In this document: in pieces, positions 1 to 64,000 of the stretch
Numbering within the stretch: position 1 is the first letter of the stretch
Layout of the letters: each line of letters starts with the position of its first letter
Source of the DNA: Hyphomicrobiales bacterium
GTDB taxonomy: Bacteria; Pseudomonadota; Alphaproteobacteria; Rhizobiales; Rhizobiaceae
Length of the DNA stretch: 64,000 nt
NCBI GenBank assembly: GCA_900470195.1
Contig: UEIJ01000007.1
Coordinates: forward strand, 124,001 to 188,000
Direction of reading: 5' to 3'
The notes under the pieces: model-generated
Seen by the model: the letters and a program-made list of their open reading frames with translations, nothing else
The model's database searches: none
What the model was told of the DNA's origin: nothing
Made by a program: the position numbers and the translations under genes

Positions 1-335
1 TTGTGCGCCGCTTCGGTGCGCAGATCGTGCGGCGCATGGTGCTGGGTGGCGAGATGTTCACGGCGGAAGAAGCGCTGTCGCACGGGCTGGTCGATCATGT
101 GGTTGAGACGGGTGCTGCTCTGCAAGCAGCACAAGAATATGCGGCGCGGGTGGCCAAGCGCGGACCCGCCGCGCTCGAAATTTCCAAACTGATGCTGTCG
201 GTCGCCAATGGCGAGGACAACGGAACCGCTGTCGAGGCGCTTGGTTCCATCCTTGTCGCCAAGACCGGCGATCTGAAGGAAGGCGTGCGCTCGTTCAGCG
301 AAAAGCGCGAAGCGAATTTTGAAGGAAAATGGTGA
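1..335 (+). CDS. Enoyl-CoA hydratase/isomerase family protein, 3' part (5' truncated by window edge)
   Basis: Only the last ~110 residues are present; reading is open from base 3 to the TGA at 333-335, and the start lies outside the window. The visible part has the crotonase C-terminal pattern: a helix with R-R-x-x-L-G-G-E-x-F-T-A-E-E-A, then G-L-V-D-x-V, and a final S-F-x-E-K-R-x-x-x-F segment. Crotonases hydrate or isomerise acyl-CoA thioesters in the cytoplasm. Its stop overlaps the start of the aldehyde dehydrogenase by one base (TGATG), so it is the upstream member of the catabolic operon. The substrate cannot be told from the visible part, and the missing N-terminus holds the oxyanion-hole residues. 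Confidence 0.85.
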   Translation, partial: VRRFGAQIVRRMVLGGEMFTAEEALSHGLVDHVVETGAALQAAQEYAARVAKRGPAALEISKLMLSVANGEDNGTAVEALGSILVAKTGDLKEGVRSFSEKREANFEGKW

Positions 336-1849
336 TGAGCACGATTGTAAAGCCGCAACCGCTGGCCGGACTGGCCGTCCGCGAATTCTCCATGCTGATC
401 GATGGCAAATGGGTGCAAAGCCAAAGCGGTGAGAGCATCGAGCGCGTTGCGCCCGGCCATGGCGTCACGGTCAGCCGTTATCCTGCTGGCAACAAGGCGG
501 ATGTGGAACGCGCTGTTGCAGCCGCACGCAAGGCTTTCGATGACGGGCGCTGGTCGTCCAAAACTGCATCGCAGCGTTCGCTGGTGCTGCTGAAAGCTGC
601 CGATCTGATCGAAGCGCGGGCCGAAGAGCTTGCCTATCTCGATGCGATTGAGGCGGGAAAGCCAATCAGTCAGGTGCGCGGCGAGATTGCCGGTTCGGTC
701 GATATCTGGCGCTATGCGGCGGCATTGGCCCGCGACCTGCATGGCGAAAGCTACAATACGCTGGGCGACGGTACTTTGGGGGTTGTGCTGCGCGAGGCCA
801 TCGGGGTGGTGTCGATCATCACGCCGTGGAATTTCCCGTTCCTGATCGTCGGCCAGAAACTGCCCTTCGCGCTGGCGGCGGGTTGCACGGCGGTGGTCAA
901 GCCGTCGGAACTCACCTCCGGTTCGACATTGTTGCTCGGCGAAATTCTGGCCGAGGCAGGTGTGCCGGATGGCGTCGTCAACATCGTCACCGGAACAGGT
1001 GCCGATGTCGGTCAGCATATGAGCATGCATCCAGATGTGGACATGGTGTCGTTTACCGGCTCCACTGGTGTGGGCAAGCTCACCATGGCCAATGCCGCTC
1101 AGACGCTGAAAAAAGTGTCGCTGGAGCTTGGCGGCAAGAACCCGCAAATCCTGTTCCCGGACGCGGATATGGATGCCTTTATCGACGCTGCCGTGTTCGG
1201 CGCATGGTTCAATGCAGGCGAGTGCTGCAATGCCGGTTCGCGGCTGATCGTGCATCGCTCGATTGTCGATGAGATTGTCGGGCGCGTGGCCGATCTGTCG
1301 AAAAAGGTGATTGTTGGCGACCCGTTGGATGTCAGCACACAGGTGGGCGCGATCATCACGCCGCAGCATCTGAGCAAGGTTGGCGCTTATGTCGATCAAG
1401 CCAGGAAGGCCGGTGCTGCAATTGCCCATGGCGGCGAGGTGCTGGACCTTGGCCTCGGCCAGTATATGGGACCGACCATTCTGGCTAGCGTGAAGGCCGA
1501 CATGGCCGTGGCGCGTGAGGAAGTGTTCGGGCCGGTTCTGTCGGTGCTTTCCTTCGATACGGTGGACGAGGCGATCTCCATTGCCAACGCGGTCGATTAC
1601 GGGCTTTCGGCAGGTGTGTGGAGCCGTGATTTCGATACCTGCATGACCATCGGACGCAAGGTGCGGGCGGGCACGGTCTGGATGAACACTTTTATGGACG
1701 GTACGCCGGAACTGCCTTTCGGCGGTTATCGCCAGTCCGGTCTGGGCCGCGAATTGGGGCGTCATGCGGTGGAGGATTACACCGAAACCAAGACGCTCAA
1801 CATGCATATCGGTGCGCGGACGGGCTGGTGGATGCCGCAAGCGAAGTAG
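335..1849 (+). CDS. NAD(P)-dependent aldehyde dehydrogenase
   Basis: A 504-residue member of the ALDH superfamily, which oxidises an aldehyde to the acid. Visible motifs are the cofactor-site segment T-P-W-N-F-P near residue 165, the glutamate motif L-E-L-G-G-K-N-P, and the active-site segment F-N-A-G-E-C-C, where the second cysteine (about Cys298) aligns with the catalytic residue. I chose ATG 335 rather than ATG 329: GAAGGA at 321-326 is well spaced for 335 and too close for 329, and 335 forms a TGATG overlap with the upstream gene. With two GMC flavoenzymes and an SDR following, it probably oxidises the aldehyde made from an alcohol. The substrate is unknown. Confidence 0.93.
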   Translation: MSTIVKPQPLAGLAVREFSMLIDGKWVQSQSGESIERVAPGHGVTVSRYPAGNKADVERAVAAARKAFDDGRWSSKTASQRSLVLLKAADLIEARAEELAYLDAIEAGKPISQVRGEIAGSVDIWRYAAALARDLHGESYNTLGDGTLGVVLREAIGVVSIITPWNFPFLIVGQKLPFALAAGCTAVVKPSELTSGSTLLLGEILAEAGVPDGVVNIVTGTGADVGQHMSMHPDVDMVSFTGSTGVGKLTMANAAQTLKKVSLELGGKNPQILFPDADMDAFIDAAVFGAWFNAGECCNAGSRLIVHRSIVDEIVGRVADLSKKVIVGDPLDVSTQVGAIITPQHLSKVGAYVDQARKAGAAIAHGGEVLDLGLGQYMGPTILASVKADMAVAREEVFGPVLSVLSFDTVDEAISIANAVDYGLSAGVWSRDFDTCMTIGRKVRAGTVWMNTFMDGTPELPFGGYRQSGLGRELGRHAVEDYTETKTLNMHIGARTGWWMPQAK

Positions 1850-1861
1850 GAGGAGACGGCT

Positions 1862-3346
1862 TTGGGAGGACAGCCGGATATCGTCATCATCGGATCGGGT
1901 ATCGGCGGCGCGACGATGGCCGCCGGTCTTGCCGCATCAGGCGCTGACATTCTCATCCTTGAGGCGGGGGAGCGCTTGCCGGACAGGCCGGAAAACCGCG
2001 ATCCGCGCGCCATTTTCCAACAGGGCTTCTTTCGTCCGAAAGAGTTCTGGTACGAGACGAACGGTGCGCCGTTCAATCCCGGCAATTATTACAATGTCGG
2101 CGGCAATTCCAAATTTTTTGGCGCGGTGCTGATCCGCTATCGGCGCGAGGATTTTGCGGAGCTTGCGCATCTGGAGGGCGTGTCCCCGGCATGGCCCTTT
2201 GCCTATGAGGAGCTGGAGCCGTGGTATAGCCGCGCCGAACAGCTTTTCCGGGTGCGGGGCGAACTGGGCGACGATCCGACCGAGCCCGATCATTCCGCGC
2301 CTTATCCTTTTGCAGCGATCCCCGATGAACCGGCTATTGCCGATGTGCGGGCGCGATTGAAGAAGGCGGGACTGCATCCGGCCTCGCTGCCGCTGGGTGT
2401 CGATATTGATCGCTGGCTGGCCAAAGCGAAAACGCCTTGGGATGCGCATCCCAATTGCAATGATGGCAAGATGGATGCGGAAAGCTGCCCGCTTGCGGCG
2501 GCGCTTCAATATCCGAATGTCCGGCTGGAAACTCAAGCGCGGGCGACGCGGCTGGAAGCGGGGCCTGATGGAAAGACCATTACGGCTGTTCACTATGTGA
2601 AGAACGGTGAGGTGCTGGTTCTGCGGCCGAAGCTGGTTATCCTGTCTGCCGGTGCAGTGCAGTCGGCGGCAATCCTGCTGCGTTCGGGATTGGCGAACAG
2701 TTCCGATCAGGTCGGACGCAATTTCATGAACCATAATGCCAGCGCCGTGATCGCTTTCGATCCGCGCTATCGCAATGACAGCGTCTATCAGAAGACATTC
2801 GGCTTCAACGATTACTATCTTTCGGATGGGGCAGGAGGCCCGCCGCTCGGCAATGTGCAATTGCTGGGACGTATCTCGGGTGCGATCCTGAAATCCAGCA
2901 TGCGCCATGTGCCGGAATGGTTTCTGAACCGGATTGCCGGACACACGATCGATTTCTACGCCATGAGCGAAGACCTGCCATCGCCGGAAAGCCGCGTGAC
3001 GGTGGATGGCGACCGCATCGTCCTGCATTGGGTGCGCAGTAACTGGAAGGCGCATCTGTTGCTGGTCGAGAAGCTTAAATCAGCGCTGAGGCAGGCGGGA
3101 TTTCCGGTGGTTCTGTCGCGAGCCTTTGACCGGCGCACGCCGTCGCATCAATGCGGGACGGTGCGCATCGGCAATGATCCGGCGACGGCGCCGCTTGATC
3201 CCTGGTGCCGCGCCTACGACCACCCCAATCTCCATGTGGTCGATGCGTCGTTCCTGCCGACATCGGCGGCGGTCAATCCGGCGCTGACCATCGCCGCGCA
3301 GGCGCTGCGCGTCGCTGACCATTTGAACCGGGAGGTGCTGGCATGA
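1862..3346 (+). CDS. GMC family FAD-dependent oxidoreductase (first copy)
   Basis: A 494-residue glucose-methanol-choline oxidoreductase. The N-terminus has the FAD-binding dinucleotide fold (I-I-G-S-G-I-G-G-A-T near residue 9, then a Glu-ending second strand I-L-E-A-G-E). The C-terminus has the family block D-A-S-F-L-P-T-S-A-A-V-N-P-A-L-T-I near residue 465. Translation starts at TTG 1862, behind a strong AGGAGG at 1848-1853. The stop overlaps the next ATG (ATGA). GMC enzymes oxidise alcohols or sugars and pass electrons to oxygen or a quinone/cytochrome. No signal peptide is visible. It is clearly different from the second GMC enzyme at 4118, so the two are paralogues and not a recent duplication. 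Confidence 0.9.
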   Translation: MGGQPDIVIIGSGIGGATMAAGLAASGADILILEAGERLPDRPENRDPRAIFQQGFFRPKEFWYETNGAPFNPGNYYNVGGNSKFFGAVLIRYRREDFAELAHLEGVSPAWPFAYEELEPWYSRAEQLFRVRGELGDDPTEPDHSAPYPFAAIPDEPAIADVRARLKKAGLHPASLPLGVDIDRWLAKAKTPWDAHPNCNDGKMDAESCPLAAALQYPNVRLETQARATRLEAGPDGKTITAVHYVKNGEVLVLRPKLVILSAGAVQSAAILLRSGLANSSDQVGRNFMNHNASAVIAFDPRYRNDSVYQKTFGFNDYYLSDGAGGPPLGNVQLLGRISGAILKSSMRHVPEWFLNRIAGHTIDFYAMSEDLPSPESRVTVDGDRIVLHWVRSNWKAHLLLVEKLKSALRQAGFPVVLSRAFDRRTPSHQCGTVRIGNDPATAPLDPWCRAYDHPNLHVVDASFLPTSAAVNPALTIAAQALRVADHLNREVLA

Positions 3347-4107
3347 ACCGTCAAAGACCTGTTGCGCTGGTCACCGGCGGACGCCGCGGCATCGGGCTCG
3401 GCATAGCCCGCGCGCTGGCGGCGAAAGGTTTCGATCTGGCGATCACCGATATTGCAAACGACGAGTCCGTCATCCACGAATTGCGCGACATGGGCGGCAA
3501 GGTGGCTTTCTTCAAAAGCGATCTCGCTGCTGTTGAAACTCACGAGGCGACGATTGCCGCCGTGCTCAACGAGTTTGGCGGCATCGATTGTCTCGTCAAC
3601 AATGCGGGCATGGGTTCGGTCGAGCGCGGCGATTTTCTGCGGCTGAAGCCTGAAAATTTCGACACGATCATGGATGTGAACCTGCGCGGCACGGTGTTTT
3701 TCACGCAAGCGGTGGTGAAGGCGATGCTGACGGCAAATGAAGTGCGTTTCCCGCGCAGCATCATAACAATCAGCTCTGTATCGTCGGTGATGACTTCGCC
3801 GGAGCGGCTCGATTACTGCATCAGCAAGGCCGGGCTGACCGCCTTCGTGCAGGGGCTGGCGCTGCGGCTTGCCGAGGCGCGGATCGGCGTGTTCGAGGTG
3901 CGACCGGGCATTATCCGCACCGATATGACGGCGAAGGTCGCAGAGCGCTACGACACGCTCATTGACGGCGGTCTGGTGCCGATGAAGCGCTGGGGCGAGG
4001 CGGGCGATGTCGGCGCTATCGTGACCGGGCTTGCCGGTGGCGATTTCATCTTTGCAACCGGCTCGGCAATCAATGCCGATGGTGGTCTGTCGATAGCAAA
4101 ACTGTAA
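3343..4107 (+). CDS. Short-chain dehydrogenase/reductase (3-ketoacyl-ACP reductase-like)
   Basis: A 254-residue classical SDR. It shows the Rossmann motif T-G-G-R-R-G-I-G near residue 10, N-N-A-G-M-G near 87, the catalytic Ser in S-S-V-S-S-V and Tyr-x-x-x-Lys in Y-C-I-S-K. The C-terminus carries R-P-G-I-I-R-T-D-M and the N-A-D-G-G end typical of the family. The ATG overlaps the preceding stop by four bases, indicating translational coupling within the operon. SDRs of this type reduce or oxidise hydroxy/keto groups with NAD(P). Database names such as FabG would be unsafe, because the context is a catabolic operon and not a fatty-acid synthesis cluster. Confidence 0.92.
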   Translation: MNRQRPVALVTGGRRGIGLGIARALAAKGFDLAITDIANDESVIHELRDMGGKVAFFKSDLAAVETHEATIAAVLNEFGGIDCLVNNAGMGSVERGDFLRLKPENFDTIMDVNLRGTVFFTQAVVKAMLTANEVRFPRSIITISSVSSVMTSPERLDYCISKAGLTAFVQGLALRLAEARIGVFEVRPGIIRTDMTAKVAERYDTLIDGGLVPMKRWGEAGDVGAIVTGLAGGDFIFATGSAINADGGLSIAKL

Positions 4108-4117
4108 GGGTAGGGCG

Positions 4118-5755
4118 ATGGAATACGATTATATCATCGTTGGCGGCGGGCCTGCCGGTTGTGTTCTCGCCAATCGTCTGAGCGAAGATGCGTCCGTCAA
4201 AGTGCTGCTGCTGGAAGCGGGCGGCAGCGACTGGAACCCGCTGTTCCATATGCCTGCGGGCTTTGCCAAGATGACCAAGGGCGTAGCAAGCTGGGGTTTT
4301 GAAACCGTTCCGCAAAAACACCTGAAAAACCGCGTGCTGCGTTATACGCAGGCGAAAGTCATCGGCGGCGGCTCCTCGATCAATGCGCAGATTTATACAC
4401 GCGGCAATGCCGCCGATTATGATCTGTGGGCGGGCGAGGATGGCTGCACCGGCTGGGATTATCGCAGCGTGCTGCCCTATTTCAAACGGGCCGAAGACAA
4501 TCAGCGTTTCAACGACGATTATCATTCCTATGGCGGGCCGCTTGGCGTTTCCATGCCAGCCGCGCCGCTGCCGATCTGCGATGCCTATATCCGCGCCGGG
4601 CAGGAACTGGGCATTCCTTACAATTCCGACTTCAATGGCCGTGAACAGGCGGGCGTCGGCTTCTATCAGCTCACCCAGCGCAACCGCCGCCGTTCGTCGG
4701 CATCGCTCGCCTATCTTACGCCGATCAGGGGCCGCAAGAACCTGACGATCCGCATGAATGCGGCAGTGCGCAACATTGAGCTGGAAAAGACCCGCGTAAC
4801 CGGTGTTACGCTGATGAGTGGCGAGACCTTGCGCGCGAGCCGCGAGGTGATCGTCTCGTCCGGCGCAATCGGCTCGCCGAAACTTCTGCTCCAATCGGGC
4901 ATCGGTCCCGCCGATCATCTCCGACAGGTTGGCGTTGCGGTAAAACACGATCTGCCGGGCGTCGGCGAAAACATGCAGGATCATCTCGACCTGTTTGTCA
5001 TTGCCGAATGCACCGGCGACCACACCTATGACGGCGTGGCGAAGCTGCACCGCACAATGGCGGCTGGCCTGCAATATATGTTGCTGCGCTCCGGCCCGGT
5101 GGCGTCGAGCCTCTTTGAAACAGGCGGTTTCTGGTATGCCGACCCGGATGCGCGCTCGCCGGATATCCAGTTCCATCTGGGGCTCGGTTCGGGCATCGAG
5201 GCGGGTGTCGAGAAGCTCAGGAATGCCGGTGTGACGCTGAACTCTGCCTATCTGCATCCGCGCTCGCGCGGGACGGTGCGGCTGGCATCCAGCGATCCGC
5301 TTGCTGCTCCCCTGATCGACCCCAATTACTGGAGTGATCCGCACGATCTGAAAATGTCGCTCGAAGGCCTGAAGATCGCGCGCGAAATCATGCAACAGGA
5401 TGCATTAAAACCCTATGTCATGGCCGAGCGCCTGCCGGGACCGAAGATCGTCAGCGATGATGATCTGTTCGATTATGCCTGTGCCAATGCGAAGACCGAT
5501 CACCATCCGGTCGGCACCTGCAAGATGGGAACCGATGCAATGGCCGTTGTCGATCTCGATCTGAAAGTGCGCGGTCTGGAGGGCTTGCGGGTTTGCGACA
5601 GCTCGATCATGCCCCGCGTTCCGTCCTGCAACACCAATGCGCCGACCATCATGATCGGCGAAAAGGGATCGGATATTATTCGCGGTCTCGATCCCCTGCC
5701 GCCCACAGTGTTTTCGTGGGAGAAAAACGAACAGAAGCAACGGGCGCGGATTTAG
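4118..5755 (+). CDS. GMC family oxidoreductase, choline/alcohol dehydrogenase-like (second copy)
   Basis: A 545-residue GMC oxidoreductase that follows the SDR after 10 bases and closes the operon. The N-terminal FAD motif V-G-G-G-P-A-G-C-V-L-A and the adjoining L-L-E-A-G-G are clear. The GMC signature appears as A-K-V-I-G-G-G-S-S-I-N-A near residue 85, and the C-terminal active-site region contains H-H-P-V-G-T-C-K-M-G near 465. These match the choline dehydrogenase/alkyl-alcohol dehydrogenase branch. It lacks a signal peptide. Choline itself is unlikely because the betaine-aldehyde dehydrogenase/BetI context is absent, although an ALDH is in the operon. Substrate unassigned. Confidence 0.92.
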   Translation: MEYDYIIVGGGPAGCVLANRLSEDASVKVLLLEAGGSDWNPLFHMPAGFAKMTKGVASWGFETVPQKHLKNRVLRYTQAKVIGGGSSINAQIYTRGNAADYDLWAGEDGCTGWDYRSVLPYFKRAEDNQRFNDDYHSYGGPLGVSMPAAPLPICDAYIRAGQELGIPYNSDFNGREQAGVGFYQLTQRNRRRSSASLAYLTPIRGRKNLTIRMNAAVRNIELEKTRVTGVTLMSGETLRASREVIVSSGAIGSPKLLLQSGIGPADHLRQVGVAVKHDLPGVGENMQDHLDLFVIAECTGDHTYDGVAKLHRTMAAGLQYMLLRSGPVASSLFETGGFWYADPDARSPDIQFHLGLGSGIEAGVEKLRNAGVTLNSAYLHPRSRGTVRLASSDPLAAPLIDPNYWSDPHDLKMSLEGLKIAREIMQQDALKPYVMAERLPGPKIVSDDDLFDYACANAKTDHHPVGTCKMGTDAMAVVDLDLKVRGLEGLRVCDSSIMPRVPSCNTNAPTIMIGEKGSDIIRGLDPLPPTVFSWEKNEQKQRARI

Positions 5756-6192
5756 TCGCCGTCAGCGGCTGGCTCAAAACGCAGATATCCCACCACACCC
5801 GACCCCTTTCGGTCCGGGTTGTCGGACGGGTGGTTGACGCCGTCGCTGACCGGAACGGCTCTGAAATCGAAAGGCGAGACGCCTTCGAGGCAGGCGGCAT
5901 TGATGCCGTACTGGCGCGGATTGGAGCGGCGCTGGTGGAATGTGTAGATCCCGCATTTCGAGCAGAAATAATGCTTCGCCACGCCGGTATTGAACCGGTA
6001 GAGCGTCAGCGCATCCTCTCCCTCAAGGATTTCCAGCCCGTCCAGATCGGCTGAAACGGCCACAGCGCCGCGCATCCGGCAATAGGAGCAGGTACAGCGT
6101 CGCGCGCTGTGCAGCCCATTGGAAAGTTTTACGCGAAAACGCACGGTTCCGCAGTGACATGCGCCATTGGCTTCCTTGATATCGGGATTCAT
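5752..6192 (-). CDS. GFA family (glutathione-dependent formaldehyde-activating enzyme-like) zinc protein
   Basis: A 146-residue protein of the GFA/CENP-V fold. Its cysteine pattern fits the zinc sites: Cys12-x-Cys14, Cys33-x-Cys35-x2-Cys38 and Cys77-x2-Cys80. I placed the start at ATG 6192 because AAGGAG sits directly upstream; an in-frame ATG seven codons earlier has no ribosome site. The gene converges on the GMC dehydrogenase and overlaps its stop by four bases. It is divergent from the SDR at 6299. The family is often called formaldehyde-activating, but most members have no proven activity, so that function is only a family label. Confidence 0.88.
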   Translation of the reverse strand: MNPDIKEANGACHCGTVRFRVKLSNGLHSARRCTCSYCRMRGAVAVSADLDGLEILEGEDALTLYRFNTGVAKHYFCSKCGIYTFHQRRSNPRQYGINAACLEGVSPFDFRAVPVSDGVNHPSDNPDRKGSGVVGYLRFEPAADGD

Positions 6193-6298
6193 TTTCTCTC
6201 CTTGCATTTGCACGAAAGCTATTTTCTTTTTTGCCGGTTTACCACTGCCGAAAACCGATTAAATTCATTGCCGGAATTATATCCGGGAGGGAGCAGTT

Positions 6299-7063
6299 AT
6301 GGGTGAATTCGCGGTCGTGACGGGAGGCAGCACCGGCATCGGGCGGCATCTCGTCTCCGCCTTTGCGGAAGCGGGCTACACGGTGGCGTTCAGCTACAGG
6401 CACGATGACGAAGCTGCGCAATCGCTCGTGGAAGCCATCGAGGAGGCTGGCGGCCAGGCGTTGGGGCTTGGCTGCGATGTGGGGCGACGCGCCGAGGTTG
6501 AAGCCTTTTTCGACGAGGTTTGCGACTGGTTCGGCGATGCGCCGGACGTGCTGGTCAACAATGCGGGCATCCAGACCTGGGCGCCCTTGCTGGAACTTTC
6601 CGAAGAGGGCTGGGACGATGTCATCCGCACCAATCTGAAAGGCTGTTTCCTCAACACGCAGGCTGCCGCCAAGCGCATGGTGGAGGCCGACAAGGACGGC
6701 GCCATCGTCAATATCGGCTCCGGCTGCAACAAGCTTGCCTTTCCGAAACTTGTTTCCTACACGGCATCGAAGGGCGGCATAGAGCAGTTCACCAAGGCTT
6801 CGGCGGTGGAACTCGGGCCGCACGGCATCCGGGTGAATTGCGTCGCGCCCGGTGCGATCCTCAATGAGCGGACGGCGGAAGAGCAGCCCGACTATGCAGG
6901 CACCTGGGCGCGCATCACGCCGCTACGCCGGGTTGGAACGCCGGAGGACATTTCGGGTCCGGTCCTGTTTCTTGCGTCCGACGCTGCGCGTTTTGTCACC
7001 GGCCAGACGATCTGGGTCGATGGCGGTGTCTTTTCGCAGGCCAACTGGCCGTATGAGGGATAG
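6299..7063 (+). CDS. SDR family oxidoreductase
   Basis: A 254-residue classical SDR, separate from the one in the first operon. It has T-G-G-S-T-G-I-G near residue 8, N-N-A-G-I-Q near 88, a serine in I-G-S-G and the catalytic Y-T-A-S-K near 157, followed by C-V-A-P-G-A and the D-G-G-V end. A strong GGGAGGGAG ribosome site precedes ATG 6299. It stands alone, divergent from the GFA gene with a 106-base shared promoter region. The closest family names are glucose 1-dehydrogenase or 3-oxoacyl-ACP reductase; the sequence alone cannot decide. Confidence 0.9.
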   Translation: MGEFAVVTGGSTGIGRHLVSAFAEAGYTVAFSYRHDDEAAQSLVEAIEEAGGQALGLGCDVGRRAEVEAFFDEVCDWFGDAPDVLVNNAGIQTWAPLLELSEEGWDDVIRTNLKGCFLNTQAAAKRMVEADKDGAIVNIGSGCNKLAFPKLVSYTASKGGIEQFTKASAVELGPHGIRVNCVAPGAILNERTAEEQPDYAGTWARITPLRRVGTPEDISGPVLFLASDAARFVTGQTIWVDGGVFSQANWPYEG

Positions 7064-7104
7064 GCGCGGTTTTGGTTCCAGTCTGCAACGGGCGCATTTT
7101 GCGC

Positions 7105-7296
7105 TCAGACAAAGAGGAAAAACCACCAGACCGGCGAAGATAAAAGCAACGCCACAATTATCCAGACTATTCGCCATGCCGTGCGTTCAGTACCCAAAAA
7201 GCCTGTCGCAACGATAGCTGCGGCACTCAGTACCGTTAGAGGCCAATAGGTCGACAGCAAGGCAATTATGACTTGCCACCAAGTCAATGAAATCAT
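7105..7296 (-). CDS. Small hydrophobic membrane protein, unknown function
   Basis: A 63-residue reading frame whose translation is almost wholly hydrophobic, with two likely membrane helices (about residues 7-32 and 42-62) separated by a short polar stretch T-E-R-T-A-W-R. The ATG has a plausible ribosome site (CAGGAA, seven bases upstream). It ends 41 bases from the convergent SDR and begins 85 bases from the tRNA. Rich Trp content and lack of any motif prevent assignment. It may be a chance frame, but the ribosome site and helix pattern support a real small inner-membrane protein. Confidence 0.5.
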   Translation of the reverse strand: MISLTWWQVIIALLSTYWPLTVLSAAAIVATGFLGTERTAWRIVWIIVALLLSSPVWWFFLFV

Positions 7297-7381
7297 GATG
7301 TTTCCTGAATTGGCCGTTTTGGAACGGCAAGGCGGGTGGCTTTCTCTGGAAAACCGGGCGTCTAAACAAAGCCGATTTCGG

Positions 7382-7458
7382 TGGTGATCCCGACAGGAAT
7401 CGAACCTGTGACCTACAGATTAGGAATCTGTCGCTCTATCCTACTGAGCTACGGGACC
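7382..7458 (-). tRNA. tRNA-Arg (anticodon CCT)
   Basis: On the - strand a complete 77-base cloverleaf is readable. The acceptor stem is GGTCCCG paired with CGGGATC (one G-U). The D arm contains AGCTCAGTAGGATAGAGC, the anticodon stem ACAGA/TCTGT encloses loop TTCCTAA with anticodon CCT, and the T arm contains GGTTCGATTCC. CCA is encoded at 7384-7382. It reads AGG codons. Confidence 0.96.
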
Positions 7459-7535
7459 AACCGATGCGCATTTGCCGGTGATTCCGGCATTGCGAATGCT
7501 GTCAGACACATACTGTTTTTCATGCCGGTCGCCAA

Positions 7536-7552
7536 CCCCGCAAAAAGCGGGG
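7536..7552 (-). terminator. GC hairpin downstream of the amidohydrolase gene
   Basis: CCCCGC at 7536-7541 pairs with GCGGGG at 7547-7552 across a five-base A-rich loop, 20 bases past the stop of the M20 gene. There is no run of T on the - strand after it, so termination strength is doubtful. Confidence 0.35.
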
Positions 7553-7571
7553 CAGGCGGATTTATTCAGTT

Positions 7572-8735
7572 TCAGGCGGCAAGCGCCGTTTCTGCCAAAG
7601 TCACGAAATAGCTCACGCCATAAGGAATGGCGTCGTCGTTGAAGTCATAGGCCGGGTGGTGAAGGCCGGGCGTGTCGCCATTGCCGAGGAAGATATAGGC
7701 GCCGGGCCGTGCTTCCAGCATGTAGGAAAAATCTTCCGCCGCCATCATCGGCCCGACATTTTCGTCCACCTTGCCTTCGCCCGCAACAGAGCCTGCGACA
7801 CGGGCGGCAAATTCCGTCTGCGTATCGTGGTTGAAGGTGACCGGATAATTGTTCTTGTAGCGCACGGTGATTCCCGCGCCGGTGGCGGCTGCAATGCCGG
7901 CGGCGGCTTCACGGATGCGGCGTTCGGCAAAAGCGCGTGTTTCCTTCTTCAGTGTGCGCACCGTGCCCGATAGCGTCGCCTTTTCCGGGATCACATTATA
8001 GGCCTCGCCCGCGATGAACTTCGTCACCGAGATCACGAGCGAATCGAGCGGATCGGTGTTGCGCGACACGATGCCCTGCAAGGCGATCATGAGCTGAGAA
8101 CCGGCAAGGATCGGATCGATGGTGCGGTGCGGCTGTGCCGCGTGGCCGCCGCACCCCGAAATGAAAAGGTCGAATTCGTCGGTCGCGGCCATGATCGGGC
8201 CTTTTCGCATTGCGAATTGTCCGACCGGCAAGCCCGGCATGTTGTGGACGCCGTAGACTTCCGTGATGTTATGGCGGTCCATCGCGCCGTCCTCGACCAT
8301 GGCAAGCCCGCCCGCGCCGCCTTCTTCGGCAGGCTGGAACAGGAGCGCGACCGAGCCGCGGAAATTGCGGGTTTCTGCGAGATATTGCGCCGCGCCCAGC
8401 AGCATGGAAGTGTGTCCGTCATGGCCGCAGGAATGCGCCTTGCCGGGATTTTGCGAGGCCCATTCGACGCCGCTCGTCTCGGTGATGGGCAGGGCATCCA
8501 TGTCAGCGCGCAGGCCGATGGCCGGGCCGTCGCCGTGGCGGCCCTTGATGATGCCGACCACGCCAGTGCGTCCAACGCCGGTTTCCACAAGATCGCAACC
8601 GAAGGATTTCAGCTTGTCTTCGACAAATTTTGCAGTTTCGTGCACGTCATAGAGCAGTTCAGGATTCTGGTGCAGTTTTCGCCGCCATGCGGCAATTTCC
8701 GCTTGCATTTCAACGGCACGATTCAACACTGGCAT
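7572..8735 (-). CDS. M20 family metallo-amidohydrolase (hippurate/N-acyl amino acid hydrolase type)
   Basis: A 387-residue M20D peptidase-family amidohydrolase, cytoplasmic, likely removing an acyl or similar group from an amino acid. Metal-site motifs are clear: G-L-R-A-D-M-D-A-L-P near residue 75, C-G-H-D-G-H near 105 and P-A-E-E-G-G near 137, with the dimerisation-domain motif G-C-G-G-H-A-A-Q-P-H near 190. I chose ATG 8735 (GGGGAG about ten bases upstream); longer forms reach 8831 but lack ribosome sites and add unconserved sequence. It is the only gene on the - strand before the tRNA. The exact substrate is not predictable. Confidence 0.92.
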   Translation of the reverse strand: MPVLNRAVEMQAEIAAWRRKLHQNPELLYDVHETAKFVEDKLKSFGCDLVETGVGRTGVVGIIKGRHGDGPAIGLRADMDALPITETSGVEWASQNPGKAHSCGHDGHTSMLLGAAQYLAETRNFRGSVALLFQPAEEGGAGGLAMVEDGAMDRHNITEVYGVHNMPGLPVGQFAMRKGPIMAATDEFDLFISGCGGHAAQPHRTIDPILAGSQLMIALQGIVSRNTDPLDSLVISVTKFIAGEAYNVIPEKATLSGTVRTLKKETRAFAERRIREAAAGIAAATGAGITVRYKNNYPVTFNHDTQTEFAARVAGSVAGEGKVDENVGPMMAAEDFSYMLEARPGAYIFLGNGDTPGLHHPAYDFNDDAIPYGVSYFVTLAETALAA

Positions 8736-8919
8736 TTTCTGAGGGCTCCCCGGATTGGGCATGATTTGAAGGAAACAGGATATGACGTTTCGGTGAAAGC
8801 GGGCAATCCCTGTTTGCCTTTTCATCGCCACATGGCATAGATAAAGAAAGCGTTAATCTCCCATTATGGCGCAGTTCGGACCCGCAGAAGTTGCAGGCTA
8901 TTTCGATTGGAACTACGGA

Positions 8920-10035
8920 ATGATGTCGAAATCATTGAAAATCTGGTTTGCAGCTGCCGGCCTGTCCGCCGCCGCACTGGCATCCGCTGAGGCCAATCCA
9001 TCGATTGCAGTGGATGTGGCGACCGGCAAGGTCTATGCGCAGCAGGAGGCATTCCAGCGCTGGTATCCAGCTTCGTTGACCAAGATGATGACGGCCTATG
9101 TAGCATTCCGCGCGCTTCAGTCGGGCCAGATGACGCTGGATTCGCCGGTGCGCATGACCGTCAATGCTGCCAAGGAACCGCCGAGCAAGATGGGCTACAA
9201 GCCCGGATCTGTCATGACGCTCGATTCGGCGCTGAAGATCATGCTGGTGAAGTCGGCCAATGACGTTGCGGTTGCCGTTGCCGAAGCCGTGGGCGGAACC
9301 GAATCCGCCTTCGTGCAGCGCATGAATGCGGAAGCGCAGCGCATCGGAATGGTCGGCTCGCATTTCGCCAATCCGAACGGGCTGCACGATCCCAACAATT
9401 ACACCACGGCGCGCGATCTGGCAGTCCTGGCGGTGCAGCTTCGCCGCGAATTTCCGCAATATGCGCATTATTTCGCGACCGAGGCGATCGATCCGGGCGC
9501 TGGCAAGAAGGTGCAGGCCAATTACAACATCCTGCTTGGCCGCTACGACGGTGCGGACGGCATGAAAACCGGTTTCGTCTGCGCATCCGGTTTCAACCTC
9601 GCAAGTTCGGCCACCCGTAACGGCCGCACCGTGCTGGCAATCGTTCTGGGCGCCGACCGGCAGGAAGCGCGTGCGGTTCAGGCCGCGCAGCTGATGACTG
9701 ATGCTTTCCGCGCCAATGCCGGTGGCGGCGTGACGCTGGCGACGCTGCGTCCGACGGCTGGCGGCAATCTCAACCAGGCCACCGATATGCGCAAGGCGAT
9801 CTGCAGCCAGGAAGCGATGGCGGATCGCTGGGACGGCCGCGATGTCGAGGGCAAGCTGAAAATCAACTCGCCCTACATCCATGCGATGGATCGCGATCCC
9901 GTTCCGGTTCGCGTCGGTCTCGTATCCGAGCCGGGGCCGATCACCCGGCCGGGCCAGCTCGATATTTCGCAGATTCCGGTGCCGATGCCGCGCCCGCAGC
10001 GCTCCGCCGGCGCGACGACCACCGCGATCAACTGA
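8920..10035 (+). CDS. D-alanyl-D-alanine carboxypeptidase, penicillin-binding protein of the DacF/PBP5 type
   Basis: A 371-residue serine-type carboxypeptidase (peptidase family S11) that trims the terminal D-Ala of peptidoglycan stem peptides in the periplasm. From Met 8920 it begins with a signal peptide of ~25 residues ending A-S-A-E-A. The penicilloyl-serine motifs are S52-L-T-K55, S-A-N-D near residue 112 and M-K-T-G near 215. An upstream in-frame ATG at 8866 would place 18 charged/aromatic residues before the signal sequence and has no ribosome site, so 8920 (or 8923) is preferred. The next gene begins one base after its stop, so the two are probably co-transcribed. Confidence 0.92.
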
Positions 10036-10036
10036 C

Positions 10037-11197
10037 ATGAATCCCATTCCAGTTTCCGTGCTGACCGGCTTTCTCGGTTCAGGCAAGACGACGCTCCTCA
10101 ACCGGCTCCTGAAGGATCCGGCGCTGACCGATACGGCGGTCATCATCAATGAGTTCGGCGAGGTCAGCATCGACCATCTGCTGGTCGAGCAGGCGAGCGA
10201 GGGCGTGATCGAGCTTTCCGACGGGTGCCTCTGCTGCACCGTGCGCGGCGAACTGGTGGATACGCTGGCCGATCTGATCGACCGGCTCCAGACCGGGCGC
10301 ATCAAGGCGCTGAAGCGCGTCATCATCGAAACCACCGGCCTTGCCGATCCGGCGCCGGTGCTGCATTCGATCATGGGGCATCCGGTGCTCATGCAGGCTT
10401 TCAGGCTGGATGGCGTTCTGGCGACGGTGGATGCCGTCAACGGCATGGCGACGCTCGACAATCATGAGGAAGCCGTCAAGCAGGCGGCAATGGCCGACCG
10501 CATCGTGCTGACCAAAACCGATCTGCCGGAAGCGCAGACAGGACTGGCGGCGCTGAAGGCGCGTCTCCGTGCGCTCAATCCCGGCGCGGATATTCTGGAA
10601 GCCGGGGAACAGCGCACAGGCTATGCGGCGCTTTTCGAATGCGGTCTTTATAACCCGGAAACGAAAACGGCGGATGTGCAGCGCTGGCTCAAGGCGGAAG
10701 CCTATGAAGATGCGCATCATGACCATGATCATGTTTGCGGGCCGGATTGCGATCACGACCACCACCATCATCACGGTCACCATCATGATCACGGCCATGC
10801 GCATCATCATCACCATGACGATGCGATCCGGTCCTTCTCGCTTCGCCACGATGCGCCGATCCCGCTATCGACTTTCGACATGTTCCTCGACCTGCTGCGT
10901 TCGACGCATGGCGAGAAGCTTCTGCGGGTGAAGGGCATTGTGCAGATTGCCGAAGACCCGGACCGCCCTGTCGTCATTCACGGCGTGCAGAAGATTTTCC
11001 ATCCGCCTGCACGCCTGCCGCACTGGCCGCAGGACAAACATGAGACGCTTCTGGTGATGATCGTAAAGGATCTGCCGGAAACCTATGTGCGTGAACTTTT
11101 CGATGCGTTTCTGGGGCGTCCGAGCCTCGGCCGGCCGGACCGTGCCGCACTGACCGAAAATCCGCTGGCCATTCCGGGCTTTTCGCCCCGGAACTGA
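10037..11197 (+). CDS. CobW/COG0523 family GTPase, histidine-rich metallochaperone
   Basis: A 386-residue G3E GTPase. Walker A is G-F-L-G-S-G-K-T (residues 11-18), the metal-binding C-L-C-C motif is Cys64-x-Cys66-Cys67, and the NKxD-like T-K-T-D lies near 160. Between the GTPase and the C-terminal CobW domain is a stretch of about 35 residues (roughly 228-262) made mostly of His and Asp with two Cys, a probable zinc or nickel/cobalt reservoir. It starts one base after the carboxypeptidase stop. Family members (ZigA, YeiR, CobW) deliver metals; with no cobN nearby, zinc handling is more likely than cobalt, but this is inference. Confidence 0.92.
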
Positions 11198-11200
11198 TAC

Positions 11201-11437
11201 TCACTTTCTGCGAATGAGAAAGCGGTGCAGCGTGCCTTCCCGCTTCTGCGCGACGAGGGCGTGGCCTTCCTGCGTGCAGAAATGCGGCACGTCTATGCCT
11301 GACAGCGGATCGGTGGCCTCTACCCAGAGAAGCGCTCCGCTTGGCATTTTTTCCAGACGATTGCGGGTCTTCAAAACCGGAAGGGGGCATTTAAGCCCCC
11401 TCAGATCGTAGACAGGAATCTCATCCTGCAAGGCCAT
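11201..11437 (-). CDS. TusA-like sulfur-carrier protein
   Basis: A 78-residue protein of the TusA/SirA fold, with the family motif D-L-R-G-L-K-C-P-L-P (Cys17 as persulfide site). TusA proteins relay sulfur for tRNA thiolation or cofactor synthesis in the cytoplasm. The start is set at ATG 11437, where the stop of the upstream L,D-transpeptidase gene overlaps it (TGATG), a sign of translational coupling; the family length of about 80 agrees. An earlier ATG at 11461 would give 86 residues. The usual TusA partners (TusBCDE, MnmA) are not adjacent. Confidence 0.9.
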   Translation of the reverse strand: MALQDEIPVYDLRGLKCPLPVLKTRNRLEKMPSGALLWVEATDPLSGIDVPHFCTQEGHALVAQKREGTLHRFLIRRK

Positions 11438-12678
11438 CAATTCCCGATGATCTTCCACCATGGCTTCTTCGGTTCGGCAGCCGCAACAGGTGCCGTCTGT
11501 TCGACACTCTGCGCCACCGTGCTGGCGGTCGTCATTGGAGAGACCTGGGGGGAAACCTGCGTCGCAGCGGCCTGTGCTGTTGCGGGGTTCGGCTGCGGTG
11601 CCGGCACGGCTGCGGTCTGCGTCGCCGGCTGAGCCGGAGTGGCTGCCGGTTGCGGCGTTGCAGCAATGGCTGTCGGCTGCACGGACGGTGTTGCCGGGCG
11701 AATGTCCGGCGCACCGGCCTTTTCAGCCGAAGCAGGCGTGAGCGACGGCGGTTCGCGCGTTACCTTTTCGCCGCGCGCGCGGGCCGCAGACCATGCGGAG
11801 ACGAGCTTGGCTTCGGCAATGCCCTGAATGGACGGTGCCGGTGCCTTCTGCGCGGCGCTGAAAGCGGACTGATAGGTCTTTTCATAGGACGCATAGGACA
11901 TCGCCTCGCCGCCAACCGAGGGCGGGCAGGCATCGGTCGGCGAAAGGGGCTGGCCGTCCGGCGTCGATACGTTGAAGACGTAGCGCTTCTCGCAGACATC
12001 GACCTTCGGCGGAACCTTGGTGGTCTCGAAGGCGTCATAGCCCTGCTTGAGCATCTTCCAGAACGAATAATTCGGATCGCTCTTGTAGCGCGCCATGTTG
12101 GCGGCGGTCATGCGGAACGGAAACGCCTGAATCTGGAAGTCGCGCTGGCCGCCCTTGAAGGCGTCGCGTCCGAAGGCGTAAATCTCGGCGACCTGTTCGT
12201 CGGTCATCGAATAGCAGCCCGACGAGGAGCAGGCGCCATGCACCATCAGGTGCTGGCCCGTACGGCCATTGGCGCGGTCATAGGCGTTGGGAAAGCCGAT
12301 GTTGAAAGAAAGGTAGTAATTGGAGTTCGGATTCATCTGGGCGGGGCGGACGGTGTAGAAACCTTCCGGCGCCTGACGGTCGCCCTCGATGTATTTTGGG
12401 CCGAGCTTGCCCGACCATTTGCAGATTTCGTAGGAAGCGATCTGGTCGTATTTGCCGTTGTTCTTCTGCTTCCAGACTTCCAGAACACCTTCTTCCTTGA
12501 AGATGCGCACCATGATCGGCGAGGTGCGGGTCATGCCCTTCGCCTTCATCTTGGCGACGACCTTTTCGGGAAGCGGCTTTTCAGCCCGCAGACTGAGGTC
12601 GGATACGGACGAACCCTGACAGCCCGCGAGAAGCGCGGTTGCCAATAAGGAGCCTAGAATTGCGGTTCTGATCTTCAT
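11437..12678 (-). CDS. YafK-type L,D-transpeptidase lipoprotein (YkuD fold)
   Basis: A 413-residue lipoprotein. The signal sequence ends in lipobox L-L-A-G-C (Cys20). The YkuD catalytic region is visible as H147-G-A-C-S-S-S-G-C155, the His and the final Cys being the catalytic pair of L,D-transpeptidases, and the surrounding pattern (G-F-Y-T-V-R-P, S-F-N-I-G-F-P) is that of the YafK/ErfK subgroup. The last ~130 residues are a low-complexity Ala/Pro/Thr/Gln tail, probably unstructured and periplasmic. Such enzymes cross-link peptidoglycan or act on lipoprotein linkages; YafK-type members may hydrolyse instead. It is the first gene of a pair with the TusA-like protein. Confidence 0.88.
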   Translation of the reverse strand: MKIRTAILGSLLATALLAGCQGSSVSDLSLRAEKPLPEKVVAKMKAKGMTRTSPIMVRIFKEEGVLEVWKQKNNGKYDQIASYEICKWSGKLGPKYIEGDRQAPEGFYTVRPAQMNPNSNYYLSFNIGFPNAYDRANGRTGQHLMVHGACSSSGCYSMTDEQVAEIYAFGRDAFKGGQRDFQIQAFPFRMTAANMARYKSDPNYSFWKMLKQGYDAFETTKVPPKVDVCEKRYVFNVSTPDGQPLSPTDACPPSVGGEAMSYASYEKTYQSAFSAAQKAPAPSIQGIAEAKLVSAWSAARARGEKVTREPPSLTPASAEKAGAPDIRPATPSVQPTAIAATPQPAATPAQPATQTAAVPAPQPNPATAQAAATQVSPQVSPMTTASTVAQSVEQTAPVAAAEPKKPWWKIIGN

Positions 12679-12879
12679 GTCGCATCAAGTCTGTTAGAGC
12701 TACGCCAGAGACTTTATGAGCAAAAGTCGATTTCCTGAAGGTCCGATCCTATAAATGAAACCTTACGGTATCGTTTATAAATCCTTGCTCAGATAGCTAA
12801 AACCCGGCGCGTCGGCAATATGGCCGAATTTGCAGCATGATGCAAATCCGGAAAGCGCGGGGCTTCCCGGATGAATTAT

Positions 12880-12893
12880 CCATCAATTGATGG
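12880..12893. repeat. Short perfect palindrome just past accA
   Basis: CCATCAATTGATGG is a 14-base perfect palindrome, six bases beyond the accA stop. It lacks a GC stem or T run and so is not a convincing terminator. It could be a protein site or chance. Confidence 0.35.
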
Positions 12894-12899
12894 TGAAAA

Positions 12900-13853
12900 T
12901 CAGATGTTGCGGCCGATTTCGAGGAACTTCTGGCGGCGTTCCTGCTTCAGCGTTTCGCCGTCAATATCCTTCATCGAGCGCAGCGAGGCGGTGATGATGT
13001 CGCCAGCCGCATCGATAACGGCTTCCTTGCCGCGATGCGCGCCGCCCATCGGTTCGGGAATGATGCCGTCGATGATCTTGAGGTCGAAAAGGTCCTGTGC
13101 GGTGATGCGCATGTTGGAGGCGGCATCCTTGGCGCGGGTCGAATCGTGCCAGAGGATCGAGGCCGCACCTTCGGGCGAGATCACCGAATAGATCGAATGC
13201 TCAAGCATGTAGACGCGGTTTGCGACGGCGATTGCGATCGCGCCGCCGGAGCCGCCTTCACCGATGATGATCGAGATGACCGGAACGCGCAGCCTGAGGC
13301 ATTCCGCCGTGGAGCGGGCGATGGCTTCCGCCTGGCCGCGCTCCTCGGCGCTGACGCCGGGATAGGCGCCGGCAGTATCGACGAAGGTGATGAGCGGCAG
13401 CTGGAAGCGGTCGGCCATTTCCATGATGCGGACGGCCTTGCGATAGCCTTCCGGGCGGGCCGAGCCGAAATTGTGCTTGAGGCGTGTCTTGGTGTCGGAG
13501 CCTTTTTCCTGCCCGATGATCGCGACGGCCTGACCGTTGAAGCGGCCGAAACCGGCCTGGATGGCTTCGTCATTGGCGAATTTGCGGTCACCGGCAAGCG
13601 GCGTGAATTCGGTGAACAGACGTTCGATATATTCCAGGCAGTGCGGACGGTCCGGATGGCGGGCGATCTGCGCCTTCTGCCACGGGGTCAACTTGCGGTA
13701 GATGTCCTTCAACGCATCGGCCGAACGCTTCTCGAGGCGACGAATCTCGTCGCTCATCTCGACGCTGCCCTGTTCCTGCGCGAGCTTCTTCAACTCAAGA
13801 ATCTGGCCTTCAAGGTCGGCGACGGGTTTTTCAAAATCGAGATAGTTGTACAT
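12900..13853 (-). CDS. accA: Acetyl-CoA carboxylase carboxyltransferase subunit alpha
   Basis: A 317-residue protein, full length for AccA. It has the N-terminal coiled region (D-L-E-G-Q-I-L-E-L-K), the family block R-H-P-D-R-P-H, G-S-A-R-P-E-G-Y-R-K-A, D-T-A-G-A-Y-P-G near residue 166 and the crotonase-fold turn G-E-G-G-S-G-G-A near 200. With AccD it transfers carboxyl from carboxybiotin to acetyl-CoA to make malonyl-CoA, the first step of fatty-acid synthesis. It lies downstream of xerD on the same strand, 134 bases away, an order common in Rhizobiales. It probably has its own promoter in that gap. Confidence 0.97.
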   Translation of the reverse strand: MYNYLDFEKPVADLEGQILELKKLAQEQGSVEMSDEIRRLEKRSADALKDIYRKLTPWQKAQIARHPDRPHCLEYIERLFTEFTPLAGDRKFANDEAIQAGFGRFNGQAVAIIGQEKGSDTKTRLKHNFGSARPEGYRKAVRIMEMADRFQLPLITFVDTAGAYPGVSAEERGQAEAIARSTAECLRLRVPVISIIIGEGGSGGAIAIAVANRVYMLEHSIYSVISPEGAASILWHDSTRAKDAASNMRITAQDLFDLKIIDGIIPEPMGGAHRGKEAVIDAAGDIITASLRSMKDIDGETLKQERRQKFLEIGRNI

Positions 13854-13987
13854 CGGGCCTGACTGTTCGTGCGTTTCTGATGAACTCGCCGCAATTGCGA
13901 GCCTGAAAAAGGCTGTTTTACGGCGCCTTACATATTCACTGCGGGCTCATCTTGCAAATTTTCGGTTTTCTCATAACCGGACAGAGG

Positions 13988-14911
13988 CTAATCGGCAAGC
14001 GGATGATGCTCGCTGACCAGCTTATGCAGTCTTTCCTCAAGCACATGCGTATAGATTTGCGTCGTGGAAATATCGGCATGGCCGAGCAATTGCTGCACGG
14101 TGCGCAGATCAGCGCCATTCTGCAGCAGGTGGCTGGCAAAGGCGTGGCGAAGCACGTGGGGCGAAACGGCAGAGGCCGATAAACCCGCCCGTGCTGCAAG
14201 CCCTTTCAACTCACGGGCAAAAACCTGGCGCGCCAGATGGCCGCTTTCCGAAAAAGCCGGAAAAAGCCACGGATTTTCATCGCTGCCGGGCAGGGAATCC
14301 CGCAAGGCCAGAAAAAGCTGCAGCGCTTCACGCGCCTTTGGCGAAAGCGGAACCATGCGCTCCTTGGAACCCTTGCCGCGGACCAGCAGAAAACGATGGT
14401 CGGTGCGTGCGACGGTGACGGGCAGGCCGACAAGTTCGGAGACGCGAAGCCCCGTGGCATAAAGCGTTTCGAGAAGCGCATGCAGCCGCAAGGCCTTGAT
14501 ACGATCGGGCAATTCCGCTGCTTCACCGGCTTCGAGTACTGCGCGGTCGAGAAGCCGCGTGACGTTTTCGACGCTCATGATCTTCGGCAGCGGCTTTTGC
14601 TTTTTTGGCGCATCGACGGTACCGGTCGGATCGTCCTGCCGGTAGCCTTCCGAATAGAGAAAGCGGAAGAACTGGCGCAGCGCCGACAGGCGCCTTGCCT
14701 GCGAGGTCGCGGCAAAGCCTTCGGTTGCCATGGCATCGATTGCGCTGCGGATATGGTCGGGGCCCGCTTCGGCAAGATTGACGCCCCGGGCTGCCAGCGC
14801 TTGCGCGACCGCCTCCAGATCGCGCCGGTAGGATTCAAGCGTGTTCTGGGCAGCACCCCGCTCAGCGCTCATCATTTCCAGAAAATTTTCGATCGCCAGT
14901 GAAGCGCGCAT
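13988..14911 (-). CDS. xerD: Site-specific tyrosine recombinase XerD
   Basis: A 307-residue tyrosine recombinase with the complete catalytic set: Arg156, Lys180, His252-x-x-Arg255, His278 and Tyr287. The N-terminal SAM-like domain (residues 1-95) and the XerD-type C-terminus ([10 protein letters not shown]) are present. With XerC (51429-50482) it resolves chromosome dimers at dif. The start at 14911 is fixed by an AGGAG site overlapping the stop of the upstream small membrane protein; longer frames upstream lack homology. Two residues differ from a generic phage integrase neighbourhood, and no att site or integrase cargo is present, so this is the housekeeping recombinase. Confidence 0.95.
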
Positions 14912-14913
14912 CG

Positions 14914-15150
14914 TCACTCCTGCGGTGTCGGCGGCAATTGGGTTCCCGTATCGGCGGTTTCCGCCGGGGCAGGGGCGGTCGCGGGTGTTGCCGGGGGAGC
15001 GATGATGACCGGCTTCAGTTTCGAGGCCGGTATTTCGATGGTGATTTCGCGTGTGTCGGGCTTCACGAAAGTGGCAAGCGCATACATCGCGCCATAGACG
15101 ATGGCGGCGGCCAGAGCGAGAAAGAGGACAAGGCGCGTCAGCGTAGGCAT
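14914..15150 (-). CDS. Small single-pass membrane protein upstream of xerD
   Basis: A 78-residue protein with one N-terminal membrane helix (about residues 5-29), a short charged stretch and a Pro/Ala/Thr-rich C-terminal half, probably periplasmic. Its TGA lies within the xerD ribosome site, two bases before the xerD ATG, so the two are translationally linked. No enzymatic motif is seen. The ribosome site of its own ATG is weak. Function unknown; the coupling suggests a conserved neighbour and not a chance frame. Confidence 0.7.
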
Positions 15151-15176
15151 TCATCTGTTATGCTGTGGCATTTGGA

Positions 15177-15224
15177 CGAAAGCAAGGAGTGGGGCGAAAG
15201 CAAAGAGTGGAGCGAAAGCAAAGG
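15177..15224. repeat. 18-base tandem repeat, about 2.7 copies
   Basis: Units at 15177-15194, 15195-15212 and a partial unit at 15213-15224 share CGAAAGCAA(G/A)GAGTGG(G/A)G. The array sits in the divergent space between the small membrane protein and aroK. Copy number may vary between strains. Confidence 0.8.
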
Positions 15225-15357
15225 TCGGCAAACGATGACGCGAGCGTGCAACCATGCAAAAAAGCCATGCATCCGGTCCTGCGCGCCCGGAAAACCCATC
15301 AAAGCAATTGACGTCGTCCCGTTTTTCATGTGGAACCGGAGCAAATGGACGAGGTCA

Positions 15358-15948
15358 ATGAGCAGCACGGCAAAACAAAACAATCTACATGAAAAAGCGG
15401 AGCTGATCCGCGATCTGCTCGGTTCAAAAGTCGTGGTGCTTGTGGGACTGATGGGCGCGGGCAAATCCACTGTGGGCCGCAAGGCAGCGAGCCTGCTCGG
15501 CCTGCCGTTTCGCGATGCCGATACGGAGATCGAAGCGGTTTCCCGCATGACCATTCCAGAACTGTTCGAAGCCTATGGCGAGGTCGAGTTCCGCGATCTT
15601 GAACGCCGCGTCATCATGCGCTTGCTCGAAGACGGGCCGATGGTTCTGGCAACCGGCGGCGGAGCCTACATGAACGCCGAAACACGCGCGGCAATCGCGC
15701 GCGCAGGCATTTCCATCTGGCTCAATGCGGAAATCGATATTCTGATGGAACGGGTATCGCGCCGCCAGAACCGCCCGCTTCTGAAAAACAGCGATCCGCG
15801 CGGCGTCATGCAGAGGTTGATGAACGAACGTTATCCCGTCTATGCACTGGCCGATCTGCAGCTGATGACGCGCGACGACAAGAAGGAAGTGATCGCCGCC
15901 GAACTGCTCGATGTTCTGGCCGGGCATCTTGAAGGTTTAGAGGCTTAA
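15358..15948 (+). CDS. aroK: Shikimate kinase
   Basis: A 196-residue kinase that phosphorylates shikimate with ATP in the aromatic amino acid pathway. Walker A is G-L-M-G-A-G-K-S-T (residues 30-38). The shikimate site shows D-A-D-T-E-I and F-R-D-L-E-R-R, the glycine-rich loop is A-T-G-G-G-A-Y, and the lid carries R-R-x-N-R-P-L-L. I chose ATG 15358, which gives the family length with a short N-terminal extension; the frame stays open far upstream but that part has no homology and includes the 18-base repeat. aroB follows after 58 bases, the usual aroK-aroB operon. Confidence 0.95.
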
Positions 15949-16006
15949 CGGCTGTTCGCTGGAATAAACGGCTGATTGCCTCGCTGTACGTTATTGGAGA
16001 CTACGC

Positions 16007-17140
16007 ATGAATGCTCCGTCCACCGCTCCCGGTGTCACCACTGTCCCTGTGTCGCTCGGCGACCGCTCCTACGATATTCTGATCGGCAAGGGGCTGGTTG
16101 ATCGTGCGGGCGAGGAGGTGGCGAAGCGTCTGAAAGGCGTGCGCGTGGCGGTGGTGACCGACGAGAATGTCGCCAGGGCGCATCTGGAGCGGCTTACCGA
16201 GAGCTTTGCCAGGGCAAGGATCGATGTAACGCCGGTGATTGTTGCGCCGGGCGAGAAATCCAAATCCTTCGGCACGCTGGAAACGGTCACCAATGCCGTG
16301 CTGGCGGCCCGGCTGGAGCGCGGCGATGCGGTCGTGGCGTTCGGCGGCGGTGTCGTCGGCGATCTTTCCGGCTTCGTGGCCGGTATCGTGCGGCGCGGCA
16401 TGAATTTCGTGCAGATGCCGACTTCGCTCCTGTCGCAGGTGGATTCTTCGGTCGGCGGCAAGACCGGCATCAACACGGCGCACGGCAAGAACCTCGTCGG
16501 CGTCTTCTATCAGCCGCAGCTTGTTCTGGCCGATACGGAAGTTCTGGATACGCTGAGCCCGCGTGAATTCCGCGCCGGTTATGCGGAAGTCGCGAAATAC
16601 GGGCTGATCGACCGGCGCGATTTCTTTGCGTGGCTGGAGCAGAACTGGCAGGAGGTTTTCTCCGGCGGCGCGGCACGGACGCAAGCCATCGCCGAATCCT
16701 GCCGTTGCAAGGCGGCGGTCGTTGCGCGCGACGAGCGCGAAACCGGCGACCGGGCGCTCCTCAATCTTGGCCATACGTTCGGCCACGCGCTGGAAACCGC
16801 GACCGGCTACGATTCGAGCCGTCTGGTGCATGGCGAAGGTGTCGCCATCGGCATGGCGCTTGCCCATCGCTTCTCCGTCAAGATGAATCTGTGCGGCATC
16901 GAGGATGCGGAGCGTGTCGAAACGCATCTGAAGGCAGTCGGCCTGCCATACCGGCTGTCGGATGTGCCGGGCGGTTTGCCGCCCGCGGAAAAGCTGATGG
17001 ATTACATTGCGCAGGACAAGAAAGTGGCGCGCGGCGCGCTCACCTTCATCCTGACGCGCGGCATCGGCCAGTCCTTTATTGCCAAGGATGTGCCGCCGAC
17101 AGCCGTGCTGGAATTTTTGAAAGACCGTCTGGTGGATTGA
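16007..17140 (+). CDS. aroB: 3-dehydroquinate synthase
   Basis: A 377-residue NAD- and metal-dependent enzyme that cyclises DAHP to 3-dehydroquinate, the second step of the shikimate pathway. Family motifs are G-E-K-S-K-S near residue 82, [14 protein letters not shown] near 110, [19 protein letters not shown] near 137, and the metal ligands in N-L-G-H-T-F-G-H-A and [16 protein letters not shown] ribosome site precedes the ATG. It is full length and sits between aroK and a CorC-type gene, a common Rhizobiales order. Confidence 0.97.
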
Positions 17141-17318
17141 ATTTGACGTTTGAATTCCGACTGAATTAGATGCTGTTTCAGACGTCAAACTCGAAAAATC
17201 CACCAGATACATAAAGTTGCCAGTTGTCTTTGCGATTCCGATATTTGCCCGGTGCCTGTATCGGAGGCACGCAAATGTCGGAAGCAGACCACTGGAACGA
17301 AATGAGAGGATAAGGCGA

Positions 17319-18626
17319 ATGGCTTTCGGGCTCTGGGTCATGTGCGGCATCATCCTGCTCTGCGTCATTCTCTCGGCGTTTTTCTCGGGCTCCGAAACGG
17401 CGCTGACGGCCGCGTCGCGCGCCCGCATGCTCACGCTCGAACATAATGGCGACGCACGCGCCAGTCTGGTCCAGCGGCTGATCGGGCGGCGGGACCGGCT
17501 GATCGGCGTGCTTCTGATCGGCAACAATCTTGCCAATATCCTTGCCTCTTCCATCGCGACCAGTATGTTCCTCAACCTGTTCGGGGATGCGGGCGTTGCC
17601 TATGCCACGCTGGCAATGACGGTCATTCTGGTCATCTTCGCCGAAGTGCTGCCGAAATCCTGGGCGATCTCCGGTCCCGACCGGTTTTCTCTTGCGGTTG
17701 CGCGGGGTGTATCGGTGGTGGTGCTGATCCTCGGGCCGGTTTCCGCCGCCGTGAACTGGATCGTGCGCGCGATCCTGAAGCTTTGCGGCGTCAATCTTGC
17801 CGCAGGCCGCTCCATGCTGAGCCCGCAGGAGGAACTGCGCGGCGCGGTCGAGGTGCTGCACCGCGACAAGTCACTCATCAAGGAAGACCGCGACCAGCTC
17901 GGCGGACTTCTCGACCTGAAGGAACTGGAAGTCAGCGACGTGATGGTGCACCGCACGGGGATGGGCACCGTCAATGCCGATGTTCCTGCTGACGAGATCG
18001 TGCGCGACATTCTCGCCAGTCCGCATACGCGCGTTCCGGTCTGGCGCGACGATATCGACAATATCATCGGCATCATCCACACCAAGGATCTGCTGCGCGC
18101 GCTTTATGACGTCGACAATGATTTCTCGCGCGTCGACATCATGAAAGTGGCCCGCAAGCCGTGGTTCGTGCCTGATACGACCACGTTGCAGGACCAGCTC
18201 AACGCCTTTCTCCGCCGCAAGGCGCATATCGCCATCGTCGTTGACGAATATGGCGACGTGCAGGGATTGGTGACGCTTGAGGATATTCTGGAAGAAATCG
18301 TTGGCGATATTGCCGACGAACACGATATCGACATGCAGGGCGTGCGCCTGCAGCCGGACGGCTCTGTGATCGTCGACGGCTCATTGCCGATTCGCGATAT
18401 CAATCGTGCTCTCGACTGGCATTTGCCGGATGAGGAGGCAACCACGATCGCTGGCCTGGTCATTCACGAGACCCAGACGATCCCCGAAGTGAAGCAGGCC
18501 TTCACCTTTTACGGGAAACGGTTTTCCGTGCTGAAAAAGGAAAAGAACCGGCTGACGCGCCTGCGCATCGTGCCGCTCGACGCCGAGGGCAAACCGGCCC
18601 CGATTGTTGCGGCGCTGCCTCGTTGA
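17319..18626 (+). CDS. HlyC/CorC family transporter-associated protein (CNNM + CBS domains)
   Basis: A 435-residue inner-membrane protein. The N-terminal DUF21/CNNM region has about four membrane helices (residues 5-30, 65-90, 95-115, 125-150) and the S-G-S-E-T-A-L-T-A-A motif. Two CBS domains follow (about 205-330, with H-T-R-V-P-V-W-R and I-A-I-V-V-D-E-Y-G) and a CorC_HlyC FAD-binding-like C-terminal domain. Family members affect Mg2+/Co2+ efflux. I chose ATG 17319 with AGGA nine bases upstream; an earlier in-frame ATG at 17217 would put a charged stretch before the first helix. It follows aroB at 178 bases. Confidence 0.9.
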   Translation: MAFGLWVMCGIILLCVILSAFFSGSETALTAASRARMLTLEHNGDARASLVQRLIGRRDRLIGVLLIGNNLANILASSIATSMFLNLFGDAGVAYATLAMTVILVIFAEVLPKSWAISGPDRFSLAVARGVSVVVLILGPVSAAVNWIVRAILKLCGVNLAAGRSMLSPQEELRGAVEVLHRDKSLIKEDRDQLGGLLDLKELEVSDVMVHRTGMGTVNADVPADEIVRDILASPHTRVPVWRDDIDNIIGIIHTKDLLRALYDVDNDFSRVDIMKVARKPWFVPDTTTLQDQLNAFLRRKAHIAIVVDEYGDVQGLVTLEDILEEIVGDIADEHDIDMQGVRLQPDGSVIVDGSLPIRDINRALDWHLPDEEATTIAGLVIHETQTIPEVKQAFTFYGKRFSVLKKEKNRLTRLRIVPLDAEGKPAPIVAALPR

Positions 18627-19225
18627 CGCTTTCCATAAGGGGGGCTGCGTAATGCTCTCTTTCTGAAAATCTTCATTTCAGAAAGGAATACAGTTCTCTC
18701 CAAAAAAAACCGCCTGGCCTTCAGATTTTTGGTTTTAGGCAAGGCGTTCAGTCGATAATATTAAAAATCTCTAATTCAGTGCATCAGTACAATATAAGTA
18801 CTAACTAACATTCAAATTCGGTGTTATTTTGATCGCCAAAATATTTTATTTGCAGTTATTGTAGATATATGTAACCATGTGTGTGTCGTTATGGTGCGCC
18901 TTAAGCGGGCGCGAAAGATTATAAGTATCTTATATTTCGATACGAAAACTGCGGAGATATATGCGTATCGCATTCTTATGGTGAGAAATATACAGTCACG
19001 ATCTGTTTGTGATGACACTAGATTCTATCCTGGAATTTCTTTTCTCCGCGAAGTTCGGTCTACTTTAATTACATGGCAAAAGCGCCCTTTCGGGCGCTTT
19101 GCATGTTTGGGCATGTTCGGGATATGTCTTTGGGGTGTGCTCCTGCGACGATCCGGCGATAAGTTGTCTCCCGCTCCTGAGGGCCGGGCAGGGCCGAAGG
19201 CTCCGGCTGTATTCCGAAAAGCTGT
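18627..19225. other. Gene-free AT-rich intergenic region
   Basis: About 600 bases without a convincing gene. An inverted repeat (CTTTCTGAAA at 18659-18668 with TTTCAGAAAG at 18676-18685) follows the CorC-type gene and may help termination. Bases ~18700-19070 are strikingly AT-rich against the ~60% GC surroundings. The frames here have no ribosome site, codon bias or motif. Confidence 0.75.
19079..19100. terminator. Strong bidirectional hairpin terminator
   Basis: AAAGCGCCC (19079-19087) pairs perfectly with GGGCGCTTT (19092-19100) around TTTC. The A/T flanks make it usable from both strands. It lies about 125 bases past the bolA-family gene on the - strand. Confidence 0.8.
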
Positions 19226-19540
19226 CTATCGCCGCGTTGCTTCCCCCGGAGCGGAAGGTTCAAGCGCCAGCGCGTGGACACCGCTATCCAGTTCTTCCTT
19301 CAAAAGCGCGTTGATGGCCCGGTGGCGCTCAATGCGACTCATTCCGGCAAAGGCATCGGCAACGATGCGGATGCGGAAATGCGTCTCGCCGGTGCCGTCA
19401 TAGACTTCATGATGGCCGCGATCGTCATGGTGATGCCCGGCGTGCAGGTGGCTTTCATTAATGACTTCAAGCCGTTCGGGAGCGAAAGCCGTGGTCAGTT
19501 TCGCTTCCATCGCGCTTTGTTTGCTATTGTGAATGGACAT
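19226..19540 (-). CDS. bolA: BolA family protein with a histidine-rich loop
   Basis: A 104-residue BolA-type protein, identified by I-N-E-S-H-L-H-A-G-H (residues 27-36), E-T-H-F-R-I-R-I-V and A-G-M-S-R-I-E-R-H-R-A-I-N-A-L-L. BolA proteins pair with monothiol glutaredoxins to hold or transfer 2Fe-2S clusters; some act on transcription. Between the first His motif and E-T-H-F there is an insertion with H-H-H-D-D-R-G-H-H-E, richer in His than usual for the family. I chose ATG 19540; a GTG three codons earlier is also in frame. It is divergent from the J-domain gene, an arrangement kept in Rhizobiales. Confidence 0.9.
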   Translation of the reverse strand: MSIHNSKQSAMEAKLTTAFAPERLEVINESHLHAGHHHDDRGHHEVYDGTGETHFRIRIVADAFAGMSRIERHRAINALLKEELDSGVHALALEPSAPGEATRR

Positions 19541-19726
19541 TTGAGCCACTTCTCCCCATATAGACGCTGTGCCTCATATAACGCTGCTTCGGCGGCAAAA
19601 GGTGGGGCAAATCCGCACAGGAAAGCACACTGCTCCCAAATTTCGCCCAGTTGAAATGGCCAAAAGCCAGACTGGACGAAATGTCAATTCTTGTTCAGCA
19701 ACTGATAATCCGCATAATTCGATTCG

Positions 19727-20356
19727 ATGACAACGAACTCAAAATTTTTCGACAGTATCCGCATCAAGCCCAAGAAGACCGCGGAAGCGAAGGCTTCAGG
19801 TCCTTGCTGCCAGTGGGACGGGTGCGACAAGCCAGGCACGCATCGCGCGCCTGTCGGACGCATGCGCGAAGGTGAATATTTCCGCTTCTGTGTTGATCAC
19901 GTGCGGGAATATAACAAGAATTTCAATTACTTCTCCGGTCTTTCCGATGGCGACATCGCGAAATTCCAGAAGGATGCGATCACCGGCCATCGCCCAACAT
20001 GGTCGACGGCGGCAAATTCGACGGCCAAGGCACGCACCTCGCCCGACATGGCGAAGATGCGTTCCGGTTCGGCCTCCTATCACAACCGCATCCGCGATCC
20101 CTTCAACCTTTTCAAGGAAGCGAAGGGGCATGCGCCGGGCCAGAAGGCGCAGCGCAAGCCGCGAACGCTGGAAATAAAGGCGCTCGCCACCCTCGGTCTT
20201 GAACCAAATTCGACTGGCGATAAGATCAAGGCGCGCTATAAAGAACTGGTAAAACAGCACCACCCGGATGCGAATGGTGGTGATCGCGGATCGGAAGAGA
20301 GATTTCGCGATGTTATTCAGGCTTATCAATTGCTCAAGCAGGCAGGTTTTTGCTAA
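19727..20356 (+). CDS. J-domain protein with an N-terminal Cys/His cluster
   Basis: A 209-residue DnaJ-like co-chaperone with the J domain at the C-terminus (residues ~148-209, His-Pro-Asp at 179-181), so it should stimulate an Hsp70 partner. The N-terminal half is not DnaJ-like: Cys27-Cys28-x4-Cys33, His39 and F-x-F-Cys55-x-x-His58 suggest a small metal-binding module, followed by N-Y-F-S-G-L. The middle (90-145) is basic and probably flexible. No clear ribosome site precedes ATG 19727. It lies between bolA and cobS, 226 bases before cobS. Confidence 0.85.
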   Translation: MTTNSKFFDSIRIKPKKTAEAKASGPCCQWDGCDKPGTHRAPVGRMREGEYFRFCVDHVREYNKNFNYFSGLSDGDIAKFQKDAITGHRPTWSTAANSTAKARTSPDMAKMRSGSASYHNRIRDPFNLFKEAKGHAPGQKAQRKPRTLEIKALATLGLEPNSTGDKIKARYKELVKQHHPDANGGDRGSEERFRDVIQAYQLLKQAGFC

Positions 20357-21571
<1,215 letters not shown>

Positions 21572-21672
21572 TGCGGAAGAAGCCTGCCGCCCGATCATCC
21601 GGCGGCAGTGCACTGTCTGATGCGGGGGCGGTCAGCTTCGCCCTTGCTTGAAAGCGAAGTCAGGATAGGCAT

Positions 21673-23586
21673 ATGTCGGGCCAGAAGTCAGGAATAGGCG
21701 ATAATTCGCGCGAGCGTAAACCGGGACCGGTGGATTCCGAACCGTTCAAGCGCGCTCTAACCGCTTGCGTCCGCGCCATTTCCGGCGAGCACGAGCTGGA
21801 AGTGGCGTTTACCAACGACCGTCCGGCCTTGAGCGCCAATCGCGCCCGTCTCCCCGACCTGCCCAAGCGCCCGACCGCGCACGATATTGCCGTCACCCGC
21901 GGCCTTGGCGATTCCATGGCGCTGCGTCAGGCGCGTCACAATCCGCGCATTCACGCGAGCCTCGCGCCGGAAGGAAAGCAAGCGCGCGCGATCTACGACG
22001 CGGTTGAGCAGGCGCGCGTCGAAGCCATCGGCGCGCGCGCCATGGCAGGCATGGCGGATAATCTTTCCACCATGCTCGCGGACAAATATTCGAAAGCCAA
22101 TTTCTCTGCCGTCACTGCCAGGGAAGACGCGCCGCTTGAGGAAGCCGTGTCGCTTCTGCTGCGTGAAAAGCTGACCGGGCGGGCCGCGCCTGCGGAAGCC
22201 GGGCAGGTGCTGGAACTGTGGCGCGACTGGATCGAACAGAAGGCCGCCGCCGATATAGTGCGGCTTGGCGATAATCTTGAAGACCAGCAGGCTTTTGCGC
22301 GCACGGTGCGTGATATGCTCGCCTCCATGGACATGGCGGAAGAGCTGTCGCAGGAAGAACCGAGCGACGAGGAAGAGCAGAACGACGAACAGACGCCGGA
22401 TTCCGACGAGAACGAGGAAGGCGGCGACGAGAGCCAGGAAGGTTCCGATTCCGCTGAAAGCGAGGAATCCGACAGTTCGAGCGATGAAGGCGAGCAGGGC
22501 GAAATGGATGCCGCCGATGCTTCTGCCGACGACATGGACGACAGCGAGGACATCGACGCGGAAACGCCAGGCGACACGCGCCGCCCGAACCAGCCTTTCG
22601 CCAATTTTGCCGAACATGTCGACTACAAGGTCTTCACGCGCGAGTTCGACGAAGAGGTCGAGGCGACCGATCTTTGCGACGAGGCGGAACTCGACCGCCT
22701 GCGCGGCTTCCTCGACAAGCAGCTTGCCAATCTGCAGGGTGTGGTGGGTCGTCTCGCCAACCGCTTGCAGCGCCGCCTGATGGCGCAGCAGAACCGCTCG
22801 TGGGATTTCGACCTGGAAGAGGGCTATCTCGATTCGGCACGCCTGGTGCGCATCGTGATCGACCCGACCCAGCCGCTTTCCTACAAGCAGGAGCGCGACA
22901 CGGATTTCCGCGATACGGTCGTGACGCTGGTGCTGGACAATTCCGGCTCCATGCGTGGCCGGCCGATCACGGTGGCGGCAACCTGCGCGGATATTCTCGC
23001 CCGCACGCTGGAACGTTGCGGCGTGAAGGTGGAAATTCTGGGCTTCACCACCAAGGCGTGGAAGGGAGGCCAGTCGCGCGAAGCGTGGCTTGGGCGCGGC
23101 AAGCCCGCCAATCCGGGCCGTCTCAACGATCTGCGCCACATCGTCTACAAGAGCGCCGATGCGCCCTGGCGTCGCGCACGGCGCAATCTCGGCCTGATGA
23201 TGCGCGAAGGACTGCTCAAGGAAAACATCGACGGCGAAGCGCTGATCTGGGCGCATCAGCGCCTGCTCGGACGGCCGGAACAGCGCAAGATCCTGATGAT
23301 GATTTCGGACGGTGCGCCGGTCGACGACTCGACGCTGTCCGTCAATCCCGGCAATTATCTCGAGCGTCATCTGCGCGCGGTGATCGAGGAAATCGAAACG
23401 CGCTCGCCGGTGGAACTGATCGCCATCGGCATTGGCCATGACGTCACGCGCTATTATCAGCGCGCCGTCACAATCGTCGATGCGGAAGAACTGGCTGGCG
23501 CCATGACCGAACAGCTTGCCTCGCTGTTCGAGGAGCAGGGGGCTGCGGCCTCGGGCAAGGGCAGACGGCGCGCTGGTCGGCGATAG
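21673..23586 (+). CDS. cobT: Cobaltochelatase subunit CobT
   Basis: A 637-residue subunit of aerobic cobaltochelatase. The N-terminal CobT domain (about 1-215) is followed by a very acidic low-complexity stretch of Glu, Asp and Ser (about 225-305), then a C-terminal von Willebrand A domain with MIDAS motif D-N-S-G-S-M near residue 420 and M-I-S-D-G-A-P near 543. CobT forms rings with the CobS AAA+ rings and drives cobalt insertion by CobN. cobN is not in the window. The length is at the family norm. A hairpin terminator follows directly. Confidence 0.97.
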
Positions 23587-23601
23587 AATATCGGTCAAAG
23601 A

Positions 23602-23627
23602 AAAGGGCGCCTGAAACGCCCTTTTTT
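23602..23627 (+). terminator. Intrinsic terminator of cobT
   Basis: AAAGGGCG (23602-23609) pairs with CGCCCTTT (23617-23624) and runs into T residues. It also abuts the end of the convergent transporter gene, so it may serve both. Confidence 0.85.
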
Positions 23628-24283
23628 CATGCCTTTTCCGCTGTCGTCCGGTTTGGCGCGTAAAGCGTCGGGGCGAAGACGGCGAGGATTGCCCCATAGG
23701 GGATCAGCATCAGCGTCCCCATGATGACCTTCACAAAGAAGTCACCGAAGGCCAGCGACGCCCAGAGCGGCACGCCGAGGCCGAGGAAGGACGCCGGTTC
23801 GGCAAGCGACGAATCGGGCATTCCGGTGAGCGTATCGATCCACGCAAAACCGGCTGCAAAGGCAATCGAGAAAAACAGGACCGTATCGAGCACGGAGCCG
23901 AACATGGCGGCGGCGAAGGGCGCTTTCCACCAAGTCTGGCGGCGTAGCCTGTCGAAGACGGTAATGTCCATCAACTGTGCGAGAAGGAAAGCGGAGCCGG
24001 AGGCGATCGCGATGCGCGGGGTTGCCAGCCAGATCGACATGACAACGCCCAGCACGAAACCGGCATAGACGACCTTACGTGCGGCGGCGGGGCCGAAGCG
24101 GCGATTCGTCAGGTCATTGACCAGAAAGGCGACGGGATAGGTAAAGGCGCCATAGGTCAGTACTTCACCGAGGCCGAAGTGCTGGAACGGATACTGGACA
24201 AGAATGTTCGACGCGGCAACCGCCACGCACATGGCCAGTATCGCAGGCATAAGCCGGGAAAAAGAGGGTGTCTCGATTGACAT
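23627..24283 (-). CDS. yhhQ: Queuosine precursor transporter, YhhQ/VUT family
   Basis: A 218-residue inner-membrane protein of the DUF165/vitamin-uptake-like (VUT) family, which imports the queuosine precursors preQ0/preQ1. About six helices are readable, with the family segments F-T-Y-P-V-A-F-L-V-N-D-L-T-N-R near residue 48, R-I-A-I-A-S-G-S-A-F-L-L-A-Q near 90, and the C-terminal F-G-D-F-F-V-K near 180. The gene is alone on the - strand after the rpmB terminator. Its ATG forms the 3' end of a preQ1-I-like fold (24281-24309), which suggests translational repression by the imported ligand. No queuosine synthesis genes are in the window. Confidence 0.9.
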   Translation of the reverse strand: MSIETPSFSRLMPAILAMCVAVAASNILVQYPFQHFGLGEVLTYGAFTYPVAFLVNDLTNRRFGPAAARKVVYAGFVLGVVMSIWLATPRIAIASGSAFLLAQLMDITVFDRLRRQTWWKAPFAAAMFGSVLDTVLFFSIAFAAGFAWIDTLTGMPDSSLAEPASFLGLGVPLWASLAFGDFFVKVIMGTLMLIPYGAILAVFAPTLYAPNRTTAEKA

Positions 24284-24309
24284 TTTTTTATCCTGGGTGA
24301 TGGAACCAG
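24281..24309 (-). promoter_or_regulatory. Candidate preQ1-I riboswitch overlapping the yhhQ start codon
   Basis: On the - strand, CUGG (24309-24306) pairs with CCAG (24296-24293) as P1. The loop begins UUC and then has CAU (24302-24300), which can pair with the AUG start codon (24283-24281) as the P2 pseudoknot, after an A-rich tail GAUAAAAAA. A lone C (24297) directly before the 3' strand of P1 is where preQ1-I aptamers place the ligand-reading cytosine. The AGGA ribosome site overlaps P1, so ligand binding would hide both it and the AUG. The order of parts matches known preQ1-I RNAs; P1 has only four pairs and one loop is short. Confidence 0.6.
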
Positions 24310-24310
24310 C

Positions 24311-24340
24311 AAAAAAGGCCGACGAGAGCCGGCCTTTTTT
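24311..24340 (-). terminator. Intrinsic terminator of rpmB
   Basis: AAAAAAGGCCG (24311-24321) pairs with CGGCCTTTTTT (24330-24340). On the - strand it lies 23 bases past the rpmB stop and ends in a T run. It separates rpmB from the riboswitch and transporter gene, whose transcript must therefore come from readthrough or an internal promoter. Confidence 0.88.
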
Positions 24341-24362
24341 GTCAAAACTATTGGCCGGAAGC

Positions 24363-24659
24363 TCAGGCAGCGGCTGCTTCAGCCTGCTTCTTTGCGATCT
24401 GGCGCTTCAGCAGGCGAGCGCGCTGCGACAGTTCCTTGTCGTCGGACTTGACGAGGAACGCGTCGAGACCGCCGCGATGTTCGACCGAACGCAGGGCGTT
24501 GGCGGAAACGCGCAGACGATAGCTCTGGCCGAGCGTTTCGGAAATCAGCGTAACATTGCAGAGGTTCGGCAGAAAGCGGCGACGCGTCTTGTTGTTCGCG
24601 TGGCTGACATTGTTGCCGTACTGGACCGACTTGCCGGTCAATTCACAAGCGCGGGACAT
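24363..24659 (-). CDS. rpmB: 50S ribosomal protein L28
   Basis: A 98-residue ribosomal protein, starting [10 protein letters not shown] and carrying the L28 motifs [19 protein letters not shown] and R-V-S-A-N-A-L-R. L28 is part of the large subunit. I chose ATG 24659 from homology and the GGTGAGACC ribosome region upstream; an earlier in-frame ATG at 24719 adds unrelated residues. The C-terminus ends in a Lys/Ala-rich tail. A strong terminator follows, so it is probably a single-gene unit. Confidence 0.97.
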
Positions 24660-25005
24660 TTTGGTCTCACCTTCAATTACGTTCTTCAGGCCCCGACCCG
24701 AATGTCCGAATTCAAGCAATCAACGCAGTTTGATGCTGCTGGCGCGCGATCTCGGACAGGCGGCCTATTGGGAAAGTCGCGTTTCTATAGTGACAGCAGC
24801 CGTTGCAGTCAAGTGAGATTCCGTATCCATCGCGCAAAGACGCGGTTTTCGGGCTTTCGCACGGTCTTCACGAAAGCTTGCAATCATAACTTCGCCGGTT
24901 TTGCCTGCTGCACAGATACTGTATCGAAGAATCCCACGCAACTTTCTCGCGGTCCAATGTGGTTGAAAACCCTCATGGGAAAAGCTAGCGAAAGGAATGC
25001 CGAGT
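24660..25005. other. Divergent promoter region between rpmB and the DUF3108 gene
   Basis: About 345 bases without a gene. It should hold the promoters of both divergent genes. I see no strong consensus boxes, repeats or hairpins here. Confidence 0.6.
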
Positions 25006-25851
25006 ATGATCGAACCGTCGCATATGTTGAAGCCCGTCCGGCACCGGCTGGCGCATTATGGCGGGGCGACCGTGGCAGGCCTGGCCTTTATGGGCCTAAC
25101 CTTCGCGGGACTGGTGATTGCGGGCGGACCGGCCCGCGCCGACGATCTTTACCGGACAGAATACGATATCTCCATTTTTGGGCTTTCCATTGCGCGGTCC
25201 GCCATAGAAACCACGGTCAATGGCGCGAACTACAATCTCAATGGCCGGTTTCTGACGTCCGGTCTGGCGCGGGTGTTCGATGATACCGATGGAACCGTGC
25301 ACGTCACCGGCAGCGCCGTCAGCGGCAAGGTCGTGCCGAAGAGCTTCGATCTCGCCTACAAGCACGGCCGCAAGAACAAGAGCACCACGATCCGCTTCGC
25401 CAACGGCAATGTGGTCTCGGCGGAAAACCAGCCTCCGGTGAAAAAGCGCGATCCCTGGGTGGAAACATCGCCGCAGGATCTGCTGAACGTCAGCGATCCG
25501 CTGAGTGCGCTCATGATACCCGCAAAGAACGGCCGGGCGGTCTGCGACAGGTCGCTGAGCGTCTTCGACGGGCAGACGCGCGCGGAGATCAGGCTTTCCT
25601 TCAATGGCACCGAATCGTTCACGACCGATGGTTTTACCGGCGAATCGGTCATCTGCTCGGCAAAGTTCGTTCCTGTTTCCGGATATCAAAAGGGCAAGAA
25701 GGCCATCGATTATCTGAGCAATCGCAGCCGGATGACGATTTCCTTCGCATCGCTTGGCAATTCCGGCATCTACGCACCCGTCGTGGCACGGATCGGCACC
25801 CAGATCGGCACGCTCAAGATCCAGGCGACCCGTTTTTCCAAGGTGAACTGA
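25006..25851 (+). CDS. DUF3108 domain exported protein
   Basis: A 281-residue protein with an N-terminal hydrophobic segment (about residues 22-42) ending G-G-P-A-R-A-D-D, a probable signal peptide with Ala-x-Ala cleavage, so it is likely periplasmic or outer-membrane associated. The body is beta-rich and matches the DUF3108 family (Y-R-T-E-Y-D-I-S-I-F-G-L, and a late R-S-R-M-T-I-S-F). I chose ATG 25006 because AAAGGA at 24989-24994 is well placed for it and abuts the alternative ATG at 24997. Family function is not established. Two cysteines (about 178 and 216) could form a disulfide. Confidence 0.85.
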   Translation: MIEPSHMLKPVRHRLAHYGGATVAGLAFMGLTFAGLVIAGGPARADDLYRTEYDISIFGLSIARSAIETTVNGANYNLNGRFLTSGLARVFDDTDGTVHVTGSAVSGKVVPKSFDLAYKHGRKNKSTTIRFANGNVVSAENQPPVKKRDPWVETSPQDLLNVSDPLSALMIPAKNGRAVCDRSLSVFDGQTRAEIRLSFNGTESFTTDGFTGESVICSAKFVPVSGYQKGKKAIDYLSNRSRMTISFASLGNSGIYAPVVARIGTQIGTLKIQATRFSKVN

Positions 25852-25881
25852 CAAAAGAGCTGACGGGTAGCCCGCGCCGGA

Positions 25882-26307
25882 TCAATGCTTCGAATGAACG
25901 CATTCCTCGTGATTGCCGAGGATTTCGATCACGCGGCACTGGTCGATACGGCCATGCGCGGTGCATTCCAGCATGCGTTGCAGCTCGGTTTTCAGCGACA
26001 GCAGTTTGGCGATGCGGTGTTCCACGTCGCTCAGGCGCGCGCGTGCGATGGCGTCGGCTGCCGCGCATGACTGGCCGGGATTGTCCTGAAGGTCGAGAAG
26101 CGTGCGGATCGCATCCACCTCGAACCCCAGATCGCGCGCGTGACGGATGAAAACGAGGCGCTGCACATCGTTACGGTCATAGAGGCGGCGATTGCCTTCC
26201 GTGCGTGGCGGCACCGGCAAAAGGCCGATCTGTTCGTAATAACGGATGGTCGGTACTTTTACCCCGCTCGCCTTCGATGCTTCGCCGATGGGCACATTTG
26301 TGATCAT
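25882..26307 (-). CDS. MerR family metal-responsive regulator (ZntR-like)
   Basis: A 141-residue MerR-type activator with the winged-helix DNA-binding domain at the N-terminus (K-V-P-T-I-R-Y-Y-E-Q-I-G-L-L, residues 17-30) and a coiled dimerisation helix (about 82-113). Cys81, Cys115, His118 and Cys124 fall almost exactly where ZntR of E. coli binds zinc, and a last Cys136-x-His is near the end. It is divergent from the P1B ATPase at 26388, and the shared 80 bases contain a perfect palindrome in a 19-base spacer. It probably activates the ATPase gene on Zn, Cd or Pb excess. Confidence 0.9.
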   Translation of the reverse strand: MITNVPIGEASKASGVKVPTIRYYEQIGLLPVPPRTEGNRRLYDRNDVQRLVFIRHARDLGFEVDAIRTLLDLQDNPGQSCAAADAIARARLSDVEHRIAKLLSLKTELQRMLECTAHGRIDQCRVIEILGNHEECVHSKH

Positions 26308-26314
26308 TTTCCGC

Positions 26315-26345
26315 TTGCTCCTCTAGTCACTAGAGGATGTAGACC
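26315..26345 (+). promoter_or_regulatory. MerR-type promoter/operator of the P1B ATPase gene
   Basis: A -35-like TTGCTC (26315-26320) and a -10-like TAGACC (26340-26345) are separated by 19 bases, longer than the usual 17, as in MerR-controlled promoters. The spacer holds a perfect palindrome, CCTCTAGTCACTAGAGG (26320-26336). The site lies 42 bases before the ATPase ATG. Confidence 0.75.
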
Positions 26346-26387
26346 TTGCTCAAGACAATTCAAGAGCAGTCCTGAAAAGAGCAGATC

Positions 26388-28886
26388 ATGAGTGAAACAC
26401 TGAACCAGATTCGCTTTCGCATCGACGGTATGGATTGCGCGTCCTGCGCGGCCAAGATTGAAACTGCCGTGCGGCGCGTGCGCGGGATCAAGGATGTCTC
26501 CGTTTCGGTTGCGGGAGGCACGATGACCGTCAGCCATGATGGAACGGGCGATCTCGACAAGGTTGCCGCCAAGGTTCGCAGTCTCGGATATGGCGCGGAG
26601 CCGGTCGCCTCGGAAAAAGCCCCGGCAAAAGGCGAACATTCGCACGATCATTCTCACCATGACCATGACCACGGGGCCTGCGGCGGCGACCACGATCATG
26701 CGCATGACCACGGATATGAGCACGACCATGAAGCCCACAGCAAGGAGATTGCGGTAACGCCAGACAGTCTGCGCTTTCGGGTCGATGGCATGGATTGCGC
26801 CTCCTGCGCAGCCAAGATCGATACCGCCGTGCGGCGCTTGCCGGGCGTGACGGACGTGTCTGTTTCCGTGACCAATGGCGCGATGAGCGTCAATCATGAC
26901 GGAACGGCAAAGAGCGATGAAATCGCCGCCAGGGTGACGGCTCTGGGCTACAGGACCACGCTTGCCGACACCGCTCCCACCGGTGGCAGGGCCGCACCAA
27001 AGGCGAGCGCACCGGCAAAACCCCTGCCGTGGTGGCGCTCGAAGAAAGGCCAGATGATGCTGGCCTGCGGCGGCGGGCTGGTTGCAGCCTACATCGTCGG
27101 GCATCTTTATCCGCCGATTGAGCTATGGGCTTTCACGGCGGCGATGCTGATCGGTCTCGTGCCGATTGCCAGGCGCGCCTGGATGGCTGCGATCAACGGC
27201 ACGCCGTTTTCCATCGAGATGCTGATGACGATTGCCGCCATCGGCGCAATGTTCATCGGCGCGACAGAGGAAGCGGCAGCCGTCGTGTTTCTGTTCCTGG
27301 TCGGCGAGCTTCTGGAAGGCGTTGCCGCCGGAAAGGCGCGCGCCAGCATCCAGTCGCTTACCGCGCTGGTGCCCAAGACTGCGTTTCTTGAGAAAAACGG
27401 GACGACTTCGGAAGTTGCGGCTGACAGTCTCGCGGTTGGCGATGTTATTTCCGTGCGCCCCGGCGACCGTATGCCCGCCGACGGCGAAATCCTGACAGGC
27501 GAAAGTGCGGTGGATGAAGCGCCCGTCACCGGTGAAAGCACGCCGGTCGGGAAGGCTGAAGGCGACACGGTCTTTGCCGGCACGATCAATGGCGACGGCG
27601 TGCTGCGGGTTCGGGTCACCGCTGCCGCGCAGGATAACACCATTGCCCGCGTCGTGCGGCTGGTCGAGGAAGCGCAGGAAGCCAAGGCGCCGACCGAACG
27701 TTTCATCAACCGCTTTTCCACCTATTATACGCCGGGCGTGGTGGTCGTGGCGGCTCTCGTTGCCATTCTGCCGCCGCTTCTTGCAGGCGGCGACTGGAAC
27801 GAATGGATATACAAGGGACTTGCCATCCTTCTGATCGGCTGCCCCTGTGCGCTGGTCATTTCCACGCCTGCGGCTATTGCAGCCGCGCTTTCCTCCGGTG
27901 CGCGGCGCGGCCTTCTGCTGAAGGGGGGCGCGGTGCTGGAAACCATCGGCAAGATCACGGCGGCCTGTTTCGACAAGACCGGCACGCTGACCGAAGGCAA
28001 GCCGAAGGTGACCGATGTTCTTGCAGGCGACCTGCCCGAAGATGAAGTGCTGCGTCTTGCCGCCTCCCTGGATGCGGGCTCAAGTCATCCGCTGGCGCTG
28101 GCGATTGTCGGTGCCGCCGAGCAGCGCGGCCTGAAACTTGCCCCCGTGACGGGAGGAAAGGCCCATGGCGGCAAGGGCGTATCGGGCATGGTGGGCGAGA
28201 AGGACCTGTTTCTGGGTTCGCGCCGTGCCGCCAATGATATTGCGGCCATTCCGGATGCGCTGGCGAACCGCATTGCCGCCTGCAACGACGAGGGCAAGAC
28301 GGTTTCCGTGCTGGCTGCCAATGGCAAGATCGCCGGTGCAATCGCCATGCGCGATGAACCGCGCGCCGATGCCGTTGCGGGCTTGCGGGAGTTGAAGGCG
28401 GCCAATATCCGCACCCTCATGCTGACCGGGGACAATCGCCGCACAGCAGAAGCCATCGGGCGCGATCTCGGGATCGAGGTGCGGGCCGAACTGCTGCCGG
28501 AAGACAAGCAGCGCATCGTCGGCGAATTGCGCAAGGAAGGGCTGATCGTCGCCAAGATCGGTGACGGCATCAACGACGCGCCAGCGCTTGCGGCCGCCGA
28601 TGTCGGCATCGCCATGGGGGGCGGCACCGATGTGGCGCTGGAAACGGCGGACGCCGCCGTCCTGCACGGACGGGTTGGCGATGTGGAGGAAATGGTCGAC
28701 CTTTCCAAGCGGACCATGCGCAATATCCATCAGAACATTGCCATAGCGCTTGGATTGAAGGCTGTCTTTCTGGTGACCACGGTGCTGGGCATCACCGGCC
28801 TTTGGCCTGCCATTCTGGCCGATACGGGCGCAACCGTTCTTGTGACGATCAACGCTTTGCGGCTTTTGAGGCAACCTGTGCGGTAA
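26388..28886 (+). CDS. zntA: P1B-type heavy-metal ATPase (Zn/Cd/Pb exporter)
   Basis: An 832-residue inner-membrane ATPase that expels divalent soft metals. Two HMA domains carry G-M-D-C-A-S-C (Cys17/Cys20 and Cys137/Cys140). Between them is a His/Asp-rich linker (about 83-117). The translocation motif is Cys485-Pro-Cys487, the phosphorylated Asp is D529-K-T-G-T, followed by S-S-H-P-L and G-D-G-I-N-D-A-P. The last helix has D-T-G-A-T, the Asp-x-Gly of the Zn/Cd (P1B-2) class, and not the Cu class. It is divergent from the MerR regulator. Gene name by family and metal class; I cannot exclude a cobalt preference. Confidence 0.92.
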   Translation: MSETLNQIRFRIDGMDCASCAAKIETAVRRVRGIKDVSVSVAGGTMTVSHDGTGDLDKVAAKVRSLGYGAEPVASEKAPAKGEHSHDHSHHDHDHGACGGDHDHAHDHGYEHDHEAHSKEIAVTPDSLRFRVDGMDCASCAAKIDTAVRRLPGVTDVSVSVTNGAMSVNHDGTAKSDEIAARVTALGYRTTLADTAPTGGRAAPKASAPAKPLPWWRSKKGQMMLACGGGLVAAYIVGHLYPPIELWAFTAAMLIGLVPIARRAWMAAINGTPFSIEMLMTIAAIGAMFIGATEEAAAVVFLFLVGELLEGVAAGKARASIQSLTALVPKTAFLEKNGTTSEVAADSLAVGDVISVRPGDRMPADGEILTGESAVDEAPVTGESTPVGKAEGDTVFAGTINGDGVLRVRVTAAAQDNTIARVVRLVEEAQEAKAPTERFINRFSTYYTPGVVVVAALVAILPPLLAGGDWNEWIYKGLAILLIGCPCALVISTPAAIAAALSSGARRGLLLKGGAVLETIGKITAACFDKTGTLTEGKPKVTDVLAGDLPEDEVLRLAASLDAGSSHPLALAIVGAAEQRGLKLAPVTGGKAHGGKGVSGMVGEKDLFLGSRRAANDIAAIPDALANRIAACNDEGKTVSVLAANGKIAGAIAMRDEPRADAVAGLRELKAANIRTLMLTGDNRRTAEAIGRDLGIEVRAELLPEDKQRIVGELRKEGLIVAKIGDGINDAPALAAADVGIAMGGGTDVALETADAAVLHGRVGDVEEMVDLSKRTMRNIHQNIAIALGLKAVFLVTTVLGITGLWPAILADTGATVLVTINALRLLRQPVR

Positions 28887-28902
28887 ATTGGTTGCCTGCG
28901 TT

Positions 28903-28927
28903 CCATCTCCTCAAGATGAGGAGATGG
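28903..28927. terminator. Perfect hairpin between convergent genes
   Basis: CCATCTCCTCA (28903-28913) pairs with TGAGGAGATGG (28917-28927) around AGA, between the ATPase stop at 28886 and the convergent gene ending at 28943. There is no T run, so it may act as a bidirectional stabiliser or weak terminator. Confidence 0.5.
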
Positions 28928-28942
28928 ACAACCGCGGAAACC

Positions 28943-29437
28943 TTACTCGCCGATCAGGACGCGGATGCGTTCGCTATATTGCTTGCCAAAGGCCAGATGT
29001 TCGGGATTGATATCCTTCAGCTCGTCCACCAGCTGCGGTTCGCTCTCCGCGTCAGCGGCGGCAAGGCTGCTCATGAGGGCGAAATAGCCGAAAATATAAT
29101 CGGTCGGCGTAATATTCTGGGCCTTGAGCACTTCCACGACCTGCGGGCGGGACTCGATGCTCTTCACCATCTTGTCGAAGGACGGCGTGGCATCCTGCCC
29201 TTCCTCTTCGGTTGCCGAAAGCTCCATGCCGCCAAGCTGCTCCTGCACTTTTTCCATGCGCGACAGGAAATCTTCGCTCAGCTTGAAATTGTTGATTTCG
29301 GCAGGCGTCTGCTTCGGTGCAACGTCGAGCAGCAGGTCATCGGCAAACGCGAGATTCATCGAAGCGGGCAGGGTAACAAGGGAAAGGCCGAGGAAAACGG
29401 CGCAGCCTGCAATCTTGAAACGGGAAAACACCGTCAT
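28943..29437 (-). CDS. Exported protein of unknown function
   Basis: A 164-residue protein with a signal peptide: basic start M-T-V-F-S-R-F-K, hydrophobic core and a likely cleavage site after L-A-F-A (about residue 33). The mature part is acidic and helical, rich in Glu, Leu and Gln, without cysteines. I placed the start at ATG 29437, with AGGA seven bases upstream; an ATG 16 codons earlier would put a basic stretch before the signal sequence. I do not recognise the family. It converges on the ATPase gene across a perfect hairpin and is followed upstream by a dispersed repeat. Confidence 0.78.
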   Translation of the reverse strand: MTVFSRFKIAGCAVFLGLSLVTLPASMNLAFADDLLLDVAPKQTPAEINNFKLSEDFLSRMEKVQEQLGGMELSATEEEGQDATPSFDKMVKSIESRPQVVEVLKAQNITPTDYIFGYFALMSSLAAADAESEPQLVDELKDINPEHLAFGKQYSERIRVLIGE

Positions 29438-29477
29438 CCTTCTATCCTCGAACTGTGGAACGATTCGCCTTTTGTTT

Positions 29478-29530
29478 TTACGCATTACCCTACGCCAAAC
29501 CGCTTCGCACTTTTACCGGAAATGCGCTTA
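29478..29530. repeat. Dispersed intergenic repeat, copy 1
   Basis: Contains CCAAACCGCTTCGCACTTTT and ends GGAAATGCGCTT. It matches copies near 30338 and 35726 in the core (A)AACCG(C/T)TTCGC(A/C)CTTTT. It lies between the exported-protein gene and gloB. Confidence 0.6.
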
Positions 29531-29537
29531 CAGCATG

Positions 29538-30320
29538 TCAGAACATATCCTTGCGCTTGCGGATTTCGGCAAACACGGCTTCGTCGGGCGCATCCTGCAG
29601 GCCCAGACGGCTGCGAATGCCGGCATCATGCCATCGCAGGAAAGGGTTCGTCGCCATTTCAAGCGCGATGCTTGACGGCAATGTCATGCGGTCAGCGGCA
29701 CGCAGCCTTGCAATCTCAGCGGCGCGCTCCTTCAGTGCGGAATTGGCCGGATCGATGGTGAGCGCAAAGCGTGCATTGCTTTCGGTATATTCATGGCCGC
29801 AATAGACGGCCGTGTCGCCGGGAAGCGCAATCAGCTTCTGCAACGACTGGAACATGGTGAGCGGCGTACCCTCGAACAGCCTTCCGCAACCGAGCGCGAA
29901 CAGGGTGTCGCCTGTGAAGACGGCTTTGGCGTCGGGAATATAATAGGAGATTTCACCCGCCGTATGGCCCGGTGTGGCGATAGCCTTTACCCGGAAGAGA
30001 CCGAAGGCGAACTCGTCGCCGTCCTGCACGGTCCGGTCGATGCCGGGAATCTTTGTTTCTTCCGCCTTGGGGCCGATGATGCTGACCCCGTATTTCGCTT
30101 TCAGCGCTTCATTGCCTTCCACATGATCGAGGTGATGATGGGTGGTGAAGACGAAATCGAGCGTCCAGCCGCGCCGCTGCAGCGCGGCCTCGATCGCAGC
30201 CGCATCCGGCGCATCGATGGTTGCGGTCAGCGCACTTTCAGGGTCATGAATCAGAACGCCGTAATTATCGCTGCGGCAGATGAACTGTTCGATTTCAAGC
30301 CGTGGGGCGATCCCGTTCAT
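29538..30320 (-). CDS. gloB: Hydroxyacylglutathione hydrolase (glyoxalase II)
   Basis: A 260-residue metallo-beta-lactamase-fold hydrolase that converts S-lactoylglutathione to lactate and glutathione, completing methylglyoxal detoxification. Metal ligands are in T-H-H-H-L-D-H (residues 59-65), A-T-P-G-H-T-A-G near 114, and the GloB-specific blocks F-T-G-D-T-L-F and Y-C-G-H-E-Y-T-E-S-N-A-R-F-A. The C-terminal glyoxalase II domain (L-R-W-H-D) is present. ATG 30320 follows AGGAGGAAGG. It lies 75 bases after yciB on the same strand, separated by a dispersed repeat. Confidence 0.94.
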   Translation of the reverse strand: MNGIAPRLEIEQFICRSDNYGVLIHDPESALTATIDAPDAAAIEAALQRRGWTLDFVFTTHHHLDHVEGNEALKAKYGVSIIGPKAEETKIPGIDRTVQDGDEFAFGLFRVKAIATPGHTAGEISYYIPDAKAVFTGDTLFALGCGRLFEGTPLTMFQSLQKLIALPGDTAVYCGHEYTESNARFALTIDPANSALKERAAEIARLRAADRMTLPSSIALEMATNPFLRWHDAGIRSRLGLQDAPDEAVFAEIRKRKDMF

Positions 30321-30337
30321 GGCGTCCTTCCTCCTAA

Positions 30338-30395
30338 AGCGTGGCACATTATCCGACGCAAAACCGTTTCGCCCTTTTGGCTCGAAAATGCTCGG
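30338..30395. repeat. Dispersed intergenic repeat, copy 2
   Basis: Contains GCAAAACCGTTTCGCCCTTTT between yciB and gloB. It shares the core of the copies at 29478 and 35726, with a variant downstream arm (GGCTCGAAAATGCTC). Confidence 0.55.
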
Positions 30396-31058
30396 TTACG
30401 ATGCGGTCTTGTTGTCTTCCGTCAATGAATGCTTCTGAATAAGCGGCATTTGTAAAAGCGTGAAGACAACCGTGATGGGCATTATGCCCCACACTTTGAA
30501 CGATACCCAGGCATCGGTCGAAAAATTCCGCCACACAACCTCGTTCATGATGGCGAGGAAGATGAAGAACAGACCCCAGCGCAGCGTCAGCTTTCGCCAG
30601 CCCTCGGCATCGAGACGGAAGGCTGAATCGAACACATAGCCGAGCAGGGATTTGCCGAAGAAGAGGCCGCCCAGAAGAATGCAGCCGAACAGCGTGTTGA
30701 CGATTGTCGGCTTCATCTTGATGAAGGTGTCGTTATGCAGCCAGAGCGTGAGCGCGCCGAACACCAGCACGACAATGCCCGAGACAAGCGGCATGATCGG
30801 CAGCGTGCGCGTCATCGACCATGAAATGGCAAGCGCGATCACCGTCGCCGCCATGAACAGGGCGGTTGCCAGAAAGATCGGCGCGCCGATGGAAGCCAGC
30901 ACCGGAAACCGCTCGAGCAGCATTTCGCCGCGCGCATTGGCAAAGAAGAAGACCAGAAGCGGTCCCAGCTCCAGCGCCAGCTTCAGGAGCGGCGGGACTT
31001 CCCGGCGCTCGGTTTCGCTTTTCTCGGATGGATCGCGTTCGAAAACGGGATGCTCCAT
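30396..31058 (-). CDS. yciB: Septation protein A / inner membrane protein YciB
   Basis: A 220-residue inner-membrane protein of the IspZ/YciB family, with about five or six membrane helices after a charged N-terminus. Family segments include [10 protein letters not shown] near residue 30, F-I-K-M-K-P-T-I near 110, W-R-K-L-T-L-R-W-G near 150 and N-E-V-V-W-R near 172. It is linked to cell-envelope integrity and septation, though the molecular role is unclear. Its ATG overlaps the ftsY stop (TGATG), so it is translationally coupled in the dapF-mtaB-ftsY-yciB operon. Confidence 0.92.
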
Positions 31059-32539
31059 CAGGCAACTCCTGCGATGGCGCGGGCAAAATCCTTGGCCGCA
31101 AAGGGTTCCAGATCGTCGACGCCTTCGCCGACGCCGATGAAATAGATCGGCAACTTATGCTTGGCCGAGATGGCGACAAGAATGCCGCCGCGCGCGGTTC
31201 CGTCAAGCTTGGTCATGACCAGACCGTTGACGCCCGCGACATTCTTGAAAATCTCGACCTGATTGAGCGCGTTCTGGCCGGTGGTGGCGTCAAGCGTTTG
31301 CAGCACTGTATGCGGGGCTTCCGGGTCGTGCTTGCCCAGCACGCGCACGATCTTGGCAAGCTCGTCCATCAGTTCGGCCTTGTTCTGCAAGCGTCCTGCC
31401 GTATCGATGATCAGAACGTCGCTGCCCGCTTCCTTGGCCTTTTCCCACGCATCATAGGCAAGACCCGCCGCATCGGCGCCGAGCTTGGAGGAGACGACCG
31501 GCGAACCAGTGCGCTCACCCCAGATATGAAGCTGCTCGATAGCGGCTGCGCGGAACGTATCGCCTGCAGCCAGCATGACTTTTAGTCCGCCCGCGGTGAG
31601 CTTTGCTGCAAGCTTGCCGATGGTGGTGGTCTTGCCGGTGCCGTTGACGCCGACCACGAGGATGACATGCGGCTTGTGCGACAGGTCGAGCTCCAGCGGC
31701 CTGGCCACAGGGCCAAGAACCTTTTCGATTTCCGCGCCCATGATGGTGCGCACTTCCTCACCCGTCACGTCCTTGCCGTAACGCCCCGAGGCAAGCGCGT
31801 CCGTCACGCGCATGGCGGTTTCAAGCCCGAGATCAGCCTGGATCAGCACGTCTTCGAGATCCTGCAACGTGTCGTCATCAAGCTTGCGCTTTGTGAAAAT
31901 GCCGCCGATGGATTCGCTGAGCGAGTTGGAGGAACGGGCCAGGCCGCGACGCAGGCGCTCGAACCAGGAAAGCTTCGGCTCAGGCGCTGCCTCAACGGGG
32001 GCTTCTTCCTCATGTTCCTCGACGGCCTTGGCGACTTTTACCTTCTTGGGCTTCACCGGCTCCGGCTGAGGCGCGGGTTCGACCGTTTCTTCTGCAACCG
32101 GGACCTTGGGTGCTTTTGCGACTTCCGGCTTTTCGGGTTCGGCAACAGGTTCCGGCTCCGGCTCGACAACAGGCTCAACAACAGGCTCTGGCGCAGGCGC
32201 TTCGACCGTGATTGGCTCCATCACCGGCGGCTGTTCGATCGGGATTTCAATCTCGGCAACCGGATGTTCCGGTTCTGCCTTTTCTTCCTCAACCGTTTCA
32301 GGCTCAGGCTCTTCAATCGGCTCAGGCTCGCGGGCGATCGGCTCATGGGCGATCACCGGCATTTCCGGTTCGGAAATGACCACTTCAACGGCGGTGTCTT
32401 GCGTTTCTTCAGGCGTTGCGACGGTTTCAGGAAGCTTTGTTTCCAAAGCCGTTTCCACGGCGTCGGGGGCCTGTTGCTCGGCCGGTTTTTCCTCGACCTC
32501 CTTCTTGCCGAAGGAGAACATTTTCTTGATGAAACCCAT
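31058..32539 (-). CDS. ftsY: Signal recognition particle receptor FtsY
   Basis: A 493-residue SRP receptor that docks ribosome-nascent chains at the inner membrane. The first ~190 residues are an acidic, Pro/Glu/Val-rich A domain with repeated E-P-E-P/V-E-P units, followed by the N domain ([10 protein letters not shown]) and the G domain with P-loop G-V-N-G-T-G-K-T-T (about 300), D-T-A-G-R near 378 and [10 protein letters not shown] near 438. I chose ATG 32539 (M-G-F-I-K-K-M-F, a membrane-binding start); ATG 32545 adds two residues. mtaB ends 27 bases upstream. Confidence 0.96.
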
Positions 32540-32566
32540 TGCCATGAATTCTGATGCCCTTAAGCT

Positions 32567-33850
32567 TCAAGCCGCTTGCGGCTCTGCCTGACGGGTGAGG
32601 AGTTTTTCCCCGTCATGGCCTGTCACGATACGTTCGATGATTTCGCCCGGTGCGCCGCCGTCAACCGATGAGAGTGTAAAGCCTTCCGTGCGCGCAATGC
32701 CTTCCTTCTCGACCAGAAGACGCTGCATGGTGCCATTCAGCGAAGCGAGGTGCTTTTCATAAGCCCGGTCGCCTTCCGCGCGCAGGCGGGCAGCCCGTTC
32801 CTTGACGATCTCGCGCCGTACCTGCGGCATGCGGGCAGCAGGCGTGCCTTCGCGCGCGCTGTAAGGGAAGACGTGCAGGTGGGAGAGGCCGCATTCCTCG
32901 ACGATTTTGAGCGAGTTCTGGAACATTTCCTCGGTTTCGGTCGGGAAACCGGCGATAATGTCCGCGCCGAAGACGATGTCGGGACGAAGCCCGCGCACCG
33001 TTTCGCAGAAGCGGATCGAATCGTCGCGCAGATGGCGGCGCTTCATGCGCTTCAGGATCATGTCGTCGCCCGCCTGCAAGGATAGATGCAGGTGCGGCAT
33101 CAGCCGTTTTTCATTGGCAATCGCGTCCATCAGGTCGTCATCGGCCTCGATGGAATCGATGGAGGAAAGGCGCAGGCGCTGCAGATCCGGCACCTGATTG
33201 AGCACGGTCTTCACCAGCTTGCCGAGGCGAAGATTGCCGGGAAGGTCGGGACCGTAGGAGGTCATGTCCACGCCAGTCAGGACCACTTCGGCATAACCAT
33301 TGCCGACAAGGCGCTTGACCTGATCCACCACCGCGCCCATCGGCACCGAGCGGGAATTGCCGCGGCCGTAAGGGATGATGCAGAAGGTGCAGCGATGATC
33401 GCAGCCGTTTTGCACCTGCACGAAGGCGCGCGCGCGGCCCTCGATGGCATCGACCATATGGCTTGCGGTCTCGCGCACTTCCATGATGTCGTTGACGCGC
33501 ACCTTTTCAAACTGGTTGACGCCGAAATCCGGCAGCATCCGGTAGGAATTGGATTTCAGCTTTTCCTCATTGCCGAGAATGAGATCGACTTCATCCATGG
33601 CGGCGAAATTGTCGGCTTCGGTCTGTGCGGCGCAGCCGGTGACGATGATGCGCGCTTCCGGGTTTTCACGGCGTGCCTTGCGGATCGCCTGACGTGCCTG
33701 GCGCACGGCTTCCGCTGTCACGGCGCAAGTATTGAAGATGATCGCCCCGTCCTTCAATTCGCCAAGACCGGCGGCGTCGGCTTCGCGCTTCATTACCTCG
33801 GATTCATAGGTGTTGAGGCGGCATCCGAATGTGACGACTTCCACCGACAT
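32567..33850 (-). CDS. mtaB: tRNA t6A37 methylthiotransferase MtaB
   Basis: A 427-residue radical-SAM enzyme that converts t6A to ms2t6A at position 37 of tRNAs reading ANN codons. The N-terminal MTTase domain starts V-V-T-F-G-C-R-L-N-T-Y-E-S (Cys10) and has further Cys in F-N-T-C-A-V-T and T-G-C-A-A-Q. The radical-SAM cluster is C-D-H-R-C-T-F-C near residue 150, followed by I-P-Y-G-R-G. A C-terminal TRAM-like region is present. Its ATG overlaps the dapF stop (TGATG). MtaB and not MiaB, because the third-frame signature and operon fit. Confidence 0.94.
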   Translation of the reverse strand: MSVEVVTFGCRLNTYESEVMKREADAAGLGELKDGAIIFNTCAVTAEAVRQARQAIRKARRENPEARIIVTGCAAQTEADNFAAMDEVDLILGNEEKLKSNSYRMLPDFGVNQFEKVRVNDIMEVRETASHMVDAIEGRARAFVQVQNGCDHRCTFCIIPYGRGNSRSVPMGAVVDQVKRLVGNGYAEVVLTGVDMTSYGPDLPGNLRLGKLVKTVLNQVPDLQRLRLSSIDSIEADDDLMDAIANEKRLMPHLHLSLQAGDDMILKRMKRRHLRDDSIRFCETVRGLRPDIVFGADIIAGFPTETEEMFQNSLKIVEECGLSHLHVFPYSAREGTPAARMPQVRREIVKERAARLRAEGDRAYEKHLASLNGTMQRLLVEKEGIARTEGFTLSSVDGGAPGEIIERIVTGHDGEKLLTRQAEPQAA

Positions 33851-34752
33851 CAGGCCGCACCCCTGTCAGTTGGCTTGTCATTCTGTGTGTCGCGGTTCCA
33901 TTCGCCGGTTGCCGGATCGAATGTGCCCGAAAATTCCCATTCCGCGGGGCCGGTCATCATCACGTGATCATCGTCGCGCCACTCGATCCTGAGCGGGCCA
34001 CCCGGAACATTGACGGTAACGATGCGCCCGGTGCGGCGCGTGCGCGCTGCCGAGACGGCGGCGGCGCAGGCGGCGGAACCGCAGGCGCGGGTCAGGCCCG
34101 CACCGCGCTCCCAGGTGCGCAGGTTAATCGTTTCGGGCGAGGTGACATGGGCGATGGAGATATTGGCGCGTTCCGGGAAGATCGGATGATGTTCCAGAAG
34201 CGGTCCGAACTTTTCCAGCTCATAGGACCAGACATCGCGGTCGACCCAGAAGATTGCATGCGGGTTGCCCATGGAGGCGACCGAGGGCGAATGCAGCACC
34301 GGCGCGTCGATGGGACCGACCTGCAATTCGATCATGCGCGTATCGCGAAACTCTTCGGCAAGCGGAATGTCCTGCCAGCCGAAGCGCGGCTTGCCCATGT
34401 CGACCGAGATCAGGCCGTCTTCATGTTCGGTCGCGGTCAGGATTCCGGCGCGGGTCTCAAAGGTGAAATGCTGCCTGCCGGTCTCGGCGGCCAGCGCCTG
34501 CACGACGCAGCGCGTGCCGTTGCCGCAAGCCTGCGCTTCCGTGCCGTCGCAATTGATGATCGCGATATAATTGTCGGTTCCCGCCGTGCGCGGATCGTGG
34601 ATCGCCATGATCTGATCGAAGGCGGTTTCGCTGTCGCCCGCAAGACGGATCGCGGCTTCAGGCTTGATCCGGTCCGCGCGGCCGCGCATGTCGGCAACGA
34701 TGATCTGATTGCCGAGCCCGTTCATCTTGGCGAAGGCTGCCCTGGTGGCCAT
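33850..34752 (-). CDS. dapF: Diaminopimelate epimerase
   Basis: A 300-residue cofactor-free epimerase that turns LL- into meso-diaminopimelate for lysine and peptidoglycan. The two catalytic cysteines are in A-C-G-N-G-T-R-C near residue 75 and in A-C-G-S-A-A-C-A-A near 238. The N-terminal K-M-N-G-L-G-N is typical. I chose ATG 34752 (M-A-T-R-A-A-F); an ATG 18 codons upstream is possible but adds non-homologous residues. It is the first gene of the operon with mtaB, ftsY and yciB, and divergent from omp19. Confidence 0.96.
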
Positions 34753-35118
34753 AACTATCGTGGTTCCGTTTTCCTGCGGCTTATGCTCATGAAGCCTATG
34801 GGACAATTAGGGTCTATATGGCGGAAAAGCCCGCAAATTGCCAGTACCCGCATGCGATTGCGAAAAGTTGCGGCGTGGACGTTGTCGCAGAACAGACCCC
34901 AATATCGGAGAAACTGTGGCCTTCCTGTCCCAGTTCCAGGATTATCAGGCGGTTTCAAGCGTTCTTGAAGCGTTTGAAGGGAAAAAATGACAGTTTCCGG
35001 TGTTGCTTTTTTAACCATATAGCCATTTTATCGGTCCAATATTGTCACATTGCAGGGCTTCGGTAGGAAGTCCGGGGCATCCCCACCCCTGATGAGAAAT
35101 GCGGAAATGGAGAACCAG
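34753..35118. other. Divergent intergenic region between dapF and omp19
   Basis: About 365 bases. Short frames here lack ribosome sites and codon bias. The right half is AT-richer (around 34980-35050) and probably carries the omp19 promoter. No repeat or hairpin stands out. Confidence 0.6.
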
Positions 35119-35658
35119 ATGGGAATTTCGAAAGCAAGTCTGCTCAGCCTCGCGGCGGCTGGCATTGTCCTGGCCGGGTGCCAGAGCTCCCGCTTCGGCA
35201 ATCTCGATACGGTTTCGCCACCGCCGCCGCCTCCGCCTGTTGCCGCCGCTCCGGCAGGCACGGTGCAGAAGGGCAATCTTTCTTCTCCCAATGCTTCGCA
35301 GTTCCCGACGGCTCCGACCACGAACCCCAATGCGCAGCCCGGCACACAGGTTGCAAGCCTGCCGCCGGCATCCGCGCCCGACCTGACGCCAGGTTCCGTC
35401 GCCGGTGTCTGGAACGCATCGCTTGGCGGCCAGAGCTGCAAGATCGCGACGCCGCAGACCAAATATGGTCAGGGCTACCGCGCAGGTCCGCTGCGTTGCC
35501 CCGGTGAACTCGGCAATCTCGCTTCCTGGGCCGTCAACGGCAAGCAGCTGGTACTCTATGATGCGAATGGCGGTACCGTCGCTTCGCTCTATTCCTCGGG
35601 GGCGAGCCGCTTCGATGGACAGACTTCGGGCGGTCAGGCCGTATCGCTCTCGCGCTAA
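35119..35658 (+). CDS. omp19: Outer-membrane lipoprotein Omp19 (protease inhibitor)
   Basis: A 179-residue lipoprotein. The signal peptide ends I-V-L-A-G-C (Cys21 lipidated). A Pro-rich linker with a run of seven prolines follows (about 33-40), then the C-terminal Inh-type protease-inhibitor domain with W-N-A-S-L-G-G-Q-S-C-K near 96 and R-C-P-G-E-L near 126, the two Cys probably disulfide-bonded. I recognise it as Omp19 of Brucella, which inhibits host proteases and is immunogenic. Against the classical sequence as I remember it, the linker differs and the inhibitor domain is nearly unchanged. GGAG precedes ATG 35119. Confidence 0.95.
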   Translation: MGISKASLLSLAAAGIVLAGCQSSRFGNLDTVSPPPPPPPVAAAPAGTVQKGNLSSPNASQFPTAPTTNPNAQPGTQVASLPPASAPDLTPGSVAGVWNASLGGQSCKIATPQTKYGQGYRAGPLRCPGELGNLASWAVNGKQLVLYDANGGTVASLYSSGASRFDGQTSGGQAVSLSR

Positions 35659-35671
35659 GACATTCTTGCGC

Positions 35672-35777
35672 TTGGAGCGCATTTCGATCTGATTGAATCA
35701 GATTGGCGCTCCAATTGTCTTTGTTTTGCCGCGCATCTTTGCCCGAAAACCGTTTCGCACTTTTCGGGATGCGCTTT
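35672..35777. repeat. Omp19 3' hairpin plus dispersed repeat, copy 3
   Basis: TTGGAGCGC (35672-35680) pairs with GCGCTCCAA (35706-35714), with an inner stem ATCTGATT/AATCAGAT, then a T-rich stretch that may end the omp19 transcript. Directly after it lies the dispersed repeat core AAAACCGTTTCGCACTTTTC within 35726-35777. Confidence 0.7.
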
Positions 35778-35843
35778 AAAGACAGGCGGATCATCGCGAG
35801 ATGGTCCGCCGTTTTGCAATTGAAAGGTTGAACGGAAGCAATC

Positions 35844-37007
35844 ATGTCTTTCGACGGTAATCTGAAAGCCTTCCCCTCCGTCCGTGAACATTACGATGCG
35901 ATGGTCACGGCGGGCGATGTGGAAGCCGATCCCGCTCAACTCGAACTTACCGTCCGTTACGACCGGCTGATCGAGGAAATCTGCACCAGACGCCTGTCAC
36001 GCAAGTCGAGCGCGCTCGGCTGGCTGTTCGGCAAGCGCAAGGAGGCGTCGAGCGTCATCAAGGGGCTTTACGTGCACGGCGAGGTCGGGCGCGGCAAGAC
36101 CATGCTGATGGACATGTTCTTTTCGCTTCTGCCGGTCGAACGCAAGCGCCGCGCGCATTTCAACGATTTCATGGCCGATGTGCATGAGCGCATCTATGCG
36201 CATCGCCAGGCGCTGAAGCGCGGCGAGACCAAACAGGACGACCCGATTCCGCCGGTGGCCGAAGCCTTGGCCCAGCAGGCATGGGGGCTGTGCTTCGACG
36301 AGTTCACCGTGACCGACATTGCCGATGCGATGATCCTGTCGCGCCTGTTCAGCGCGTTGTTTTCGCGTGGTGTGGTGCTGGTGGCAACATCCAATGTCGC
36401 GCCGGACAATCTTTATCGCGATGGGCTGAACCGGCAGCTTTTCCTGCCTTTCATCGATATTCTCAAGAGCCATGTCGATGTGATCAATCTGGATTCGCGT
36501 ACCGATTACCGCCTCGAAAAACTCGACCGCCAGCCGGTCTATCTGTCGCCGCTGGGGGCTGAAACCACCAAGCGCATGGATGCGGCCTGGGCGGCGCAAA
36601 AGGATGGCGCGCAGGAAAAGCCGGACGTGATCCGCATCAAGGGGCGCGATATCGAGATTGCCCGTTCCGTGCATGGCGCGGCGCGCTTTACTTTCGAAGC
36701 GTTGTGCTCGAAACCGCTCGGCGCCTCGGACTATATCGCCATCGTCAAGCATTACCCGACGCTCTTCATCGATGATGTGCCGGTGCTGGACTATGCGCGC
36801 CGCAACGAGGCCAAGCGCTTCATCCTGCTGATCGACGTGCTTTACGATCATCATGCGCGGGTGTTCATTTCCGCCGAAGCGCAGCCGGAAAAGCTCTATC
36901 TTGCCAACAAGGGCACAGAGGCCTTCGAGTTCGACCGCACCGCGTCGCGCCTGTTCGAGATGCAGAGCGCGGAATATCTGGCCGAGCCGCCCGGCAAGGC
37001 CGGCTGA
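35844..37007 (+). CDS. zapE: Cell division protein ZapE (AFG1-like ATPase)
   Basis: A 387-residue AAA-type ATPase. Walker A is G-E-V-G-R-G-K-T near residue 76, followed by M-L-M-D-M-F-F, with R-A-H-F-N-D-F-M near 100, Walker B L-C-F-D-E-F near 149, and A-T-S-N-V-A-P near 189. ZapE/AFG1 proteins associate with the division ring or support membrane-protein quality control. It sits between omp19 and mdh, a conserved place in Rhizobiales. ATG 35844 has a GGAAG site. Full length for the family. Confidence 0.93.
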   Translation: MSFDGNLKAFPSVREHYDAMVTAGDVEADPAQLELTVRYDRLIEEICTRRLSRKSSALGWLFGKRKEASSVIKGLYVHGEVGRGKTMLMDMFFSLLPVERKRRAHFNDFMADVHERIYAHRQALKRGETKQDDPIPPVAEALAQQAWGLCFDEFTVTDIADAMILSRLFSALFSRGVVLVATSNVAPDNLYRDGLNRQLFLPFIDILKSHVDVINLDSRTDYRLEKLDRQPVYLSPLGAETTKRMDAAWAAQKDGAQEKPDVIRIKGRDIEIARSVHGAARFTFEALCSKPLGASDYIAIVKHYPTLFIDDVPVLDYARRNEAKRFILLIDVLYDHHARVFISAEAQPEKLYLANKGTEAFEFDRTASRLFEMQSAEYLAEPPGKAG

Positions 37008-38428
<1,421 letters not shown>

Positions 38429-38438
38429 AATTCCAGAC

Positions 38439-38476
38439 AAGGCCGGTTTGTCGCTTCTTTGCGGCTCCGGCCTTTT
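38439..38476 (+). terminator. Hairpin between mdh and sucC
   Basis: AAGGCCGG (38439-38446) pairs with CCGGCCTT (38467-38474), followed by TT. The 20-base loop makes it a moderate hairpin, perhaps an attenuator that lowers readthrough from mdh into sucC. Confidence 0.45.
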
Positions 38477-38549
38477 CCGGCTGTCAATCCGTTACGGCTC
38501 CGTTCAATCCCAATATGCAACGGACCGGGAATCCGCAGAGGACAACCAG

Positions 38550-39746
<1,197 letters not shown>

Positions 39747-39749
39747 GGC

Positions 39750-40652
39750 ATGTCCATTCTCGTCAACAAGGACACCAAGGTTCTCGTACAGGGCCTGACC
39801 GGCAAGACCGGCACCTTCCACACCGAACAGGCGCTGGCCTATTACGGCACGCAGATGGTCGGCGGCATCCATCCGAAGAAGGGTGGCGAAACCTGGGAAG
39901 GCGCAAAGGGCGAAAAGCTCCCGATCTTCGCAACCGTTGCCGAAGCCAAGGAACGTACCGGCGCTGACGCATCCGTGATCTACGTTCCGCCAGCAGGCGC
40001 AGCCGATGCGATCATCGAAGCCATCGAAGCTGAAATCCCGTTCATCGTCTGCATCACCGAAGGCATTCCGGTCATGGACATGGTTCGCGTCAAGGAGCGT
40101 CTGGAACGCTCGAAGTCGCGCCTGCTCGGACCGAACTGCCCGGGCATCCTGACCCCTGAAGAATGCAAGATCGGCATCATGCCGGGCAACATCTTCAAGA
40201 AGGGTTCGGTGGGCGTTGTTTCCCGCTCCGGAACGCTTACCTATGAAGCAGTGTTCCAGACCTCGAACGAGGGCCTCGGCCAGACCACCGCTGTCGGTAT
40301 CGGCGGCGACCCGGTCAAGGGCACCGAGTTCATCGACGTTTTGGAAATGTTCCTGGCCGACGACGAAACCAAGTCGATCGTCATGATCGGTGAAATCGGC
40401 GGTTCGGCTGAAGAAGATGCGGCGCAGTTCCTCAAGGACGAAGCCAAGCGCGGCCGCAAGAAGCCGATGGTCGGCTTCATCGCAGGCCGTACGGCACCTG
40501 CCGGACGCACGATGGGCCATGCCGGCGCCGTAATTTCCGGCGGCAAGGGCGGCGCGGAAGACAAGATTGCAGCCATGGAATCGGCTGGCATTCGCGTGTC
40601 GCCGTCGCCGGCGCAGCTCGGCAAGACGCTGGTCGAAGTCCTCAAGGGCTGA
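39750..40652 (+). CDS. sucD: Succinyl-CoA synthetase alpha subunit
   Basis: A 300-residue subunit that binds CoA and carries the phosphohistidine. It has the CoA-binding start ([12 protein letters not shown]), G-P-N-C-P-G-I near residue 127, the S-R-S-G-T-L-T-Y-E motif near 158, and the active His in M-G-H-A-G-A near 247. It begins three bases after sucC. The stop is followed by a 235-base gap with hairpins before sucA. Confidence 0.98.
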
Positions 40653-40674
40653 GATCGCGTAACGATCTGAATAT

Positions 40675-40702
40675 CCCGGCTGCGGCGAAAGCCGCTGCCG
40701 GG
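40675..40702 (+). terminator. GC-rich GAAA-capped hairpin between sucD and sucA
   Basis: CCCGGC-T-GCGGC (40675-40686) pairs with GCCGC-T-GCCGGG (40691-40702), one T-T mismatch, closed by a GAAA tetraloop. It lies 22 bases past sucD. There is no T run, so it more likely acts as mRNA 3'-end protection or attenuation than as a full terminator. Confidence 0.5.
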
Positions 40703-40887
40703 TTTGGCATGAAGGCCGGACCATTCCGGCAACCGGGAACGGATATGCCCGTTCCGACGCGTAGAGTTTAGTTATGCCGGGGTCTGTAGCGGTTCCTCCC
40801 CGGCGGCGTGAGGGATGAAGGTCAAAAGCTTCCGGCCCGCGCAGATGAGCCGCTGACAAGGAGACGGAGCGCTGCTCCGGATAGGCT

Positions 40888-43800
40888 ATGGCAAGGCAGG
40901 AACAAGCCAACGACGTTTTCGCCCTTACCTCATTCCTCTATGGCGGCAATGCCGACTATATCGAGGAGCTGTACGCCAAGTATGAGGACGATCCGAATTC
41001 GGTCGATCCGCAGTGGCGCGATTTCTTCGCCAAGCTGGGCGATAATGCCGACGACGTGAAGAAGAACGCCGAAGGCGCGTCCTGGACCAGAAAGAACTGG
41101 CCGATTGCCGCCAATGGCGAACTCATTTCCGCGCTCGACGGCAACTGGGCCGAAGTCGAAAAGCATGTCACCGACAAGCTCAAGGGCAAGGCGGCAAAGG
41201 GCGAAGCGAAGGGTGCCACCGGCGCGGCCCTTACCAGCGAAGAGATCACGCAGGCTGCACGCGACAGCGTTCGCGCCATCATGATGATCCGTGCCTATCG
41301 CATGCGCGGCCATCTGCACGCCAATCTCGATCCGCTCGGTCTCTCCGAAAAGCCGAACGACTATAACGAACTGGAGCCGGAAAACTACGGTTTCACGCCT
41401 GCCGACTACAACCGCAAGATCTTCATCGACAACGTGCTCGGCCTCGAATACGCGACCGTGCCGGAAATGCTCGACATCTTGAAGCGCACTTATTGCGGCA
41501 CGATCGGCGTCGAATTCATGCATATCTCCGATCCGGCTGAAAAGGCCTGGATTCAGGAACGCATTGAAGGTCCGGACAAAAAAGTTGCTTTCACGCCGGA
41601 AGGCAAGAAGGCCATCCTGTCGAAGCTGATCGAAGCGGAAGGCTTCGAGCAGTTCATCGACGTCAAGTACAAGGGCACCAAGCGTTTCGGCCTCGATGGC
41701 GGTGAATCGCTGATTCCGGCCCTTGAGCAGATCGTCAAGCGCGGCGGCGCCATGGGCGTCAAGGAAATCATCTTCGGCATGGCCCACCGTGGCCGTCTGA
41801 ACGTGCTTAGCCAGGTCATGGGCAAGCCGCACCGCGCTATTTTCCACGAGTTCAAGGGCGGCTCCTATGCGCCGGACGACGTGGAGGGCTCGGGCGACGT
41901 GAAGTACCATCTGGGCGCTTCGTCGGATCGTGAATTCGACGGCAACAAGGTCCACCTGTCGTTGACCGCCAACCCGTCGCATCTTGAAATCGTCAACCCG
42001 GTCGTAATGGGCAAGGCCCGCGCCAAGCAGGATCTGCTGGCCGGTCGCACCCGTGACGACATGGTTCCGCTCGCAACGCGCGCCAAGGTTTTGCCGCTGC
42101 TCCTGCATGGCGATGCTGCCTTTGCCGGTCAGGGCGTCGTGGCCGAGTGCCTCGGCCTTTCGGGCCTGAAGGGCCACCGCGTTGCCGGTACGGTGCATTT
42201 CATCATCAACAACCAGATCGGTTTCACCACCAATCCGGCCTTCTCGCGGTCGTCGCCTTATCCGTCGGATGTGGCGAAGATGATCGAAGCGCCGATCTTC
42301 CACGTCAATGGCGACGATCCGGAAGCCGTGGTGTTTGCCGCCAAGGTTGCGACCGAGTTCCGCATGACCTTCCACAAGCCGGTGGTCATCGACATGTTCT
42401 GCTATCGCCGCTTCGGTCACAACGAAGGCGACGAGCCGTCTTTCACGCAGCCGCTGATGTACAAGGCGATCCGTGCGCACAAGACCACGGTGCAGCTCTA
42501 CAGCGAAAAGCTGATTGCGGAAGGCCTCATCAAGCAGGAAGAAATCGACCAGATGAAAGCGCAGTGGCGCGAAAATCTGGAAACCGAATTTGAAGCCGGA
42601 CAGAGCTACAAGCCGAACAAGGCTGACTGGCTTGACGGCGCCTGGGCTGGCCTGCGCACTGCCGACAATGCCGACGAACAGCGTCGCGGCAAGACTGCCG
42701 TGCCGATGAAGACGCTGAAGGAAATCGGCAAGAAGCTGGTTGAAGTGCCGAAGGACTTCCATGTCCACCGCACGATCCAGCGCTTCCTCGACAACCGTGC
42801 CAAGATGATGGAAACGGGCGAGGGGATCGACTGGGCGACGGCTGAATCGCTGGCGTTCGGTTCGCTGGTTGCCGAAGGCAGCCCTGTTCGCCTGTCCGGT
42901 CAGGACGTCGAGCGCGGCACCTTCTCGCAGCGTCACACTGTTCTCTACGATCAGGAAACCCAGAACCGCTATATCCCGCTCAACAATATCCAGAAGGGCC
43001 AGGCGATCTACGAGGCCATCAACTCGATGCTCTCGGAAGAAGCGGTGCTGGGCTACGAATACGGCTATTCGCTGTCCGACCCGCGCGCGCTGGTTCTGTG
43101 GGAAGCGCAGTTTGGCGACTTCGCCAACGGCGCGCAGGTGGTGTTCGACCAGTTCATCTCGTCGGGCGAACGCAAGTGGCTGCGCATGTCCGGCCTCGTC
43201 TGCCTCCTGCCGCACGGCTATGAAGGCCAGGGCCCGGAACACTCTTCCGCTCGTCTGGAGCGCTATCTCCAGCTCTGCGCCGAAGACAACATGCAGGTGG
43301 CCAATGTCACGACGCCTGCCAACTATTTCCACATCCTGCGCCGCCAGATGAAGCGCGACTTCCGCAAGCCGCTCATCATGATGACGCCGAAGTCGCTGCT
43401 GCGCCACAAGCGCGCCGTTTCGACGCTGGCCGAAATGTCGGGCGAATCTTCGTTCCACCGCCTGCTGTGGGACGATGCGCAGTACAACAAGGATGAAGGC
43501 ATCAAGCTCCAGAAGGATGCAAAGATCCGTCGCGTCGTTCTCTGCTCGGGCAAGGTCTATTACGACCTTTACGAAGAGCGCGAAAAGCGCGGCATCGACG
43601 ATGTCTATCTGCTGCGTGTCGAACAGCTCTATCCGTTCCCGGCCAAGGCGCTCATCAACGAGCTGTCGCGGTTCCGTCAGGCGGAAATGGTCTGGTGCCA
43701 GGAAGAGCCGAAGAACATGGGCGCATGGTCGTTCATCGACCCGTATCTGGAATGGGTGCTGGCGCATATCGACGCCAAGCATCAGCGCGTGCGCTATGCG

Positions 43801-43893
43801 GGCCGTCCGGCCGCCGCATCGCCTGCAACGGGTCTGATGTCGAAGCATCTTGCGCAGCTCGCCGCTTTCCTTGAGGATGCGCTCGGCAGCTAA
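40888..43893 (+). CDS. sucA: 2-oxoglutarate dehydrogenase E1 component
   Basis: A 1001-residue thiamine-diphosphate enzyme that decarboxylates 2-oxoglutarate and passes the succinyl group to SucB. It has the N-terminal [11 protein letters not shown] docking segment, the [11 protein letters not shown] block near residue 298, the TPP-binding [10 protein letters not shown] near 408, and the transketolase-like central region ([19 protein letters not shown]) near 720-750. Length is typical. It begins 235 bases after sucD and may have a promoter in that gap, but is otherwise in the suc block. Confidence 0.98.
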
Positions 43894-43973
43894 CCGGTTT
43901 TGGAGCCGCCTTGCGGGCGGCTCCAGCACTTGAACACAAATTCAAAATTCGAAGATCAACGGAAGAAAAAACC

Positions 43974-45203
43974 ATGGCCACCGAAATTCGCGTTCCCACG
44001 CTTGGGGAGTCCGTTACTGAGGCAACCATCGGAAAATGGTTCAAGAAAGTCGGCGATGCTGTCACTGCCGACGAACCGCTGGTGGAACTGGAAACCGACA
44101 AGGTGACAGTGGAAGTTCCGGCTGCTGCTGCTGGCGTACTGGCTGAAATCACGGCCAAGGAAGGCGACACCGTCGAGGTCAATGCGCTTCTCGGCCAGAT
44201 TTCAACGGATGGCTCGGCTGCCGCTGCTCCGGCTGCGAAGAAGGAAGAAGCCAAGCCTGCCGCTGCAGCACCTGCTGCCGCGCCAGTTGCTTCCGCTTCG
44301 TCCGGCCCGGCTATGCAGCCAGCCCCTGCCGCTTCCAAGCTGCTCGCTGAAAACAACCTCTCCGCCGATCAGGTGGAAGGTTCCGGCAAGCGCGGTCAGG
44401 TGCTGAAGGGCGATGTGCTTGATGCCATCGCCAAGGGTGTTTCGGCTGCTCCGGCTCCGGTCGCTGCGGCGGCTGCCCGTCCGGCATCGTCGGCTGACGA
44501 TGCATCGCGTGAAGAACGCGTGAAGATGACCCGCCTGCGCCAGACGATTGCCAAGCGTCTGAAGGATGCCCAGAACACAGCCGCCATGCTGACGACCTAT
44601 AACGAAGTCGACATGTCTGCGGTGATGGAACTGCGCGCCAAGTACAAGGACATCTTCGAGAAGAAGCATGGCGTGAAGCTCGGCTTCATGGGCTTCTTCA
44701 CCAAGGCCGTGACCCATGCGTTGAAGGAAATCCCGGCGGTTAACGCCGAGATCGACGGCACCGACATCATCTACAAGAACTTCGCCCATGTCGGCATGGC
44801 TGTCGGCACGGACAAGGGCCTTGTGGTTCCGGTTATCCGCGATGCCGACAGCATGTCGATCGCGGAAATCGAAAAGGAACTGGGACGTCTGGCCAAGGCC
44901 GCTCGCGACGGTTCGCTGTCCATGGCCGACATGCAGGGCGGCACGTTCACCATCACCAATGGCGGCGTGTACGGTTCGCTGATGTCCTCGCCGATCCTGA
45001 ACGCTCCGCAGTCGGGCATTCTCGGCATGCACAAGATCCAGGAACGTCCGGTTGTCGTCGGCGGCCAGATCGTGATCCGCCCGATGATGTATCTGGCGCT
45101 TTCCTACGATCACCGCATCGTGGACGGCAAGGAAGCCGTGACCTTCCTCGTGCGCGTCAAGGAAAGCCTGGAAGATCCGGAACGTCTGGTTCTCGATCTC
45201 TAA
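43974..45203 (+). CDS. sucB: Dihydrolipoyl succinyltransferase (E2 of 2-oxoglutarate dehydrogenase)
   Basis: A 409-residue E2 core protein. One lipoyl domain is at the N-terminus with the lipoylated Lys in E-T-D-K-V-T-V-E-V (about residue 43), then an Ala/Pro-rich linker, an E1/E3-binding domain ([10 protein letters not shown] near 120) and the catalytic domain with the active-site S-Y-D-H-R-I-V-D-G (near 378). It transfers the succinyl group to CoA. ATG 43974 lies 81 bases after sucA. A MAPEG gene follows closely. Confidence 0.98.
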
Positions 45204-45212
45204 GGAAGAACG

Positions 45213-45625
45213 ATGGAGCCGGGCCTCTTCTCCGCATCCCCGTTCCTGCCGCTGGTCGGCTGGAGCGCCGTCCTGCTGGTGGTTCATATCCTCCTGCAGG
45301 GTTTTGCGGCAACAAAGGAACTCGGCTCCCGATGGAATGCCGGTCCGCGCGACGAAGGTTTGAAACCTTCCGGCAGGTTTGCCGGTCGCGCGGAGCGGGC
45401 CTCCTCCAATTTCCGCGAAACCTATCCGGCATTCATCGGGCTGGCGCTGGCGCTCGCGCTGAAAGGCGACCCATCCGGATGGGGCATCCTCGGGGCGTGG
45501 CTCTGGTTTGTCAGTCGCATCGTCTATATCCCGCTTTATCTGGCGGGCATCCCTATTTCCGTTCCTTCGTCTGGCTCATCAGCCTGGCGGGGCTCGGTAT
45601 CATGCTTCTGGCTTTGGTTCTGTGA
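45213..45625 (+). pseudogene. MAPEG family membrane protein, frameshifted
   Basis: A MAPEG-type membrane protein (eicosanoid and glutathione metabolism family; role in bacteria unclear). The first frame runs M-E-P-G-L-F with three membrane helices and the family segment F-R-E-T-Y-P-A-F near residue 70, then Y-I-P-L-Y-L-A-G-I-P at about residue 105-114. After base ~45551 the homologous ending Y-F-R-S-F-V-W-L-I-S-L-A-G-L continues in another frame to the TGA at 45623-45625. The first frame goes on to 45698 with unrelated residues, overlapping the next gene. A one-base deletion near 45551-45555 explains this; sequencing error is possible. Confidence 0.75.
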
Positions 45626-45664
45626 TGGCAGCCTGCGCGTGAAACGCGCAATGAAGGAAACGCG

Positions 45665-46303
45665 ATGCATCCCTATCTGTTCGAACTTGCGTCCCTGATG
45701 GCGATTTTCGTCTTTGCCATCGTTTCCCCCGGCGCCGATCTTGCCATGGTCATCCGGCAGTCGCTGCTGCATGGCCGCCGTGAGGCGATCATTACGAGCT
45801 TCGGCATCGGCACCGCTTTGATGATGCATGTCACCTATACGGTGCTTGGGCTCGGTCTCATCATTTCCAAGTCGATCTATCTGTTCAATATCGTCAAATG
45901 GTGCGGTGTGGCCTATCTGGTCTATATCGGCATCAAGGCGCTACGGGCTGGAACGACGAAGATCGACGTGGAAGCTTCGCCAAAGGAACCGCATAAGCAG
46001 CAGAGCTTCGCCAAGGCTTTTGGCCTCGGCTTTGCCGCCAATGCGCTGAACCCCAAGGCCGTATTCTTCTTCCTGTCGATTTTCTCGACGGTTGTTCATG
46101 CCCATACGCCCACCGAGGTGAAGCTTGGCTATGGCGTCGTGATGGCGACCGCGCTCATATGCTGGTTCGTCGGCGTCAGCCTTTTCATGACGACGCCGAA
46201 GATGCGCGCAGCTTTCTCGCGCGCCTCGAAATGGATCGATCGTGCCAGCGGTGTTGTCTTCATCGCGCTGGGGCTTAAACTTGCCACCGAAAAGGCTATG
46301 TAA
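45665..46303 (+). CDS. LysE/RhtB family amino-acid exporter
   Basis: A 212-residue inner-membrane protein of the LysE translocator family, with about six helices. The signature I-V-S-P-G-A-D-L-A-M-V near residue 20 and G-I-G-T-A-L-M near 48 are readable, as is F-A-A-N-A-L-N-P-K-A near 128. Such proteins export amino acids (lysine, threonine, homoserine) or related small molecules. AAGGAAACG precedes ATG 45665. It follows the MAPEG gene by 39 bases and may be in the same transcript. The substrate is not predictable. Confidence 0.92.
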   Translation: MHPYLFELASLMAIFVFAIVSPGADLAMVIRQSLLHGRREAIITSFGIGTALMMHVTYTVLGLGLIISKSIYLFNIVKWCGVAYLVYIGIKALRAGTTKIDVEASPKEPHKQQSFAKAFGLGFAANALNPKAVFFFLSIFSTVVHAHTPTEVKLGYGVVMATALICWFVGVSLFMTTPKMRAAFSRASKWIDRASGVVFIALGLKLATEKAM

Positions 46304-46344
46304 TCCTTATCTTCGGGCGGTCGAAGATTCGCTGCCGGAAAAGC

Positions 46345-46374
46345 TCAGCCGGAACACTCAGCCGGAACACTCAG
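46345..46374. repeat. 13-base tandem duplication upstream of a secreted-protein gene
   Basis: TCAGCCGGAACAC occurs at 46345-46357 and again at 46358-46370, followed by TCAG. It lies just before the GGGAGAA ribosome site of the gene at 46388. Confidence 0.8.
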
Positions 46375-46387
46375 GGAGAACCGACAG

Positions 46388-46930
46388 ATGCATACAGCAC
46401 CCAAGCTTTTCAGGACCGCCGCCGTTTCGGTGCTCGCGCTCACCCTGTTCTCGACCGCCGTTCAGGCGGCCTGCACGCAGAACCGAGCGATTTATCGGGA
46501 TCGCGACGACGCCTATACGCTGACCTTCCGCCCGGAACAGCCGAATGATCTGAAAATGACGCCGGCACCGACGAACGAGTTCACGATCACGGCCAATGAC
46601 AAGCCGGAGTTCAAGCTGAGCGGCATGGTCATCTGGCCGGAGGAAGGCGTGGCTCGCCCCTATGCTTTGCTGACCTTCAACTGCAAGGGCGATGGTTCCA
46701 ATCCGGAAGACCTCGACGATTGCAGCATCTGGCAGAGCGTCATCTATGCACTGAAGGAAGGCGCGGAAGCCGAGGTGCTGCCCAAGGCGGAAGAACCGGC
46801 GGCGCAGGCGATCCTGCTGCCCGATCTGGTGACGGCGCTCGACGGTTATGATTTTGGAGCGGCAAAACCTGAAAAGCCGCTGCAGTGGGAAGTGTTCCGC
46901 TTTCAGGGATGCACGCCCGACGAGGAATGA
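46388..46930 (+). CDS. Exported protein of unknown function
   Basis: A 180-residue protein with a clear signal peptide (basic M-H-T-A-P-K-L-F-R, hydrophobic core, cleavage after V-Q-A-A near residue 28), so periplasmic. The mature part has four cysteines (about 29, 100, 112 and 175), which could make two disulfides, and is acidic at the end. GGGAGAA precedes ATG 46388. I do not recognise the family. It sits between the LysE-type exporter and lpd in the gap that separates sucB from its E3 gene. Confidence 0.82.
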   Translation: MHTAPKLFRTAAVSVLALTLFSTAVQAACTQNRAIYRDRDDAYTLTFRPEQPNDLKMTPAPTNEFTITANDKPEFKLSGMVIWPEEGVARPYALLTFNCKGDGSNPEDLDDCSIWQSVIYALKEGAEAEVLPKAEEPAAQAILLPDLVTALDGYDFGAAKPEKPLQWEVFRFQGCTPDEE

Positions 46931-47039
46931 CCGGCTGTCCCGAAGGACGCCGGTTTTATGAGAACATGCGAAAGAAGGGCTGGCCGGATGAACCGTGTCG
47001 CCCGAAAACGTTCAGGACAGACTGAAGAAGGATAGTTCA

Positions 47040-48443
47040 ATGTCATACGATGTGGTTGTCATCGGTACGGGCCCCGGCGGTTATGTCGCCGCGATCAAGG
47101 CCGCACAGCTTGGTCTTTCCGTTGCTGTTGTGGAGAAGCGCAAGACCTTCGGTGGCACCTGCCTGAATATTGGCTGCATTCCCTCCAAGGCGCTGCTGCA
47201 TGCATCGGAAGTCTTTGCCGAAGCCGGTCATTCCTTCGATACGCTCGGCGTGGAAGTGACGCCGAAGCTCAATCTGGGAAAGATGCTGGCGCACAAGGAT
47301 GCGACCGTGAAGTCCAACGTCACCGGCGTTGAATTCCTGTTCAAGAAGAACAAGATCACGTCCTTCATCGGCACCGGCAAGATCGTAGCCAAGGGCAAGG
47401 TTTCCGTGACCGCCGAAGACGGCAAGGTCGAGGAAATCGAAGCAAAGAACATCATCATTGCCACCGGTTCCGACGTTGCAGGCATTCCTGGCGTCAAGGT
47501 CGATATTGACGAGAAAGTCATCGTTTCCTCGACCGGCGCGCTTTCCTTCGACAAGGTTCCGGGCAGCCTGATCGTGGTCGGCGGCGGCGTGATCGGCCTG
47601 GAACTCGGTTCCGTTTGGGCGCGCCTCGGTGCGAAGGTCACGGTGGTCGAATATCTCGACAAGGTGCTCGGCCCCATGGACGGCGAAGTATCGAAGCAGT
47701 TCCAGCGCCTCCTCGAAAAGCAGGGCATCGCCTTCAAGCTCAGCGCGAAAGTGACGGGCGTTGAAAAGTCGGGCAAGGGCGCGAAAGTGACCTTTGAGCC
47801 GGTCAAGGGCGGCGCGGCTGAAACGCTGGAAGCCGATGCGGTTCTCATCGCCACCGGCCGTCGTCCTTACACCGACGGTCTCGGCCTTCAGGAGGCTGGC
47901 GTCAATGTCGATGATCGCGGCCGCGTTGCGATCGACGGTCACTGGCGCACCAATGTCGAAGGCATCTATGCCATCGGTGACGTGGTGCAAGGCCCGATGC
48001 TGGCGCACAAGGCTGAGGACGAAGGCATTGCGGTCGCCGAAATCATTGCCGGTCAGGCCGGTCACGTGAACTTCGATGTCATCCCGAGCGTTGTCTACAC
48101 GCAGCCGGAAGTCGCTTCCGTCGGCAAGACCGAGGAAGAGCTGAAAGCCGCCGGTATCGAATACAAGGTCGGCAAGTTCCCGTTCACGGCCAATGGCCGC
48201 GCGCGCGCCATGCTGCACACCGACGGTTTCGTGAAGATCCTTGCCGACAAGGCAACGGATCGCGTTCTGGGTGCACATATCCTCGGCTACAATGCTGGTG
48301 AAATGATCCACGAACTGGCCGTCCTGATGGAATTTGGCGGTTCTTCGGAAGATATGGCCCGCACCTGCCATGCGCATCCGACCATGTCGGAAGCCGTGCG
48401 CGAGTCCGCTCTGGCGACCTTCGCCAAGCCGATCCATATGTAA
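47040..48443 (+). CDS. lpd: Dihydrolipoyl dehydrogenase (E3)
   Basis: A 467-residue FAD flavoprotein that reoxidises dihydrolipoamide of the 2-oxoglutarate dehydrogenase complex. Motifs are the FAD-binding G-T-G-P-G-G-Y near residue 9, the redox pair in G-G-T-C-L-N-I-G-C-I-P near 40, the NAD-binding G-G-G-V-I-G-L-E near 180, A-I-G-D-V near 308, and the active-site base in H-A-H-P-T near 445. ATG 47040 has AAGGA nearby; an in-frame start at 46995 is weaker. Its place downstream of sucB indicates service to that complex, though it may be shared with others. Confidence 0.97.
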   Translation: MSYDVVVIGTGPGGYVAAIKAAQLGLSVAVVEKRKTFGGTCLNIGCIPSKALLHASEVFAEAGHSFDTLGVEVTPKLNLGKMLAHKDATVKSNVTGVEFLFKKNKITSFIGTGKIVAKGKVSVTAEDGKVEEIEAKNIIIATGSDVAGIPGVKVDIDEKVIVSSTGALSFDKVPGSLIVVGGGVIGLELGSVWARLGAKVTVVEYLDKVLGPMDGEVSKQFQRLLEKQGIAFKLSAKVTGVEKSGKGAKVTFEPVKGGAAETLEADAVLIATGRRPYTDGLGLQEAGVNVDDRGRVAIDGHWRTNVEGIYAIGDVVQGPMLAHKAEDEGIAVAEIIAGQAGHVNFDVIPSVVYTQPEVASVGKTEEELKAAGIEYKVGKFPFTANGRARAMLHTDGFVKILADKATDRVLGAHILGYNAGEMIHELAVLMEFGGSSEDMARTCHAHPTMSEAVRESALATFAKPIHM

Positions 48444-48464
48444 TCGGCAGATTTCCATATTTGT

Positions 48465-48492
48465 AAAAAGGCCCGCAGATGCGGGCCTTTTT
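48465..48492. terminator. Bidirectional terminator of lpd and the convergent small-protein gene
   Basis: AAAAAGGCCCGC (48465-48476) pairs perfectly with GCGGGCCTTTTT (48481-48492) around AGAT. It lies between lpd, ending at 48443, and the convergent gene ending at 48502. Confidence 0.9.
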
Positions 48493-48501
48493 CATTGCTA
48501 T

Positions 48502-48780
48502 TTAATTCTGCGCTGGCGGGTTGGCCGGCGGAGCTGGAGCTGGGCTTGCGGGCTCGCTCTGTGTCGCCGGTGGCGGGGGCGGCGCGGCCGTGTCGGTTCC
48601 GCTGCCATTTCGGTAAAAGAAGTAGCCAAGAACGATGATCGCAACCAGAAGCACCGCGCCAAGCAAATAGCCGCTTCCGCCGCGCGGTGGCGGTGGCGGC
48701 GGCATTCCGGATGGATCTGAAAGACGCGGGTCTGTTGTCGTGCGCGGTTCGTTGTTCCTCGGATCAAGGGGATCAACCAT
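48502..48780 (-). CDS. Proline-rich single-pass membrane protein
   Basis: A 92-residue protein: a charged N-terminal half with a run of prolines and glycines (P-P-P-P-P-P-R-G-G near residue 30), one membrane helix (about 38-57, Y-L-L-G-A-V-L-L-V-A), then a Pro/Ala-rich tail, probably periplasmic. The start at ATG 48780 is set by GGAGG eight bases before it; an ATG five codons earlier has no ribosome site. No motif or homologue is recognised. It converges on lpd through a strong shared terminator. Confidence 0.7.
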   Translation of the reverse strand: MVDPLDPRNNEPRTTTDPRLSDPSGMPPPPPPRGGSGYLLGAVLLVAIIVLGYFFYRNGSGTDTAAPPPPPATQSEPASPAPAPPANPPAQN

Positions 48781-49186
48781 ATCGGGTTCCTCCAATGGTC
48801 CCTTCCGCCATCGAAACGACAGTCGGGAAGTGACAGTCGGCCGGGTACTTGCTGTTGCTCATCGGGCAATCGATGCTCCAACCGCGTGCCGTCATGCGGT
48901 GCGATAACAAACCCGGTGTATATCAATGAGAAAGGGAGGAGATAGTTCCCCAAGCGCTAATATGCGAAGGAGCAAGCACGAATAGCCGTGCGGAGCGGGG
49001 CGCTGGTGCTGGTGTTAACGCAAGAGAAACTGCACATCATTTATGTATATTCAATCATGGGAGTGGCCTGCTGATCGAAATTATGATCGATCAACTGGCT
49101 ATCCGGGCTTTATCACTGTAAAGCACTGATAAGGCAGGATCGTTATAAGCGATCAGAGACGACGCCGAAATTTGAGGAATGACATT
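48781..49186. other. Intergenic region with small repeats and weak hairpins
   Basis: About 405 bases without a gene. GACAGTCGG occurs twice (48820s and 48830s). Weak stems include TTATCA/TGATAA near 49110-49132 and GATCG/CGATC near 49139-49155, before the next gene. Probably it carries divergent promoters. Confidence 0.55.
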
Positions 49187-49387
49187 ATGCCGTCGAAAGA
49201 AAACCTGAAAACCATTGAGCGCTTCGAGAAACTCTCGTCGCTTTTGCGCGATGAACAGTTCAAGCTTCTGGATGAAGCGGCTCGGGAAGAGGCGCTTCCG
49301 GGGAAATCCATACTGAGACAGATTGCCGAACTTGAACTCAATATAACGGCCGTTGAAAACAGCATCACGGACCTGAAAGCCGGCTAG
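49187..49387 (+). CDS. Small helical protein of unknown function
   Basis: A 66-residue protein, charged and helical, rich in Glu, Leu and Lys, without cysteines or membrane segment. Leucines at regular spacing (L-S-S-L-L, L-L-D-E, I-A-E-L-E-L-N) suggest a helical hairpin or coiled coil. ATG 49187 lies eight bases after GAGGA; the frame also allows TTG 49172. I see no homology clue. The neighbours (a Pro-rich membrane protein and a TraB-type gene) do not suggest a role. Confidence 0.65.
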   Translation: MPSKENLKTIERFEKLSSLLRDEQFKLLDEAAREEALPGKSILRQIAELELNITAVENSITDLKAG

Positions 49388-49418
49388 AGCATTTTCTGAA
49401 TCCTTGGAAATGCTCTAT
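49386..49418. repeat. Short inverted repeat after the small protein gene
   Basis: AGAGCATTTTC and its near-complement GGAAATGCTCT flank a short centre; the arm AGAGCATTT/AAATGCTCT is perfect. It may be the terminator of the small gene, or a further variant of the dispersed intergenic repeats in this window. Confidence 0.5.
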
Positions 49419-49425
49419 CGACGAC

Positions 49426-50439
49426 CTATAGCGGAACCACCCGATAACCCTTTGCACGCAGCAATTCGATTACCCCATCCGTGCCCGGCAGATGCAGCGC
49501 GCCGACGGCAATAAAAGCATTTCCCTTGTCGATGATGGGGACGGCGCGATCAGCCATGACGTGATTGCGATCCGAAATGAGATATTTTAGAAACAAATCA
49601 TAGTCATCGTCGGAAAGGCTGTCGGGAACAATCTTCCGGAGCGCCGGCATGATCATCCCGATCTCACCCTTGAGATAGAGGGCCGTTGTCGTCTCCATGG
49701 CATCCTCGATATCGTCGCCATAATCGATGGTGGCGACAAGGCTGCGCAGATGGAAATCGAGCGGCATCCGGTTCATCGCCAGAAGCTGTTCTTCCGCACT
49801 TTCAAGGCCCTGAACATTGCGGCCTTCGGCCTGTGCATCGAGTGCAAGCTTTTCATCGAGCGATTTCTCGCCCTCGCTTTGCCGCTCCCGCTCGCATTTG
49901 GGAAGTGCCAGAAGACTGGACAGCACCCATGGCTTCATTTTGGCGACCGCGTCGAGAACGATACCGCGTTCTGCAAGCTTCCGTTCGATTTCTTCACGTC
50001 GTTCGGCGGGAAGGTGCGATTTCAGCGTGGTGCCATCGGTGAAGAGCAGCAGGTCGGGATGTTCGAGCCTGACGCGCAGGAGAAACTTCGGGTCCAATAT
50101 ATCTGCCGTTTCCACGACGACCGTGTTCGCCGATCGATAGGCTTCGTCGGTGGCTTTCGGCAATGTCATGACGCGGGGATCGGAAAAGTGCATCGTGCCG
50201 AAGAGATAGGACGGCTCGACGCCCTCCTTCTCGATTTTCCAGAGGAGCCCTGTGCGATTGGGAACCTTATCGGCTTCGCGCTGCAACTCCTGCCAGCTTG
50301 CCGGGTCTTTCGTCGCAAGTCCCTCCATGAGGTTGACGCCGTGTGGGGTACAAGCAGCAGCGGCGGGGGCATTGTCGGCGCGAGCGGGGATGGAGCCTGC
50401 AAGACAGGCAAAGAGAAGGGTCAGAAACAGCTTTTTCAT
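49426..50439 (-). CDS. TraB/GumN family protein, exported
   Basis: A 337-residue protein of the TraB/PrgY/GumN (TIKI) family, with a signal peptide ending S-I-P-A-R-A-D (about residue 22). The family block Y-L-F-G-T-M-H-F-S-D near 78 and the final A-I-V/A-V-G-A-L-H-L-P-G-T-D-G-V near 313, with conserved Gly-x-x-His at both places, are the proposed metal-binding residues of the TIKI fold. Bacterial members are poorly characterised and may be metalloproteases. It lies 42 bases downstream of xerC on the same strand, so could share its transcript. Confidence 0.88.
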   Translation of the reverse strand: MKKLFLTLLFACLAGSIPARADNAPAAAACTPHGVNLMEGLATKDPASWQELQREADKVPNRTGLLWKIEKEGVEPSYLFGTMHFSDPRVMTLPKATDEAYRSANTVVVETADILDPKFLLRVRLEHPDLLLFTDGTTLKSHLPAERREEIERKLAERGIVLDAVAKMKPWVLSSLLALPKCERERQSEGEKSLDEKLALDAQAEGRNVQGLESAEEQLLAMNRMPLDFHLRSLVATIDYGDDIEDAMETTTALYLKGEIGMIMPALRKIVPDSLSDDDYDLFLKYLISDRNHVMADRAVPIIDKGNAFIAVGALHLPGTDGVIELLRAKGYRVVPL

Positions 50440-50481
50440 GAGGGCAATATAAGGACGTTCTTCGCGGATGCGAGACCAATA

Positions 50482-51429
50482 TCAAGCGCGCGGGTGCGCC
50501 TTGTCGTAGATTTCCAGCAATCGCTCGGTATCCACGCCGGTATAGACCTGCGTCGTGGAAAGACTGGCATGGCCAAGCAGTTCCTGGATGGTGCGCAGAT
50601 CGCCGCCTCGTCCCAGAAGATGCGTTGCAAAGGAATGGCGCAGCGCATGCGGCGTCGCACTGTCGGGCAGACCCAGGCCAGCGCGCAGTTTCTGCATTTC
50701 GCGCTGGATGATCGCCGCATGAAGAATGCCGCCCTTGGCGCCGCGAAACAGCGGTTTGTCGGCGGAAAGATCGAATGGGCAAAGCGCCCTGTATTGCGCG
50801 ATCGCGCGGTGCACGACCGGCAGCAACGGCACGAGACGGGCTTTGTTACCCTTGCCGGTGATGGTGATCGAAAGGGCACTGCTGTCGGATAACGCGTCAC
50901 CCATAAGGCCAAGCGCTTCTGAAATGCGCAGGCCGCAACCATAGAGCAAGGTCAGAACGGCGGCGTTGCGCGCGGCTATCCATGGTTCCTCCGCCAGCTG
51001 CCCGTCTGCGGCAACCACGCGACGGGCGTCTTCGGCGGTCAGCGGTTTCGGCAGTGATTTCGGCTGCCGCGGCGCGCGCATGGCGCTTGCTCCCGCTGCA
51101 TTGGCAAGGCCGCGTTTTTCCAGATGGCGCAGCAGGGAGCGCACGCCGGCAAGTCCGCGCCCCAGCGTTCGCGCGCCGACACCTTCGTTGCGGCGGCTGG
51201 CAAGAAACGAGCGCAGATCGGCGATCCGCAGATTGCCGACATCTTTCAGCGACGGCGGTTCGCCCAGATGGCCGGTCAGAAAATTGAGAAACTGACGCGT
51301 ATCGCGCTCATAGGCCTGAAGCGTATTTTCCGACAGGCGGCGCGCATCTTTCAGCGTCTTCAGCCATTCTTCCCTCGCGGCTGCGAGATCGGCGCGGGCA
51401 GGGATCAGAAACTCGCTGTTTGTCGTCAT
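50482..51429 (-). CDS. xerC: Site-specific tyrosine recombinase XerC
   Basis: A 315-residue tyrosine recombinase. Catalytic residues are Arg168, Lys193, His261-x-x-Arg264, His287 and Tyr296, in the order of the Xer family, and the C-terminal Y-D-K-A-H-P-R-A is a known XerC ending. It pairs with XerD (13988-14911) to resolve chromosome dimers at dif. I chose ATG 51429, giving the usual XerC length; an ATG 11 codons earlier is in frame. It is divergent from rimM. Confidence 0.95.
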   Translation of the reverse strand: MTTNSEFLIPARADLAAAREEWLKTLKDARRLSENTLQAYERDTRQFLNFLTGHLGEPPSLKDVGNLRIADLRSFLASRRNEGVGARTLGRGLAGVRSLLRHLEKRGLANAAGASAMRAPRQPKSLPKPLTAEDARRVVAADGQLAEEPWIAARNAAVLTLLYGCGLRISEALGLMGDALSDSSALSITITGKGNKARLVPLLPVVHRAIAQYRALCPFDLSADKPLFRGAKGGILHAAIIQREMQKLRAGLGLPDSATPHALRHSFATHLLGRGGDLRTIQELLGHASLSTTQVYTGVDTERLLEIYDKAHPRA

Positions 51430-51602
51430 AAATCGGGCCGCTCGTTCACTCTGGATTCGCAAGGCAGTCTGCCAGCGATAGGTTACCGGCTGGTTTTCGT
51501 GGGCCGAAGAGCGCTTTTGTGACGAAATAACGTGAAAAAGACCAAGGAAAGAGCTATTGAACGAAAAATAGTTCTATCCGTTCAGCAGAAACAAGGTTGG
51601 CA

Positions 51603-52169
51603 ATGCCGCGTCCAGAAAACCCGATCCAGCTCGCCGTCATCGGTGCCGCCCATGGCACGCGCGGTGAAGTGCGAGTGAAGACCTTTACCGGCGATCCGCT
51701 GGCCATTGCCGATTACGGCCTGCTCTATGACGAACAGGGCAAGAGCTACGAAGTTCTGGAAGCGCGTCCCGCCAAGACAGTCGTGGTCGTGCGTTTCAAG
51801 GGCGTCAATGACCGCAATGCAGCCGAGGCGCTGAACGGAACCGAGCTTTTCATCGACCGCTCACAGCTGCCGGATGACGAGCTGGATGAAGACGAGTTTT
51901 TCCAGACGGACCTGATCGGCTTGCTGGCGGTCGATGCGGAAGGCAAGACCTATGGCGTGGTGAGCGCCCTGTTCGATTTCGGCGGCGGTGACCTCATCGA
52001 GCTTTCCGAAAAGGGCAAGCGTCCGATGCTGATTCCGTTCACGGAAGCGGCCGTTCCGGAGATCGATTTCGACAAGGGAACACTGCTGGTCGAACCCTAT
52101 GCCGCCGGGTTGATCGCCGAGGATGAGGACGAGCGCCCGCAAAGCGAAAAGAAAAAGCCGAAGAAGTGA
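51603..52169 (+). CDS. rimM: 16S rRNA processing protein RimM
   Basis: A 188-residue assembly factor of the 30S subunit. It has the RimM start ([16 protein letters not shown]), [12 protein letters not shown] near residue 62, D-L-I-G-L near 102 and the PRC-barrel segment P-M-L-I-P-F. ATG 51603 has AAGG seven bases upstream. Its stop overlaps the trmD ATG (TGATG), so the two are translationally coupled. The rpsP gene that commonly precedes rimM is not between it and xerC. Confidence 0.95.
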
Positions 52170-52900
52170 TGACCGAAGTTTCAAAGGTCGCAGACGAGGC
52201 CGGTTTCTTTCATGCATCCGTGCTGACGCTTTATCCGGAAATGTTCCCCGGACCGCTGGGCACTTCGCTTGCCGGCAAGGCGCTCGGGGAAGCGAAATGG
52301 CGGCTGGATGCGGTGCAGATTCGCGATTTTGCCGAGGGTAAACACCGTATGGTGGATGACACGCCCTCAGGCGGGGGCGCCGGCATGGTGATGAAGCCGG
52401 ATGTTATCGCCCGCGCGCTCGATTCCGTTGCCGACGGCCACCGCCCGATGCTTCTGATGAGCCCGCGCGGAAAACCGCTGACGCAAAAGCGCGTGCGCGA
52501 GCTTGCCGACGGGCCGGGCGCGATCATTCTCTGCGGACGGTTCGAAGGCGTGGATGAGCGCGTCATCGAGGCGCGCAATCTCGAGGAAGTTTCGATTGGC
52601 GACTACATCCTGTCGGGCGGAGAGACTGCGGCCATCGTGCTGCTCGATGCCATCGTGCGACTTTTGCCGGGCGTGATGGGCAATCACGAATCCGGAGAGA
52701 CGGAAAGCTTCGAGACCGGCCTGCTCGAACATCCGCATTATACTCGCCCGCAGGTTTGGGAAGGAAGATCGATTCCGGAAATCCTGACCTCCGGCAATCA
52801 TGGCGCCATCGATAAATGGCGGCACGAGCAGGCGGAACGGATCACCAGGGAACGCCGTCCCGATCTTTGGGAAGCCTATAGCGAGGGCAAGCGCAAATGA
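52169..52900 (+). CDS. trmD: tRNA (guanine37-N1)-methyltransferase TrmD
   Basis: A 243-residue SPOUT methyltransferase that makes m1G37 in tRNAs reading CNN codons and prevents frameshifting. The trefoil-knot region is readable as L-M-S-P-R-G-K-P near residue 91, [13 protein letters not shown] near 114, [10 protein letters not shown] near 140 and the C-terminal substrate block P-H-Y-T-R-P near 188. ATG 52169 overlaps the rimM stop. The next gene overlaps its stop by four bases. Confidence 0.97.
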
Positions 52901-53241
52901 ATCTGATCCAGCGGCTCGAAAGTCTTTCTCTCGCGCTGCTGGCGCTCGGAGCCTATTGGGTCAGCGGCGCGAGCTGGTGGCTGTTCGCCATCCTCATCCT
53001 TGCACCCGATCTTTCCTTCTTCGGCTATATGAAGGGGCCGCGCATCGGCGCCGTGGTCTATAATATGGCCCATAGCTGGATCGGCGTCGTGTTCGTGGCG
53101 GTGCTGGGCTGGGCGATGAGCTGGTCGCTCTGCTTTGCGATCGCGCTGATCTGGGCCGTGCATATCGGCGTCGACCGCGCGCTTGGCTTCGGGCTCAAAT
53201 ATGGCACCGGTTTCAAGGATACGCATCTGGGCCGTATCTGA
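52897..53241 (+). CDS. DUF4260 family membrane protein
   Basis: A 114-residue inner-membrane protein with about four helices (residues 5-25, 26-42, 52-73, 76-93). The pattern [10 protein letters not shown] and [14 protein letters not shown] fits the DUF4260 family, whose function is unknown. The ATG overlaps the trmD stop (ATGA), so it is coupled to a tRNA-modification gene, though nothing in the sequence ties it to that task. It ends 235 bases before rplS. Confidence 0.85.
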
Positions 53242-53476
53242 GGCGATTTTGGCGTCCTGATATTGATTCATCGGCGGCAATGGTGTATTGCCGCGCCAGT
53301 TCGGGCTGGTCCCGACATTGTAATATCCCGTTTGGGCGAAGCCCAGACGTCCTAAACCAATAAATGGTGTACCGCTCCTGCCTGAATTTGAAGGCATAGC
53401 CACAGGGCCAAGGATTGCTTGGTGGCAAGTGCAGAGCGCTCTGACTGTTTGAGAAGAATTCAGAAGGAGAAAGACG

Positions 53477-53914
53477 ATGACCGATATCATTCGTCAGCTT
53501 GAAGCCGAACAGGCAGCAAAGATCGAAGAAAAGCGCAAGCTTCCAGATTTCCAGCCGGGCGACACGGTTCGCGTTCAGGTTCGCGTCACCGAAGGTACGC
53601 GTACCCGCGTGCAGGCCTATGAAGGCGTTTGCATTGCCCGTTCCGGCGCTGGCCTCAATGAAAACTTCACCGTTCGCAAGATTTCCTACGGCGAAGGCGT
53701 GGAGCGCGTATTCCCGGTTTACTCGCCGATCGTTGAAGGCGTTGAACTCGTTCGCCGCGGCAAGGTTCGTCGCGCGAAGCTTTACTACCTGCGCGGCCTC
53801 ACGGGTAAGGCTGCCCGTATTGCTGAAAAGAAAGACAACCGCACCAAGGCCGAGCGCGAAGCCGACAAGGCTGCCGCTGCCAAGGCCGAAGCTGCCAAGG
53901 CTGCTGCTGAATAA
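53477..53914 (+). CDS. rplS: 50S ribosomal protein L19
   Basis: A 145-residue large-subunit protein at the 30S/50S interface. The L19 blocks F-Q-P-G-D-T-V-R-V near residue 25, Y-E-G-V-C-I-A-R near 51, [14 protein letters not shown] near 66 and R-R-A-K-L-Y-Y-L-R near 97 are present. The C-terminus is a Lys/Ala/Glu tail longer than in E. coli, as often in alphaproteobacteria. AGAAGGAGA precedes the ATG. It is separated from the DUF4260 gene by 235 bases and probably has its own promoter. Confidence 0.98.
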
Positions 53915-53934
53915 GCTTCACAGCACTCTGTTTG

Positions 53935-53961
53935 AAAAAGGCGGCCACAGGTCGCCTTTTT
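53935..53961 (+). terminator. Intrinsic terminator of rplS
   Basis: AAAAAGGCGGCC (53935-53946) pairs with GGTCGCCTTTTT (53950-53961, one G-T pair) around ACA, 20 bases after the rplS stop, ending in a T run. Confidence 0.88.
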
Positions 53962-54137
53962 TATTTGCTAAACGCGAAAGCCTGCGTAACATACTGCATA
54001 ATTTCGCCCACATCTCGCAAGATTGTTACTGCGACACCCTGTTGCGGTTTCAGTTTCTTGACGAACTGTGCGGGCGGGTGCATATGACAGCCAGTTAAGA
54101 ACTATTCAAGTTAAGACCATTCAAGGGACCTCTCGCA

Positions 54138-55547
54138 ATGAGCGCGCCGCGTACACTTTACGACAAGATCTGGGACGACCATGTAGTGGATCAGCAGGAA
54201 GACGGAACCTGCCTCCTTTATATTGATCGCCATCTTGTGCACGAAGTGACGAGCCCGCAGGCTTTCGAAGGCCTGCGCATGGCTGGCCGCAAGGTGCGCC
54301 ACCCTGAAAAGACGCTGGCGGTGGTCGATCACAACGTTCCGACCTCGCCGGACCGCATCAACGGCATCAAGAACGAGGAAAGCCGCATTCAGGTCGAGGC
54401 TCTGGCCAAGAATGCCGCTGATTTCGGCGTCGAATATTATTCCGAGCGCGACAAGCGTCAGGGCGTCGTGCACATCGTCGGGCCGGAGCAGGGCTTCACC
54501 CTGCCGGGCATGACCATCGTCTGCGGCGATAGCCATACCTCCACGCATGGCGCTTTCGGTTCGCTGGCGCACGGTATCGGCACGTCCGAGGTGGAACATG
54601 TTCTGGCCACCCAGACGCTGATCCAGAAAAAGGCCAAGAACATGCTGGTGCGTGTGAATGGCAAGCTGGCTCCCGGCGTTACCGCCAAGGACATCACGCT
54701 CGCCATCATCGGCGAAATCGGCACCGCAGGCGGCACCGGCTATGTGATCGAATATGCGGGTGATGCGATCCGTTCACTGTCGATGGAAGGCCGCATGACC
54801 GTCTGCAACATGTCGATCGAGGGCGGCGCCCGTGCTGGCCTGATCGCTCCGGACGAAACGACCTTTGCCTATATCAAGGACAAGCCGCGCGCGCCGAAGG
54901 GCGAAGCGCTGGAACAGGCGATTTCCTACTGGAAGACGCTGCATTCGGATGAAGGCGCGCATTTCGACAAGATCGTCGAGCTTGACGCCGCCAAGATTTC
55001 GCCGGTGGTTTCCTGGGGCTCCTCGCCGGAAGACGTCGTCTTTGTCACCGACATTGTGCCCAATCCCGACGAGATCAAGGACGAGACCAAGCGTGCATCG
55101 AAGTGGCGCGCGCTCGATTATATGGGCCTGAAGCCGGGCACCAAGATGACCGACATCAAGATCGACCGTGTCTTCATCGGCTCCTGCACCAATGGCCGCA
55201 TCGAGGACCTTCGCGACGCGGCCCGCATGGCCGCTGGCAAGAAGGTTGCCGCCGGCGTGAGCGCCATGATCGTTCCGGGGTCCGGTCTGGTGAAGGAGCA
55301 GGCGGAGGCCGAAGGCCTCGACAAGATCTTCATCGAAGCCGGCTTCGACTGGCGCGAGCCGGGCTGCTCCATGTGCCTTGCCATGAATGACGACCGCCTG
55401 AAGCCGGGCGAACGCTGCGCTTCGACCTCGAATCGCAATTTCGAGGGGCGTCAGGGCTTCAAGGGCCGCACGCATCTCGTGTCGCCGGCCATGGCCGCCG
55501 CCGCCGCGATTGCTGGACATTTCGTCGACATTCGCGAGTGGAACTAA
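54138..55547 (+). CDS. leuC: 3-isopropylmalate dehydratase large subunit
   Basis: A 469-residue aconitase-family enzyme that, with LeuD, isomerises 2- to 3-isopropylmalate in leucine synthesis. The 4Fe-4S ligands lie in F-I-G-S-C-T-N-G-R near residue 347 and G-C-S-M-C-L-A near 410. The start [15 protein letters not shown] and [11 protein letters not shown] near 131 are family blocks. leuD is not adjacent. GGGACC precedes ATG 54138. A strong terminator follows. Confidence 0.97.
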
Positions 55548-55591
55548 GGCTCCAAAACAGATGAAGCGTTCCTGAAGGCTTCCAGAAGATC

Positions 55592-55619
55592 AAACCGCCG
55601 GTTCATCCCGGCGGTTTTT
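55592..55619 (+). terminator. Intrinsic terminator of leuC
   Basis: AAACCGCCGG (55592-55601) pairs with CCGGCGGTTT (55608-55617), followed by further T, 45 bases past the leuC stop. Confidence 0.88.
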
Positions 55620-55720
55620 CTTTGGTGTATATTAGCAGCTTTTTCACGCTTTGATTGTATGGAGGGGCAGGGTGGCTGGCGTCGTGAAGAGTTTGGCAGC
55701 CGGCACGGGAAGAGAATCGA

Positions 55721-56926
55721 ATGAATGGAGCCGACTTTATCCTTCTGATCAACATGACCGTTTCAGGTCTGTTTGCTTTCGCGTTTCTCGGCATAGCCGT
55801 TTACGCGCGGGATAATACGGCAGCGCCCGTCTTCGCCTTCGGCTTCATTTTCGCAATGCTCTATTTCCTGGCAGAACTTGCCATGCCTTCCATTCCCAAT
55901 CCCCGCATGGGCTATATGCTCGCCTTCACGACCTATTATCTGGCGCTGTCCTGCCTGGTCATCGGTCTTGCACGCATGTATGCCCGGCCTGTGCCGTGGA
56001 TCGCACTCGGCCTGCTGAGCATTGCATCCGTGACCATGATTTACGGCATATATGATATTGCCCGCAGCCACATGATTGGCATGCTCCTCTATCAGACACC
56101 CTATTTCCTTGTTCTGCTCCTTGCGGTGCGGGTGATCCTGCGGAGGGATCGCAACGGCATCGATACCTTGATGGCGGTGTTGTTCGGGATCAGTGCCGTT
56201 CATTTCCTGTTCAAGCCGGTCATCGCGGTGACTGCGGGAGGAGCGGGTGTCGAACCCAGCGATTATATCGATACGACCTATGCGATGTTTTCACAGTCGA
56301 TCGGCGCTGCTCTGTCCGTTGCTGGCGGGTTGCTTCTGCTGTTGAGCCTGATGCGGGAACTGATCGCCAATATGCTGATCCGCTCCGAGACCGACCAGCT
56401 ATCGGGACTGCTCAACCGGCGCGGTTTCGAGTTTCGCGCCGAGGCCGCAATTGAAAAGTCGAAGCGCATGCGGCAGGCCCTGTCGCTGGTTCTCTGCGAC
56501 ATCGATCACTTCAAGGCGATCAACGATACGCACGGCCACGCGCTTGGAGATCGCGTCATCGCCGCTTTTTCCGCCGAACTGCGCAAGGCGACGAACAGTA
56601 AGAACGGAATTTCGGCCCGCATAGGCGGTGAGGAATTCGCGATCATCCTGCCGGGAAACACGATTCAGTCGGCGTGGCGGTTTGCGGATAAGGCGCGGCT
56701 TGTCTGCCGCGATATCCATATTCCTGGACGCAACGGCGTCATTGTTTTCACCGCGAGCTTCGGCATCGCGGAAATGGAATTCGATGATGTGTTTTCCGAT
56801 CTCTATAAACGCGCCGATGGTGCGCTATATGAAGCGAAGAAAGGCGGACGCAACTGTGTCCGCAGCGCCCTGCCAATATTGGTGGATGAAAACGTTCTCG
56901 AATTTCGTTCAATGACCGCGCGCTGA
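55721..56926 (+). CDS. Membrane-bound GGDEF diguanylate cyclase
   Basis: A 401-residue protein with six or seven membrane helices in the first ~220 residues and a C-terminal GGDEF domain (about 225-385). The active-site loop is R-I-G-G-E-E-F, one of the catalytically competent forms, and the metal-binding Asp of L-C-D-I-D-H-F-K is present, so it should make cyclic di-GMP from GTP. The allosteric R-x-x-D inhibition site five residues before the loop is absent. No partner EAL gene is nearby. The N-terminal membrane part resembles no sensor domain I can name. Confidence 0.9.
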   Translation: MNGADFILLINMTVSGLFAFAFLGIAVYARDNTAAPVFAFGFIFAMLYFLAELAMPSIPNPRMGYMLAFTTYYLALSCLVIGLARMYARPVPWIALGLLSIASVTMIYGIYDIARSHMIGMLLYQTPYFLVLLLAVRVILRRDRNGIDTLMAVLFGISAVHFLFKPVIAVTAGGAGVEPSDYIDTTYAMFSQSIGAALSVAGGLLLLLSLMRELIANMLIRSETDQLSGLLNRRGFEFRAEAAIEKSKRMRQALSLVLCDIDHFKAINDTHGHALGDRVIAAFSAELRKATNSKNGISARIGGEEFAIILPGNTIQSAWRFADKARLVCRDIHIPGRNGVIVFTASFGIAEMEFDDVFSDLYKRADGALYEAKKGGRNCVRSALPILVDENVLEFRSMTAR

Positions 56927-56933
56927 ACGAAGC

Positions 56934-57284
56934 CTATTCGTAGCCGCAGCCAGGATGGTCCAGAACCGGCGTTTCCCCGCGGTCGATCCCATGCATGAAA
57001 GAGCGTCCACGCAGCACGACCGCGCTTTCGCAATTGCTGTTGGGCTTTGCCACGATGTAGGCGATGGCATTGTCGCGTGGCGCAGAAATTATCCTCAAGT
57101 GCTGCGGTGGCGAAGAAACAGGCTGCGCCGCTCCGACCCGGATGATCTTGGCGCCATTATCGGGCATCTGGATCACGAGATTTCCGGAGGCATCAATGGA
57201 ACGTATCGCATCGTCGGCAAGTGTAGGGCTGGTCAGCGCAAGAGCCCCGATGACGCCAAGCATCGTCCATTCGCATTTAGCCAT
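56934..57284 (-). CDS. Exported protein of unknown function
   Basis: A 116-residue protein with a signal peptide (M-A-K-C-E-W then hydrophobic core, cleavage near S-P-T-L-A-D-D at about residue 23). The mature part is short and beta-rich, with two cysteines (about 85 and 113) that could form a disulfide. I placed the start at ATG 57284; the frame is open to 57731 but the upstream part overlaps the GNAT gene antisense and lacks homology. The gene converges with the GGDEF protein, whose stop is eight bases away. Not recognised. Confidence 0.7.
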   Translation of the reverse strand: MAKCEWTMLGVIGALALTSPTLADDAIRSIDASGNLVIQMPDNGAKIIRVGAAQPVSSPPQHLRIISAPRDNAIAYIVAKPNSNCESAVVLRGRSFMHGIDRGETPVLDHPGCGYE

Positions 57285-57449
57285 CGTCGTTCGAGCCTCA
57301 TCGTCCGTGATCACCAAGAGAATGAGGATCATTTTAACTCTTTCTTTACCTTTGTCATCCGTGCTGGCTACAATCGAACCGGTCTTCCCAAGCGCTCCTG
57401 CCTTTGCACGTGGCGCGTGGAAAGAGCTGGAAACGCCAAGGAACGTCCA

Positions 57450-57908
57450 ATGACCAAAGATCATGCCGTCGATATTGCGCTCCTCCATCTGCGTGATGCC
57501 CACGAATTCGCGCCGCTGCTGGCGAGCTACGCGCAGGCGCTGAAGCGCGGCGCGCCGCGCCGCCCCGACGATTTTTATGCCGAGCACCTGCTTCAGGATC
57601 GCGCCGCTGAAACGCTGGGGGCGCGGGTTGACGGAAATCTGGTCGGCTTCGTGATCTTTTACGATCTGCCCGAACCGGTGACCGGCCTGCGTGCAGGGCA
57701 GGTCGATCATATCTATGTGCATCACGATCATCGGGGAAAAGGCATCGCCAAGGCGCTGATCGACGTGCTGGCCGACAAGGCCGAGGAGCGCAGCTGGTCC
57801 AAGCTGGTGCTGAATGCCCCGCGTGTGCCCGAAGACGGGCGCAAGCTCTATGAGCAGATCGCCACGGCTGCCGACTGGTCGAGCTATGTGATTCGATTCG
57901 GCAACTGA
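57450..57908 (+). CDS. GNAT family N-acetyltransferase
   Basis: A 152-residue GNAT protein. The acetyl-CoA-binding motif A appears as Q-V-D-H-I-Y-V-H-H-D-H-R-G-K-G-I-A-K near residue 88-105, after the beta strand V-G-F-V-I-F-Y-D. The C-terminal helix and strand (R-K-L-Y-E-Q-I) complete the fold. AAGGAA precedes ATG 57450 by seven bases. The substrate is unknown; the Tyr-rich ending and lack of a fused domain give no clue. It precedes the sdh promoter region. Confidence 0.9.
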   Translation: MTKDHAVDIALLHLRDAHEFAPLLASYAQALKRGAPRRPDDFYAEHLLQDRAAETLGARVDGNLVGFVIFYDLPEPVTGLRAGQVDHIYVHHDHRGKGIAKALIDVLADKAEERSWSKLVLNAPRVPEDGRKLYEQIATAADWSSYVIRFGN

Positions 57909-58263
57909 TCGATTTTCCGAAAGTGGATGAAATTACACATGTTTTTGCCGATTGCGGTCTTCAATCGTTTGAATGCCGCAATCACGCGAATGTGTCGCGC
58001 AGGTGCGACCAATTGTTAGTCTTTTCGTGAAAAAGCTTCTTTGACGTGATGGTAAAAGCGCAGTAGAAAGCGCCACATAGGGCCGTACGCCACGGTCCAG
58101 CCTTATTTTCTTGGGTCGTACCGGCGCGGGATCGTAAAGTCCGGTTCCCTGTGCCTCGGACGACGTCGAATCAGGGTTCGGGAGAACCCGCAACCCGGCT
58201 GCCTTGCTGATGATCGTCAGCGGGGTGTGGCCGGAGAGAAACGTCAGGGAAGCCTACAGAGCC
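57909..58263. other. Regulatory region and leader of sdhCDAB
   Basis: About 355 bases without a gene. It contains a good promoter at 58041-58069, an inverted repeat GTCGC/GCGAC at 57994-58009 upstream of it, and a leader of about 190 bases with the hairpin GGGTTC/GAACCC (58174-58189). Confidence 0.7.
58041..58069 (+). promoter_or_regulatory. Probable sigma-70-type promoter of sdhCDAB
   Basis: TTGACG (58041-58046) and TAGAAA (58064-58069) are separated by exactly 17 bases, a close match to the housekeeping consensus. Transcription would start near 58076, leaving a leader of about 190 bases before sdhC. Confidence 0.7.
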
Positions 58264-58662
58264 ATGACACAACCGACTGTAACGCGCCAGCGTCCTTTGT
58301 CGCCGCACCTGTCTATCTACAAGCCGGTCATTACGATGACGATGTCCATCGTCCATCGCATCACAGGCGGCGCACTTTACTTCGGCACCCTGCTGCTGGC
58401 GGCGTGGCTGATCTCGGCTGCGGTCAGCGAAGAGTGCTTCAACACCGTCAATGCATTGTTCTCGTCCTGGATCGGCCGCCTGATCCTGTTCGGCTATACA
58501 TGGGCGCTTCTGCATCATCTGGCCGGCGGGGTTCGCCACCTGATCTGGGATACGGGCGCGGGGCTGGAAAAGCACACAGCTTCGAAGATTGCCTGGGCGA
58601 CCGTCGTTTTCTCCGTCATTGCCACGATCCTCGTCTGGGTCGTCGCCTATTCGGTGCGCTAA
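58264..58662 (+). CDS. sdhC: Succinate dehydrogenase cytochrome b556 subunit
   Basis: A 132-residue membrane anchor of complex II with three helices. The family blocks R-P-L-S-P-H-L-S-I-Y near residue 10 and R-I-T-G-G near 32 are present, and the haem-ligand His is in L-L-H-H-L-A-G-G-V-R-H near 83. With SdhD it binds haem b and ubiquinone. I chose ATG 58264 (M-T-Q-P-T-V-T-R-Q-R-P); a start at 58204 adds residues without homology. sdhD begins 14 bases after the stop. Confidence 0.95.
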   Translation: MTQPTVTRQRPLSPHLSIYKPVITMTMSIVHRITGGALYFGTLLLAAWLISAAVSEECFNTVNALFSSWIGRLILFGYTWALLHHLAGGVRHLIWDTGAGLEKHTASKIAWATVVFSVIATILVWVVAYSVR

Positions 58663-58676
58663 GGGGAGCTGGTTTC

Positions 58677-59072
58677 ATGAACGGTATGAACAAGGATATG
58701 CGCACCCCGCTCGGCAAGGTCCGGGGTCTGGGATCGGCCAAGGAAGGCACCGGCCATTTCTGGTATCAGCGCCTGAGCGCGGTCGCGCTTGTGCCGCTGG
58801 TCATGTTTTTCATCGGTCTGGTCGTTTCGCTCAATGGCGCAAGCTATGCGGAAGTCCGGGCTGCATTGTCGCATCCATTCACTGCAATCGTGATGGCGCT
58901 GTTCGTCCTGACCGGCGTCTATCACATGCGTTTGGGCATGCAGGTCATTATCGAAGATTATGTGCATGGCGAAGGCATGAAGGTCGTGCTGGTGATGCTG
59001 AACAGCTTCTTTACGGCTGTTGTCGGCTTCGCCTGCATCTTTGCGATCCTCAAGCTGAGCTTCGGAGGTTGA
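58677..59072 (+). CDS. sdhD: Succinate dehydrogenase membrane anchor subunit
   Basis: A 131-residue anchor of complex II with three membrane helices. The block [12 protein letters not shown] near residue 30 and the haem-region [13 protein letters not shown] near 86 are typical of SdhD in Rhizobiales. GGGGAG precedes ATG 58677. sdhA starts 7 bases after its stop, so the genes are tightly linked. Confidence 0.95.
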
Positions 59073-59079
59073 TAGCCCG

Positions 59080-60921
59080 ATGGCTAGTGCAGTAAACAAT
59101 GCGGCGCCTGCCGCTGCAAGCAAGTACACCTATGTCGATCACAAGTTCGACGTGGTGGTGGTCGGAGCTGGCGGTGCGGGCTTGCGCGCAACGCTCGGCA
59201 TGGCCGAGCAGGGCCTGAAGACGGCTTGCATCACCAAGGTTTTCCCGACCCGTTCGCATACTGTCGCCGCGCAGGGCGGCATCGCTGCTTCGCTCAAGAA
59301 CATGGGGCCGGACAGCTGGCAATGGCACATGTACGATACCGTCAAGGGATCGGACTGGCTGGGCGATACCGACGCCATGGAATATCTGGCGCGTGAAGCG
59401 CCTGCCGCCGTCTATGAGCTTGAGCACTACGGCGTGCCATTCTCGCGCACGGAAGAAGGCAAGATTTATCAGCGCCCGTTCGGCGGTCATATGCAGAATT
59501 TCGGCGACGGTCCTCCGGTACAGCGCACCTGCGCTGCCGCCGACCGTACCGGCCACGCGATCCTGCACACGCTTTACGGCCAGTCGCTGAAAAACAACGC
59601 GCAGTTCTTCATCGAATATTTCGCGCTTGATCTCATCATGACCGACGGTGTGTGCACCGGCGTCGTGGCGTGGAACCTCGATGACGGCACCATCCATCGC
59701 TTCTCCGCCAAGATGGTGGTTCTGGCGACCGGCGGCTATGGCCGCGCCTATTTCTCGGCAACTTCCGCCCATACCTGCACCGGCGACGGTGGCGGCATGG
59801 TGGCGCGTGCCGGCCTGCCGTTGCAGGACATGGAATTCGTGCAGTTCCACCCGACCGGCATTTATGGCGCTGGCTGCCTTATTACTGAAGGCGCACGCGG
59901 CGAAGGCGGTTATCTGGTCAATTCCGAAGGCGAGCGCTTCATGGAACGCTATGCGCCATCGGCCAAGGACCTTGCCTCGCGCGACGTTGTTTCGCGCTGC
60001 ATGACCATGGAAATTCGTGCTGGCCGCGGCGTCGGCAAGAACAAGGACCACATCTTCCTGCATCTCGACCATCTCGATCCGGCTGTTCTGCATGAGCGCC
60101 TGCCGGGTATTTCGGAATCGGCCAAGATTTTCGCGGGCGTGGATGTGACCAAGGAACCGATCCCGGTTCTGCCGACCGTTCACTACAATATGGGCGGCAT
60201 CCCGACCAATTACTGGGGTGAAGTGCTGAACCCGACCGCAGACGATCCGGATCGCGTGCAGCCGGGCCTGATGGCCGTCGGCGAAGCGGGCTGCGCTTCG
60301 GTGCACGGTGCGAACCGTCTCGGCTCCAACTCGCTGATCGATCTGGTGGTGTTCGGTCGTGCTGCCGCCATCCGCGCCGGTCAGGTCATCGACCGCAAGT
60401 CGAAGATTCCTGATCTCGACCTCGCTGCCTGCGACAGGATCATGGAGCGCTTCGATCGCCTGCGTTTCGCCAATGGCTCGCAGCCGACCGCGGAACTGCG
60501 CGAAAAGATGCAGCGTACCATGCAGGAAGACGCCGCCGTGTTCCGTACATCGGAATCCTTGAAGCAGGGCGTCGAACGCATGGAAAAGCTCTGGCATGAA
60601 CTGCCGGACATCAAGGTCACCGACCGTTCGATGATCTGGAATTCGGATCTCGTGGAAACGCTGGAGCTGGAAAACCTGATGGCGAATGCGCTGACGACGG
60701 TTGTTTCGGCGGAAGCGCGTCAGGAAAGTCGCGGCGCCCACGCGCATGAGGATTTCCCGGACCGCAACGATGCCGAATGGCGCAAGCACACCCTGTCCTG
60801 GCTGTCGCCGGACGGCAAGGTCAAGCTTGACTACCGCCCGGTCCATCTCGATCCGTTGACGACGGAAGAGGAAGGCGGCATCAGCCTCGCCAAGATTGCG
60901 CCGAAGAAGCGCGTTTACTAA
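59080..60921 (+). CDS. sdhA: Succinate dehydrogenase flavoprotein subunit
   Basis: A 613-residue flavoprotein that oxidises succinate to fumarate. The FAD fold starts [11 protein letters not shown] near residue 26, the FAD-linking His is in [10 protein letters not shown] near 62, and the active-site regions are G-A-R-G-E-G-G near 270 and [10 protein letters not shown] near 408. The C-terminal H-A-H-E-D-F-P-x-R-x-D motif is present. Length is typical of alphaproteobacterial SdhA. GGAGG precedes the start in the sdhD tail. Confidence 0.98.
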
Positions 60922-60936
60922 TCAAGGGAAAGAGCA

Positions 60937-61716
60937 ATGGTTGAACTCGCACTTCCCAAGAATTCCCGCATTCAGGAGGGCAAGACCTGGCCCCGTCCTG
61001 ATGGCGCCAAGCGCGTCACGGAATTCCGTATCTATCGCTGGTCGCCGGACGACGACGCCAATCCGAGCATCGACACCTATTATGTCGATCGCGACGATTG
61101 CGGCCCGATGGTGCTGGATGGTCTTCTCTATATCAAGAACAAGATCGACCCGACACTGACGCTGCGCCGTTCGTGCCGTGAAGGCATTTGCGGTTCCTGC
61201 GCCATGAATATCGATGGTGCGAACACGCTGGCCTGCACCAAGGGCATGGACGACATCAAGGGCGTCATCAAGGTTTATCCGCTGCCGCATATGCCGGTGG
61301 TGAAGGACCTCGTGCCGGACCTCAACAATTTCTACGCCCAGCACCGTTCCATCGAGCCATGGCTCAAGACGGTTTCGCCGGAACCGCAGAAGGAATGGCT
61401 GCAGAGCCATGAGGACCGCCAGAAGCTCGACGGCCTTTACGAATGCATCCTGTGCGCCTGCTGCTCGACCTCGTGCCCGAGCTACTGGTGGAACGGCGAC
61501 CGTTATCTCGGGCCCGCCGTGCTGCTGCAGGCCTATCGCTGGCTGATCGATAGCCGCGACGAAGCCAAGGGCGAGCGCCTCGACAATCTCGAGGACCCGT
61601 TCCGGCTCTATCGCTGCCATACGATCATGAACTGTGCGCAGACCTGCCCGAAGGGGCTGAATCCTGCGAAGGCGATTGCCGAAATCAAGAAGATGATGGT
61701 CGAGCGCCGCGTGTAA
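60937..61716 (+). CDS. sdhB: Succinate dehydrogenase iron-sulfur subunit
   Basis: A 259-residue subunit that passes electrons from FAD to quinone. The 2Fe-2S site is C-R-E-G-I-C-G-S-C near residue 75 with a further Cys about 12 residues on. The 4Fe-4S and 3Fe-4S sites are [12 protein letters not shown] near 170 and the later C-H-x-x-M-N-C-x-x-x-C-P-K near 225. It begins 15 bases after sdhA and ends the operon, followed by a terminator. Confidence 0.98.
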
Positions 61717-61740
61717 TTATATTGTTTGATGGCTTAAGGG

Positions 61741-61771
61741 GACCGGCTTCACATGGAGCCGGTCTTTTTTT
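61741..61771 (+). terminator. Intrinsic terminator of sdhCDAB
   Basis: GACCGGCT (61741-61748) pairs with AGCCGGTC (61757-61764), followed by seven T. It lies 24 bases past the sdhB stop. The next gene starts 13 bases after the T run. Confidence 0.9.
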
Positions 61772-61783
61772 GTGGAGCAAGTC

Positions 61784-62644
61784 ATGCGTCATATACCAAA
61801 GAATTTTGACAGCAGTTCAGTTGCCGAAATTGACAGGCGGTTGAGTGATATCGCGGATAGAGACGAAGTTACTATTCCATTGGCAATTGAAAGTGGGAGC
61901 CGTGCGTGGGGATTTCCATCTCCGGACAGCGACTATGACTGTCGCTTTGTTTATGTCCGATCTCCCGAGGCAAGCTTTACCCTTTTCCCCAGAAGAGATG
62001 TAATCGAAACACCATTAACACCTGTTATTGATGTTAATGGATGGGAGCTATCGAAAGCGCTGAAGTTGATGCTTGCCGGCAATGCAGTCATCCTGGAATG
62101 GCTGACCTCGCCAATTGTTTATCACTCCGATGAGAAGTTTCGCCAGGCATTGTTGGAACTGGCAGATTCAATTTGTGATAGAAATGGAGTGGCTCGTCAT
62201 TATTTCCACTTGGCGCGAAATCAGTTCGAACGTTCGTTAGGCGATGGAAAAGAAGTCGGCCTTAAGAAGATTTTTTACAGCCTGCGTCCGGTCATGGCGC
62301 TGCGATGGATGCGTCTCCACCCTGATCAAAGAGTTGCGCCGATGCATTTTCCGACGCTGTGCCAAGAAGCCGATTTATCAGCAGATATATGGAATAATGT
62401 GGCCGATCTGATGGCTCGCAAGGCTTTGACCCGAGAAATGGGAAAAGGCGATGTTCCAGCAGTGATCCTGTCGTTTCTAGTTGATGAGCTTCAGATCGCC
62501 GATAATTGGACTAGTTCTGCAGCGAAGCGGGAAATTGATCCTGCCAAGATGGAGCGTGTGGACAGGTTCTGGCGACAATGGGTGATTGCATTATATAACG
62601 ATGAAACTGTTGTGGCAAACCCGTGGGATTCTAGTTCTGGCTAG
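61784..62644 (+). CDS. RlaP-like predicted nucleotidyltransferase (DNA polymerase beta fold)
   Basis: A 286-residue protein of the RlaP/YcgL-type nucleotidyltransferase family (Pfam Nuc-transf). The pol-beta active-site pattern is E-S-G-S-R-A-W-G-F-P-S-P-D-S-D-Y-D (about residues 37-53), Gly-Ser followed by the two Asp of Asp-x-Asp-type metal binding. The rest is helical. Family members have been linked to RNA repair, but no RtcB or RNA ligase gene is adjacent. ATG 61784 has GGAG nearby; a GTG at 61772 would add four residues. The gene is visibly richer in A+T than all neighbours, suggesting horizontal transfer. Confidence 0.85.
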   Translation: MRHIPKNFDSSSVAEIDRRLSDIADRDEVTIPLAIESGSRAWGFPSPDSDYDCRFVYVRSPEASFTLFPRRDVIETPLTPVIDVNGWELSKALKLMLAGNAVILEWLTSPIVYHSDEKFRQALLELADSICDRNGVARHYFHLARNQFERSLGDGKEVGLKKIFYSLRPVMALRWMRLHPDQRVAPMHFPTLCQEADLSADIWNNVADLMARKALTREMGKGDVPAVILSFLVDELQIADNWTSSAAKREIDPAKMERVDRFWRQWVIALYNDETVVANPWDSSSG

Positions 62645-62653
62645 GTGAAAATC

Positions 62654-63025
62654 ATGCTCGATCATATCGGATTCAACATTTCCAGCATGCCCAAGTCGCG
62701 GGCTTTTTATGATGCGGCACTGGCGCCGCTCGGCATCAGCCGCGCGATGGAGTTCGGCGATTGGGTGGGCTACGGCCGTAACGGCAAGCCCGAATTCTGG
62801 ATTGGCAAGCAGAAGGGCGCGAAGCTTGAGGGCGTGCTTCATGTCGCTTTTTCGGCCGGGACCCGCTCCGAGGTCGACCGCTTTTATGAAGCGGCTATCG
62901 CTGCCGGTGGTACAGACAATGGCAAGCCCGGCCTGCGCACTGGCTATCATCCCGACTATTATGCCGCCTTTGTCATTGATCCGGACGGCCACAATATCGA
63001 GGCGGTCTGCCACCTGCCCGAATAG
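62654..63025 (+). CDS. VOC family (glyoxalase/bleomycin-resistance-like) protein
   Basis: A 123-residue protein of the vicinal-oxygen-chelate fold. It shows two beta-alpha-beta-beta-beta modules: L-D-H-I-G-F-N-I-S-S at the start (first metal His), H-V-A-F-S-A near residue 64, and the closing A-F-V-I-D-P-D-G-H-N-I-E-A-V near 105 with the metal Glu. Lactoylglutathione lyase-like in databases, but the family is functionally broad. I chose ATG 62654 with AGGTG upstream; a GTG at 62645, right after the preceding stop, is possible. The composition returns to the chromosomal norm here. Confidence 0.88.
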   Translation: MLDHIGFNISSMPKSRAFYDAALAPLGISRAMEFGDWVGYGRNGKPEFWIGKQKGAKLEGVLHVAFSAGTRSEVDRFYEAAIAAGGTDNGKPGLRTGYHPDYYAAFVIDPDGHNIEAVCHLPE

Positions 63026-63071
63026 AAAAGCGGGCTTGCACCCGCTCATCATTTCCCTGATGTGAAGTCGT

Positions 63072-63509
63072 TCAGACTAGTTTTGCGTCCAGTGTCACTT
63101 CAATAGCGCCCAAGGCTTTCGAAAGCGGGCAGGACTGCTTGGCCTTGTTCGCGAGGGCCTCGAAATCCTCCGTCGAGATGCCGGGGATCGTGGCATTGAG
63201 CGTCAGCGCGCTGCGGCTGATTTCAAAGCCGCCTCCAGCTGCGGGGCCGACAGTGACCGCCGCAGTCGCTTCCAGCTTTTCCGGCGGGGTTCCGTGTTCG
63301 GTCAAAAGTGCCGAGAGCTGCATGGCGAAGCAGCCTGCGTGCGCAGCGCCCAGAAGTTCCTCCGGGTTGGTGCCCGAGCGTCCGCTTTCATCCTGAAAAC
63401 GGGCCTTGAAATCATAGGGCAGATCCTTCAACGCGCCGCTTTGCGTGTTGAGGGTGCCCTTGCCTTCCTTCAGCGTGCCTTGCCAGACGGCCGTTGCTTT
63501 TCTGTCCAT
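63072..63509 (-). CDS. osmC: OsmC family peroxiredoxin
   Basis: A 145-residue OsmC-type thiol peroxidase that reduces organic hydroperoxides. The two catalytic cysteines are in A-A-H-A-G-C-F-A-M-Q near residue 60 and K-Q-S-C-P-L-S-K-A near 125. The N-terminal A-V-W-Q-G and F-K-A-R-F segments fit the OsmC subgroup over Ohr. Cytoplasmic, usually stress-induced. It is convergent with the VOC gene, 46 bases apart, and lies 67 bases downstream of the UbiH-family gene on the same strand. Confidence 0.93.
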   Translation of the reverse strand: MDRKATAVWQGTLKEGKGTLNTQSGALKDLPYDFKARFQDESGRSGTNPEELLGAAHAGCFAMQLSALLTEHGTPPEKLEATAAVTVGPAAGGGFEISRSALTLNATIPGISTEDFEALANKAKQSCPLSKALGAIEVTLDAKLV

Positions 63510-63576
63510 GGGAAGCTCTCCTCTCGGTTGGGATTTCCGCTTCCGATATAGGGCATCCGCAGGGCGGGTCCAGCGC

Positions 63577-64000
63577 TCAGATAGACTGCCCCTTCAACAG
63601 ACGCGGCGTATCGCCGGAAAGACCGGCTGCCTGCTTGATGAAGAAGGATTTCAGGGATGGCACCCGGTCGACGAGACCCAAGCCGATATCGCGGATCGAG
63701 CGGACCGCCGGATGGTCGTTGGAGAAAAGCCGGGTCAAGATATCTGTCGTCACGCCCATCTGTACAGTGTCGAAGCGACGCCAGGACTGATAACGCTCCA
63801 GCGCGGCAAATGAGCCGATGTCGAGGCCCAGCCGGTCTGTTTCGACCACCACTTCGGCAATCGCCGCAGCATCGCGGAAACCGAGATTGAGGCCCTGACC
63901 GGCAATAGGATGGATACGGTGCGCTGCATCGCCCACCAGCACGAAGCGCGGCTTCACGAATTCACGCGCCAGCGTCAGGGCGAGGGGAAAGGCGCGACGC
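63577..64000 (-). CDS. UbiH/VisC/COQ6 family FAD monooxygenase, 3' part (truncated by window edge)
   Basis: The last ~140 residues of an FAD-dependent hydroxylase of the UbiH/UbiF/COQ6 family; the frame runs open to the window edge through R-R-A-F-P-L-A-L-T-L-A-R-E-F. The second FAD-binding motif, G-D-A-A-H-R-I-H-P-I-A-G-Q-G-L-N-L-G, is complete and diagnostic. These enzymes hydroxylate ubiquinone precursors, which suits the nearby sdh operon only loosely. The N-terminal FAD-binding half is outside the window, so position specificity cannot be judged. Confidence 0.9.
   Translation of the reverse strand, partial: RRAFPLALTLAREFVKPRFVLVGDAAHRIHPIAGQGLNLGFRDAAAIAEVVVETDRLGLDIGSFAALERYQSWRRFDTVQMGVTTDILTRLFSNDHPAVRSIRDIGLGLVDRVPSLKSFFIKQAAGLSGDTPRLLKGQSI

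What the first reader, a model, noticed from the sequence alone, without database searches (positions are those of the whole stretch)
24281..24309. preQ1-I-like riboswitch whose pseudoknot contains the AUG of the queuosine-precursor transporter
On the - strand the order of parts matches preQ1-I: P1 (CUGG/CCAG), loop starting UUC, a P2 strand CAU, a lone C just before the P1 3' strand, an A-rich tail, and a P2 partner. Unusually, that partner is the AUG start codon itself, and AGGA overlaps P1. Ligand binding would thus hide start codon and ribosome site at once, making this a very compact (29-base) translational switch. The gene product is a known importer of preQ0/preQ1, so the ligand fits. 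Weak points: P1 has only four pairs and the loop before the ligand C is one base shorter than in the T. tengcongensis RNA.
Basis: partly seen in the sequence, partly recalled or inferred. Interest (0 to 1): 0.75.

Follow-up and report, generated by a model that had tools for sequence, protein, structure and literature searches.

The report
Start-codon-hiding preQ1 riboswitch in rhizobia
A 29-letter RNA switch that probably senses the tRNA-modification precursor preQ1 sits directly on the start signal of the gene that imports it, and most sampled relatives in the same bacterial family carry it, which points to an unusually direct way of turning a gene off.

Summary
The 29 nt at 24309-24281 (- strand) read CUGG|UUCCAUCAC|CCAG|GAUAAAAAA|AUG and end in the start codon of a YhhQ-type queuosine-precursor transporter. 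Conservation is high over these 29 positions and collapses on both sides. A covariance model finds the element in 358 of 394 sampled family genomes (355 convincingly) and none convincingly outside the family. The closest known RNA is the preQ1-I type III riboswitch of the same gene in gamma-proteobacteria, solved for E. coli. Its loop, UUCCCUCAC, has the same length and differs by one letter. That change (C to A) is matched by G to U in the partner strand: P2 becomes CAU/AUG (start codon) instead of CCU/AGG (Shine-Dalgarno). P1 covaries too. In three relatives where yhhQ lies in another frame further downstream, the AUG strand is still kept. Rfam is below cut-off here, but finds nothing in the proven E. 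coli RNA either. P1 has four pairs, not five or six, and AAGG is absent, so I file it as a new variant, not a strict type III member. Ligand binding is not tested.

The parts
24281..24309 (-). whole element: H-type pseudoknot aptamer fused to the start codon
   Evidence: Letters read; conservation bounded to -29..-1; 54.1 bits to model R1, next match in the window 10.3 bits
24306..24309 (-). P1 5' strand CUGG
   Evidence: Pairs with 24293-24296; covariation
24293..24296 (-). P1 3' strand CCAG
   Evidence: As above
24297..24305 (-). loop UUCCAUCAC (L1, P2 5' strand, L2), same length as the E. coli type III loop UUCCCUCAC and 8 of 9 letters identical
24300..24302 (-). P2 5' strand CAU (anti-start-codon)
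   Evidence: Position matches C9-C10-U11 of the Eco structure (PMC10622847); P2 3/3 in 69 of 80 frame-anchored relatives
24297..24297 (-). lone C, predicted specificity base that pairs with preQ1 (C14 in Eco)
   Evidence: C in 164 of 165 contexts and in 31 of 31 rows of A2
24284..24292 (-). A-rich loop L3 (GAUAAAAAA)
   Evidence: A at each of -8 to -4 in 165 of 165 contexts (the pattern demanded at least four A)
24281..24283 (-). AUG: start codon of yhhQ and P2 3' strand
   Evidence: In frame with the yhhQ core in 117 of 120 loci; kept also in the 3 loci where the frame differs
24291..24294 (-). AGGA, Shine-Dalgarno-like, overlapping P1
   Evidence: Sequence; absent in 5 of 120 relatives
23627..24283 (-). 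yhhQ-type queuosine precursor transporter
   Evidence: TIGR00697 96.3 bits (cut-off 50.95), PF02592 81.6 bits (cut-off 27.2)
24311..24340 (-). terminator-like hairpin 5' of the element, after rpmB; role for the switch unknown
   Evidence: Fold; not reported by the simple terminator scan; similar hairpin in the genus loci printed
24363..24659 (-). rpmB (50S ribosomal protein L28), upstream neighbour
   Evidence: TIGR00009 90 bits; rpmB-like ORF upstream in 208 of 227 element loci, duplicates included

Best explanation
It is a translational preQ1 riboswitch of the preQ1-I fold, descended from or sharing ancestry with the type III riboswitch of gamma-proteobacterial yhhQ, in which the expression platform is the initiation codon. 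Shown here: the sequence anatomy, its family-wide conservation at yhhQ, P1 covariation, and a compensatory C-G to A-U exchange in P2 relative to the solved E. coli RNA. Inferred: preQ1 (perhaps preQ0 weakly) pairs with C24297 between P1 and P2; the A-rich tail docks in the P1 minor groove; P2 closes on the AUG; P1 covers part of the Shine-Dalgarno-like AGGA; a 30S subunit cannot initiate, so importer synthesis drops when preQ1 is plentiful. Without ligand the 4-pair P1 (-3.5 kcal/mol) is weak enough for the ribosome to open.
For: Loop UUCCAUCAC against E. coli UUCCCUCAC, with parallel variation of the two L2 letters in both groups. P2 pair 9-23 of A2 is AU in 21 rows, CG in 9, GU in 1, and never unpaired; over A2 97.2% of cells pair, with 25 double-change cells against 6.9 in shuffles (0 of 500) and at most 4 in slid versions. 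Conservation is bounded to the element. The element is in 358 of 394 family genomes and 101 of 109 genera at E 0.1; three hits, which alone account for two genera, are chance level, leaving 355 and 99. Among 247 family genomes, 219 of 234 with yhhQ have a convincing hit and 0 of 13 without yhhQ have any. In 3 of 120 loci the AGG is gone and yhhQ lies 3' in another frame, yet P1, CAU and AUG are intact. The window's genome has QueF and Tgt. The known type III RNA regulates the same gene (PMC10622847).
Against: No ligand data. P1 has 4 pairs; the paper gives 5-6 for class I. Loop letters next to U6 that build the Eco pocket ceiling are not kept everywhere: U7 is G in 58 of 165 contexts, C8 is G or A in 49 of 165. 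Within the family P2 varies only by wobble in decayed Bartonella copies, so P2 covariation rests on one exchange between two groups, perhaps one event. 'Pairs with a change on both sides' is not exceptional on A2 (4; 69 of 500 shuffles), and on the family alone covariation is weak. RF00522 scores 11.0 bits against 39. 11 of the 23 element-bearing genomes tested lack a QueF hit over the cut-off, so many would have to take preQ1 from outside. No promoter was found, and a terminator-like hairpin lies directly upstream, so the transcript start is unknown. In 3 of 120 loci the AUG is not in frame with yhhQ, so there it cannot be the simple start codon.
Confidence: 0.87

Rival explanations
1. A DNA operator: CTGG-N9-CCAG is an inverted repeat bound by a repressor of yhhQ.
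For: The stem sequence is nearly invariant within the family, as an operator half-site would be.
Against: The spacing to the ATG is fixed within about a base while the distance to rpmB varies from 31 to 192 nt. The A-run and ATG belong to the conserved block and conservation stops at the ATG. The asymmetric loop matches a solved RNA pocket except for one compensated change. Paired changes CUAG/CUAG and CCGG/CCGG keep RNA pairing; they also keep the inverted repeat, so they do not decide this alone.
Confidence: 0.05
2. A ligand-free translation-initiation element: an A-rich standby or enhancer leader with a small hairpin.
For: Contains AGGA and an A-run ahead of the ATG, typical of efficient starts (general knowledge).
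Against: AGG is lost in 5 of 120 loci while loop and stem stay. The model hits mostly once per genome, and in the loci read with the gene in view it stands at yhhQ. The lone C and U6, of no obvious use for an enhancer, are conserved. The loop equals that of a preQ1 aptamer but for one letter.
Confidence: 0.04
3. An aptamer of this fold that senses another 7-deazaguanine (preQ0, queuine) rather than preQ1, at least in the subgroup with loops UGGCAU and UGACAU.
For: YhhQ carries preQ0 and preQ1 (PMC10622847). Ceiling letters U7 and C8 differ in about a third of contexts. About half of the element-bearing genomes tested lack QueF.
Against: The E. coli type III RNA prefers preQ1 over preQ0 about 138-fold (PMC10622847). 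U6, the lone C and the A-run are conserved. Tgt is present in all 23 element-bearing genomes tested.
Confidence: 0.12
4. Chance resemblance kept only by recent common descent.
For: Within the genus the upstream region is generally similar.
Against: Bounded conservation with diverged flanks, in 99 of 109 genera of the family by convincing hits; 0 of 19,200 control windows.
Confidence: 0.01

Closest known systems
preQ1-I type III riboswitch (E. coli yhhQ; Schroeder et al. 2023, PMC10622847)
   Same: Same gene, same 9-nt loop length, 8 of 9 loop letters, L1 U, L2 A-C before P1 3' strand, A-rich L3, three Watson-Crick P2 pairs at the same positions
   Different: P2 partner is the start codon AUG instead of the Shine-Dalgarno AGG; P1 4 pairs instead of 5-6; linker short and nearly fixed; another bacterial family; U7 and C8 not kept in about a third of contexts
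preQ1-I types I and II (RF00522, Rfam PreQ1; T. tengcongensis is type II)
   Same: P1, A-rich tail AUAAAAAA, lone C; best Rfam family when 35 nt are given (11.0 bits)
   Different: Loop shorter (PMC10622847 describes the type III loop as the tightest); far below the Rfam cut-off
SAM/SAH and NAD+-II riboswitches (as cited in PMC10622847)
   Same: Ribosome-binding letters take part directly in the ligand-bound fold
   Different: Different ligands; different folds (recalled)

Membership tests
preQ1-I (class I) fold | P1 hairpin plus P2 between loop and 3' tail (H-type pseudoknot), A-rich L3 | tested here: met
   69 of 80 frame-anchored relatives have all of P1, P2 and AAAA; covariation; the fold itself is inferred
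preQ1-I (class I) fold | lone C before P1 3' strand (specificity base) | tested here: met
   164 of 165 contexts
preQ1-I (class I) fold | P1 of 5-6 base pairs | tested here: not met
   4 pairs here; the flanking letters do not extend the stem in the window
preQ1-I type III | pyrimidine-rich 9-nt loop with UU next to P1 and AC before P1 3' strand | tested here: inconclusive
   Met in the window; UU in 107 of 165 contexts, UG in 58
preQ1-I type III | 3' tail AAGG, Shine-Dalgarno in P2 | tested here: not met
   AAUG here; the pair exchange is compensated
preQ1-I (RF00522) | score above Rfam gathering cut-off | tested here: not met
   11.0 bits against 39; the proven E. coli type III RNA has no match either
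preQ1-I | binds preQ1 | not testable with these tools
   needs in-line probing, ITC or SPR
preQ1-I | leader of a queuosine synthesis or transport gene | tested here: met
   TIGR00697 transporter; 0 of 13 yhhQ-less family genomes carry the element

The most novel reading that the evidence does not exclude
A fourth subtype of preQ1-I riboswitch, characteristic of a whole bacterial family, in which one compensated base-pair change moved the expression platform from the Shine-Dalgarno onto the initiation codon. The complete regulatory device is 29 nt including the AUG, perhaps the smallest natural one. A few lineages (L281, L296, L298) have moved the gene start downstream, so that the AUG strand runs into an AUGGA, which resembles a return to Shine-Dalgarno hiding.
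Probability: 0.7. Interest if true: 0.7.

Novelty: new variant of a known kind. Interest (0 to 1): 0.62.

Why it matters
It would place preQ1 control of queuosine-precursor uptake across the family of Brucella, Phyllobacterium, Nitratireductor and some Bartonella, where the passages I could read report none. It would give a natural case in which the AUG itself is one strand of the ligand-bound pseudoknot, so that ligand and initiating ribosome compete for the same three letters. It also suggests how an expression platform can be swapped by a single compensated pair, and it shows that Rfam's PreQ1 model misses both this RNA and the proven E. coli type III RNA.

Tried and rejected
Rfam on the whole window, 801 nt and 35 nt: no hit over a cut-off at the site; judged uninformative after the E. 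coli control. The + strand match to RF02601 (22.3 bits, cut-off 229) was not pursued; I take it to reflect the hairpin.

That was wrong: rpmB is still there with a longer spacer, and the argument was dropped.

Hoped-for GTG-start relatives that would show CAU changing with the start codon: none seen, 187 of 187 contexts have ATG, although the pattern allowed GTG and TTG.

QueF as a predictor of the element: weak. Over the cut-off in 12 of 23 element-bearing genomes and in 5 of 15 yhhQ-bearing genomes without a convincing element (one of the 5 marginal).

A gamma-only covariance model was abandoned because MAFFT did not align the variable linker; a plain pattern was used instead. With three mismatches allowed, its longer form is not significant (0.50 expected). 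The weak model hits outside the family (at most 24.8 bits) were looked at by eye around the hit and judged chance. A pattern for the AUG type in 200 phylum genomes hit 8 family genomes and 4 others, against 2 control hits; the 4 show no matching stem by eye, and the pattern misses the UG-loop subgroup. A first version of the frame-anchored count failed through a wrong offset and was rerun.

Dropped before a count: for A1, 8 of 43 distinct elements that are not 30 nt long; for A2, one spurious match from L147. Of the 29 E. coli-like loci, four gave no extraction (L308 has a 10-nt loop; L314, L315 and L324 show no element by eye); that extraction demanded AAAAGG. One search counts 165 of 187 contexts (30-nt forms only). 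The patterns demand parts of the element, so their percentages are conditional; and the model searches are not conditioned in that way.

Full report
Observation. The - strand of 24309-24281 reads CUGG UUCCAUCAC CCAG GAUAAAAAA AUG. The AUG opens a 218-aa ORF that matches the queuosine precursor transporter family TIGR00697 and Pfam Vut_1 above their cut-offs. Upstream lies rpmB, then a terminator-like hairpin (24340-24311) that ends one base before the element; the simple scan reported neither it nor a promoter.

Conservation. All 35 genomes searched in the genus match yhhQ, and the 30 loci shown carry the element with few changes. With 80 named loci and 105 further family loci, 196 of 215 loci, the same genomes partly counted twice, fit a pattern for it, while the flanks differ. 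In 165 contexts of equal length, the columns from -29 to -1 hold 1.8 to 2.0 bits except -24, -23, -19, -18 and -11 (0.8 to 1.4); the columns outside hold 0.0 to 0.7. That pattern required parts of the element. An analysis anchored on the yhhQ reading frame alone gives 69 of 80 with complete P1, P2 and AAAA, and 0 of 19,200 control windows. The distance to rpmB varies from 31 to 192 nt, while the distance to the AUG is nearly fixed.

Distribution. The family is the window's GTDB family; its named members include Brucella, Ochrobactrum, Falsochrobactrum, Phyllobacterium, Pseudochrobactrum, Nitratireductor and Bartonella. I take it to be Rhizobiaceae in the wide sense (recalled, no call). Model R1, built from 35 family sequences, scores 54.1 bits in the window, against 10.3 for the next match. 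It hits 358 of 394 family genomes and 101 of 109 genera at E 0.1; G135, G206 and G980 (E near 0.07-0.09) are chance level, which leaves 355 genomes and 99 genera. Five of the 358 showed two matches; at the tighter limit only G872 kept two. In an order-wide sample of 297 genomes the 12 strong hits are in the family, and the other five genomes reach at most 24.4 bits. In a class-wide sample of 289, only the window's own genome exceeds 24.8 bits. Both used strict filters that can lose weak matches. yhhQ itself is present in 84 of 150 order genomes, and of the 29 leaders read by eye only the family member has the element. Combining by handle: 219 of 234 yhhQ-bearing family genomes have a convincing hit (221 at E 0.1) and 0 of 13 yhhQ-less ones do. 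Six of the 26 misses are inferred from their absence among the hit rows, because 16 rows without a match were not printed. Six of the 15 exceptions are reduced genomes (1.1-1.6 Mb), three of them of genus g91, to which a Bartonella record belongs (L157 reads like L095). In named Bartonella loci L092-L110 the element shows wobble pairs or is decayed (L093 keeps it almost intact). PMC11570991 (passages read) says that Bartonella lost the conversion of preQ1 to queuosine early; its text does not contain the word riboswitch.

What it is. Schroeder et al. 2023 (PMC10622847: abstract, passages and four sections read) describe the E. coli preQ1-I type III riboswitch in the yhhQ leader: U6, U7, C8, P2 pairs C9-G30, C10-G29, U11-A28, L2 with A13, specificity base C14, A27 of the Shine-Dalgarno touching preQ1. 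The K-12 leader fetched here is AUUGGG UUCCCUCAC CCCAAU GGUUAAUC AAAAAGG; its linker agrees with the paper's. The window's loop differs from it only at position 10 (C to A), and the partner differs from G to U: P2 is CAU/AUG instead of CCU/AGG. 25 of them yielded the E. coli-type pattern with P2 complete; the extraction demanded AAAAGG. The same two L2 letters vary in both groups.

Covariation. Within the family, P1 changes as CUAG/CUAG in two genera (G230; G963), CCGG/CCGG in a third (G039) and UUGG/CCAG in Bartonella. On the family alignment A1 alone the statistics are weak, one double change, and P2 does not vary, which its selection favours. On the joint alignment A2 (31 rows, linker removed) 97.2% of cells pair; 25 cells have both sides changed against a shuffled mean of 6.9 (0 of 500), and slid versions give at most 4. 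'Pairs with a change on both sides' is not exceptional (4, reached in 69 of 500 shuffles). Shuffles ignore relatedness, and the P2 exchange may be one event.

AUG as a strand, not only as a codon. Of 120 distinct loci in which a yhhQ core motif could be placed, the AUG is in frame in 117. In L281, L296 and L298 the AGG upstream is lost and yhhQ lies in another frame, its first in-frame ATG 7-14 nt further on, yet P1, CAU and AUG are unchanged. There the AUG runs into AUGGA, which could serve as a Shine-Dalgarno for the new start; that last step is inference, and so is the new start itself. Five of 120 loci lack the AGG, so the AUG strand, not the AGGA, is the common feature.

Mechanism (inferred). 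Ligand between P1 and P2 stabilises a pseudoknot that holds the AUG and part of the AGGA; the initiating 30S must occupy the same letters, so importer synthesis falls when preQ1 is high. The genome has QueF and Tgt. 11 of 23 element-bearing genomes tested lack QueF over the cut-off, so there the ligand would be imported.

Membership. The preQ1-I fold features testable on sequence are met except the stem length. Two stated features, 5-6 P1 pairs (class I) and AAGG in P2 (type III), are not met. I therefore call it a variant related to type III and not a type III member. Rfam's PreQ1 model gives 11.0 bits against 39 and nothing for E. coli.

Literature. [quoted passage not shown] The review PMC11625349 (passages and one section read) says almost exclusively in the phylum Pseudomonadota, and has no occurrence of 'start codon', 'alphaproteobacteria' or 'Rhizobi'. 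PMC9495176 (passages) gives Brucella abortus one plus, which I read as glycine, in the part of its table shown. [quoted passage not shown] The alpha-proteobacterial motif survey PMC1273637 (passages) does not mention yhhQ. PMC5372724 (passages) says yhhQ is under various preQ1 riboswitches in different bacteria and does not mention alphaproteobacteria. PMC11130926 does not hold the word riboswitch. In the listings of searches, and in the papers opened, I saw no report of this element; the other listed papers were not read. McCown et al. 2014, the source of the type III model, was not available, so alpha sequences may already be in its alignment.

Noticed in passing
L245, L246, L250 (yhhQ leaders of another family of the order, f44 g177): A different shared leader block ahead of yhhQ, about GGGCTATTCTCCCAT...AGGAGGGTGACAYATG, with a small hairpin whose loop looks complementary to the Shine-Dalgarno; only related genomes were seen.
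   Followed up: no
window 24311-24345 (-): TTGACA followed by a terminator-like hairpin between rpmB and the element; similar in genus loci with longer spacers. Whether it ends rpmB transcripts, starts yhhQ transcripts or both is open.
   Followed up: partly
L281, L296, L298: Element AUG out of frame with yhhQ; in L298 it opens a 5-codon ORF whose stop overlaps the likely yhhQ start (ATGA).
   Followed up: yes
G872 (L274, L301): Two copies of the element in one genome, each in front of an ORF that looks yhhQ-like by its N-terminus.
   Followed up: no
window 24172-24340 (+): Weak full-length match to Rfam BASRCI337 (Brucella sRNA CI337), 22.3 bits against a cut-off of 229.
   Followed up: no
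L031 and L074: Records labelled Comamonas (MAG) and Bacillus subtilis carry Brucella- and Pseudochrobactrum-like yhhQ regions; probable mislabelling or contamination.
   Followed up: no
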